From the NCBI GenBank assembly GCA_002839335.1, contig PGXU01000026.1, positions 1 through 39,876 on the forward strand: 39,876 nucleotides of DNA, given 5' to 3'. Source of the DNA: Spirochaetae bacterium HGW-Spirochaetae-4 (GTDB taxonomy: Bacteria > Spirochaetota > Spirochaetia > Sphaerochaetales > Sphaerochaetaceae). The notes below the pieces were generated by a model. The model saw nothing but the letters and a program-made list of their open reading frames with translations, was not told the origin of the DNA and did no database searches. The position numbers and the translations under genes are program-made. This document shows, one piece after another, positions 1-39,876 of this stretch (position 1 is its first letter; each line of letters starts with the position of its first letter).

Positions 1-957
1 ATTCCCGGGATTCCCTACGAGGACGAACGGGTCTGGGATTCGACCAGTGCATTGGCACTGAGCTCGATCCCGAAGCGCATGCTGATCATCGGTGGTGGCA
101 TCATCGGCTTGGAAATGGCAGCCATCTACCACGGCCTCGGTTCGAAGATCACCATAGTCGAGGCGACCGACGCGCTCATTCCTCCAGCCGACAAGGATCT
201 GAAGCAACCGTTGCTCAAGAAGATCAAGAAGCAATACGAGGCGATATATACCTCGACCAAGGTAACCAAGGTGGAAGCCGGCAAGAAAGCCCTGCTCGTG
301 CATCTGGAGGGCAAGGACGTTCCGGCGACCGTCGAAGCCGATGTCGTGCTCGTCGCTGTCGGCAGACGTACGAATGCGGATCGCATCGGTATCGACAAGA
401 CAGCGGTAAAGACCAATGAACGGGCATGGATCGTCACCGACCAGAAGCAACGGACGAATGTTGCGCACATCTTTGCCATCGGTGATGTCACAGGAGACCC
501 CATGCTCGCCCACCGTGCATCGCACCAGGGCAAGGTAGCGGCCGAGGTAGCGTGCGGACTACCCTCCGCCTTCACTCCGATGGGTATTCCTTCGGTCGCC
601 TACACACAACCGGAGATCGCCTGGATCGGACTGACCGAACAGGAGGCCAAGGCTCGGGACATACCCTACAAGAAAGCCTCGTTCCCCTGGCAGGCCAGCG
701 GGAGGGCAATGAGCTCGATGGCCACCGATGGTGTGAGCAAAGCGTTGTTCGACCCGAAGACCGGCCGGTTGCTCGGTGCCGGCATAACGGGCAAGAATGC
801 AGGCGAGTTGATCGGAGAAGCGGTCCTGGCCTTGGAGATGGGAGCTGTGGCGGAGGATATCGCCTTGACGATCCACCCACACCCCACATTGAGCGAAACC
901 TTCGCCTTGGCGGCGGAGCTCGCGGAGGGAACGGCTACCGATACCATGAACAAGTGA
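1..957 (+). CDS. lpdA: Dihydrolipoyl dehydrogenase (E3), 5'-truncated by window edge
   Basis: The frame is open from base 1, so the N-terminus with the FAD-binding part and redox-active disulfide lies outside the window. What remains is the NAD-binding Rossmann domain (IIGGGIIGLEMA), the second FAD segment (FAIGDVTGDPMLAHRA) and the C-terminal dimer interface ending in HPHPTLSE, the family's catalytic His-Glu pair. Class I pyridine nucleotide-disulfide oxidoreductases of this kind reoxidise dihydrolipoamide with NAD+ in 2-oxoacid dehydrogenase or glycine cleavage complexes. The HPHPTLSE signature favours E3 over mercuric or glutathione reductase. Which complex it serves cannot be told here because upstream genes are missing. 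It converges on the amidase gene that follows. Confidence 0.9.
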   Translation: MPGIPYEDERVWDSTSALALSSIPKRMLIIGGGIIGLEMAAIYHGLGSKITIVEATDALIPPADKDLKQPLLKKIKKQYEAIYTSTKVTKVEAGKKALLVHLEGKDVPATVEADVVLVAVGRRTNADRIGIDKTAVKTNERAWIVTDQKQRTNVAHIFAIGDVTGDPMLAHRASHQGKVAAEVACGLPSAFTPMGIPSVAYTQPEIAWIGLTEQEAKARDIPYKKASFPWQASGRAMSSMATDGVSKALFDPKTGRLLGAGITGKNAGELIGEAVLALEMGAVAEDIALTIHPHPTLSETFALAAELAEGTATDTMNK

Positions 958-984
958 TGTCCACGGTGCCGTGAGGAATGGGTA

Positions 985-1776
985 TCAGAGGATGGTCTTG
1001 TACCAATCGACCCGGCGGTCCAGTTTCACCGAATAGGCAGAGCGGACCGTCGCGGCTTCCTCCAGGTCGATAGTGTACACCCCGTACTCGCCGTCCTCCT
1101 CCAAGGGTGCGACGGGATTACCGAAGGGAGTGAAGATCGCCGAGCTGTGGTCGTAGGACTGCCCGTCCGGTACAGATCCTGTCCGGTTCACCCCGATCAT
1201 GAACACTTGGTTTTCAATGGCCCTGGCTTGCAGGAGCGTGCTCCAGTGGAGTGTGCGCTTCGATGCCCAGTTTGCGATATTCACAATCACGCTGCAGGTC
1301 TTTGATAGTCCCTGGTACAATTCGGGAAAGCGCAGGTCGTAACAGATGGTGAGCCCGAAGGTTGCGCCACCGAAATCGCACGTCTGCAGCTCGTTTCCCT
1401 TCTCGAACACCCGGTCCTCCCCCGACAGGCTGAACGGGTGGGTCTTCACATACGTCCCCAACACAGTCCCTTCCGCGGAAATCAAGGCACATTTGTTCAA
1501 AGCGCGCTGTTCGTCGGTGGACCATTGCACATAACCCATGACGATCGCGATACGGTATTCGACCGCTTGGGTCCGGAACCAATGGAGCGTATGCGCCGAA
1601 TCGGCATGTTCTGCGGTACGGGCGATATCCATGGAGAAACCGGTGAGCGTCATCTCCGGGAACACGATCAGGTCCGCCCGATCCTTGGCCGCACGTTCGA
1701 TGAACTGCCTGCACCGTACCTTGTTCGCTTCCTTGTCTTCCCACACCTGGTCCATGGACACCAATGCAATCTTCAT
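985..1776 (-). CDS. Carbon-nitrogen hydrolase, omega-amidase-like (nitrilase superfamily)
   Basis: A 263-residue cytosolic hydrolase. The superfamily's Glu-Lys-Cys triad is visible in order: Glu in FPEMTLTGF, Lys in YVKTHPFS and Cys in LTICYDLRFPELY. The KTHPFS and ICYDLRFPELY segments resemble the YafV/NIT2 omega-amidase branch, which hydrolyses 2-oxoglutaramate or 2-oxosuccinamate; substrate assignment beyond that is inference. I chose the ATG at 1776 because a GGGAG ribosome site lies just upstream; a longer open frame reaches 1854 but has no ribosome site. It converges with lpdA at its 3' end and lies downstream of the transketolase terminator, so it is probably transcribed alone. Confidence 0.83.
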   Translation of the reverse strand: MKIALVSMDQVWEDKEANKVRCRQFIERAAKDRADLIVFPEMTLTGFSMDIARTAEHADSAHTLHWFRTQAVEYRIAIVMGYVQWSTDEQRALNKCALISAEGTVLGTYVKTHPFSLSGEDRVFEKGNELQTCDFGGATFGLTICYDLRFPELYQGLSKTCSVIVNIANWASKRTLHWSTLLQARAIENQVFMIGVNRTGSVPDGQSYDHSSAIFTPFGNPVAPLEEDGEYGVYTIDLEEAATVRSAYSVKLDRRVDWYKTIL

Positions 1777-1836
1777 GATCCGCTCCCTACAACATGTCGT
1801 ATCGGAAGTATACCAATACCTTCGCATTACGTACAT

Positions 1837-1869
1837 GAGAAAAATGGGAAGCAACCGAAGTCGCTTCCC
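1837..1869 (-). terminator. Rho-independent terminator of transketolase
   Basis: A perfect 7-bp stem GGGAAGC/GCTTCCC with a 10-nt loop (1846-1869) lies 28 nt after the transketolase stop on the minus strand. It is followed by ATTTTTCTC. It separates transketolase from the amidase gene read in the same direction. Confidence 0.8.
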
Positions 1870-1896
1870 ACCGAAAATCCCTTTCCCTCTACGCTG

Positions 1897-3891
1897 TCAC
1901 AGCAACGAAACGGCAGCGTCGTACACCGCATCGGCGGTGATGCCGAAGAGTTTGTACAGTTGGTCGGCCGGAGCGGACTCGCCGAAACTGCGCATACCGA
2001 TGATCTTGCCGTCCAGACCGACATACTTGTACCAGTAGTCGGCGATCGCGGCTTCGACCGCGACACGCTTGGTGACACCGGAAGGCAACACCGACTCGCG
2101 GTACTCTGCCGGTTGCTTCTCGAACACTTCGCAACAGGGCATGGATACCACCCGCACGGACGTTCCGTCGGCCGCAAGGCGTTGTGCCGCCTCCATGGCC
2201 AGCGAAACTTCGCTTCCGGTTCCGATCAGAATGACCTGGGGCCGCTTTCCACTCTCCCACAGGACATATCCGCCCTTCCCGATTGCCTGTACCTGCTCTG
2301 CGCTACGGGCCTGGGGTACCAGGTTCTGCCGGCTGAGCATGAGGGCGACCGGACCGTCGGTGCGCTTGATCGCACTCTTCCAGGCTACCGCGGTCTCCAC
2401 CGCATCGGCAGGTCTCCAAGATTCGAGGTTCGGGGTGATGCGCAACATCGCCGGCTGTTCGACCGGCTGGTGGGTAGGTCCGTCCTCACCCAATCCGATG
2501 GAATCGTGGGTATAGACGTACACGACATGCAATCCCATAAGTGAAGCCATGCGCACCGCGTTGCGGGCATATTCCATGAAGATCAGGAAGGTTCCGCCAT
2601 ATGGAAGGAACCCACCGTGCAACGCCATGCCGTTCATGATCGCAGACATGCCGAACTCACGCACACCATAGTGGAGATAGTTCCCGTTGGCATCTTCGGC
2701 GGAAAATGCCTTGGAACCTTTCCACATGGTCAAGTTCGAAGGAGCCAGGTCCGCCGACCCACCGAGCAACTCGGGAAAATCGGGACCAATCTGGTCCAAT
2801 ACCATTTGCGAGGCCTTGCGGGAAGCGACCTTGAGCCCTTCCTGCTGCCATTTTGCGATAAAGGCATCGAACTTCTCTTCCCAACCGGCAGGGATATCCC
2901 CTGCGAGTCGACGGGTGAACTCCGCGGCTTCCATAGGATATTTCTTCGCATACGCGTCGAACAGTCCGTTCCATTCCTTCTCGTAATCGGCACCTGTGGC
3001 AGTGCAATCCCATGCGGTATAGATATCTTTCGGTACAAAGAACGGTTCATCGTACTGCCACCCGAGCTGCTTGCGGCTCAATGCGACTTCATCGATACCC
3101 AACGGAGCACCATGGCAGTCCTCCTTGCCCGATTTGTTGGGAGAGCCGAAACCGATCGTGGTCTTGCAGACGATCAAGGTCGGTTTGTCCGCGACTGCCT
3201 TCGCCTGCTTGATCGCAGCTTCGACAGCCTCGGCATCGTGCCCATCGATCGCGCGCACCACGTGCCAACCGTAGGCTTCGAACCGTTTCGCCGTGTCGTC
3301 GGTGAACCATTGTTCGACTTCTCCATCGATGGAAATGCCGTTGTCATCGTAAAAGGCGATCAGTTTGCCCAGCTTCCAGGTTCCTGCCAGCGATGCCGCC
3401 TCATGGGAAATACCTTCCATCATGCAGCCGTCGCCCATGAATGTGTAGGTATAGTGGTCCACAATGGGAAATCCATCCCGATTGAACTGGGAGGCGAGTA
3501 TCTTTTCGGCAGTCGCCATGCCCACCGCATTGGCAAGCCCCTGTCCAAGCGGACCGGTGGTTGTCTCGATTCCGGGGGTAAGCTTGTATTCGGGATGTCC
3601 CGCGGTCTTGGAATGGAGCTGTCTGAACTGCTTGAGCTCCTCCAACGGCAAGTCGTAGCCGGTCAGGTGGAGCAGGGAATAGAGCAACATGGACCCGTGT
3701 CCATTGGAGAGGACAAAACGGTCCCGGTTGGCCCACTGGGGATTCTTGGGATTGTGTCGCATGGCCTTGCGCCATACTACCTGGGCCATATCGGCCATGC
3801 CCATCGGAGCACCGGGGTGTCCCGAATTCGCCTTCTGCACGCCGTCCATGCTGAGGATCCGCAATGCATTCGCCATTGTCCTGTTATCCAT
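1897..3891 (-). CDS. tkt: Transketolase
   Basis: A full-length 664-residue thiamine-diphosphate enzyme that moves two-carbon ketol units between pentose-phosphate-pathway sugars. The N-terminal pyrophosphate domain shows [10 protein letters not shown] and the ThDP/Mg motif starting GDGCMMEG. The pyrimidine domain carries [19 protein letters not shown], the usual bacterial transketolase signature. The C-terminal domain follows and length is normal for the family. The ATG at 3891 has a GGGAGA ribosome site. A good promoter lies upstream at 3938-3966 and a terminator follows, so the gene appears monocistronic. The antisense strand stays open over long stretches, an effect of codon bias and not evidence of another gene. 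Confidence 0.97.
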
Positions 3892-3937
3892 GTCACATCT
3901 CCCATCGTTACTGTTTTTTTAGATACTGTCACAAGAA

Positions 3938-3966
3938 AGTGTATATTCTGGAGGCGTTAAGGTCAA
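3938..3966 (-). promoter_or_regulatory. Sigma-70-type promoter of tkt
   Basis: On the minus strand TTGACC (3961-3966) and TACACT (3938-3943) are separated by exactly 17 nt. They lie about 45 nt upstream of the transketolase start codon. Confidence 0.6.
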
Positions 3967-4002
3967 CAACAACGGCTGAAGGAGCGGGAGCAAAAAGTAT
4001 TC

Positions 4003-4611
4003 CTACGACCGGAGTCGCAACCCGGCGGCGAGCATATCCACCATGGTTTTAAAAGCCTGGCGATGGTCCTCGCCCTCCTCCAACGGATAGGTGTCCAGCA
4101 TGAGCACCGAGGCGGTGAGCATATAGGCCGCCTGCCCGATCGGGATATCTTGCCGGAATTCGCCGTTCCCGACAAACCGACGGATGACGTGGGCAAACAG
4201 TTCCATGCTTTCGGGGACCATGCGTTGCATGATCTGTTGCTTCACCTGCTGGGGACACTCCTGGAGAAACCGCTGCTTGAGCATCACCATGTCGGCGTCC
4301 TGCCCGTCGAATTCGCTTGCCCGATGCATCAACACCAGGATCGCTTCGGTAAAAGTCCCGTGCGGCCTGGATTCCAACTCCTGTACCAACAGCTGGTACT
4401 TCTCCGTTCCGATATTCGCGAACATATGGGAATAGAGATCGTCCTTTCCCGAAAAGTACTGGTAAAAGCTGCCTTTCGGAATGCCCGCACGGGCGACGAT
4501 ACTGTCAATGGTCACCCGATCGTAGTGCTGCCGGGCAAAGGCTTGCTTCGCTCCGTCGATTATCGCTTCCCGCTTCTTCGGCGGTAGATTGAAATAGGTC
4601 TGCTTGGGCAT
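4003..4611 (-). CDS. TetR/AcrR family transcriptional regulator
   Basis: A 202-residue repressor. The N-terminal helix-turn-helix is typical of TetR proteins (REAIIDGAKQAFARQHYDRV, then IVARAGIPKGSFYQYFSGKDDLY). The rest is an all-helical ligand and dimer domain with no recognisable ligand signature. I set the start at the ATG at 4611 because GGGAGG lies 8 nt upstream; the GTG at 4620 in the same frame overlaps that ribosome site. It follows the small membrane protein on the same strand after 65 nt. The tandem palindromes in the promoter of that gene are the likely operator, which would make this an autoregulated two-gene unit. Confidence 0.88.
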   Translation of the reverse strand: MPKQTYFNLPPKKREAIIDGAKQAFARQHYDRVTIDSIVARAGIPKGSFYQYFSGKDDLYSHMFANIGTEKYQLLVQELESRPHGTFTEAILVLMHRASEFDGQDADMVMLKQRFLQECPQQVKQQIMQRMVPESMELFAHVIRRFVGNGEFRQDIPIGQAAYMLTASVLMLDTYPLEEGEDHRQAFKTMVDMLAAGLRLRS

Positions 4612-4676
4612 ATCTCGCACCTCCCGGTATCATGATGGCCTTAAGATCCCCACACTCGCTCGAGAATTATCGGAGG

Positions 4677-5075
4677 TCAATAGAGCTGGAACCCCATGGC
4701 CAACAACACGATCGACATAAGTGCTACCGAGACGGTCAATTTCATCTTCTTATGCCGATCGTTGAGGATCTCCGATGCAAAAGTCCGGAACTTGTCATAT
4801 TGGAACAGCAATGCGGACAACTTTATCGAAGTGAGCGACACCAACGTCGCGATAATCCAGCTATACGGTACATCGGTGGTGAACACCTTATACCAGGTGA
4901 ACGCGATGAAGGCAATTCCCACACCCGCCACAACCAGCACCCACCGCGGTCTTTGCACAGCGTAGGCGTGGGTCATTTCCCACCGGTTCCATCTCTCACC
5001 ATAAGCCATCATCAGAATCCTGGTGGCAATTCCGATTCCTGCCCATACAAGGCACACAATCGCGAAATAATTCAT
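4677..5075 (-). CDS. Small four-helix membrane protein of unknown function
   Basis: A 132-residue protein predicted from hydrophobicity to span the membrane four times (about residues 3-22, 44-65, 72-95 and 108-131), with short polar loops rich in Arg and Lys. I do not recognise the family. The ATG at 5075 has a strong GGAGGAG ribosome site; the open frame upstream to 5153 runs through the promoter and operators and is not coding. It is the first gene of a unit with the TetR regulator. By analogy with other TetR-controlled membrane proteins it could act in export or membrane stress, but nothing in the sequence shows a substrate. Confidence 0.7.
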   Translation of the reverse strand: MNYFAIVCLVWAGIGIATRILMMAYGERWNRWEMTHAYAVQRPRWVLVVAGVGIAFIAFTWYKVFTTDVPYSWIIATLVSLTSIKLSALLFQYDKFRTFASEILNDRHKKMKLTVSVALMSIVLLAMGFQLY

Positions 5076-5094
5076 CGTAGCTCCTCCAACAGTA

Positions 5095-5123
5095 TGACTA
5101 ACAGTCACATGACTATTGGTCAT
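5095..5123 (-). promoter_or_regulatory. Tandem palindromic operator, probably for the adjacent TetR regulator
   Basis: On the minus strand two related 13-bp palindromes, TGACCAATAGTCA and TGACTGTTAGTCA, lie 2 nt apart (15-bp period). They sit directly after the -10 box of the membrane protein/TetR unit and before its ribosome site. The position suits repression, and TetR proteins often bind paired palindromes. Assignment to this TetR is inference from adjacency. Confidence 0.6.
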
Positions 5124-5153
5124 ACCATACTGCCGGTAGGATGATTCCGTCAA
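5124..5153 (-). promoter_or_regulatory. Promoter of the membrane protein/TetR unit
   Basis: TTGACG (5148-5153) and TATGGT (5124-5129) on the minus strand are separated by 18 nt. The paired palindromes follow immediately, so the transcription start would fall inside the operator. Confidence 0.55.
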
Positions 5154-5202
5154 GAGGTCTAGAAAAGGTTACTTTGAGCACATAATACCGGACCCTGCAT
5201 GC

Positions 5203-5219
5203 CCCACCCGATTGCTTTA
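5203..5219 (+). repeat. 17-bp direct repeat, left edge of AT-rich island
   Basis: CCCACCCGATTGCTTTA occurs here and again, identically and in the same orientation, at 11486-11502. Base composition changes at this point from GC-rich to AT-rich. It could be an att core, a target-site duplication or a recombination scar. Confidence 0.65.
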
Positions 5220-5284
5220 AATCAGTGGTATTTTCTGTTCGGGTGTTAATATTCCCTTTAAATTATTGTGGTAAAAACAAATTC

Positions 5285-6034
5285 TCATTCATATTGATGC
5301 ATTTTCTTTTGGATAAAATCCAACATGTTCGAAAACTTAGTCTTTATTAGCTTAAACGAAGTTTCATTGAAATTACTGATTGGTAAATACATGCCCAAAG
5401 CTGCAATAAATTTATTTTGATCCATTATCGGAGCAAACATCATTACAACATGATCTTCTTCCACGATCTTTGGCTTCATAACATAATTTCTTATTGTATC
5501 GAATTCCATTTGCATAGTTTCAAGATCTTCCACACCTCGCCAGACACCTTTATCAGGCAATCCAAATTGCTCGATAAACTGGTTAAGAGTTTCATTTTCA
5601 TAATGGGCAAGGATAAATCTTCCCAAACTACTTGCGTAGGCGGGGTAGCGTTGATGATGAACAACCTGCAGCCGTGTTTGAGGTTTTGACTCATGAATAA
5701 TCACACGATACTGATGTTCCAACACTGCAAGAATACAAGATACTCCAACCTCCGATGCGAAACTATCCATCGCGATTGCCGCGATTCTTCGTACCAATTC
5801 CACAGTAACCTTACGTTTGGACAATTCTTGAATCTTTTGACCTATTGAATAGGAATATTTTCGTCGAGCACCCTCTTTTTCAAGAAGTCCATTTTCAACC
5901 AGTGATGAGATGATATTTGCACATGTAGACTCTCCGATCCCGGTTCCCTGTGCTATTTCAGGTAACCGAACCGGAACATTCGCTTGCGCTATGAAATCCA
6001 AAATACTTACTGCACGATCCAATACTTGTATCAA
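5285..6034 (-). CDS. IclR family transcriptional regulator
   Basis: A 249-residue regulator with an N-terminal winged helix (IQVLDRAVSILDFIAQ to about residue 60, including the ARRKYSYSIGQ wing region) and a C-terminal IclR effector domain. The start is TTG at 6034: two in-frame TAG codons lie just upstream and AAGGA stands 9 nt before it. It is the last gene of the island's minus-strand block, 53 nt after the second permease. It probably controls the transport and catabolic genes ahead of it in response to a sugar acid or related effector. Codon usage and base composition match the island, not the flanking chromosome. Confidence 0.88.
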   Translation of the reverse strand: MIQVLDRAVSILDFIAQANVPVRLPEIAQGTGIGESTCANIISSLVENGLLEKEGARRKYSYSIGQKIQELSKRKVTVELVRRIAAIAMDSFASEVGVSCILAVLEHQYRVIIHESKPQTRLQVVHHQRYPAYASSLGRFILAHYENETLNQFIEQFGLPDKGVWRGVEDLETMQMEFDTIRNYVMKPKIVEEDHVVMMFAPIMDQNKFIAALGMYLPISNFNETSFKLIKTKFSNMLDFIQKKMHQYE

Positions 6035-6087
6035 TATCTACTATCCTTAGGATCTTTTATGTAACAAGATGTCCAAAATTTCTAATG

Positions 6088-6921
6088 CTATTCTTTGACG
6101 GATCCCGCCGTCAAACCATCGACAAGGTTCTTTTGAAAGAAGATAAAGACAATCACTGCTGGAATACTCATCAAAACCGATCCCGCCATCAGATTCCCCC
6201 AACTTATACCAAACTCCAACTTGTAGTATGATAAACCAATTGAAATGGTTTGGGTAGAAATATCTAGTGTTAGAATCAAGGCCAACAACAATTCATTCCA
6301 AGCAAGTATGAATGCATACATCGCAATTGCTCCAATCGCCGGGGCTGAAATCGGCACAATAATCCTTAAAAGGATTGTCAAAGGCCCACATCCATCAAGG
6401 ATTGCAGATTCTTCGATCTCTATAGGTATTTTATCAAAGAAACCTTTCGCCAACCAAATAGTTATTGGCAATCCGATAATGATGTATACTATTATCATTC
6501 CAAGATGAGTGTTTAAAAGTCTAATATTTCTCAGAATGATAAAGAAAGGCAAAATTAACGAGACCCTGGGCAAAATCCGACTGAATAGGAACATCCCAAG
6601 AAACACACTTCGACCGCGGAACTTATACCTACTGAATCCATATGCCGCAAGTACTGCGATCACCACGGACAACACAGTCGAACTCAATGAGATTATTACG
6701 GTATTCTTGAAATACTGGATCATAGCTGGATTCTGAATTACAGTCTTATAATTATCAAAGGTGGGATTCTTCGGAATCCATTGTGGTGGGTCGGAGAAGA
6801 TGACGTCAGGTTGTTTGAACGAGGTACTAAGTACCCAAAATATTGGCAAAAGGCTGTAAAGACAAATTAACAAGATGCCGAGTGTTATCAGAATCTTATA
6901 ACGTAATTTTCTTTTTCTCAT
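6088..6921 (-). CDS. CUT1 sugar ABC transporter permease, MalG type
   Basis: A 277-residue inner-membrane permease. A short basic N-terminus (MRKRKLRYK) precedes the first helix. The cytoplasmic coupling loop carries the EAA-like motif (IEESAILDGCGPLTILLRI) about 90 residues from the C-terminus. The end, KNLVDGLTAGSVKE, is highly characteristic of MalG-type CUT1 permeases. The gene overlaps the 3' end of the other permease by 26 nt, so the two are translationally linked and form a heterodimer. No ATP-binding subunit is encoded in the island; a shared MsmK/UgpC-type ATPase elsewhere would be needed. Confidence 0.93.
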   Translation of the reverse strand: MRKRKLRYKILITLGILLICLYSLLPIFWVLSTSFKQPDVIFSDPPQWIPKNPTFDNYKTVIQNPAMIQYFKNTVIISLSSTVLSVVIAVLAAYGFSRYKFRGRSVFLGMFLFSRILPRVSLILPFFIILRNIRLLNTHLGMIIVYIIIGLPITIWLAKGFFDKIPIEIEESAILDGCGPLTILLRIIVPISAPAIGAIAMYAFILAWNELLLALILTLDISTQTISIGLSYYKLEFGISWGNLMAGSVLMSIPAVIVFIFFQKNLVDGLTAGSVKE

Positions 6922-7792
6922 AAATAGTCCCTGTTTCTTTTTTGGTTAGAAAATTCCTCAGCATTAGGATCACGATAACAAAAGCCAACAAAAGTACACT
7001 TACTGCGGCTGCCTCAGAAAAGTTGAAAGCGGAGAATCCAAGTTTATAAATAAACAAACCAAGGATCTCGGTCGCACCTCCAGGACCTCCACCAGTCAAA
7101 ACAAAAATGATATCAAATGTATTCCATGCATATATGATTTGCAAAGTGATTACTATCACAATGATATTTTTAATATTTGGAACAGTAATGTATCGGAACC
7201 TCTGGCTTGGAGAGGCTCCGTCGATCATCGCCGCTTCGTATTGGTCCTCAGGAATTCCCTTCAATCCAGAGAGAAGCATGATCATGAGAAATGGATACCC
7301 TTGCCAGATAGCAGCGAACAATACTGAGAAAAAGGCCATCTTTGGCTGAGACAACCAGGGTTGGACAAATTCACCTAATCCGATTTGCCTCAACAATGCA
7401 TTCATCAGTCCAAAATCCGTTTGAAATATCCATTTCCAAGTATTGCCGGAAACTACCGAAGGAATGGTCCAAGGAATGAGAGCGATGATCTGGACAACTG
7501 CCCGTCCTCTGAATTTCACATTGAGAAACAATGCGACAATCATCGCCAGTGCAAACTGGAAAAATACCGTCACAACCACCCAAATCAAAGTATTTTTCAA
7601 TACATTGAGAAAATCGTACCTTGCCATGACTGCTTTAAAATTCTGCAATCCTACAAAGGTCGAACTGTTACCTATGAGTTTGAAATCGGTAACAGAATAT
7701 GTAAACGTCTTCCACATAGGGTATACCATCAACAAAACCAATAGAATTGTTGCCGGCAAGATGAATAAATATCCTTGATACCTAGTTTTCAA
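6896..7792 (-). CDS. CUT1 sugar ABC transporter permease, MalF type
   Basis: A 298-residue permease with six predicted helices. The coupling loop reads PEDQYEAAMIDGASPSQRF, the EAA motif of MalF-type subunits. The start is a TTG at 7792: AAGGAG lies 6 nt upstream, and the nearby ATG at 7797 opens only a two-codon frame (ATG TTT TGA) whose stop overlaps the TTG. The gene follows the binding-protein gene across a 69-nt gap containing a strong hairpin, and overlaps the MalG-type gene downstream. Together these form the membrane part of an oligosaccharide, sugar or sugar-acid importer. Confidence 0.93.
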   Translation of the reverse strand: MKTRYQGYLFILPATILLVLLMVYPMWKTFTYSVTDFKLIGNSSTFVGLQNFKAVMARYDFLNVLKNTLIWVVVTVFFQFALAMIVALFLNVKFRGRAVVQIIALIPWTIPSVVSGNTWKWIFQTDFGLMNALLRQIGLGEFVQPWLSQPKMAFFSVLFAAIWQGYPFLMIMLLSGLKGIPEDQYEAAMIDGASPSQRFRYITVPNIKNIIVIVITLQIIYAWNTFDIIFVLTGGGPGGATEILGLFIYKLGFSAFNFSEAAAVSVLLLAFVIVILMLRNFLTKKETGTIYEKKKITL

Positions 7793-7811
7793 AACATTCT
7801 CCTTGAGTTAT

Positions 7812-7846
7812 GGGAGGACCGGAAGCTTACATCTTCCAATCCTCCC
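7812..7846 (-). promoter_or_regulatory. Intercistronic hairpin between binding-protein and permease genes
   Basis: A two-tier stem (GGGAGG/CCTCCC outside, GGAAG/CTTCC inside, with symmetric 3-nt internal bulges and a 7-nt loop) sits 15 nt after the binding-protein stop codon. It has no T-tract, so it more likely protects the upstream mRNA or partly attenuates transcription than terminates it. Confidence 0.6.
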
Positions 7847-7861
7847 TAAAAGTCTATGAGA

Positions 7862-9094
7862 CTAATTCCCCAACATCGTGTTCCCTTGTTGGGTCATAAT
7901 TCTAGCAGCTTCTTCAACTGACTTTGTTTGTCCGGTAAGGACTTTTTGCATCTCACGAATCATCATTGCACGAATTTCAACCCATCGGGGATTCAAAGGT
8001 GGAGACTTTGAATCGACTGCCGCATTCATAACCTTGACATACATGGGATCATTCCATGGGGGATTATTCGTTGCTGTAGCTCTTGCCGGCATCCTGATTG
8101 TGTATTCAGACAGAATTTCTGGCGTTGTGAACCAATCGATATACTCACGAGCCGCCTCAGGATTTTTACATGAGACAGGAATCGCATAAGCTACCCCAAA
8201 CCCTTTGGATTTACCAGGGACAGGAGCAAAATCCCAATCGATGTCGGCAGCTTTTTCTTTTAGCATTGGAATGACATTCGACCCACCCATCATCATTGCT
8301 ACTCTTCCGTTCAGGAAGAACTCGATATAATCCTTGTTGTCGTAGTTGACAGCTCCTGCAGGCGAAACTTTATGCTTGTTGGCTAGATCTACCCAGAATT
8401 GGAGACCCTTTATCGCACCCTGTTCGTCCAGCACCATCTTGTTGTCCCTGATTATATCTCCACCAAAAGCCCAAATCATGGGTAATACTTCAGCCTCGAA
8501 GTCAGTTGCTGCTGCGGCACTTCCGGAGATGCCGAACCCATACTGTTGATTTCCTTTCGTCAATTTAATAGCGATATCCAGAAAATCATCCCAGGTCCAG
8601 TTCTCTTTTGGATATGCTACACCTGCGGCATCAAACATGTCTTTGTTATAGAAAACACCACTCGTATCTGCTCGAAATGGAATTCCATACAGTTTTCCAT
8701 CTTTGGATGCTGCGTCCCAAATCGCTCCGGAAAAATCGGATTTTTCAACATTTTCAAATGGCAACAATAGACCTTCGTTTATTAACAGTGGCAGCATATT
8801 GTTATCAACGGCAAGTATGTCCGCAGCCTGATTCCCCACGATTGACACAACATATTTCTCAACTAATCCCTCGAAAGGATACGCTTGGATATCCACCTGA
8901 TTACGATGGGTTGCATTGAATGCCGCCTCAACGACAGGTGCTTGATTGTTCCACCATGACCCTTTCCATACCGTAATGGTTACTGGAGGGGCTTCCACAA
9001 CTGATTCTTTTGCACCACTTGCCATCAGCATACCCAGTGCTCCAATCGTGATAATCATGCAGACCATCACAAACCTCAATCCCTTTTTTCTCAT
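7862..9094 (-). CDS. CUT1 extracellular solute-binding protein
   Basis: A 410-residue SBP_bac_1-type binding protein. The signal peptide (MRKKGLRFVMV, then a hydrophobic core to about residue 29) lacks a lipobox cysteine and ends in ASGAKES. The mature protein begins with TITVWKGSWW and contains the family-like stretch LYGIPFRADTSGVFYNKDMFD. I chose the ATG at 9094 because AGGAGGAGA precedes it. It should deliver substrate to the two CUT1 permeases that follow. The substrate is not readable from sequence; the neighbouring dehydratase and aldo/keto reductase point to a sugar acid or its glycoside. Confidence 0.92.
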   Translation of the reverse strand: MRKKGLRFVMVCMIITIGALGMLMASGAKESVVEAPPVTITVWKGSWWNNQAPVVEAAFNATHRNQVDIQAYPFEGLVEKYVVSIVGNQAADILAVDNNMLPLLINEGLLLPFENVEKSDFSGAIWDAASKDGKLYGIPFRADTSGVFYNKDMFDAAGVAYPKENWTWDDFLDIAIKLTKGNQQYGFGISGSAAAATDFEAEVLPMIWAFGGDIIRDNKMVLDEQGAIKGLQFWVDLANKHKVSPAGAVNYDNKDYIEFFLNGRVAMMMGGSNVIPMLKEKAADIDWDFAPVPGKSKGFGVAYAIPVSCKNPEAAREYIDWFTTPEILSEYTIRMPARATATNNPPWNDPMYVKVMNAAVDSKSPPLNPRWVEIRAMMIREMQKVLTGQTKSVEEAARIMTQQGNTMLGN

Positions 9095-9145
9095 CTTCTC
9101 CTCCTGTTTCTCAGCTTCATAAGCTGTTATGATGCTTTCCAAGTC

Positions 9146-10138
9146 TTATATGTCCGGATTCGTACCCACCATCTTCAAATAATAATTCAAGTATTCTGGT
9201 AGTACATCTGTGAAGACCTTGGAAATCTTATCCATTTCCTGTTTATCCTTTTCTGAAATCTGGAGTGATTCGCTTGCGATATTCTCAACAACCTGTCCAG
9301 TGGTTCGTGCACCGATAATTACTCCATCGACATCGGGCCTATTGAGCACCCAATTGATTGCCAGTTGGGTTAAGGTCACTCCATATGTATTCACAAAAGG
9401 TTTCAGTTTTTCGACAGTTGAAGTTGTTCTATCCCACCACTCGGGCAAATAGAGCAACAATCCATCGGAACCGGCTCGTGCCCTTTGATCATCTCTCTCA
9501 AATCTGTAGTCCTTTGAAAATTTTCCGGTCAACAATCCACTCGCGAGCGGTCCATATGCAACAACCCTGACATCATGATAAACACAAAATGGGAATAGAT
9601 ATTTCTCAGCATATGTTCGCCATAACAGACTGTAACATTGCTGCAATACATCGATTTCTCCAAAACATAACGCAGTTTCCATTTGGTTCAATGAAAAGTT
9701 CGACAAACCGATTGCCCTAATCTTTCCCTCTTCCTTCAATTTCATTAGAGTACCAATCGATTCTTCGAGAGGGACTTCATTATTGGGGTAGTGCAAATAA
9801 TATAGGTCGATATACGATGTTCCTAAATTACGCAGGCTTGCTTCACAAGATCTCTGTATTCCTTTCGCACTTGTATTGTGATATGAGACTTTGCTGCTGA
9901 GTACAACGTCGTCACGTATCTGGCGAACCACTTTACCCAATATTTTTTCTGCAACACCATCTCCATAGGCTTCAGCACAGTCGAAGGTGTTCACTCCGCC
10001 TTCCAATGCTGTGGACAATACAATTTCAAAGTTTCTACGCGAGTCGGCTGATTTGAAAAAATCACCTCTTGGTGAGCTTCCACCCATGATAATTGAGGAA
10101 AGTTCTATCCCGCTCGTTTTAAGTTTAAATTTTTTCAT
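9146..10138 (-). CDS. Aldo/keto reductase
   Basis: A 330-residue NADPH-dependent oxidoreductase with an (alpha/beta)8 barrel. The catalytic tetrad is visible: Asp and Tyr in FDCAEAYGDG, Lys in LSSKVSYH, and His in LYYLHYPNNE. The coenzyme phosphate-binding end reads VIIGARTTGQVVENI. The gene follows the enolase-superfamily gene after 23 nt and precedes the binding protein, so all are probably co-transcribed. A role in interconverting an aldose or keto intermediate of the imported sugar is likely by context. It resembles the YghZ/IolS type of aldo/keto reductase, but I cannot fix the substrate. Confidence 0.9.
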   Translation of the reverse strand: MKKFKLKTSGIELSSIIMGGSSPRGDFFKSADSRRNFEIVLSTALEGGVNTFDCAEAYGDGVAEKILGKVVRQIRDDVVLSSKVSYHNTSAKGIQRSCEASLRNLGTSYIDLYYLHYPNNEVPLEESIGTLMKLKEEGKIRAIGLSNFSLNQMETALCFGEIDVLQQCYSLLWRTYAEKYLFPFCVYHDVRVVAYGPLASGLLTGKFSKDYRFERDDQRARAGSDGLLLYLPEWWDRTTSTVEKLKPFVNTYGVTLTQLAINWVLNRPDVDGVIIGARTTGQVVENIASESLQISEKDKQEMDKISKVFTDVLPEYLNYYLKMVGTNPDI

Positions 10139-10161
10139 TCTTTATTCCATAATTCAATATC

Positions 10162-11346
10162 TCAGAGCAATATATTGCTTTCATCAAAGTTATTCACTGA
10201 GTACTTCTCTATGGCAGCTTCATTAATTGAAATACCGATTCCAGGCTTGCTACTTGGAATTATATAACCATCCTGCCAGTTGAACGGTTCATCCAACAAC
10301 AGGTCCAACCCGTGGGAATCCATCTTCTCAATACTTTCCTGTATGAGAAAGTTCGCACAACAAGTGTCCAATTGTATCTGTGCGGCAAAATTAACCGGAC
10401 CAGCCCAGAAGTGCGGTGTAAACTGCATATGTGCGGCATCAGCAATAGCTGCAATCTTCTTTGCCTCCAGAAGACCTCCCATACCTGAGAGATCCAATTG
10501 AATTATATCGACACATTTTGATTCAATCAGTGGCATGAACTCCCATTTCGTTGCCAAGCGTTCGCCAGTTGCGATCGGAATACTCGTAGCCTTCGAAACT
10601 TTTGCGAGCGCAGTGAAGTTTTCAGGCGGTGTTGGTTCCTCGAACCATAGGGGATCATATGGTTCAAGCATTTTTGCCGCTCGAATTGCTCCGGACGAAG
10701 TGAACTGCCCATGGGTTCCGATAATAATATCGCAAACATCTCCACAGATATCCCGCAAATGACTAATAATCCGCTTTGCTCTACTCATCATTTCCAAAGG
10801 AGGTTGTCCTGCAGTCAAATTCCTTACATATGGCGAGAAGGGATCGAGTTTTATCGCTGTAAATCCCATCGCGATGCACTCCTCGGCACGTTGAACCAGA
10901 GCGTCTTCCATTTGCCAGAAATCCTCACACCATATCGCATCATTCTTTTCCGTCAGATATGTATACGTTCTGATCTTTTCGTTTACCATGCCACCAAGCA
11001 ATTCATAGACAGGGCGATTGACCTCCTTTCCGATAATATCCCAACAGGCGATTTCCAGACCGCTTACTATACCCATGAGCGCCAAATCAGCATGAGAATG
11101 TCCTTGTTTCGTGAACACCCTGAGAAAGAATTTTTCAATGTCAAATGGACTTTGACCAATAAGAAACTCCTCGGCAACAGCAGAGACCATCTTCTGGTAA
11201 AGTTCAGGATTATATGAATTCCAATATATCTCGCCCCAACCTACGGAATTGTTATCGGTAACAACTTTAACGAGAAACCAGTACACACCACCTCGAGCAT
11301 TGGTTCTGATCTTGATTACATAGGGTATGACTTCGGTCACTTTCAT
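10162..11346 (-). CDS. Mandelate racemase/muconate lactonizing enzyme family protein, probable sugar-acid dehydratase
   Basis: A 394-residue enolase-superfamily protein: an alpha+beta capping domain to about residue 125, then a barrel. The barrel shows the Lys strand (TAIKLDPFSPY), the metal-ligand Glu in WFEEPTPPENF, the next Glu in ATGERLATKWEF, DIIQLDLSGMGG, and the last-strand His in FTPHFWAGP. The first metal-ligand position reads IIGTHGQFT, where many relatives have Asp before the x-H-G, so a Gly or Thr stands there. ATG 11346 has AAAGGAGA; a TTG at 11364 overlaps that site and is unlikely. It is the first gene of the island operon. Galactonate- or gluconate-type dehydration is plausible but unproven. 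Confidence 0.85.
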   Translation of the reverse strand: MKVTEVIPYVIKIRTNARGGVYWFLVKVVTDNNSVGWGEIYWNSYNPELYQKMVSAVAEEFLIGQSPFDIEKFFLRVFTKQGHSHADLALMGIVSGLEIACWDIIGKEVNRPVYELLGGMVNEKIRTYTYLTEKNDAIWCEDFWQMEDALVQRAEECIAMGFTAIKLDPFSPYVRNLTAGQPPLEMMSRAKRIISHLRDICGDVCDIIIGTHGQFTSSGAIRAAKMLEPYDPLWFEEPTPPENFTALAKVSKATSIPIATGERLATKWEFMPLIESKCVDIIQLDLSGMGGLLEAKKIAAIADAAHMQFTPHFWAGPVNFAAQIQLDTCCANFLIQESIEKMDSHGLDLLLDEPFNWQDGYIIPSSKPGIGISINEAAIEKYSVNNFDESNILL

Positions 11347-11369
11347 GATGGTATCTCCTTTCAATTCCT

Positions 11370-11397
11370 ATTTTATCTTGGTTTTTATATTTGTCAA
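11370..11397 (-). promoter_or_regulatory. Promoter of the island operon
   Basis: TTGACA (11392-11397) and TAAAAT (11370-11375) on the minus strand are 16 nt apart, about 24 nt upstream of the dehydratase start. The sequence further upstream is almost pure A+T with imperfect inverted repeats, a plausible but unproven IclR-binding area. Confidence 0.6.
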
Positions 11398-11452
11398 TGA
11401 TAATTTATAATTTTATATTTTACATAATAAAATATTAATTCTAAGAGCCATC

Positions 11453-11476
11453 CTCTTTGCCTCTAAAAGTAAAGAG
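11453..11476. repeat. Stem-loop at the right end of the island
   Basis: CTCTTT and AAAGAG pair across a 12-nt loop just inside the right 17-bp repeat. No T-tract follows on either strand. It may belong to the end of the acquired segment. Confidence 0.35.
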
Positions 11477-11485
11477 AGGCCAGTT

Positions 11486-11502
11486 CCCACCCGATTGCTT
11501 TA
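11486..11502 (+). repeat. 17-bp direct repeat, right edge of AT-rich island
   Basis: Identical to 5203-5219 and in the same orientation. The flanking bases differ on both sides (c/t before, a/c after), so the match is exactly 17 bp. GC-rich sequence resumes here. Confidence 0.65.
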
Positions 11503-11533
11503 CTCCTAAGATATATGGCATGCTGAAACACCC

Positions 11534-12994
11534 ATGAAGAAGACGATTCGAACGAAGCCCCGGGTGCCGATGCTTCTTGCAGTCCTATTGCTCACCTTCA
11601 CCTCCACGCTGGCAGCCCAGGAGTTGCCCCTGTTGTTGCAGGAACGCTATATCATGGCCCACCTCGGATTCCAACGACAGTATGCCACCTCATACGAATC
11701 TCCCGACGACATATCGCTGGGATACACGATATTCAATGGGGAATTTCCCGTCATCATCCATGCCGAAGGGCCCGAACTCTCCCTCTATTCGGGAAGCCCG
11801 CTCTTTATCCCCGCGTTCCTATCGGGGGGAACAACCAACCAGATCGGATATCTCGATGCATACCGCAACTACACACCGATAGCACTGCTGTCGCTCGGAT
11901 GGCGCCACGACCTGCTGAAAACCGGCAATTTGGCCAACGATGGATTCTTCGCCTCATGGGGCTGGCGTGCCGGCATCCTTTCGGGAGGCCTGGGCTACCA
12001 TTTCGCCCACGAACGGCCCGTCGGATACCTGGGGGCATCACTGGATAATGTGGGCATCAGCCTTTCGGCATCACCCGTGAATCTCAAGGCGACCCTCACC
12101 TACCGTACCGAGAAATCCTGGAGCATAAGCACTTCCGTGGAACTGGATGAAGACGGACGGGCGAGTTTTGGCGTGGGATTCGGCCTATCGCGCAAGGACT
12201 ACGCCGCCGAAGCCATTTTCACCGACGACTGGAACCTGTCGGTCGCCCACCGGGGCTCCATGTTGAATGCCCCCGAAAATACCCATTCGGCATTCGAATG
12301 GGCACTCGGGCAACCCCACTTTGTCGCAATCGAAACCGATATACAATTGACCTCCGATGGTAAATTCCTCTTGATCCACGATCCGATCCTGCTCCGATAC
12401 AGCCATGGTTTCGATATGGTCAGGAATTTGACCAGCGAAGAGTTGAGATCACTCGATATGGGATCCTGGTTCTCCCCCGATTTCGCCGGAGCCCAAGTAC
12501 TGGACCTGGCCCAATTGGGTGAGATCAGCAACGCAAATCCGGATGTCTACTGGCTGCTCGAGTTGAAGAACCTCATCTGGACCCGAGAGGAAGCCACGCG
12601 GTTCCTCAAGGAAATCGACGAAGCTTTCGACCATCCGGAAAAGATCGGCTTCTATACCGTCACCCTGGAGATGATGGAGTTGATGCAATCACTCACCGAC
12701 CGTCCCGTGGGAATCCAGCTCGATACGGTCAAGATGATGTTCTACTACAGCGACCACCTCATGCCGCTGGTGAAAGCCGAGTATCGCCCGCTGGTGCGGA
12801 ACGCCGACTTCTTTACGCTGTTATCCTCCAAATTCGACAGGCAGGAACAGTTGATCGAGCTTTCCGAGGAGTTGGGAATACCGGTGATGCTGTGGAATTT
12901 CCACGATGTGATTGCCGGCTATGTTCCCAGGGACCTGCGCCACTACCCCCTCGGCATGCCCAAGATGCTCGACGGCGCCTTGTTCAAGGAGTAG
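11534..12994 (+). CDS. Secreted protein: N-terminal beta-rich domain fused to glycerophosphodiester phosphodiesterase
   Basis: A 486-residue protein. A signal peptide (hydrophobic core about residues 12-26, ending LAAQ) leads into some 200 residues of alternating polar and aromatic beta strands (WRHDLLKTG, FFASWGWRAG, YHFAHERPVGYLGASL) that I do not recognise but that look like an outer-membrane or periplasmic beta domain. From about residue 235 a GDPD domain begins: VAHRGSMLNAPENT, then IETDIQLTSDGKF with the metal-binding Glu and Asp, LIHDPILL, and LLELK. GDPDs hydrolyse glycerophosphodiesters to glycerol-3-phosphate and an alcohol. No good ribosome site precedes ATG 11534, so the start is moderately sure. 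Confidence 0.82.
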   Translation: MKKTIRTKPRVPMLLAVLLLTFTSTLAAQELPLLLQERYIMAHLGFQRQYATSYESPDDISLGYTIFNGEFPVIIHAEGPELSLYSGSPLFIPAFLSGGTTNQIGYLDAYRNYTPIALLSLGWRHDLLKTGNLANDGFFASWGWRAGILSGGLGYHFAHERPVGYLGASLDNVGISLSASPVNLKATLTYRTEKSWSISTSVELDEDGRASFGVGFGLSRKDYAAEAIFTDDWNLSVAHRGSMLNAPENTHSAFEWALGQPHFVAIETDIQLTSDGKFLLIHDPILLRYSHGFDMVRNLTSEELRSLDMGSWFSPDFAGAQVLDLAQLGEISNANPDVYWLLELKNLIWTREEATRFLKEIDEAFDHPEKIGFYTVTLEMMELMQSLTDRPVGIQLDTVKMMFYYSDHLMPLVKAEYRPLVRNADFFTLLSSKFDRQEQLIELSEELGIPVMLWNFHDVIAGYVPRDLRHYPLGMPKMLDGALFKE

Positions 12995-13081
12995 TCCTTC
13001 CCCTCCGGATATCCGCTGTTCGCGCATCAACTGGACAAACCGGTTCCATTTGGGCATAGTGGGTATACACAAGGAGTCGAC

Positions 13082-13420
13082 ATGTGGGGCAAAAAGACGA
13101 AACAACCTCAAGGATCACCACTTGAATCCATACCATTCACAACCGTTGAAGGCCACCAGGCTACACAACCGTTGACCGTATTCGCGCTGAGTACCTGCGG
13201 TTTCTGCCGACGGGCGATCACCTTCCTCAACGACAGCGGTGTTGCCTACCGGTATGTCTATATGGACAAACTGGACAAGCCGTCGCAGGATGCAGTCCGT
13301 GCCTATGTGAAGCAAACCTTCCATACGATGCTTTCCTATCCGTTCCTCTGTATCGGGGAGGACGATTACCTCACGGGCTTCATCAGGGCCTCGTGGGAAA
13401 AGGAGCTGGGCAATGGGTGA
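13082..13420 (+). CDS. Glutaredoxin-like protein
   Basis: A 112-residue thioredoxin-fold protein with a CGFC redox motif at residues 39-42 (LSTCGFCRRAITFL), preceded by an unusual polar N-terminal extension of about 30 residues. The cis-proline region reads LSYPFLCIGEDDYLTGF. The ATG at 13082 has AAGGAG. It overlaps the next gene by 8 nt, and that gene encodes a ferredoxin:thioredoxin reductase-like catalytic subunit. The pair therefore looks like a dedicated ferredoxin-driven dithiol system in which the reductase reduces this glutaredoxin. The substrate of the pair is unknown. Confidence 0.85.
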   Translation: MWGKKTKQPQGSPLESIPFTTVEGHQATQPLTVFALSTCGFCRRAITFLNDSGVAYRYVYMDKLDKPSQDAVRAYVKQTFHTMLSYPFLCIGEDDYLTGFIRASWEKELGNG

Positions 13421-13751
13421 TGCCAAAACGATCGATGTCGGTCAATTCGTGCACAATGTGGCGAAAAACAAGGGATGGAGCCTCAACGGCGATGCCGAAT
13501 TCCTCCAATCCCTGGTAGAGGGCCTGGAGATGAACCTCCAACGGTTGGGATATCTGCAATGCCCCTGCCGCCTCTCCTGGGATGATCGGGAAAAGGACAA
13601 GGACATACTCTGTCCGTGTGTCTACGCCGCCGACGATATCGCCGAATACGGGCACTGCTTCTGCTCGCTTTTCCTCTCGCCCGAATTCGCCGCATTGGGA
13701 ACAGAACCGGTGAGCATACCGGAACGACGCCCCGAGAACTTGTTTCCCTGA
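13413..13751 (+). CDS. Ferredoxin:thioredoxin reductase catalytic (beta) subunit-like protein
   Basis: A 112-residue protein with the six-cysteine pattern of FTR catalytic subunits: CPC at 50-52, CPC at 67-69, and HCFC with cysteines at 82 and 84. In the family these hold a [4Fe-4S] cluster next to a redox-active disulfide and pass electrons from ferredoxin to a thioredoxin-fold partner. The start overlaps the glutaredoxin gene by 8 nt, which implies translational coupling and a functional pair. No variable (alpha) subunit gene is next to it, as in other non-photosynthetic FTR homologues. A GC-rich hairpin follows 42 nt downstream. Confidence 0.9.
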   Translation: MGDAKTIDVGQFVHNVAKNKGWSLNGDAEFLQSLVEGLEMNLQRLGYLQCPCRLSWDDREKDKDILCPCVYAADDIAEYGHCFCSLFLSPEFAALGTEPVSIPERRPENLFP

Positions 13752-13793
13752 CGGGTTTCCTGCCGGTGGTTGGTGGTTCCCGGGTGATGCCTT

Positions 13794-13817
13794 CCCGATG
13801 CCTCCACCGGCATCGGG
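13794..13817. terminator. Hairpin between convergent genes
   Basis: A perfect 9-bp stem CCCGATGCC/GGCATCGGG with a 6-nt loop lies between the FTR gene and the lipoprotein gene, which converge. No T-tract follows, so terminator function is likely from position but not certain. Confidence 0.5.
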
Positions 13818-13833
13818 TGTACGTTCGGTGTGG

Positions 13834-14340
13834 CTACTGGTTCACGAACAAAGCCATGGCCGTGCGCAGTTGTTCCAGCTTCTTTTCCAACGCCTTGATA
13901 TTCAGGTTCACATTCACGATATCGCGGCCCAGTTGCAGGAAGTCTTCCGATGAATCGTACCCGGCCATGCGGACCAGTTCATCCAATGAACGGTAGACTC
14001 CGTTGAAATCGCGGACCAGCGTGTCCACATAAGCCTTGATCCGTGCAACTTCCTCGTCTTTCGCGTACCTGTCCAGGCTGCCTTCTATGGTCGCCACAGT
14101 GTTTTCCAACACGACAACCCGCTCGGAAATTCCCTGCAGTTCTTGCGCGAACACCGCGGACGGTACATATTCGGCCTGTTTCTGTTTCAGACCGGCGACT
14201 TCCGCCTCCAACTGCTCCAACTTGGATTGGTTTGCCATCCTGTATGTTTCGAATTCTTCTAGCGCAACGGTGGAAGTACACGACGAGAACAAGAGAACGA
14301 CAACAACAATCAGCAAGGCCCCCATTGTTACCTTCTTCAT
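13834..14340 (-). CDS. Coiled-coil lipoprotein of unknown function
   Basis: A 168-residue predicted lipoprotein: the signal sequence ends in LLFSSC with the lipidated cysteine at residue 21. The mature part is nearly all charged heptad-like helix (SKLEQLEAEVAGLKQKQ, ISERVVVLENTVATIEG, IKALEKKLEQLRTAMAL), so it is probably an elongated trimeric or dimeric coiled coil anchored to a membrane. I know no family for it. The ATG at 14340 is supported by a G-rich site, and a longer frame to 14358 is not. It is divergent from the amidohydrolase gene and convergent with the FTR gene, so context gives no function. Confidence 0.75.
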   Translation of the reverse strand: MKKVTMGALLIVVVVLLFSSCTSTVALEEFETYRMANQSKLEQLEAEVAGLKQKQAEYVPSAVFAQELQGISERVVVLENTVATIEGSLDRYAKDEEVARIKAYVDTLVRDFNGVYRSLDELVRMAGYDSSEDFLQLGRDIVNVNLNIKALEKKLEQLRTAMALFVNQ

Positions 14341-14521
14341 GCGTAGCCCCCTACACAAATCATTATACGATATGATTCCATACTACATTCCCCTACGCTC
14401 GAGGGCAACAAGAAAAGCACATTTCGTCACAACCGATGCCGACGTTCAACAGTGTTTGCCAGAAACCGCATCGTATGTACCCTGCGATGCCAGCTTACCG
14501 GATATATGATATACTTACTCC

Positions 14522-15868
14522 ATGAGCCCCAACCCTCTTGAAATGCAGGCAATAGTGAACGGTACAGTATTGACCATGGACGACCGGTGGACCAGCTACG
14601 ATTGTGGAATGGTTATTGTCGCAGGTACCACCATAAGGGAAGTAGGCCCGTTCGACCAGGTGCGCCTGGATCAACTTGGGATTCCAAAAGAACATATCAT
14701 CGATGCCGATGGAGGCATCATCATCCCCGGATTCGTGAATACACATACGCATATAGGCATGTCGTTGTTCAGGGGAATAGCGGACGACACCGCGAATCGA
14801 TTGAAACGGGTAATCTTCCCCCTCGAGCGGAAATTTACCACCCCGGAAGTCGTATATACCGCATCGTTGCACTCTTTGACCGAGATGATCCTTGGTGGAA
14901 CCACTTGTTTTGCGGACATGTACTACTTCGCGACTCAAACGGCCCGAGCAGTACAGGAATCGGGCATACGTGGTGTCATAGGACAATCGGTCGCAACCTA
15001 TGGGGGTCCCGACGCACCCGATTTCCCCACTTCAATCGAACTGGTCCACCGGTTGGACAACCTGTTGAAAGGTAATGATAGGGTCATGGCGGCAATCGCC
15101 CCCCATGCTCCCTACTCCCTCACCAAACAGGAATTGCTGCAATGTGCCGAGATACATTCCGATCGGGATATCAGGATACTCAGCCACCTCGCGGAAATGC
15201 CCTTCGAGGAAAGCTACACGGACGAGCATTACCACATGCGCCCCATCCCCTTCTATCGTCAGTGCAACCTGCTGGGTTCAAGAACAACCATGGCCCACTG
15301 CATCTTCGCCGACGGGAACGACCAGCGACTCCTGGTGGAAACCGGAACCGGCATTGCCCACAACCCCTCGGCGAACAGCAAGAGCGGCAAGGGTATCGCT
15401 CCTGCATACGATCTGATTACCAAAGGAGCCCGGCTCGGATTGGGCACCGATGGTCCCATGAGTGGGAATACCATGGACATGGTACATATACTCGACATTA
15501 CCGCCAAATTCCAGAAAGTCCTCAAAAAAGACCCTACAATCATGACTCCAAGGGATGTGTTGCGGGCAGCAACGAGGGGAGGCGCTGAGGCGCTGCACCT
15601 CGAGAAGTCCATAGGGACGCTGGAACGCGGAAAGCTAGCCGATATCGTCATCGTCAGTACCGACAGTCCTGCCATGTTCCCACTCTACGATCCCTATGCG
15701 GCAATCGTCTACGCAGCCTCGCCTGCAGATATCGCCATGACCATGGTCGATGGCAAGCAGTTGATGTATCGGAGAAAACTGCATACATTGGATCCCCAAG
15801 CGATACGTATCCAGGCAGCGGATATGGTCTCCCATATTCGTCACGATATGCACGAATTCCTCCAGTGA
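14522..15868 (+). CDS. Amidohydrolase, 5-methylthioadenosine/S-adenosylhomocysteine deaminase family
   Basis: A 448-residue metal-dependent deaminase. The metal site is visible in order: HTHIG after IIPGFVN, PHAPYSL, the SHLAEMPFEES His, AHCIF, and LGTDGPMSGN with the catalytic Asp. The HNP-x-x-N-x-K-x-x-x-G-I-A stretch and the FQKVLKKDP helix match the MtaD/SsnA/TrzN-like group. Family members deaminate MTA, SAH or adenosine at the purine 6-position, though some act on guanine or triazines. The C-terminal GTLERGKLADIVIV segment is the usual composite beta domain. It lies beside genes for a nucleoside phosphorylase and an adenine-deaminase-like enzyme, which supports a nucleoside substrate. 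It converges with the M20 peptidase gene. Confidence 0.88.
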   Translation: MSPNPLEMQAIVNGTVLTMDDRWTSYDCGMVIVAGTTIREVGPFDQVRLDQLGIPKEHIIDADGGIIIPGFVNTHTHIGMSLFRGIADDTANRLKRVIFPLERKFTTPEVVYTASLHSLTEMILGGTTCFADMYYFATQTARAVQESGIRGVIGQSVATYGGPDAPDFPTSIELVHRLDNLLKGNDRVMAAIAPHAPYSLTKQELLQCAEIHSDRDIRILSHLAEMPFEESYTDEHYHMRPIPFYRQCNLLGSRTTMAHCIFADGNDQRLLVETGTGIAHNPSANSKSGKGIAPAYDLITKGARLGLGTDGPMSGNTMDMVHILDITAKFQKVLKKDPTIMTPRDVLRAATRGGAEALHLEKSIGTLERGKLADIVIVSTDSPAMFPLYDPYAAIVYAASPADIAMTMVDGKQLMYRRKLHTLDPQAIRIQAADMVSHIRHDMHEFLQ

Positions 15869-15970
15869 TCTGCACCAGCATTGACTTGTAACCGAGCCGA
15901 CGCGAACGAAGGCCATTTGTTCGATAGGCCCAAAAAAAGCAACGGTTAGTATGGCACAGATCACCAGGAC

Positions 15971-17101
15971 TCAGATACCGAGGACTGCTTCCCTGAGCAA
16001 TCGGGCAGCGTCCAACAGTTCATCCAACACCAGGTATTCCCGATTGGTGTGTATATGATGCATGCCCATGCCGAATACAATGGTGGGAATACCCAAACCA
16101 TTGAGCATATTGGCATCACCACCCCCAGCCGAACGCAACAGATCGGCTTCATAACCCAAAATCTTGCAAGCACGTGCAAATCGCCTGACTACTGGAGCAT
16201 CTTCATCGATCGCGTACCCGGCATAGACAGATTCCCATGTGACATCGACCGAGAATCCATCCCGTCGATTGAATTGGGAACACAACGAGTTTACCAATGC
16301 AGTGCAGGCTCGGAAACTTTCGGGGGAAAAGCTGCGCAATTCGCCCGTAAAGGTGACAAGGTCCGGCACCACATTGGTTTGAAGTCCTCCTTCGATCGTG
16401 CCGACATTCATCGTCGTCAAAGGATCAACCTGTCCCTGGGGTAGCTGGAGAACCATCTCGGAGGCCAACCTGATCGCGTTGCGTCCCAAGAGTGGTTCAA
16501 GCGCCGCATGTGCGGCCCTTCCATGCACATGGCACGTGAAGCGGGCTTTCTGTGGAGCAGAAACGATCGCAGTACCGACAGGAGTCTCGCCATCGAGGTT
16601 GAAGGCGACCGACGAGGAGAACTGTGCGTGTGTCAGTTTGCTTGCCCCCAGGCATCCGAGTTCCTCCTGGACCGTGAACACGACTTCCAGCGATTGGCGG
16701 CGTTCAGCATCGCCAAGGCACAGGTCGATGATTTCCAAGGCAAGGGCGATACCAGCCCGATCGTCGCCCCCAAGTATGGAGGTACCGTCTGTACGGAGTT
16801 CTCCTTGCTGTTCCACAATAACCGGTTTACCCGGATCCAACGGCACGGTATCCATATGTGTGCACAATAGAAGCGGATTGGAAGCTCCAGGCACCCGCAT
16901 GAGTATATTCGCGGTATCTCCACCCGAAGGAATTGAAAATTCAGGCATCTCTTCCCACGTCAGTCCCTGAACCTCACGCACGGAAAAGAACGAATGCAGG
17001 TAATCACGAATTGCCCGCTCGGACCGGGAAGGCGCACGGATGGCACAAAGCTCACGGACCCGTGCGTACAGACGCTCGGAATCGACCATTGGAATCGGCA
17101 T
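15971..17101 (-). CDS. M20 family metallopeptidase (PepT-like)
   Basis: A 376-residue di-zinc hydrolase. Visible metal and catalytic residues: THMDTV (His, Asp), GGDDRAG (bridging Asp), QEELG (catalytic Glu and metal Glu), LDGETPVG (Asp), and a C-terminal His in GMGMHHIHT. The dimerisation domain lies between about residues 185 and 290. M20 enzymes cleave peptides, acylated amino acids or carbamoyl compounds; the substrate cannot be read. The ATG at 17101 overlaps the phosphorylase stop (TGATG), so it is translationally coupled to it and is the last gene of the importer operon. Association with a nucleoside phosphorylase hints at an amide- or peptide-conjugated nucleoside substrate, which is speculation. 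Confidence 0.88.
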   Translation of the reverse strand: MPIPMVDSERLYARVRELCAIRAPSRSERAIRDYLHSFFSVREVQGLTWEEMPEFSIPSGGDTANILMRVPGASNPLLLCTHMDTVPLDPGKPVIVEQQGELRTDGTSILGGDDRAGIALALEIIDLCLGDAERRQSLEVVFTVQEELGCLGASKLTHAQFSSSVAFNLDGETPVGTAIVSAPQKARFTCHVHGRAAHAALEPLLGRNAIRLASEMVLQLPQGQVDPLTTMNVGTIEGGLQTNVVPDLVTFTGELRSFSPESFRACTALVNSLCSQFNRRDGFSVDVTWESVYAGYAIDEDAPVVRRFARACKILGYEADLLRSAGGGDANMLNGLGIPTIVFGMGMHHIHTNREYLVLDELLDAARLLREAVLGI

Positions 17102-17862
17102 CAAAATACGTGGGCTCCATTGTCATGGAGACGCACAACCGCGTCCAATGCCGCCTGTATCACCAGCTTCTCACCTTGCCGATACAGCTGTTCCTTCTCT
17201 TCGATTGTCGGTTGCTCTTCCAACCAGATATTCGAATCTGTGGAAACCACGGCTCCGGTCTTCACCCCCCGGTAACTTCCGACGATGAACAAGGTGGCGG
17301 CTTCCTGCTCAGCCGCAAGAACTCCGCTGGCGGTAAGCAACGTGTTCAACTGCTGGTCTTGGATATAGTAAGCATCCCGACAAAACCCGATACCCGCACG
17401 ATATGGGACAGCTGCCGCACGCAAGGAATCCACCAAGGCGTTGGTGACATCCAGATCGGCAACCGCAGGAAATTCAGGTGGTAGATAGGCTTTGGAAGTC
17501 CCCTCTCCACGATAGGTGGCGGTTATCACCACAGGAGTCCCAATCGGAATCGTCTTTTGACGCCCCCCTGCCGAACCCACGCGGATAAAGACCTTCGCTC
17601 CGAGTTTAATCAACTCTTCGAATGCGATCGAAGCGGCGGGACCTCCGATTCCGGAGGAACAGACTGTCAGGGGAACTCCCTTGTAGATACCGGTGTAGAC
17701 AATGTACTCCCGATTCTCAGCCAACAAATCGGCCGAATCCATCAACTGGACAATCCGTTTGACACGACCGGGATCTCCCGGTGTAATCACATACGGTGCG
17801 ATATCGCCTTCGGCGCATCTGATATGTTTGAGCACAACATTACCCGTAAGTTTCCGTTCCAT
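17101..17862 (-). CDS. Nucleoside phosphorylase, uridine phosphorylase-like
   Basis: A 253-residue PNP_UDP family enzyme that would split a nucleoside with phosphate into base and ribose-1-phosphate. It shows the phosphate-binding VITPGDPGRV, the SSGIGGPAASIAFEEL strand-loop typical of uridine phosphorylases, and RVGSAGG. The ribose-binding motif, normally E-M-E, reads EQEAA here, an unusual Gln. I chose ATG 17862 because GAGGGG stands 7 nt upstream; the GTG at 17868 overlaps the ATPase stop region and sits too close to that site. It lies immediately after the ATPase gene and overlaps the M20 peptidase gene by one base. Confidence 0.88.
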   Translation of the reverse strand: MERKLTGNVVLKHIRCAEGDIAPYVITPGDPGRVKRIVQLMDSADLLAENREYIVYTGIYKGVPLTVCSSGIGGPAASIAFEELIKLGAKVFIRVGSAGGRQKTIPIGTPVVITATYRGEGTSKAYLPPEFPAVADLDVTNALVDSLRAAAVPYRAGIGFCRDAYYIQDQQLNTLLTASGVLAAEQEAATLFIVGSYRGVKTGAVVSTDSNIWLEEQPTIEEKEQLYRQGEKLVIQAALDAVVRLHDNGAHVF

Positions 17863-17864
17863 CG

Positions 17865-18935
17865 TCACACCCCTCTCTCCACAATCAATTTTTCCGGTGG
17901 GATACTGAACACCGTACGCTCCACTCCATCGGCAACCGGCTTCCCCACAACAACCGCCCGCAGCGCATGGGTGCCGAGATGCATTGCATATTGGGTCGTA
18001 TTGCCCTGGTAGTTCGAGAAGTCGATCCCCACCTCCATGGCATTCGCTCCCGGTACCGCACCGATCAATGTATCGTCGGGCCGGAAGAACAGCGAGACCT
18101 TCTTCCCCTCATCCGCTTTCGAGAGATTGGGTGATGGACGCCTGCTGACGAATTGTACCCCGTGCACATCCACGAGAACACCCTTTGGTCCCAATTCCAA
18201 AAGAGTGCCATCTACATGGTTGTCGAATCCGACAAACCGGGCGACAAATGGCGTCGCAGGAGATTCGTAGATCTGTTCAGGAGTTCCTGTCTGCTCGATC
18301 AAACCTTCGTTCATTACGATTATGCGGGAAGAGAGGCTCATCGCCTCGATCTGGTCGTGGGTCACATAGATCATGGTGATTCCCAGCTGATGTTGCAGTC
18401 GGCTCAACTCGGCGCGCATCTCGTCACGCAACTTTGCATCGAGATTCGACAACGGCTCATCCAACAACAAAAGCTCCGGTTGGATTACGATCGAACGGGC
18501 CAATGCGACACGTTGCCGTTGCCCACCCGACAATTGTGCGGGAAACCGACTTTCGAATCCTTTCAAGGATACAAGTTTCAAGACCTCGGCCACGCGTTTC
18601 GCAATTTCCGGCTTTTCGACCTTCCGTCGACGCAAACCGTACGCGACATTGTCGAATACGGTCAAGTGGGGAAACAATGCATAATTCTGGAACACCAACC
18701 CGATATTCCGCTTGTTGGGTGGTACATTGGTATAATCCTTGCCGCCAATGGTGACCGCCCCCTGCTCCGCCATGATGAATCCGGCGATTGTCCGTAAGGT
18801 CGTCGTCTTTCCACATCCGGAAGGACCAAGAAGGGAAACGAGTTCACCCTGCTCCACCGAAAGGTTGAAATTCTTGAGGATCGGTTTCCCCTTCTCATAT
18901 CCGGCATCGATACCGTTCAGTTCGATGAATGCCAT
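17865..18935 (-). CDS. ABC transporter ATP-binding protein, PotA/FbpC type
   Basis: A 356-residue ATPase. Walker A is GPSGCGKTT, the signature LSGGQRQRVALARS, and Walker B LLLLDEPLSNLDAKLR with the H-loop in VTHDQIEAM. After about residue 235 a C-terminal TOBE-type regulatory domain follows. It would power the two PotB/PotC-type permeases encoded just upstream (15-nt gap). The family takes up polyamines, ferric ions, thiamine, phosphonates and other small solutes, so the ATPase alone does not show the substrate. The GTGTGA end lies 3 nt from the phosphorylase start. Confidence 0.94.
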   Translation of the reverse strand: MAFIELNGIDAGYEKGKPILKNFNLSVEQGELVSLLGPSGCGKTTTLRTIAGFIMAEQGAVTIGGKDYTNVPPNKRNIGLVFQNYALFPHLTVFDNVAYGLRRRKVEKPEIAKRVAEVLKLVSLKGFESRFPAQLSGGQRQRVALARSIVIQPELLLLDEPLSNLDAKLRDEMRAELSRLQHQLGITMIYVTHDQIEAMSLSSRIIVMNEGLIEQTGTPEQIYESPATPFVARFVGFDNHVDGTLLELGPKGVLVDVHGVQFVSRRPSPNLSKADEGKKVSLFFRPDDTLIGAVPGANAMEVGIDFSNYQGNTTQYAMHLGTHALRAVVVGKPVADGVERTVFSIPPEKLIVERGV

Positions 18936-18950
18936 GGTTGCGTTCTCCCT

Positions 18951-19730
18951 TTATACATACTTCGAGATGCCCAGCAGCTTCTCAGCACTTTGCACCACGA
19001 TGACAGTCAATACGATGATGATGCTCGACAAGGCCGATATGGTCGGATCGTAATAGTACTCCATGTAACTCAGCATCTGGATCGGCAATGTCGCTACCCC
19101 CGGACCGGTCAGGAACAGGGATACCGGAACATTGTTGAACGAGGTGATGAAAGCCAAAATGAACGCAGCAACCAACCCCGACTGGATATTCGGCAGCACT
19201 ACCGCAAAAAACGCATGCAAGGGTGTCGACCCCAAACTGATCGCAGCCTGCTCGATATCACCTTCGAAGTTACGCAGGCTCGAGGAGACTACACGCACGG
19301 TATAGGGAAACAGAATCGCGGTATGGCCAAGATATAATCCGATTCCGATAGGAATATTGGACACATAGACGAAGAATCGCAGCAGGGAAAAGCCAATCAC
19401 CATTCCCGGCACGATCGCAGGAGAGGAAAACAGCAGTTCCAACGCGTTCTTACCACGATAATTGAACCGGATGTTTGCATAGGCGACCGGAACACCGAGT
19501 ATGAGAGCCGTCGCCGTCGCGGCTAAACCTGTCTTGAGGCTCACCCAGAACGTCGTACGGAACATTTCGATATTCAACGCTTTTGTATACCACGCCAAGG
19601 TGAATCCTTTGGGGGGAAAGCGCATGATCGAATCGCTGCTGAACGATGTGAGGAAAATCATGATGAACGGGCCGATCAGGAAAATGAATACCAACGCGGT
19701 GATAAGGATGAGTATCTTTGAATTTTTCAT
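18951..19730 (-). CDS. ABC transporter permease, PotC type
   Basis: A 259-residue inner-membrane permease beginning MKNSKILILITALVF. The coupling loop, EQAAISLGSTPLHAFFAVVLPNI in sense, is the EAA motif of PotC-like subunits. Six helices are expected. The ATG at 19730 has GAGGAA and overlaps the stop of the PotB-type gene by 4 nt (ATGA). A much longer open frame continues upstream to 20213, but it runs out of frame through the other permease and is not real. Confidence 0.93.
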   Translation of the reverse strand: MKNSKILILITALVFIFLIGPFIMIFLTSFSSDSIMRFPPKGFTLAWYTKALNIEMFRTTFWVSLKTGLAATATALILGVPVAYANIRFNYRGKNALELLFSSPAIVPGMVIGFSLLRFFVYVSNIPIGIGLYLGHTAILFPYTVRVVSSSLRNFEGDIEQAAISLGSTPLHAFFAVVLPNIQSGLVAAFILAFITSFNNVPVSLFLTGPGVATLPIQMLSYMEYYYDPTISALSSIIIVLTVIVVQSAEKLLGISKYV

Positions 19731-20560
19731 ACTTGGTTCCTCGGTCTGAATCGTCTCATGACCGTATGCAAGACCAATGTCGTCAGGATCATTACCACAG
19801 CGATGACAGTCGCGGCTTCCCAGTTCATGAGCACCAGGGCTTGTTGGCGCATCAAGGTGGCCAAGGTAAGTACCTTCGCACCTCCAAGGATCGCCGGTGT
19901 GACATAGGCGGTGATGCAACCGGTGAAGACCAAGGTGACCCCCATGATCAAACCATCGAAGGATAGCGGCACAATCACACGAAAAAAGGTCCCCACCTTG
20001 TTGGAACCGAGACTTAGCGCAGCCTCCTCCACTTCGTTGGGAACATTCTCCAACGCACTGACCAAATTCAGTACCATGATGGGTAGGAACAATTGCAGCA
20101 AACCGATGATAATTGCCCCTTCGGTGTAGAGCATGCGAATCGGTTCCTTCGTCATGCCCAGTACCGACAGGGTCTGGTTTACGATCCCATATCGCCCGAG
20201 GATGACTATCCATGCATAGGTCCTTGCCACCGGACTGGTCATGAGCGGAAGAATTACCAGCGACATGAGCATCGCTTTTCGAGATGGTTTGAGCTTCATC
20301 ATCAGGTATGCCGTGGGATACCCGGCGAACACAGCGATGACAGTGACAACCAGGGCCATCTTCAAGGTCCTCACATAGACGTTCTGGAATTGCTCATCAA
20401 CCAGCACCGCCATATACCGGGCGGCAGTCACAACTCCGTCGTCTCCGACAAAACTCTCCGAAAGAACAAAGAGCAATGGAACAAGGAAGAACGCAAGGAG
20501 GAAGAGGCTCCCCGCTCCGAGCAGCATGACCAAAGATTTCTGTTGGGATTTGAGGCGCAT
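19727..20560 (-). CDS. ABC transporter permease, PotB type
   Basis: A 277-residue permease starting MRLKSQQKSLVML, with a first helix at about residues 12-35 and five more. The coupling loop reads EVEEAALSLGSNKVGTFFRV, the EAA motif. I prefer the ATG at 20560, which has GGGGGA 6 nt upstream; in-frame ATGs at 20572 and 20581 are possible but lack such a site. It pairs with the PotC-type subunit. Between it and the binding-protein gene lies a very stable hairpin. Confidence 0.92.
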   Translation of the reverse strand: MRLKSQQKSLVMLLGAGSLFLLAFFLVPLLFVLSESFVGDDGVVTAARYMAVLVDEQFQNVYVRTLKMALVVTVIAVFAGYPTAYLMMKLKPSRKAMLMSLVILPLMTSPVARTYAWIVILGRYGIVNQTLSVLGMTKEPIRMLYTEGAIIIGLLQLFLPIMVLNLVSALENVPNEVEEAALSLGSNKVGTFFRVIVPLSFDGLIMGVTLVFTGCITAYVTPAILGGAKVLTLATLMRQQALVLMNWEAATVIAVVMILTTLVLHTVMRRFRPRNQV

Positions 20561-20590
20561 TGGATCCCCCATCTGGTACATAAAAGATTA

Positions 20591-20623
20591 CTGGCCGACC
20601 GGGTTCGCCCCGTGGTCGGCCAG
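20591..20623 (-). promoter_or_regulatory. Intercistronic hairpin between binding-protein and PotB-type genes
   Basis: CTGGCCGACC pairs perfectly with GGTCGGCCAG across a 13-nt loop that itself contains GGG-TTCG-CCC. It starts 16 nt after the binding-protein stop and has no T-tract. It is placed to stabilise the upstream message and lower expression of the membrane genes. Confidence 0.6.
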
Positions 20624-20638
20624 AAGGATGACCGTCTG

Positions 20639-21715
20639 TTATTTCGAAAAAATCTTGTTCCAGCGTGCTATCCAATCGGCTTGCAGAGCCGCAGTGTCCC
20701 CTTCATCGAAGAAATGGAGTTTGGCGATCAATTCGTCACCATAGGTGAGATTCTCACCGATTTCCGCAGGCAGCTTCACCCCGGTATGGACCGGAGAATC
20801 GACCAAATCCATTGCTTCGGCCATTTGTACCTCGTAGGAGAGCAAGTGATCGATGAACAAGTGGGCCAGGTCTTCATTTTTGGTTCCCTTCACTACACTG
20901 GCGACACTGAACGAGCCTACCAGGCCTTCTTCGGGAATCACCGAGGCGACAGGAAATCCGGATGCTTTGATATTGCCCCAGGAAAAGCTTGTATATGGAG
21001 CCGCATACACTTCTTCCTGGATAACCAATGCATTGAGTTCGGAAGAGTTGTTGTAGGCAGTCACCAGGGATGGTGCCAGTTCGGCAATCTTCTGCCACCC
21101 GACTTCCGTATTCGAGAAGTCGCCGCCCCAAGCTTTGCTCAACATATAGACGATTGCAGGTCCATAGGTAGTTGTGATGCCGGGAATAGAGAGGAAACCT
21201 TTCAACTCGGTACGGGAAAGGTCTTTCCATGAAGTGAGCGGTGCGACTTTGTCGGTGCGGTAGAATAGTCCCAGGTGCTGTATGGTATACCCGACTGCGT
21301 ATCGTCCGCCGAGCGGATCCTTCGCCGGTTCGATGATATTGGCCAAGTTGGGAATCTTTGCAGGATCGTAGGGCTGGATCAAGCCTTGCTTCATTGCTTC
21401 ATATGCCCAGGTTCCCGCAAAATATGCCACATCGACAATCGGGTTGTCCTTTCGGGCAGCCAGTTTTGTGAAACGGTCGGAGTTGTTCCCCGTCTCTGTG
21501 ACGATCTTCACACCGTAAGTGTCTTCAAACGGTTTGAGGACATTCTTGACCAGCAGATCCATGTTGTAACCCCACATGGAAATGGTCAAGGTCTGGCCCT
21601 TGTAGGGCATATCGGCGGTAGCCGCCGCTTCCTTTCCTCCTTGTGCGAATACCGGCTGCAAGCACAGCACAGCGACAAGGACAACGATGAAACCCATTAC
21701 ACTACGTTTTCCCAT
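20639..21715 (-). CDS. ABC transporter substrate-binding protein, PotD/FbpA-like
   Basis: A 358-residue periplasmic or surface binding protein. The signal peptide (MGKRSVMGF plus hydrophobic core) ends VFAQGGKEAAAT, with no lipobox Cys. The mature protein opens with TLTISMWGYNMDLL and has the SBP_bac_8-like layout (GGRYAVGYTIQHLGLFYRTD; then SWKDLSRTELKG). ATG 21715 has GGAGGGA. It is the first gene of a six-gene operon: binding protein, two permeases, ATPase, nucleoside phosphorylase and M20 peptidase. That company suggests a nucleoside-related ligand and not a polyamine. Expression is probably controlled by the divergent LacI regulator through the site at 21789-21800. Confidence 0.9.
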   Translation of the reverse strand: MGKRSVMGFIVVLVAVLCLQPVFAQGGKEAAATADMPYKGQTLTISMWGYNMDLLVKNVLKPFEDTYGVKIVTETGNNSDRFTKLAARKDNPIVDVAYFAGTWAYEAMKQGLIQPYDPAKIPNLANIIEPAKDPLGGRYAVGYTIQHLGLFYRTDKVAPLTSWKDLSRTELKGFLSIPGITTTYGPAIVYMLSKAWGGDFSNTEVGWQKIAELAPSLVTAYNNSSELNALVIQEEVYAAPYTSFSWGNIKASGFPVASVIPEEGLVGSFSVASVVKGTKNEDLAHLFIDHLLSYEVQMAEAMDLVDSPVHTGVKLPAEIGENLTYGDELIAKLHFFDEGDTAALQADWIARWNKIFSK

Positions 21716-21788
21716 GATTCCCTCCAGAGAATTCTCAAACCGGCTATCCAAAGCCCCCGAATCATAGTCATAAACCAACCAAATCTGG

Positions 21789-21800
21789 TTAACCGTTTGA
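21789..21800. promoter_or_regulatory. Candidate LacI operator in the importer promoter
   Basis: TTAACCGTTTGA with a central CG lies 13 nt downstream of the -10 box of the importer operon. The other strand of the site at 21933-21944 reads TTAAACGTTTTA, matching at 10 of 12 positions. Confidence 0.55.
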
Positions 21801-21813
21801 TGTATTTTCCTTT

Positions 21814-21842
21814 ACTATAATTGCACATTCATCTCCTGTCAA
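21814..21842 (-). promoter_or_regulatory. Promoter of the importer operon
   Basis: On the minus strand TTGACA (21837-21842) and TATAGT (21814-21819) are separated by exactly 17 nt, close to the sigma-70 consensus. The operator candidate is just downstream, in a blocking position. Confidence 0.75.
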
Positions 21843-21899
21843 TCCGACAGTTTCCCTATTATCTAGCTTTTCAATGACCAATAATGCATTAACAAGTTG

Positions 21900-21928
21900 T
21901 TGACTTACCAAGAAAAACGGGCTATAAA
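21900..21928 (+). promoter_or_regulatory. Promoter of the LacI-type regulator gene
   Basis: TTGACT (21900-21905) and TATAAA (21923-21928) have a 17-nt spacer. The start point would fall in the second operator candidate, about 25-30 nt before the start codon. Confidence 0.7.
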
Positions 21929-21932
21929 TTGA

Positions 21933-21944
21933 TAAAACGTTTAA
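21933..21944. promoter_or_regulatory. Candidate LacI operator, autoregulatory
   Basis: TAAAACGTTTAA is symmetric at 10 of 12 positions around the central CG. It sits 5 nt after the -10 box of the regulator gene, so binding would block its own transcription. Confidence 0.55.
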
Positions 21945-21962
21945 CTTATCGGACAAAAATAT

Positions 21963-22991
21963 ATGAGTAGTATCAGAGAAATCGCTGCCCTCGCAGGGCT
22001 CTCCCCCGCCTCCGTTTCACTCTATCTCAATGACAAGAGCACCACACGTGTCGGTCCAGCCGCCAAGGAACGGATCGATGCCGCAGTAAAGAAATTGCAT
22101 TATCACAAGAATATATTCGCCAGTACGCTATCCACACAAGAGTCGAAATTGATCGGCATCATCATCCCGTCCCTGATGCCCCTGTTCGGCAATGAATACA
22201 CCAACACCTTGCTGACAGGAGTGCAATCCCAACTGTCTGAACGGGGGTACGGAATGCTGTTCTTTCCATCGAATGCCCATACTTCGGTCGAAATCGTCGA
22301 GGAACAGATCCACCGCAGCTCCGGTTGTGACGGGTACGTCCTCTTCAGCACTGGGTTTTGCACCCAAACCCAAGTCGAGAAGAACATCCTCGAGTTGCAG
22401 AAGACCGACAAACCGTTCGTGACTCTCAATATACCGGAAATGGATTCGGCAATACGTCAAGTCCTGATCCGCGACCTGGAGGTTTGCTCGGGTACAAGGT
22501 ACCTGCTCGAACGGGGACACAAGCGTATCGGGCTGGTCCTCGGTCGTACAGGAGGCGTGCATGCGAAGAAATTGTATGCGGACCACAGGGATATCCTCGA
22601 AGAATCGGGTATCCCTTTCGATCCACAAACGGTCGTTTACGGAGAGTACTCGGCGGAGCAATCCTATACGATGGTCAAGAAATTGTTGAAGCAGCATCCC
22701 GAACTGACCGCATTGAATTGTATGAGCGATATCATGGCTGCCAGTGCCCTGCTGGTTGCCCAGGATCTCGGGCTATCAGTACCGGAGGAACTCTCGATCA
22801 TCGGACGAAACAATTCGTTGCATGCCCGACTCGCATCACCTAGCATCACCACCGTCGACTTGCACATCGAGGAAGCCGGGAAAAGCGCGGCGCATCTGCT
22901 TCTCGAGGCGATCGCCGGGAGTACAGGGGGACAGAAAATCATCATTTCCGGTACGTTCATCGAACGGGAAACCGTACGAACCCTGCAGTGA
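21963..22991 (+). CDS. LacI family transcriptional regulator
   Basis: A 342-residue repressor. The N-terminal helix-turn-helix reads SIREIAALAGLSPASVSLYLN, followed by the hinge region (RIDAAVKKLHYHKN) and a periplasmic-binding-protein-like effector domain starting at about residue 62 (KLIGIIIPSLMPLFGNEYTN). The C-terminal GTFIERETVR is typical. It lies divergent from the importer operon, with matching operator candidates in both promoters, and 9 nt ahead of the adenine-deaminase-like gene, so it probably controls both. The effector may be a purine, nucleoside or metabolite of the imported compound. Only a weak ribosome site precedes the ATG. Confidence 0.92.
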   Translation: MSSIREIAALAGLSPASVSLYLNDKSTTRVGPAAKERIDAAVKKLHYHKNIFASTLSTQESKLIGIIIPSLMPLFGNEYTNTLLTGVQSQLSERGYGMLFFPSNAHTSVEIVEEQIHRSSGCDGYVLFSTGFCTQTQVEKNILELQKTDKPFVTLNIPEMDSAIRQVLIRDLEVCSGTRYLLERGHKRIGLVLGRTGGVHAKKLYADHRDILEESGIPFDPQTVVYGEYSAEQSYTMVKKLLKQHPELTALNCMSDIMAASALLVAQDLGLSVPEELSIIGRNNSLHARLASPSITTVDLHIEEAGKSAAHLLLEAIAGSTGGQKIIISGTFIERETVRTLQ

Positions 22992-23000
22992 GGACCAGTC

Positions 23001-24767
23001 ATGCATGTTGACACATTGATTACCGATGCCCGTATCTACAATCCCTATATCAAAAAGTGGCAGGTTGCCGATATAGCATTGCTCAACGGCAAGATATTCC
23101 ATGTCGGAGATTGCGTATCGCAGGGCCTGACCGCCACCGAGACCATCGCATGCCATGGAGCACCGGTCATTCCCGGACTCATCGATATCCACCTGCATAT
23201 TGAGAGCTCGTTATGCACACCATACACCTTTGCACAGGCTGTTTTGCCACATGGAATCACCACGGTAGTGGCAGAACATCATGAAATGGCAAATATATTC
23301 GGGCGTGCGGGAATAGAGGTCATGGTCGCTGCATCCAAACATGCTCCGATAGACATATTCCACGGTATCCCCAGCTCTGTTCCATCGACCAATACCAAAT
23401 TGGAGACGACCGGAGGAACCATCGACGCTTCCGATTTGCCTGCGTTGGTCGGGCCTGAACATCCAAAGGTGATCTGTCTTGGTGAAGTCATGAATTTCAG
23501 TACGCTGTTGGAACGATTCGAAGAACTTGTCGGGAATCCATCCGCTGTTGACTCAGCCGGAATGATCGACTACATGCGCACCCACCACCCCCTGATGCCG
23601 ATCGAGGGGCATTGCCCATCCATCAAGGGGTTGGACCTTTCCAAATTGCTCTACCTGGGTGTGGATTCCGATCATTGCAAACAAGATATCGAGGGAATGC
23701 GACAACGCTTCACCAACGGCATGTTTGTAGAAATACAGGGAAAGTCGGTCGATGTGGAAATCATCAGCTACCTGCAGGAACATGATGTCGAGGGACTGTG
23801 GGCATTTGTTACCGACGACGTCCCCCCCGACCTGCTGATACGGCAAGGCCACTTGGATCAGGTGGTTCGCCAGGCGCTTCAGTGCGGCTTGTCGTTGGAG
23901 AAGGCAATTGTCGCCTCCAGTTTCGCGCCTGCGCAACGGATGGGTTTTCGTGACCGGGGTGCAATCGCACCGGGAAAAATCGCCGATCTATTGATCTTGG
24001 CCGACGATTCGTCCGAATTCAAAATCCGTGAAGTCTTCAAACGTGGCAAACGTGCCCAAGAGTGCCTTGCGGTGGCAAGACCCTATGCGTTTCCCGAGAG
24101 ATTCAAGCACAGCATCACCCTGGTGCGAACAACCGACCTTTCCCCCATATTCACGGTCGCTGTCCCCAAAGACACCGTTCAGGCTTTGGTGATGCACAAA
24201 CTGGAGGACAGCACCTACACCGAAGCCGTTCACCGTACGTTCGAACAAATAGAGGGAGTTGCCATATGGGAACAGGAAGGGCAACGTGTAAATCTGGTAG
24301 TGGTAATAAATCGCTATACCAAAAAACTTTCATATGCCCAAGGTTTTTGCGATGGAGATGTGTTGACCAACGGAGCCTACTGCAGTACCTATGCCCACGA
24401 CCATCACAATATATTGGTAATCGGGGACAATACCGCGGACATGCGTATCGCACTCGACTGGGTCCTTTCTCGGGAAGGAGGTATTTGTACCGCATCCAAG
24501 GGAACGATCACCGCAACTATTCCTTTACCTATCGGAGGTATCCTGTCCGAAGCCCCGATGGTTGAATTGGGACAGGACGTCATACATATACAGGATGAAT
24601 TGCATCGGTTGGGCATGCGCCACCCGAACCCACTCATGTCGTTGAGTACTATCACACTACCGGTCAGTCCGGCAATAAAGATTACCGACAAAGGGTTGAT
24701 CGATGTCGCCACGGCATCGTTGGTGCCACTGTTCTCCAAGGCAGAAGGGAGCAACCACCGGCAATGA
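23001..24767 (+). CDS. Adenine deaminase-like amidohydrolase
   Basis: A 588-residue protein with the AdeC layout: an N-terminal beta domain, GLIDIHLHIESS (HxHxE metal site), and the C-terminal AdeC-specific domain (about residues 400-585, LSYAQGFCDGDVLTNGAY then VLSREGGICTAS). Adenine deaminase converts adenine to hypoxanthine and ammonia. The segment that in known AdeC proteins usually reads DPHEIANV is AEHHEMANI here, so the substrate may differ from adenine. A GAGGA site precedes the ATG. It follows the LacI gene by 9 nt, giving a regulator-enzyme unit opposite the importer operon. Confidence 0.86.
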   Translation: MHVDTLITDARIYNPYIKKWQVADIALLNGKIFHVGDCVSQGLTATETIACHGAPVIPGLIDIHLHIESSLCTPYTFAQAVLPHGITTVVAEHHEMANIFGRAGIEVMVAASKHAPIDIFHGIPSSVPSTNTKLETTGGTIDASDLPALVGPEHPKVICLGEVMNFSTLLERFEELVGNPSAVDSAGMIDYMRTHHPLMPIEGHCPSIKGLDLSKLLYLGVDSDHCKQDIEGMRQRFTNGMFVEIQGKSVDVEIISYLQEHDVEGLWAFVTDDVPPDLLIRQGHLDQVVRQALQCGLSLEKAIVASSFAPAQRMGFRDRGAIAPGKIADLLILADDSSEFKIREVFKRGKRAQECLAVARPYAFPERFKHSITLVRTTDLSPIFTVAVPKDTVQALVMHKLEDSTYTEAVHRTFEQIEGVAIWEQEGQRVNLVVVINRYTKKLSYAQGFCDGDVLTNGAYCSTYAHDHHNILVIGDNTADMRIALDWVLSREGGICTASKGTITATIPLPIGGILSEAPMVELGQDVIHIQDELHRLGMRHPNPLMSLSTITLPVSPAIKITDKGLIDVATASLVPLFSKAEGSNHRQ

Positions 24768-24799
24768 CAGAAGGGGTCGACCTGTGGTAGTCTCTCCGC

Positions 24800-25441
24800 A
24801 TGGAAATCCCACAAGCATGTCCCCTGTGCACCCATGACTCCCACCCTCTCGATCCTACCGCGAAGCGCAGATATTTCCAGTGCCCCAATTGTGGGGGAAT
24901 CTTCCTGGCACGCGAGCTGCTGCTTTCTCCCGATGCCGAACTGCGCGAGTACCACACCCACAACAACGATATCACCGACATCCGCTACCAGAAGTTCGTC
25001 AGTCCATTGGTCGAACTCATCGGTTCGCGTCACAACAACGGGCAAAGAGGGCTGGACTTCGGTGCCGGTCCCGGGCCGGTGGTCGCCCACATGCTGGGCA
25101 AGCTGGGCTACGGTATCGACTTGTATGATCCGTTCTTCCATCCCGACGAAACAATATTCGCTAATAGCTACGATTTCATCTTCTGTTGCGAGGTGATCGA
25201 ACACTTCAACACCCCTGGCATCACTTTTGCCACCCTTGGCAACCTCTTGGCCGCAGGTGGATCGCTCTACTGTCGCACAACCTTATATAGAAACGATATA
25301 GATTTCTCAACTTGGTTCTACAAGAAGGAAGACACCCACGTCTTCTTCTACCAACGCAAGACGATCGAGTGGATCGCCAAGCACCTGCTGCATTGCGACT
25401 TCACCATCCTCAACGACAACATCTTTTATTTCACTTCGTGA
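24800..25441 (+). CDS. Class I SAM-dependent methyltransferase with N-terminal zinc ribbon
   Basis: A 213-residue protein. Two CxxC pairs (residues 7/10 and 28/31, CPLC and CPNC) form a small zinc ribbon. A Methyltransf_23-type Rossmann domain follows: motif I GLDFGAGPGPV, the acidic strand YGIDLYDPFF, and FIFCCEVIEHF. The C-terminus (RKTIEWIAKHLLHCDFTIL) is typical of methyltransferases that act on small molecules or glycans; the target is unknown. The ribosome site is weak. The last base of its TGA stop is also the first base of repeat copy A. Confidence 0.85.
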   Translation: MEIPQACPLCTHDSHPLDPTAKRRYFQCPNCGGIFLARELLLSPDAELREYHTHNNDITDIRYQKFVSPLVELIGSRHNNGQRGLDFGAGPGPVVAHMLGKLGYGIDLYDPFFHPDETIFANSYDFIFCCEVIEHFNTPGITFATLGNLLAAGGSLYCRTTLYRNDIDFSTWFYKKEDTHVFFYQRKTIEWIAKHLLHCDFTILNDNIFYFTS

Positions 25442-25503
25442 AGGTACCAGGTACGTGTTTACGTTTTTGTATACAAAATTAAAAAAATGGTGCCAGGCAC
25501 TTT
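25441..25503 (+). repeat. Repeat family copy A (single-unit form, 63 bp)
   Basis: It carries the left end (AAGGTACCAGGTACGTG), one unit with TTTGTATACAAA, and the right end (GGTGCCAGGCACTT). Its unit starts like the first unit of full copies (GTTTACG) and ends like the second (CAAAATT), as expected after recombination between the two units. It begins at the methyltransferase stop codon. Confidence 0.75.
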
Positions 25504-26412
25504 AATTAATTAATCCATTTTAATTCTTATTAATAGTTATTATCATATAATATCATTTTTTATTGTTTAACAATGTATACAATTAGATTTACATCATATT
25601 AACTATTTTTTCATTGTTTTTTAATAGTAATTATTGGTAATTATTATTTTAATTAGTTTATTAATAGATTTTGTTGTTAATTGACTTCTATTGATTGACA
25701 ATAGGCAAGTCCTAGGATAGTATTGCAGTCAAGGAGAGGTCTTTGAATGTATCGGACTTCTTCCAGAGCTTTTCATTACCTGTGCTGTATTCGGGTGGGT
25801 AGTCAATCGCCAAACAACTGACGACCAACCGTGTTTTCTGCAGCGGCCAGGACCCTTGCAAAGTATACCTTGGCACTCCTTCCATCAGGAACAAGGAACC
25901 TCCGCCCTTCCCCGTAAGACATACAATCCTGTGGATGCCGAGCCCTCGCTACCCAGACTATCGCTTGGGCACAGAAAATAGCCATTAGGCATGTGAATCG
26001 TAGCACTGCCGCCAAGAAGCCATCCCAAAAGTGGTCCCTGGTGTTGGAGAGGCCTCTTGCCGGTGAAATGGCGGGTACTCGTACACATGGATTTCGCCTA
26101 CTTGCAAAAGCCCGGACGGCAAGCACGATGTATCGGGCAATGTTTGATAACGAGCGAACTAAGGTTTGCAAAAAAGTCAGTGATGACAGAATGGAAAATT
26201 TTAACCGCTAAGGAAGCATGGTATGAAAAGAGCCTTACCCAGCAAAGAGACAGTATCTTTCATAGTTGCTTTAAAAGTAAGAAACGTTGTGAATCCCACC
26301 CTACCGAAGGGAAAGGAGGCATTGAAGTCCCCTCGCGGCTTCAAGTTTGTGATCTGATAGGAGTGTAACACTATGCTCCTCCATTACTTCACTAGGAATC
26401 AGGAGGATTTCA
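25504..26412. other. Gene-poor, AT-rich stretch with possible decayed coding remnant
   Basis: From 25504 to about 25690 the sequence is extremely A+T-rich and full of TTAATA-type words. From about 25710 to 26170 composition rises and minus-strand frames of 60-122 codons are open but broken relative to each other; they fit no family I recognise and may be a decayed gene. From 26210 to 26412 lies the presumed leader of the lipoprotein gene. It contains a small hairpin (TTGAAG/CTTCAA, 26322-26344) and an AGGAGG ribosome site just before the start codon. I see no convincing promoter, riboswitch or RNA gene. Confidence 0.4.
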
Positions 26413-28350
26413 ATGAGTACAAGAAAACATTTCAAAAAGTATCTATTTCTTATAGCCCTAATCGGCTTTCTGGTGGTTTTTACCGGATGTCAGGATGACA
26501 TTTCCCCACCAGCAGATATTAGTGTAACAGACATCACCGTCACAGGAGCAGGTGATGCGATTACTGTTGCCAATGGTTCAACACTACAAATGAGTACTGC
26601 TGAACTGCCGACCGATGCAACCGACACGAGTGTGACTTGGTCAGTTGAAGCCGGAACCGGAACAGCAACTATCAGTGCGACAGGTCTGCTCACAGGAACA
26701 GGCATCGGGACCGTCACCGTCAAGGCGACCGCCAATGATGGTTCAGCTATTGTGGGAGAACTGGAAATCACCGTGACCGCTGTTGTCGCAACACCCATTG
26801 ATGTGGCAAGTATTGTTGTCGCTGGAGCTGGTGATGCAATCACGGTAGAAAATGGCTCAACATTGCAGATGGATGCAACTGTGCTACCCGTCGATGCAAC
26901 CGACATGAGTGTCACTTGGTCAGTTGAGGCCGGAACCGGAACAGCAACTATCAGTGCGACAGGTCTGCTCACAGGAACAGCAGTTGGAACAGTCACCGCC
27001 AAGGCGACCGCCAATGATGGTTCAGCTATTGTGGGAGAACTGGAAATCACCGTGACCGCTGTTGCCGCAACACCTATTGATGTGGCAAGTATTGTTGTCG
27101 CTGGAGCTGGTGATGCAATCACGGTAGCCAATGGTGCAACATTACAGATGGGTGCAACTGTACTACCCGTCGATGCAACCGACATGAGTGTCACTTGGTC
27201 AGTTGAGGCCGGAACCGGAACAGCAACTATCAGTGCGACGGGTCTGCTCACAGGAACAGGCATGGGCACGGTCACCGTCAATGCGACGGCCAATGATGGT
27301 TCAGATATTGTGGGTACGTTAGGAATCACAGTAACTGAGATGGTTATCAGCGCCAATGCAATCACTGGTGTGACTGCACCTGCGACTGGTGAGAGTCCAG
27401 TTATTGCAATAACGAATACCGAAGAGTATACCAGCAGTAGTGTGACATGGACCAAGGCTGATCTCACAGTATTGGCACCTGAAGGCACGTACGAAGTGGA
27501 TACAGTGTACATAGCAACAATCACTTTGACACCTGCAACTGGATATACGCTGACCGGTGTTGCAGAGAATTTCTTCACTGTTGATGGAGCTACAGCGACC
27601 AACGACAGCGACCTCGGAGTGGTGACTGCGGTATTCCCCGTAACAGTAGCAGCTCCAATCGTGCCCCTAACCAGGGTGGATATGGGAACTGCGGATAATT
27701 TTGTAATACTGGCCAAAACTGGGATTACCACCACCGGAGTAACAGCGATCACCGGAGACCTGGGAATAAGTCCTGCTGCGCGTGCCACAGTTACCGGTTT
27801 CGGAGAGACTCTCTCTGTGGATGGAACGTTTGCTACATCAGCTCTTGTATTGGATGGAGGGAAAATCTATGCTTCAGACTTTGCCATCCCCACTCCAGAG
27901 ATGCTGATCACAGCAATTGCTGATATGGAAACCGCGTATAACAACATAATTGCGATGGCGGATCCAAGACCCGAAGCTATTGTCGGCGGCGTGACTCTTA
28001 CCCCTGGACTCTACAAGTCGACTCCTGCAGTAAGCCTTTCAACAAATCTTACACTTGATGCAGAGGACAATGCAGACGCTGTTTGGGTTTTCCAGATAGC
28101 TGGAGCCTTGAATGTGGCTGCAGAGGTAGAGATTGTATTGCTCAATGGAGCAAAGCCTGAAAATATTTTCTGGCAGGTTACAGGAGCAGTCAGTTTGTTG
28201 GCCAATTCCAAGATGCAAGGAATTGTCTTGGGTGAGGGTGTAATAGCTCTTACAGATAGTGCTTCGATCACGGGTAAGTTGTTGGGTCAAACCAACGTGA
28301 CTCTTATCGCAAATACGGTTGTTGATCCGATCTTTGTACCTATCATCTAG
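26413..28350 (+). CDS. Surface lipoprotein with Ig-like repeats and DUF3494 (ice-binding-like) domain
   Basis: A 645-residue secreted protein. The signal sequence ends VVFTGC, with the lipid-bearing Cys at residue 26. Three BIG2-like Ig repeats follow with a period of exactly 93 residues; each contains SVTWSVEAGTGTATISATG and an ITVTGAGDAITV-like start. Residues about 310-410 form another beta-rich domain (SVTWTKADLTVLAPEGTY). From about residue 420 a DUF3494 domain starts (DNFVILAKTGITTTG, then ITGDLGISP) and runs to the end. DUF3494 includes ice-binding proteins and many surface or adhesin-like proteins, so adhesion or cell-surface function is as likely as ice binding. AGGAGG precedes the ATG and a strong terminator follows. 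Ala, Thr and Val dominate. Confidence 0.88.
   Translation: MSTRKHFKKYLFLIALIGFLVVFTGCQDDISPPADISVTDITVTGAGDAITVANGSTLQMSTAELPTDATDTSVTWSVEAGTGTATISATGLLTGTGIGTVTVKATANDGSAIVGELEITVTAVVATPIDVASIVVAGAGDAITVENGSTLQMDATVLPVDATDMSVTWSVEAGTGTATISATGLLTGTAVGTVTAKATANDGSAIVGELEITVTAVAATPIDVASIVVAGAGDAITVANGATLQMGATVLPVDATDMSVTWSVEAGTGTATISATGLLTGTGMGTVTVNATANDGSDIVGTLGITVTEMVISANAITGVTAPATGESPVIAITNTEEYTSSSVTWTKADLTVLAPEGTYEVDTVYIATITLTPATGYTLTGVAENFFTVDGATATNDSDLGVVTAVFPVTVAAPIVPLTRVDMGTADNFVILAKTGITTTGVTAITGDLGISPAARATVTGFGETLSVDGTFATSALVLDGGKIYASDFAIPTPEMLITAIADMETAYNNIIAMADPRPEAIVGGVTLTPGLYKSTPAVSLSTNLTLDAEDNADAVWVFQIAGALNVAAEVEIVLLNGAKPENIFWQVTGAVSLLANSKMQGIVLGEGVIALTDSASITGKLLGQTNVTLIANTVVDPIFVPII
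26552..27340 (+). repeat. Three tandem 279-bp coding repeats
   Basis: The same landmark (GTGATGC) recurs at 26552, 26831 and 27110, exactly 279 bp apart. The units are near-identical in long blocks at the DNA level, most of all units two and three. Such homogeneity implies recent duplication or ongoing gene conversion and allows copy-number change without frameshift. Confidence 0.85.
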
Positions 28351-28403
28351 ATGTAAGACCATTCTCGTCGGTACTGAATGACGAGTAACAAAACTTTTTA
28401 TCA

Positions 28404-28448
28404 AACGATGGCGTTGGGAGGAATCTCCTCTTGGCGCCGTCGTTTTTG
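28404..28448 (+). terminator. Rho-independent terminator of the DUF3494 lipoprotein gene
   Basis: A long stem (AACGATGGC pairing with GCCGTCGTT, inner GGGAGG region with CTCC) ends in a TTTTT run, 53 nt after the stop codon. Confidence 0.8.
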
Positions 28449-28456
28449 TATTCACG

Positions 28457-28590
28457 AAGGTACCTGGTACGTGTTTTCGTTTTTGTATACAAATTCGAGT
28501 GTCTAGGTAAATTTACCGCTCCCAAAGCACATCGAAAGGGTACGAGATTTCGTTTTTGTATACAAAATTGAAAGTTGGTACCAGGTACTT
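28457..28590 (+). repeat. Repeat family copy B (134 bp)
   Basis: A full two-unit copy, with TTTGTATACAAA in each unit. Ends AAGGTACCTGGTAC and GTACCAGGTACTT are inverted repeats of each other. Similarity to copy C continues past the right end to CTTACCTTGGTA. The TAA stop of the NtrC-type gene on the other strand lies in its right end. The middle has diverged most from copies C and D. Confidence 0.8.
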
Positions 28591-29983
28591 ACCTTGGTAT
28601 GTGGTTCTCTTGGATCTTCTTCGCCAGCGTCTTCCGCGTCATCTGGAGGATTCCGGCCGCTTTCGATTGGTTGGACGAGCACTCCCTCAGGACATGTTCT
28701 ATGGATGCCTTCTCGATCTCACCGGCCGCCTGCTTGACGAACGACTGGAGCGACTCGTCCCGTTGCGGATCGAAAAGCCGTTTCGGTTGTGCTTGCATGC
28801 TTCCGCCGGGGTACTCGACACCAAGCAACTCGATCTGGTCGGACGCGCTCAACAGCACCCCCTGGTTGACCACATTCTGCAATTCACGCACATTGCCGGG
28901 CCAGTGGTAAACCATCCATGAGCGCATGACGGCATCCGACACACCCATGACCTTTCGGTTGTAGCGACGGTTGTACAAGCGGATGAAATGGTCGGCCAAC
29001 AGGGGGATATCGGTACGCCGCTGTCGTAAGGGCGGAAGCATCAACTGCACCACATTGATCCGATAGTAGAGGTCCGCACGTACCTTGCCCTCCTGCACCA
29101 GCTGTGCCACCGGCTTGTTGGTCGCCGAGATGATACGGATATCGACCGATACGCTGCGCGAGCCGCCCAAACGCTCGAAACACGATTGTTCCAGCACCCG
29201 CAGCAACTTTGCCTGCACCTCCAGCGACATGTCGCCGATTTCGTCAAGAAACAGGGTTCCTGTATCGGCGAGCTCGAATTTGCCCAACCGTTTCTCGAAC
29301 GCACCGGTAAACGCCCCCTTCTCGTGTCCGAACAACTCGCTGAGCAGCAACGACTCGGACAAGGCCGCGCAGTTGACACAGACGAACGGCCGGTCCTTGC
29401 GGTTGCTGGTGAAGTGGATGTACCGCGCCATGATCTCCTTGCCGGTCCCGCTCTCCCCGCAAAGCAATACCGGAGCGTTGCTTTGCTTGATCCTGTCGGC
29501 CACCTGCAACTGGTGCAGCATCTCCGGGTCCGCAGTCACGATGTCCGACGCACAGTATTTCTCACGCAATTCCCCATGGAGATAGAGGTTGTCGTGCTTC
29601 AGACGCACCAACTCGATATGTTTTTGGACCTTGTCCAGGATGTGGGAATTGTCGATCGGTTTGAGGATATAGTCGGCCGCACCCAGATGCATCGCCTCGA
29701 CCGCAGACTCGACGCTTCCGTAACCGGTGATCATCAGCACAGGCAATTCGGGATCCCGTTCCTTCAACGCCGTCAGCAATGTTGTTCCCGAAACCGCATG
29801 CTTCAGACGGATATCCACGATGGCGATATCGAGGTCGTAATCGTCGGCGACACGGAGGGCACCGGGCATGGTCTGCTCGGCATGCACGATGAATCCTTCG
29901 GTTCCGAACAGATCCGAAAGACCACGGAGGATGCCTGCCTCATCGTCGACTATCAAAATATGGGAGCCATTCGCACAAGCCAC
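28589..29983 (-). CDS. NtrC-type sigma-54-dependent response regulator
   Basis: A 464-residue activator. Receiver domain at residues 8-122, with the acidic pair in LIVDDE, phospho-acceptor Asp57 (AIVDIRLK) and Lys in YILKPID. The central AAA+ domain has Walker A GESGTGKE, the sigma-54 contact loop GAFTGA, Walker B TLFLDEIGDM and the R-finger region. The C-terminal Fis-type HTH reads SNQSKAAGILQMTRKTLAKK. The start is a GTG at 29983 with GAGGTG upstream, 9 nt after the kinase gene, so the pair is co-transcribed. It should activate the sigma-54 promoter found at 36202-36217. Its stop codon lies inside repeat copy B. Confidence 0.95.
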   Translation of the reverse strand: MACANGSHILIVDDEAGILRGLSDLFGTEGFIVHAEQTMPGALRVADDYDLDIAIVDIRLKHAVSGTTLLTALKERDPELPVLMITGYGSVESAVEAMHLGAADYILKPIDNSHILDKVQKHIELVRLKHDNLYLHGELREKYCASDIVTADPEMLHQLQVADRIKQSNAPVLLCGESGTGKEIMARYIHFTSNRKDRPFVCVNCAALSESLLLSELFGHEKGAFTGAFEKRLGKFELADTGTLFLDEIGDMSLEVQAKLLRVLEQSCFERLGGSRSVSVDIRIISATNKPVAQLVQEGKVRADLYYRINVVQLMLPPLRQRRTDIPLLADHFIRLYNRRYNRKVMGVSDAVMRSWMVYHWPGNVRELQNVVNQGVLLSASDQIELLGVEYPGGSMQAQPKRLFDPQRDESLQSFVKQAAGEIEKASIEHVLRECSSNQSKAAGILQMTRKTLAKKIQENHIPR

Positions 29984-29992
29984 TGCACACCT

Positions 29993-32098
29993 CTAGACAA
30001 CCGGCAACCGGAAGGCGATCCGCGTTCCCTTGCCGACCGTACTGCTGACCGAGATCTCGCCCTTATATTTCTTCACTATACCATAGACCACCGACAAACC
30101 CAAACCAGTTCCGACATCTCCCGATTTGGTCGTGTAGAACGGGTCGAATATCCGTTGGATGCGTTGGGGAGGGATCCCCACGCCATCGTCGGAAACCGCG
30201 ATCTCCACCGATCCCGATCGGGAAAGGTATCGTGTGGCGATGGTGATGGTACCGGTATCGACCACCGACTGCATGGCGTTCCTCACCAGATTCAATACCA
30301 CCTGCTTCAACTCATCGGTACTGATGGCCACCGGGGGACACGAATCGTCGAAATCGGTGTGCAGCGTGATCTTGTGCTCGAGTCCGATGCCGTATCCGAT
30401 CAGGCGGGTGATCTCTCCGATCGTCTGGTTCACCTGGGCTCCGAGCGCGGCGTTCGAATCGGTCGTGGAGAAATCGAGCAATCCACGCACGATTCCGGCT
30501 ATCCGCTTGGTCTCCAGCTCGACCAGTCTCAACGTCTCGGCACGTTGGGAATCGGTCTCGGAATGGATAAGGTTCTGCGTATTCGACAGGATCGAACTGA
30601 GCGGGTTGTTGATCTCATGGGCCATGCCCGCAGTCATGAGGCTGATGGATGCAAGCCGTTCGGCTTGGAATATCTTCTGCTCGTAGGCGATGCGCGCGCT
30701 GATATCCTCGATCACCACGATGCAATGGATGTCCCCTTGACCGAACAGCGGATAGAGCTTCACCTCGAAGGACTGCTCACCCACCGCCCGCTTGTATTCG
30801 GCATCTGGAGCCGTCCCGTCCGACAACACGGTTCGGATCCGATCGACCAGCGGTGCATCGAGAATCTCGACAGCAAGCGTATCCAAGGCGGCGCCCGCAA
30901 CCTCCTGCTCCGAGAGGGAGAAGAACTGCAGGCAGGAACGGTTGACCTTCTCCACCCTCAGATCCTTGCTGACTACGACCAGGCCCTCGGGCATGGCATT
31001 GATGATGCTCTCGTTGTACCCCTTGAGCTGCATGATCTGTTGCAGGTACTCCTCCCGGGTCTGCTTGTCCAGGGCAAGCTGCTCGGTCATCTCGTTGAAC
31101 CCGTCGAGCAGTTCTCCGATTTCCCCACGGTGCTGCGATGGGATCGAGACCCGATAATCGCCTTCCTTGATCTTCTGCATGGCTTGCACGACCCGATGGA
31201 TCGGAGAGCTGAGATGCTTGGAGAAGATCAGGCTGAGCAGGATCGTGACCAGGGCGGCGACCAACGCGATGGTAAGTATTGCCCGATTCACCAACACGAC
31301 CTGCCGGTCGTAGTCGGCCAGGGAGAGGAATACCACCAGCGTGAGCATCTCGGTATCGTCACCGACAGCCACCGAACCCGAATGTTGGATAATGGCACGG
31401 TAGTTGTGTCCATCGACCTCCACATGTTTGACCGACGTGTAGGCATGCTCGGCCTCCCCGTTGAGCATGGGCATCGGGACAGCATCAACCGCCATGGTGC
31501 CTTCCACGGCTCCCGAAGCGCTGGCGACCAACACCTTGATGCGTTGGTTCGAGCTGAGACGCTGCAACAGGGGGCGATCGATCATCTTGACCAAAAACAC
31601 GTCCACCGCGGTTCCATCCGCCTCCGTACCCAAGCGCACCACAGCCGTGAAGTAGAGGGTATTGTGCAGCTTGATGATCTCGATATAGGGATGGACCTTG
31701 CGGTTCCTGAAGGCTTCCGTATCGAGGAACGGACGATCGGTCGATTCGATGGGCACCAGCAGCTGCCCGCCATCCGATTCGCGGCGCAACACCGCGTAGT
31801 CCACTCCCGAACGCGAGGCCGCTTGTCGCACAGCCATCACCAGGTCGCCGTCGAACGAATCGGTGGGCCCACGACCGGGCGACGGATTCTCCTCGGCCAG
31901 CAGGTTTATGTGTCGCCACAACAGGAGTTTCCAATGGTTGAAGTTGTCGTAGACCGCCGAGGCCTCACGCGCCAATTCACGCGATGCGTCGACCGATTGG
32001 TTGGTGTTGATGGCACGGGTGATGAAGACTGTGGTCGAAACCGACAACAGGATGATGATGGTTGTGAAGAGAAGAAGCGTCTTCTGAAAAAGCCTCAT
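29993..32098 (-). CDS. Membrane sensor histidine kinase (NtrB-like)
   Basis: A 701-residue kinase. Transmembrane helix at about 7-27, a periplasmic sensor region of some 240 residues, a second helix at about 272-292, HAMP (SPIHRVVQAMQKIKEGDY), a PAS domain at about 360-470, HisKA with the phospho-His in MTAGMAHEINNPLSSIL, and HATPase_c with the N box (LNLVRNAMQSV), G1 (DDGVGIPP) and G2 (GTGLGLSVVYGIV) boxes. The sensor resembles double-Cache-type extracellular ligand domains by size and position only. It lies between the sugar ATPase gene (25-nt gap) and its cognate regulator, so it probably senses the imported sugar or its binding protein. Confidence 0.94.
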   Translation of the reverse strand: MRLFQKTLLLFTTIIILLSVSTTVFITRAINTNQSVDASRELAREASAVYDNFNHWKLLLWRHINLLAEENPSPGRGPTDSFDGDLVMAVRQAASRSGVDYAVLRRESDGGQLLVPIESTDRPFLDTEAFRNRKVHPYIEIIKLHNTLYFTAVVRLGTEADGTAVDVFLVKMIDRPLLQRLSSNQRIKVLVASASGAVEGTMAVDAVPMPMLNGEAEHAYTSVKHVEVDGHNYRAIIQHSGSVAVGDDTEMLTLVVFLSLADYDRQVVLVNRAILTIALVAALVTILLSLIFSKHLSSPIHRVVQAMQKIKEGDYRVSIPSQHRGEIGELLDGFNEMTEQLALDKQTREEYLQQIMQLKGYNESIINAMPEGLVVVSKDLRVEKVNRSCLQFFSLSEQEVAGAALDTLAVEILDAPLVDRIRTVLSDGTAPDAEYKRAVGEQSFEVKLYPLFGQGDIHCIVVIEDISARIAYEQKIFQAERLASISLMTAGMAHEINNPLSSILSNTQNLIHSETDSQRAETLRLVELETKRIAGIVRGLLDFSTTDSNAALGAQVNQTIGEITRLIGYGIGLEHKITLHTDFDDSCPPVAISTDELKQVVLNLVRNAMQSVVDTGTITIATRYLSRSGSVEIAVSDDGVGIPPQRIQRIFDPFYTTKSGDVGTGLGLSVVYGIVKKYKGEISVSSTVGKGTRIAFRLPVV

Positions 32099-32114
32099 GC
32101 CGCATGCTCACCTT

Positions 32115-32138
32115 TTTACCGTTTTACCGTTTTACCGT
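32115..32138. repeat. Three perfect 8-bp tandem repeats over the ATPase stop codon
   Basis: TTTACCGT is repeated three times in a row. On the minus strand it encodes the last residues (V-K-R), the stop codon and the start of the spacer before the kinase gene. Gain or loss of one unit would change the ATPase C-terminus or its spacing to the kinase gene. Confidence 0.8.
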
Positions 32139-32876
32139 CTCCGATCCCACGATAAGACCGACGATTTCATCGGGTGTGGTCTCCGAAACCAATCGGGTCG
32201 CGACATTCTGACCCCGACGCATCACGATGATCCTGTCGGCGACCTCGAATACATCATACATCTGGTGACTGATAATGATAATCCCAATTCCTTGTGTCTT
32301 AAGCGATTTCACCAGGTCGAGCACCTTCTTCTGCTCGGCGATGCCCAATGCGGCGGTCGGTTCGTCCATGATCAGGACCTTCGCCTGCCAATAGATCGAA
32401 CGCGATATCGCCACCGCCTGCCGCTGTCCACCACTCAGTGTGCGGATGGTATTCTTCAACGACGGGATCTCGATCTCCAGGCGGTCGAGCACGCTTCTCG
32501 ATTCCTGCTGCATATACTCGTGGTCGAGCACGTTGAACATGCCCAACGACCGTTTCGTCTTTTCCCGTCCCAAAAAGATATTGGATGAGACGTTGAGGTT
32601 CTCGGCGAGGGCCAGGTCCTGGTAGATGGTCTCGATCCCGTTCGCCAAGGCATCCATCGGGGATTCGAGCTTCATGGGTTTGCCGTCGAGCAGGATGGCC
32701 CCCTCATCGGGCTTGTGCACGCCGCTGATCATTTTTATGAGTGTCGACTTGCCCGCCCCGTTGTCTCCGAGGATAGCGACGACCTCACCCGCATTGACTC
32801 CCATACTCACATTGTCCACCGCGGTCAAGCCGCCGAAGCGCTTGGTGATGCCCCTGGTTTCGATGATATACCCCAT
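32124..32876 (-). CDS. CUT2 sugar ABC transporter ATP-binding protein (single domain)
   Basis: A 250-residue ATPase: Walker A GDNGAGKST, signature LSGGQRQAVAISRS, Walker B VLIMDEPTAALG, H-loop IIIISHQMYDV. The GDNGAGKST and EPTAALG forms are typical of the ribose/xylose/fructose group. Unlike RbsA or XylG, which have two fused ATPase domains, this has one, like FrcA, so it would act as a homodimer. GGAGG precedes the ATG at 32876. It follows the two CUT2 permeases and precedes the two-component genes in one operon. Confidence 0.93.
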   Translation of the reverse strand: MGYIIETRGITKRFGGLTAVDNVSMGVNAGEVVAILGDNGAGKSTLIKMISGVHKPDEGAILLDGKPMKLESPMDALANGIETIYQDLALAENLNVSSNIFLGREKTKRSLGMFNVLDHEYMQQESRSVLDRLEIEIPSLKNTIRTLSGGQRQAVAISRSIYWQAKVLIMDEPTAALGIAEQKKVLDLVKSLKTQGIGIIIISHQMYDVFEVADRIIVMRRGQNVATRLVSETTPDEIVGLIVGSETVKR

Positions 32877-32891
32877 ACTGTCCTCCTGCTC

Positions 32892-33950
32892 CTAACGTTT
32901 GAAATCGGGGAAGAACCGTTCGATGACGACGGTGAAGATCAGGATCACACCGACCAGGATGTATTTGTCGAAGGTCGGGGTTCCCCGCATGCGCAGTCCC
33001 GTCTCCAAGGTGGCGATCACCAGGCATCCCAGGATTGTCCGCCACACGGTTCCCGAACCACCGAACATGCTTGCGCCGCCGATCACCACCGCCGCGATCG
33101 CATCGAGCAATGAAGCCGCTCCCGCATCGGCCTTTCCCGTGATGTATTTCATGACATAGATGATGCCGGCCAGAGAGGCGAAGAACGACGAGATCATGTA
33201 GACGCCGATGATGTGCTTCTTCACATCGATCCCTGCCCTGCTCGCCGCATCGATATTCCCCCCGATCGCATAGATATGCTGGCCGAACCGGGTCTTGGTG
33301 AGTATGAACGCGAAAATGGCGATGAAGACGAGTGCGAAGACGACCGCGTTCGGTATAATCTCGATCACCCGCACTCCCCGGGCGACATCGGGCCGCTGCA
33401 TGAACGAGATTCCCGAGCCCGGAACGATATAGAGGAAATGGCCGTTGCCTATGGTTCCTGCCAACGGGGGCAGGTTCTTTGCCGGAATACCCTGCATGAG
33501 CAGTTCCGATACCCCTTGGCAGACACCCAGCATCGAGAAGGTCGCGATGAATGGGGGGACACGCAACTTTGCCACCAGCACCCCGTTCACGAAACCGGGA
33601 ATCAGCCCGACACACAGCGTGATGAGGATGCTTGTGACAATCGCTCCCAGCGGGGACAGGCCTCTGGATGCGAAGACGACCATGAGCTTGGACGAGATGA
33701 CGGTGGCGAACCCCAATACGTACCCGACCGACAGGTCGATGCCCCCGGTGATGATCACAAACAGCTCGGCGGTTGCCAAAAGGAATGCTTCCGTGCCGTA
33801 GAAGAGGATCATCTGGACGATGTTCAGGCTCGCGAAGCCGCGGGTCAGGATTGCGAAGTAACCGAATTCCAACACAAGGAAGACCAGAACCCAGTTCCGG
33901 CCGATCGTGCCGAGTGTGTTTCGCTTGCGTTGCGCCACTAGTGTATTCAT
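32892..33950 (-). CDS. CUT2 sugar ABC transporter permease (second subunit)
   Basis: A 352-residue RbsC-type permease. It shows ITGGIDLSVGYVLG in the second or third helix and the cytoplasmic loop with GGNIDAASRAGIDVKKH, both family hallmarks. The C-terminus ends VIERFFPDFKR. I chose the ATG at 33950; another ATG at 33956 touches the GGAG ribosome site and is too close. It is homologous to the permease encoded just upstream and probably forms a heterodimer with it. Confidence 0.93.
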   Translation of the reverse strand: MNTLVAQRKRNTLGTIGRNWVLVFLVLEFGYFAILTRGFASLNIVQMILFYGTEAFLLATAELFVIITGGIDLSVGYVLGFATVISSKLMVVFASRGLSPLGAIVTSILITLCVGLIPGFVNGVLVAKLRVPPFIATFSMLGVCQGVSELLMQGIPAKNLPPLAGTIGNGHFLYIVPGSGISFMQRPDVARGVRVIEIIPNAVVFALVFIAIFAFILTKTRFGQHIYAIGGNIDAASRAGIDVKKHIIGVYMISSFFASLAGIIYVMKYITGKADAGAASLLDAIAAVVIGGASMFGGSGTVWRTILGCLVIATLETGLRMRGTPTFDKYILVGVILIFTVVIERFFPDFKR

Positions 33951-33962
33951 TGGCATCTCCGT

Positions 33963-35054
33963 CTAGAATAGGTCGGGAAACAATTGGTCGATGATGACGG
34001 CGAGCGTCAGCAGCACGCCGACCGCGATATACCGTACGAACGGTTGGACGCCCGAGATTGCCAGTCCGTTCTTCAGGACTGCCAATACCAGCACGCCCAC
34101 CATCGATCCGACGATCCTCCCCTTGCCCCCCAGCAGGCTGGCTCCACCGATGACCACCGCGGCTACGGCAAACAGTTCGTACATCGAGCTGAAGGTGGTG
34201 TAGTTGCCGATTCCGGTCTGGAAGACATTGAAGACGCCGGCCAGACCCGCAAGGAACGCCGAGAGCATATATATCTTGACCAGGTGCCGGTCGACATCGA
34301 TTCCGGCCCTGATGGCGGCATCGATATTCCCTCCGATGGCATAGGTGTGCTGGCCGAACTTGCTCTTGTGCAGGATATACCAGAATACGAGCACGACCGC
34401 GGCGATGAGGATGAAGGAGAACGGAACGAGCCGTATCAGCTCCCGCACCCGCTCGTCCGGAATATAATCGGGTTTCTTGAACAAGGTGAACGACTGGCCC
34501 TTGTGGATGTAGAACAGGTAGCCGTTGCCCAATCGGGGAAGGACGGACGGCAATCCGGCGATGGGAAGGAACCCGTCGCACAGATGCAGTGTGATGCCGT
34601 TGCAGATGCCCCACATGCCCAGTGTCGCTATGAAGGGTGGTACCTTGAACCGGGCGACCAGGGTACCGCTGATGAATCCGGGGATAAAGGCGACCAGCAA
34701 TCCTGCAAGGGTTCCGAGTACGATGAGCATCGGTTCGCCCATTCCCGTGGAACCGAGTGTCACCATGATACGTGCGGCCAGGGTCGAAGAGAGCCCCATG
34801 ACGAAACCGACCGAGAGGTCGATGCCGCCGGTGATGATGACAAATGTCTCGGCAACCGCCAATAGGATCGAGATGGTGGCCAGGTGGATGATATTCTGGA
34901 AATTGACGACTTCGAAGAAGCCTGGGCCGGTGAAGGCGAAGATCGCCATCATTCCCAACAGGAAGAAGAGAGCCCAGTGCCGCCCCAGCAGTTTGCCGGT
35001 CCTGGTCTGGACAAACGGTGTAGGTGTGTCGTGTGGCATTTGCGGTCTCGGCAT
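33963..35054 (-). CDS. CUT2 sugar ABC transporter permease (first subunit)
   Basis: A 363-residue RbsC-type permease with the same hallmarks (ITGGIDLSVGFVMG; GGNIDAAIRAGIDVDRH). The ATG at 35054 has GGAGG 7 nt upstream. Many CUT2 systems use one permease as a homodimer, so two adjacent diverged copies suggest a heterodimeric pore, in keeping with the single-domain ATPase. It is separated from the binding-protein gene by 93 nt holding a GC-rich hairpin. Confidence 0.93.
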   Translation of the reverse strand: MPRPQMPHDTPTPFVQTRTGKLLGRHWALFFLLGMMAIFAFTGPGFFEVVNFQNIIHLATISILLAVAETFVIITGGIDLSVGFVMGLSSTLAARIMVTLGSTGMGEPMLIVLGTLAGLLVAFIPGFISGTLVARFKVPPFIATLGMWGICNGITLHLCDGFLPIAGLPSVLPRLGNGYLFYIHKGQSFTLFKKPDYIPDERVRELIRLVPFSFILIAAVVLVFWYILHKSKFGQHTYAIGGNIDAAIRAGIDVDRHLVKIYMLSAFLAGLAGVFNVFQTGIGNYTTFSSMYELFAVAAVVIGGASLLGGKGRIVGSMVGVLVLAVLKNGLAISGVQPFVRYIAVGVLLTLAVIIDQLFPDLF

Positions 35055-35090
35055 CGCGCATCCTCCAAAGGGGGTGTTTGCAAACGTAAC

Positions 35091-35107
35091 GGGAGGACGG
35101 CCCTCCC
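35091..35107 (-). promoter_or_regulatory. Intercistronic hairpin between CUT2 binding-protein and permease genes
   Basis: GGGAGG and CCTCCC pair across a 5-nt loop, followed by a C-run on the plus strand and no T-tract. As in the other two importers here, the hairpin lies between the binding-protein gene and the first permease gene. Confidence 0.5.
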
Positions 35108-35147
35108 CCCTTACCTGTCGGAAGAGCCGTCATTTTGGAAAAATCGG

Positions 35148-36146
35148 TTATTGGTAGATATACTGGGCCATGGCCGGATCGTTCACATTCTCCTTGGTGA
35201 AGAATTCGAATCCGGGAATGACTTTCTTGGGAACCTGGACCGAGTTGTCCTTCAGGTATTTCACTGCCCACTCGACTCCGAGCGTACCCATTTCACCCGG
35301 CTTCTGTGCCAAGACCAGGTCGACTTGGCCCTTCTTCAAGGCGCCGATCAGTTCTTGGGTGGCATCCCATGATGCGATCTTGATGGCACCGGTGAGACCG
35401 GCGTTCACGACTGCCTGGTACGATCCCTGCGCACTGTAGACGTTGGTACCGAAGATTCCCACAATGTCCTTGTCCTTCTGCAATGCCGCCAAGGTCTGTT
35501 CCTGTGCGACTTGCTGGACATCGAGGCACCATTCGACTCCGACCAGTTCCATTTCCGGGAATTGGGCGATGCCTTCGGTGAAGCCCTTCACGCGGTCGGC
35601 GACCGACGATGCGTCCGGATTGGTCGCTTCGCAGAACACCTTGCCCTTCTCTCCGAGCATTTCGGCCAATTTCTCGGCCATCATCTTGCCGCCGAGCCGA
35701 TTGTCCGATCCGATGTATGCGAGGGGGAAGTTGAAGTCGCTGGGTTTCGAATAATCCCCGTCACCCAGGAAGGTGTCGACGGTGATGATCTCCATGCCCT
35801 TGTCGTAGAGTTTCTTCAGTGGTGCGATCAAGGCGTCGTTGGAGGTCGGTGCGATCAGGATGGCATCGAAGTCCTGCTTGGCAGCGGTCGCCTCGAGGAT
35901 CGGTACCTGGGCTTCCGGTCCCCAGGACTTGGGATATTCGGCTACCACGACTTCCACGCCGAGTTCCGCGGCCTTGGCCCGCACTCCCTTTTCCATGGTG
36001 TAGTAGAACGGATCGGCCACTCCAGGCATGAACAGCAGGGAAATCTTGCCGTCATCGGCGGCTTCCTTCGCTCCGGCCGCGAAAAGCATCGATGCGCTGC
36101 CGAACAGGGTCAGCACAACCAATAGGACGATGATACTCTTTTTCAT
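35148..36146 (-). CDS. CUT2 sugar-binding protein (Peripla_BP_4 type)
   Basis: A 332-residue binding protein. The signal peptide (MKKSIIVLLVVLTLFGSASM) ends LFAAGAKEAADD without lipobox Cys. The mature part shows the ribose/galactose-binding fold: ISLLFMPGVADPFYYTMEKG, DAILIAPTSNDALI, and YIGSDNRLGGKMMAEKL. The Asp/Asn-rich hinge strands fit a monosaccharide or polyol ligand; which one is open. The ATG at 36146 follows AAGGAG. It is the first gene of a six-gene operon ending in the kinase/NtrC pair and is preceded by a sigma-54-type promoter. Confidence 0.93.
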   Translation of the reverse strand: MKKSIIVLLVVLTLFGSASMLFAAGAKEAADDGKISLLFMPGVADPFYYTMEKGVRAKAAELGVEVVVAEYPKSWGPEAQVPILEATAAKQDFDAILIAPTSNDALIAPLKKLYDKGMEIITVDTFLGDGDYSKPSDFNFPLAYIGSDNRLGGKMMAEKLAEMLGEKGKVFCEATNPDASSVADRVKGFTEGIAQFPEMELVGVEWCLDVQQVAQEQTLAALQKDKDIVGIFGTNVYSAQGSYQAVVNAGLTGAIKIASWDATQELIGALKKGQVDLVLAQKPGEMGTLGVEWAVKYLKDNSVQVPKKVIPGFEFFTKENVNDPAMAQYIYQ

Positions 36147-36201
36147 GACATGCTCCTTTTTGTGATGAGAACGGAAACAGGTTGACAACCGTCCATCATC
36201 A

Positions 36202-36217
36202 TGCACAAAGCGTGCCA
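36202..36217 (-). promoter_or_regulatory. Sigma-54 promoter of the CUT2/two-component operon
   Basis: The minus strand reads TGGCACG-CTTT-GTGCA, with GG (-24) and GC (-12) separated by exactly 10 nt as required. Only one base of the -12 element departs from TTGCA. The start point would lie about 45 nt before the binding-protein gene. The operon itself encodes an NtrC-type activator. Confidence 0.75.
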
Positions 36218-36300
36218 ATTGCCAGCGTAGCATGGATTTCCGCTTTGCGTGGAAAATTTCGCGGTAGACATGGGGTCGTTCCGATCAAGAAAAGGAAAAA

Positions 36301-36320
36301 GTGGGTAGTCGGGTACCCAC
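36301..36320. promoter_or_regulatory. Candidate enhancer (NtrC-type activator site)
   Basis: GTGGGTA-N6-TACCCAC is a perfect inverted repeat 85 nt upstream of the -24 element, a usual distance for an upstream activating sequence. A further GTGGGTA lies at 36324-36330. Binding by the local NtrC protein is inference. Confidence 0.45.
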
Positions 36321-36329
36321 TTGGTGGGT

Positions 36330-36462
36330 AAGTACCTGGTACGTGTTTACGTTTTTGTATACAAATTAGAGTGTCTAGGCAAAATTACCGTGCCCAAAGC
36401 ACAGCTTAGGGGTACGTGATTTCGTTTTTGTATACAAAATTGAAAGTTGGTGCCAGGTACTT
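36330..36462 (+). repeat. Repeat family copy C (133 bp)
   Basis: A full copy with both TTTGTATACAAA units and ends AAGTACCTGGTAC / GTGCCAGGTACTT. It is nearly identical to copy D through the central part. It lies between the divergent CUT2 operon and the satD-like gene and is followed at once by a very AT-rich tract, as copy A is. Confidence 0.8.
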
Positions 36463-36581
36463 ACCTTGGTAGTATCAATATATTAATGTTGATATTTCAA
36501 TTTTCAACATTTTATTGTTGATTTTATATTTTTCAATTATTTTTAATTGATTTTCTACAATTGCTGTGATACAACAGGCAT
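36463..36581 (+). promoter_or_regulatory. AT-rich upstream region of the satD-like gene with inverted repeat
   Basis: AATGTTGA (36485-36492) and TCAACATT (36504-36511) form an inverted repeat with an 11-nt spacer, and a further TTGTTGA follows. It could be the site of the HTH-bearing SatD-like protein. No clear -35/-10 pair or ribosome site is visible. Confidence 0.4.
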
Positions 36582-37262
36582 ATGGACTATTACGCGTTGG
36601 TCGGCGATATGAAACAATCCCGCAAAGCGAAGAACCGGTCGGGACTACAGGAATTGCTCTTGGAAACATTGGGCGAGGTGAATGTGAAGTTCTCGGAATT
36701 CATCGTTGCGGACCTCATGGTCAATGCCGGGGACTCGTTCCAAGGCATCCTCCACGCCAAGGCCCCTATCCTGGCCATCTGCGACAGGATCCGCTTTTCG
36801 TTGATCGGGCAATGCGATATCCGTCTGGGGTTGGGATTCGGGCAAATCCAAACGCGGATAGACAGGAAACAGAGCATCTTGGCAGACGGTCCTGCCTTCT
36901 GGGAAGCTCGCAAGGCCCTGGATATCGTCAATGAACTGGATTACTACGATACCCATTCCATCCACCTGAGCATCGCCGCGGGACAGCATCACCTGTGGGT
37001 GCAGACGCTAGTCAACCAGGTACTGGTCGGACAGGACCTGGTTGTCGCCAAGTGGAAGAATACCCAGCTTACCCTTGCCCGACAGTATCTGGTACACCAT
37101 GGGTATGGAAAGATATCGCAAACCATGTTGGCAAAGGAACTGGGGCTTACCGTCCAGCAGGTGAACACCACCATACAGGCAATGGGGTTTCTCGCGTATC
37201 TCGATATGAAAAGGAATACCGAACAGACTTTGATACAGGTATTGGGGGGCTCGACAACATGA
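36582..37262 (+). CDS. SatD family protein with C-terminal helix-turn-helix
   Basis: A 226-residue cytosolic protein. The N-terminal half matches the SatD pattern: YYALVGDMKQSRKAKNR, VNAGDSFQGIL, IRLGLGFGQIQTRI and ADGPAFWEARKAL. These conserved Asp and Gly blocks recall nucleotidyl-cyclase-like folds, though that resemblance is my inference. The C-terminal 60 residues form a winged helix-turn-helix (ISQTMLAKELGLTVQQVNTTI). SatD was named from Streptococcus acid-tolerance loci; its biochemical role is not established. The ATGA overlap with the following DUF3307 gene shows a coupled pair. The ribosome site is weak. Confidence 0.8.
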   Translation: MDYYALVGDMKQSRKAKNRSGLQELLLETLGEVNVKFSEFIVADLMVNAGDSFQGILHAKAPILAICDRIRFSLIGQCDIRLGLGFGQIQTRIDRKQSILADGPAFWEARKALDIVNELDYYDTHSIHLSIAAGQHHLWVQTLVNQVLVGQDLVVAKWKNTQLTLARQYLVHHGYGKISQTMLAKELGLTVQQVNTTIQAMGFLAYLDMKRNTEQTLIQVLGGSTT

Positions 37263-37933
37263 ACATCGTACTGGTCATACTTTTGGGAATGCACGTGATC
37301 GGAGATTTCTACCTGCAGCCGGATGCTATTGCTGGTCAGAAGCGAACCCGATACAGCGGAATACTGCTCCATGCGCTGCTCTATGCCATTCCATTCCTTC
37401 CGCTGCTGTTGGTTTCAGGTTGGTTTCCGTTCGCGCTTCTGGTCGGTTCGCACCTGCTGGTCGATACTCTCAAGTTTCCGTTTGCATCGAAGGCTTACAA
37501 ACCGGAGTGGGTATTCGCTGTGGACCAGGGACTGCATGTGGCCATGCTGGTGTGGGTCTCGCGGTTCGTCACCATGGAGGTTGCGGTCGTCGACACCTAT
37601 GGAGGGCACATCCGGATCGCGGTGTATGCGCTGATGATTTTGAAACCGGTTTCCGTCATGTTCCAGGTACTGTTCAGCCGATTCCGCCCCGCCCTCCCCT
37701 TGTCGGGGATCGAGGGTGCCGGAAAAACCATCGGGTATCTGGAACGGCTCGTGCTGGCAATTCTGCTGGTCATCAACCAAGTGGCTGCGATCGGCTGGGT
37801 GATCGTCGCGAAAGCCTTTGCCCGCAGTCGACAGTTGTCGGAATCGGCGGAGTTCTGCGAATATTTCCTTGTCGGAACCCTGGTGAGCGTACTTTCGGTG
37901 ATCGTGTTGCACCAGGTATTGTTCGTCGTTTGA
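37259..37933 (+). CDS. DUF3307 family integral membrane protein
   Basis: A 224-residue membrane protein with about six hydrophobic segments. The N-terminal GMHVIGDFYLQPD and the later GSHLLVDTLKF are conserved polar residues within helices and are hallmarks of DUF3307. Its function is unknown. It overlaps the satD-like gene by 4 nt, has a GGGGGG site, and is co-expressed with it. To my knowledge the two families are found next to each other in other bacteria, so they probably form one system. Its stop codon ends one base before repeat copy D. Confidence 0.8.
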   Translation: MNIVLVILLGMHVIGDFYLQPDAIAGQKRTRYSGILLHALLYAIPFLPLLLVSGWFPFALLVGSHLLVDTLKFPFASKAYKPEWVFAVDQGLHVAMLVWVSRFVTMEVAVVDTYGGHIRIAVYALMILKPVSVMFQVLFSRFRPALPLSGIEGAGKTIGYLERLVLAILLVINQVAAIGWVIVAKAFARSRQLSESAEFCEYFLVGTLVSVLSVIVLHQVLFVV

Positions 37934-37934
37934 C

Positions 37935-38064
37935 GGTACCTGGTACGCGTTTACGTTTTTGTATACAAATTCGAGTGTCTAGGCAAAATTACCGTGCCCA
38001 AAGCACAGCTTAGGGGTACGTGATTTCGTTTTTGTATACAAAATTGAAAAGTGGTACTAGGTAC
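37935..38064 (+). repeat. Repeat family copy D (130 bp)
   Basis: A full copy, almost identical to copy C in the middle. It fills the whole gap between the convergent DUF3307 and GntR genes. Its right end, GGTACTAGGTAC, supplies the stop codon (TAG) and last codon of the GntR gene on the other strand. Confidence 0.8.
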
Positions 38065-38782
38065 GGGCGAGGTTCTTGACCATCGCCAGGTGCGAGGAGA
38101 GCAGCTTCTTGGCATGGTCGGTGTTGCCGTCCGCCAGTTCCTGGTAGATGCGTTCGTGGTCATGCAGCAGCTGGGCGGCATCCTCCTGCTTCTCAAGCAC
38201 GACCGAACGACCACCGCGCACCGCATGCTCGAAGAGCGAAACAACCAACTCCAATACCTTCTGGAGGATGAAGCTGTTCGATGCGAGCAACAACGAACGG
38301 TGGAACTGGATATCGGCGAGCGCCCCCGCCTCGACATCGTTGTCCAGCAAAGCCCGGCGCATCTCCCCGATAGCACGGCCCATCGGTTCCAAGGCCTCGG
38401 CCGACAAGGGGTTTGGCAACAGTTCGATCGCGCGGATCTCGATCAACTCGCGGAACTCCAGGAGCTCGAGGTCGAACCGGTCCCGGGAAAACATGAGCGG
38501 TGCAACGACCGAGATGAACGGCCCCAACTCCATCTCCTTCAGGTATGCTCCGCCACCGGGTTGGATATCGATCAAGCCGATGATCTCCAACACTCGCAAT
38601 GCCTCGCGCACCGATGGACGGGAAACCTTGAACGATTCGGCGAGTTCGCGTTCGGAGGGGATCTTGTCGCCGGGCTTGAGGACACCGGTACTCACCAGAT
38701 GCACGAACTGCTCGAGGATATATTGGTATATCTTGCGGGTGGCTATGGGTTTGAAACTGGGATTCGACTTGTGCTCTTCCAT
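38057..38782 (-). CDS. GntR family regulator, FadR/LldR (FCD domain) subfamily
   Basis: A 241-residue regulator. The N-terminal winged helix reads PGDKIPSERELAESFKVSRPSVREALRVLE. The C-terminal all-helical FCD domain includes ELIEIRAIEL and FHRSLLLAS, plus a metal-ligand-like His in HDHERIYQEL. I chose ATG 38782; it has no ribosome site but lies 7 nt after a -10 box, so the mRNA may be leaderless. An upstream TTG at 38839 is less likely. It is divergent from etfB, whose promoter holds a FadR-type palindrome. By analogy with LldR it may respond to lactate or another hydroxy acid. Its last codon and stop come from repeat copy D. Confidence 0.9.
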   Translation of the reverse strand: MEEHKSNPSFKPIATRKIYQYILEQFVHLVSTGVLKPGDKIPSERELAESFKVSRPSVREALRVLEIIGLIDIQPGGGAYLKEMELGPFISVVAPLMFSRDRFDLELLEFRELIEIRAIELLPNPLSAEALEPMGRAIGEMRRALLDNDVEAGALADIQFHRSLLLASNSFILQKVLELVVSLFEHAVRGGRSVVLEKQEDAAQLLHDHERIYQELADGNTDHAKKLLSSHLAMVKNLART

Positions 38783-38789
38783 TGGGGGA

Positions 38790-38818
38790 ATTGTAGCAGA
38801 GGAAAACGAGAATAACAA
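38790..38818 (-). promoter_or_regulatory. Promoter of the GntR gene, predicted leaderless transcript
   Basis: TTGTTA (38813-38818) and TACAAT (38790-38795) are 17 nt apart on the minus strand. The expected start point coincides with the ATG at 38782 to within one or two bases. Confidence 0.5.
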
Positions 38819-38846
38819 CAACCGGGCATACTTTTCCAACTATAGT

Positions 38847-38863
38847 AACTGGTATTACCAGTT
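38847..38863. promoter_or_regulatory. FadR-type operator in the etfB promoter
   Basis: A perfect 17-bp palindrome, AACTGGTA-T-TACCAGTT, with the TGGT-N3-ACCA core of FadR-subfamily sites. It overlaps the -35 box of etfB, so binding of the divergent GntR protein should repress. Confidence 0.7.
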
Positions 38864-38890
38864 GACAGGTCGCCGATCGTCCCGTACAGT
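38862..38890 (+). promoter_or_regulatory. Promoter of the etfBA operon
   Basis: TTGACA (38862-38867) and TACAGT (38885-38890) with a 17-nt spacer. A second imperfect 19-bp palindrome (38898-38916, GGTAC...GTACC) lies at the expected transcript start. Confidence 0.7.
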
Positions 38891-38934
38891 GGAACCTGGT
38901 ACGTGATGCATGTACCGGATACTTGGAGGTGCCC

Positions 38935-39729
38935 ATGACTATTGTCGCGCTGATCAAGCAAGTTCCCCTGACATCCGAAGTGGCGCTGGACCCGAAAACC
39001 GGCGTCATACAACGCGAATCGGGGGAAACGAAGATGAACCCCTACGACCTGTACGCGTTGGAGACAGCCCTGCGGATTTCCCAAACCCACGGTGGAAAGA
39101 CCATCGCCTTGACGATGGGACCCCCGCAAGCCGAAGCGGTTGTCCGCGAAGCCTTCGCCATGGGATTCGATGAAGGATACCTGCTCACCGACCGGGCCTT
39201 CGCCGGTTCCGATGTGCTGGCCACCTCCCATGCCCTCTCGCAGGCCATCCGGACACTCGGGCAGGTGGACCTGATCATCACAGGCAAGCAGACTACCGAC
39301 GGGGACACCGGCCAGGTCGGGGCGGAAGTCAGCGAATTTCTCGGCATCCCCTGTGTCGCGGCAGTACAGCAATTGCTCGAGATCTCCGAAACCTCGATAA
39401 CGGCGACGAGCGATACGGGTACCACGCTGATGACCGTCCGTGTCGAACTGCCCGCATTGATCGCGGTGGACAAGGACATCCATCAACCAAGATTGCCCTC
39501 GTATGTGCGCATGAAGCAGACGGAGAAACGGCAGGTGGGACGCATCACCCTGGCCGACCTTGCCGATACGGACCGGACCCATTACGGACTTGAAGGCTCA
39601 CCCACCCAAGTCGTCAAGATATTCCCCCCCGAAAGCAACACCGATTTCGCATTGTGGACCGGCGTGGATATCCCCGGACGGCTCTACGAGTATCTCCAGA
39701 AAGAAAAGTTCCTGCAGGAGTTGGCGTGA
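38935..39729 (+). CDS. etfB: Electron transfer flavoprotein beta subunit
   Basis: A 264-residue protein beginning MTIVALIKQVPLTSEVALDP, the standard EtfB start. It carries the nucleotide/flavin-binding segment GKQTTDGDTGQVGAE and the ETF-beta signature region (VELPALIAVDKDIHQPRLPS). The ATG at 38935 has GGAGG 7 nt upstream. It forms a heterodimer with the EtfA encoded next (1-nt overlap). Together with the regulator type and the Fe-S segment of EtfA, the layout resembles the electron-bifurcating lactate dehydrogenase operon lctBCD of Acetobacterium woodii, so a FAD-linked dehydrogenase gene is expected after etfA, outside this window. Confidence 0.93.
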   Translation: MTIVALIKQVPLTSEVALDPKTGVIQRESGETKMNPYDLYALETALRISQTHGGKTIALTMGPPQAEAVVREAFAMGFDEGYLLTDRAFAGSDVLATSHALSQAIRTLGQVDLIITGKQTTDGDTGQVGAEVSEFLGIPCVAAVQQLLEISETSITATSDTGTTLMTVRVELPALIAVDKDIHQPRLPSYVRMKQTEKRQVGRITLADLADTDRTHYGLEGSPTQVVKIFPPESNTDFALWTGVDIPGRLYEYLQKEKFLQELA

Positions 39730-39876
39730 TGAAAACCATAGTGGTACACAACGAACTGATTTCCGATCCGGCCGGCATGCACAAGCTATGCCCGTTCGGG
39801 GCGATCGTGGAAAGTGGTGGCGACGTACAGATTACCTCGGGTTGCCGCATGTGCCTGTTGTGCGTGAAGAAAGGCC
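39729..39876 (+). CDS. etfA: Electron transfer flavoprotein alpha subunit with N-terminal Fe-S segment (3'-truncated by window edge)
   Basis: Only the first 49 codons are present. The start overlaps the etfB stop (TGATG) and follows AGGAG. The visible part contains KLCPFGAI and then SGCRMCLLCVKKG: cysteines spaced as in the ferredoxin-like N-terminal extension of clostridial bifurcating EtfA proteins such as LctC and CarE. Ordinary respiratory EtfA lacks this extension. The flavin-binding core lies beyond the window. Confidence 0.82.
   Translation, partial: MKTIVVHNELISDPAGMHKLCPFGAIVESGGDVQITSGCRMCLLCVKKG

Follow-up and report, generated by a model that had tools for sequence, protein, structure and literature searches.

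Plant and cyanobacterial ferredoxin:thioredoxin reductase (FTR) has a variable subunit beside its catalytic chain, carries a CHC motif with an active-site His, and takes thioredoxin as its substrate. The ferredoxin:disulfide reductase (FDR) of Methanosarcina (4TPU, 173 aa, a molecule that the PDB names rubredoxin) has CYC at this position and a glutaredoxin (Grx) partner with the motif CVWC; it bears a C-terminal rubredoxin domain and is reported to be driven by ferredoxin, and work by Prakash in 2018 is said to have found that FDR reduces methanoredoxin. The review PMC7278568 treats the [4Fe-4S] enzymes FTR and FDR as a class of redoxin reductases, citing Prakash 2018 for FDR from Archaea and Bacteria, and PMC6262447 states, citing Wei 2015, that FDR reduces MaTrx5. 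In Desulfotalea psychrophila, a Grx and a ferredoxin disulfide reductase are fused (7PWE, 196 aa), which leaves no room for rubredoxin; a literature search found no paper describing this entry. A disulfide-reducing chain of this kind is thus already known: the methanogenic archaeon Methanosarcina has FDR acting with either methanoredoxin or NrdH, and Desulfotalea has the fusion.

The locus described here lies in a window of 39,876 nucleotides (the whole stretch of DNA that was analysed) from a Spirochaetota MAG whose assembly is 99.9% complete. It is a pair of genes that has the same two domains as 7PWE in the same order, the Grx preceding the FTR-type catalytic protein (FTRc). By fold, 7PWE is also the nearest solved relative of the FTRc (37-40% identity in the structural match), but it is one fused chain with Tyr in its CxC motif, whereas the window has two genes and Phe. 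By sequence, the closest match of the FTRc is the Methanosarcina FDR, and methanoredoxin (5CAX) is among the closest relatives of the Grx; unlike that system, the window pair has no rubredoxin, has Phe in the CxC motif, and has a CGFC partner. The plant and cyanobacterial enzyme shares with the window FTRc the fold of its catalytic chain and the six cysteines. For the rubredoxin-free, unfused, Phe-bearing form, the literature yielded no measurement of Grx reduction, of the cluster content or of binding to ferredoxin.

The gene pair

The Grx gene (13082..13420, plus strand) encodes a 112-aa protein of the methanoredoxin-like family, and the FTRc gene (13413..13751, plus strand) encodes a predicted [4Fe-4S] disulfide reductase of the FTR/FDR catalytic type, also of 112 aa, in a minimal form without rubredoxin. 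A preliminary description of this DNA had given the two genes as overlapping, and its coordinates are exact: the overlap is 8 nt long (ATGGGTGA; 13413..13420, plus strand), and each gene has a good ribosome-binding site on the same strand, AAGGAG for the Grx (13071..13076, 5 nt before the start codon) and AGGAG for the FTRc (13401..13405, 7 nt before the start codon and within the end of the Grx gene). Its identification of the products as a CGFC Grx and an FTR catalytic-type protein also holds, as the Pfam matches, the LSTCGFC motif and the six cysteines all agree. That description further remarked on the lack of a variable subunit; no variable subunit (FTRv) gene was recognised adjoining the pair at this locus, but this is normal for this FTR-like branch.

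No convincing promoter or terminator was found at the pair, the single promoter-like site comparing with 0.7 expected. The same strand carries, 5' of the pair, a glycerophosphodiester phosphodiesterase-type gene; in the product of 11534-12994 the glycerophosphodiester phosphodiesterase domain occupies residues 239-458 only, the initial ~240 residues having no Pfam match at E 1e-5. The 3' neighbour is an unrelated gene on the opposite strand, with no Pfam match. A profile search of the host genome for PF02943 matched the FTRc gene at 13413-13751 only. HGW-Spirochaetae-2 has an FTRc that is 96% identical to that of the window.

The glutaredoxin

The Grx matches the Pfam Glutaredoxin family (PF00462, E 1.8e-7). 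Its CGFC active site (residues 39-42; codons at 13196..13207, plus strand) includes C39 and C42, which together with T38 are invariant in 36 aligned sequences. The protein has the features of the methanoredoxin-like family, namely L36-S-T-C, an invariant P87, and a Grx fold that matches 5cax and 3nzn. Its best solved relatives are a Methanosarcina glutaredoxin (3nzn) and methanoredoxin (5cax), and the model also matches the Grx domain of 7pwe. The same solved relatives of both Grx and FTRc were recovered by sequence.

The N-terminal extension ascribed to the Grx in the preliminary description turns out to be mostly the usual N-terminus of the family, with ~14 residues extra. From about residue 15 on, the sequence aligns with the family N-terminus (xIPFTTVEG, with G24 nearly invariant), in which a segment FTxVeG precedes the first strand, so that only ~14 residues are lineage-specific. 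In the AlphaFold model (pLDDT 92.2), low confidence is limited to about the first 10 residues; from residue 11 on the prediction is confident and shows a short helix and a strand, so that the segment belongs mostly to the family fold.

The FTR-type protein

The FTRc scores 80.5 bits against PF02943 (cut-off 22), and its model (pLDDT 94.5) matches 7pwe, 4tpu and plant FTR (TMq 0.84-0.60). The cysteine pattern is C50-P-C52 (13560..13568), C67-P-C69 (13611..13619) and C82-F-C84, the last preceded by His81 (H81-C82-F83-C84 at 13653..13664), all on the plus strand, and the six cysteines are invariant in the alignment. By homology with plant FTR, we take C50, C67, C69 and C82 to hold a [4Fe-4S] cluster, and C52 and C84 to form the redox-active disulfide.

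The middle residue of the CxC motif in the window, Phe83, is neither the His of the plant-type CHC nor the Tyr of the Methanosarcina-type CYC. Across the Grx-paired family this residue is Tyr in 58/92 members, Phe in 34/92 and His in 0/92. A His directly before the motif (GHC[Y/F]C) occurs in 57/69 members of the minimal form and in no rubredoxin-type member, and one may speculate that His81 might replace the missing acid-base group.

Pairing across Spirochaetota

The preliminary description had proposed a look at co-occurrence across genomes, and the outcome is clear. Among 393 Spirochaetota genomes, 93 match PF02943; ten of these were set aside, eight as short or broken matches (G186, G253, G257, G281, G359, G434, G444, G457), one for its SelD-fused form (G349) and one for its selenoprotein-like form (G195), leaving 83 with a typical FTRc. 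A Grx profile (alignment A1), built from paired Grx sequences and hence tuned to them, was run against the same 393 genomes and found a Grx in 83/83 genomes with a typical FTRc but in 1/310 others; every paired Grx scored at least 98 bits, against a weak 38 bits for the stray unpaired match. The Fisher value for the co-occurrence (1.7e-85) overstates the case, since genomes within one phylum are not independent samples and the cases do not count as independent evidence one by one.

The Grx immediately precedes the FTRc, on the same strand, in every one of the 92 resolved pairs, with 25-122 nt between the end of the Grx frame and the conserved core of the FTRc, and all 92 of these FTRc relatives have the six catalytic cysteines complete. 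Many families have the pair in a patchy distribution, and its flanking genes vary widely among them, a pattern that speaks for selection acting on the pair; conserved as it is throughout the phylum, the window pair is not a chance arrangement. On plasmids only one distant relative was seen, at 30% identity. In one genome the Grx family occurs a second time (83.5 bits; G408:C93:11024-11290), away from the FTRc pair. An opposite-strand neighbour that seemed conserved in 26 loci was rejected, because most of the ORFs involved ran antisense to the pair, and it vanished once ORFs overlapping the pair were excluded.

Two co-varying subtypes

The pairs fall into two subtypes. In one, 21 FTRc proteins end in a rubredoxin-like tail (CxxCGY...CPxC) resembling that described for the Methanosarcina FDR, and all 21 are partnered by a C[I/V/G]WC Grx; a 22nd CxWC pair (L063) sits near a contig end. 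The other 69 analysed pairs have no rubredoxin, and the partner motif is CGFC, CAFC, CGHC, CSFC or CIHC (C[G/A/S/I][F/H]C). The window pair is of this minimal form, its FTRc ending 28 residues past the CxC motif with no C-terminal rubredoxin domain.

In the FTRc tree, the rubredoxin-type proteins cluster with the M. acetivorans FDR, with no minimal-type member inside (support 0.90), and in the Grx tree the CxWC partners cluster with weak support (0.51). Distances in the two trees are correlated (Mantel r 0.78 overall, 0.64 and 0.68 within subtypes; 0/999 permutations reached the observed r). This correlation supports inheritance as a unit and falls short of proving contact, since a shared species history alone can yield it.

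Other FTR-type forms in the phylum

Five loci (L099, L100, L101, L102 and L104) were initially weak, stop-containing matches that suggested broken genes, a reading we rejected: they hold complete mini-FTRs of another subtype, ~65 aa long (CPC..CMC..CHC), each with a WCGPC thioredoxin gene directly 3'. Like the window pair, they combine an FTR-type pattern of cysteines with a neighbouring redoxin gene, but they have CHC and a thioredoxin downstream, whereas the window has a Grx upstream. They apparently constitute a minimal ferredoxin-thioredoxin system in another spirochaete family. At L006 and L103, also considered as FTR genes, there is no believable gene.

Two further forms are more unusual. 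A 648-aa frame in L088 (G349:C9; L088:2716-4659, minus strand) fuses a full SelD (selenide, water dikinase; 445 bits) with an FTR-type domain whose motifs are CPC/CPC/CHC; no Grx was found at that locus near this CHC form, and passages on SelD fusions in the 2008 selenoproteome paper do not name this one. L098 (G195:C140) encodes a protein of the FtrB_double_U type in which an in-frame TGA takes the place of the last Cys of CHC (CH-stop-ALFG), likely a selenocysteine; the name of the model expects two Sec, and there is one TGA only within the stretch. Judged by the CxC residues of the Grx-paired, mini-FTR and SelD-fused forms, Tyr or Phe goes with Grx in these data, and His with thioredoxin or with no redoxin.

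Electron supply in the host genome

Neither of two glutamate-cysteine ligase families that catalyse the first step towards glutathione (PF04262, PF04107) has a match in the host genome, while controls matched, so that by these two families the glutathione production in the same cell that goes with a classical glutathione-dependent Grx was not found; glutathione might still come by uptake or from another synthesis route. The genome matches the pyruvate:ferredoxin oxidoreductase (POR) family twice, once within a 1185-aa frame, and yields many ferredoxin-type matches, of which one lies in a frame of 66 aa. The preliminary description had called the pathway self-contained, which does not hold: the genes for ferredoxin and for its reducing enzyme lie elsewhere in the genome, so the pair draws on the common ferredoxin pool. 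Two proteins resembling thioredoxin reductase (TrxR) score 339 and 316 bits, just under the curated cut-off of 343, and NADPH-driven disulfide reduction is therefore probably also available. The genome also encodes one stand-alone rubredoxin of 60 aa, which might serve the rubredoxin-free FTRc as a separate electron carrier. This rubredoxin lies ~5.5 kb from the 1185-aa POR frame (G000:C15:48488-54624).

Gene neighbours in relatives

An IscS-type cysteine desulfurase lies 3' of the FTRc on the same strand in 13 loci, and ThiI (checked with Pfam) is on the FTRc strand in 11. ThiC is 3' of the pair in 6 loci, along with ThiM in 5 and Thi4 in 4, and the class III ribonucleotide reductase NrdD is divergent and upstream in 5 loci of the CxWC/rubredoxin group. 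These groups of neighbours (IscS/ThiI, thiamine, NrdD) are phylogenetically clustered. An IscS-ThiI gene fusion suspected in L109 and L132 was dismissed, the long frame before ThiI being spurious and IscS lying in another, overlapping frame. In the window's own genome, IscS-ThiI (L144) and NrdD accompanied by an apparent NrdG (L143) lie on other contigs than the pair. In L144 (G000:C37) IscS adjoins ThiI without a Grx-FTRc pair; in other families the pair directly precedes the IscS-ThiI operon.

As possible clients of the Grx, the neighbours in relatives point to sulfur transfer by IscS/ThiI, to the making of thiamine and to class III ribonucleotide reductase, a weaker reading than those drawn from homologues. 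The catalytic disulfide of ThiI has to be re-reduced at each turnover, by a reductant not known to be settled in vivo. We infer that ThiI may be one such client.

Discussion

We consider it highly probable that the two-gene operon is a glutathione-independent, disulfide-reducing chain from ferredoxin through FTRc to Grx. In such a chain, reduced ferredoxin would pass single electrons to the [4Fe-4S] cluster of the FTR-type protein, the cluster would reduce the adjacent C52-C84 disulfide, the C52/C84 dithiol would reduce the CGFC disulfide of its dedicated Grx, and the Grx would then reduce disulfides or persulfides of clients. The genes and their motifs, the predicted folds, the strict linkage with its co-variation, the neighbours and the genome content are direct results; we infer the cluster, the electron flow with ferredoxin as donor, and the Grx as direct substrate from likeness to the characterised enzymes. 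The route from ferredoxin to Grx is the best reading because no glutathione synthesis was found, yet POR, ferredoxins and separate TrxR-like proteins are present. The preliminary description had proposed a dedicated route of this kind; co-occurrence, folds and genome content make it the best-supported reading, and the mechanism is probably right but not new, since the FDR literature and the solved Desulfotalea fusion make a Grx-serving, ferredoxin-linked FTR an established kind. Among the points that weigh against the chain are the Phe at the active-site Tyr/His position of the window FTRc, and the two TrxR-like proteins, which could in principle reduce the Grx.

The FTRc might instead reduce thioredoxins encoded elsewhere, the Grx being a separate client or regulator that shares the transcript. 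Plant FTR does reduce thioredoxins, Methanosarcina FDR is reported to reduce Trx5 too (PMC6262447), and in nine loci, most of the IscS/ThiI type, the opposite strand holds a thioredoxin-like ORF close by; we nevertheless regard this as improbable, given the absolute linkage of Grx and FTRc, the co-variation of the partner motif, the natural Grx-FTR fusion, and the fact that the thioredoxin-linked FTRs of the phylum are of the different, mini CHC type. That small overlapping genes are common in bacteria is general knowledge, and adjacency could then reflect incidental operon packing with no direct partnership of the proteins, but the linkage of 92/92 resolved pairs despite widely differing flanks, along with the fusion protein, makes this extremely improbable.

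It would also be conceivable that NADPH-thioredoxin reductase or a low-molecular-weight thiol recharges the Grx, and that the cluster of the FTRc is used otherwise, for example in persulfide or selenium chemistry. The TrxR-like proteins of the host, the FTR-like domain fused to SelD in another spirochaete, and the hint of sulfur chemistry in the IscS/ThiI neighbours all lean this way. Set against them are the negative search for glutathione synthesis genes in the host genome and the fact that the Grx family essentially never occurs without FTRc, and we hold this reading to be very improbable.

Taking the ferredoxin-FTRc-Grx chain further, the rubredoxin-free pair might be the dedicated reductant of sulfur-transfer enzymes in anaerobes, acting at the disulfide or persulfide step of IscS-ThiI and in thiamine thiazole synthesis. 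Phe would here replace the catalytic Tyr/His while His81 handled protons, and the CxC middle residue (His versus Tyr/Phe) would predict service to thioredoxin or to Grx. We put this forward tentatively, as an unlikely extension.

What is new here is the strictness of the pairing across the phylum, the two co-varying subtypes, the Phe active site, the contrast with thioredoxin-linked mini-FTRs, and the operon context. By their strict pairing, Grx-linked FTRs can be recognised as a class of their own alongside those linked to thioredoxin, and the minimal, Phe-bearing form offers a natural test of the role of Tyr/His in FTR/FDR chemistry. The gene neighbours offer testable clients, ThiI among them. 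For a bacterium without detectable glutathione synthesis, the pair offers a clear answer to what reduces this Grx, most likely ferredoxin, acting through the cluster enzyme.
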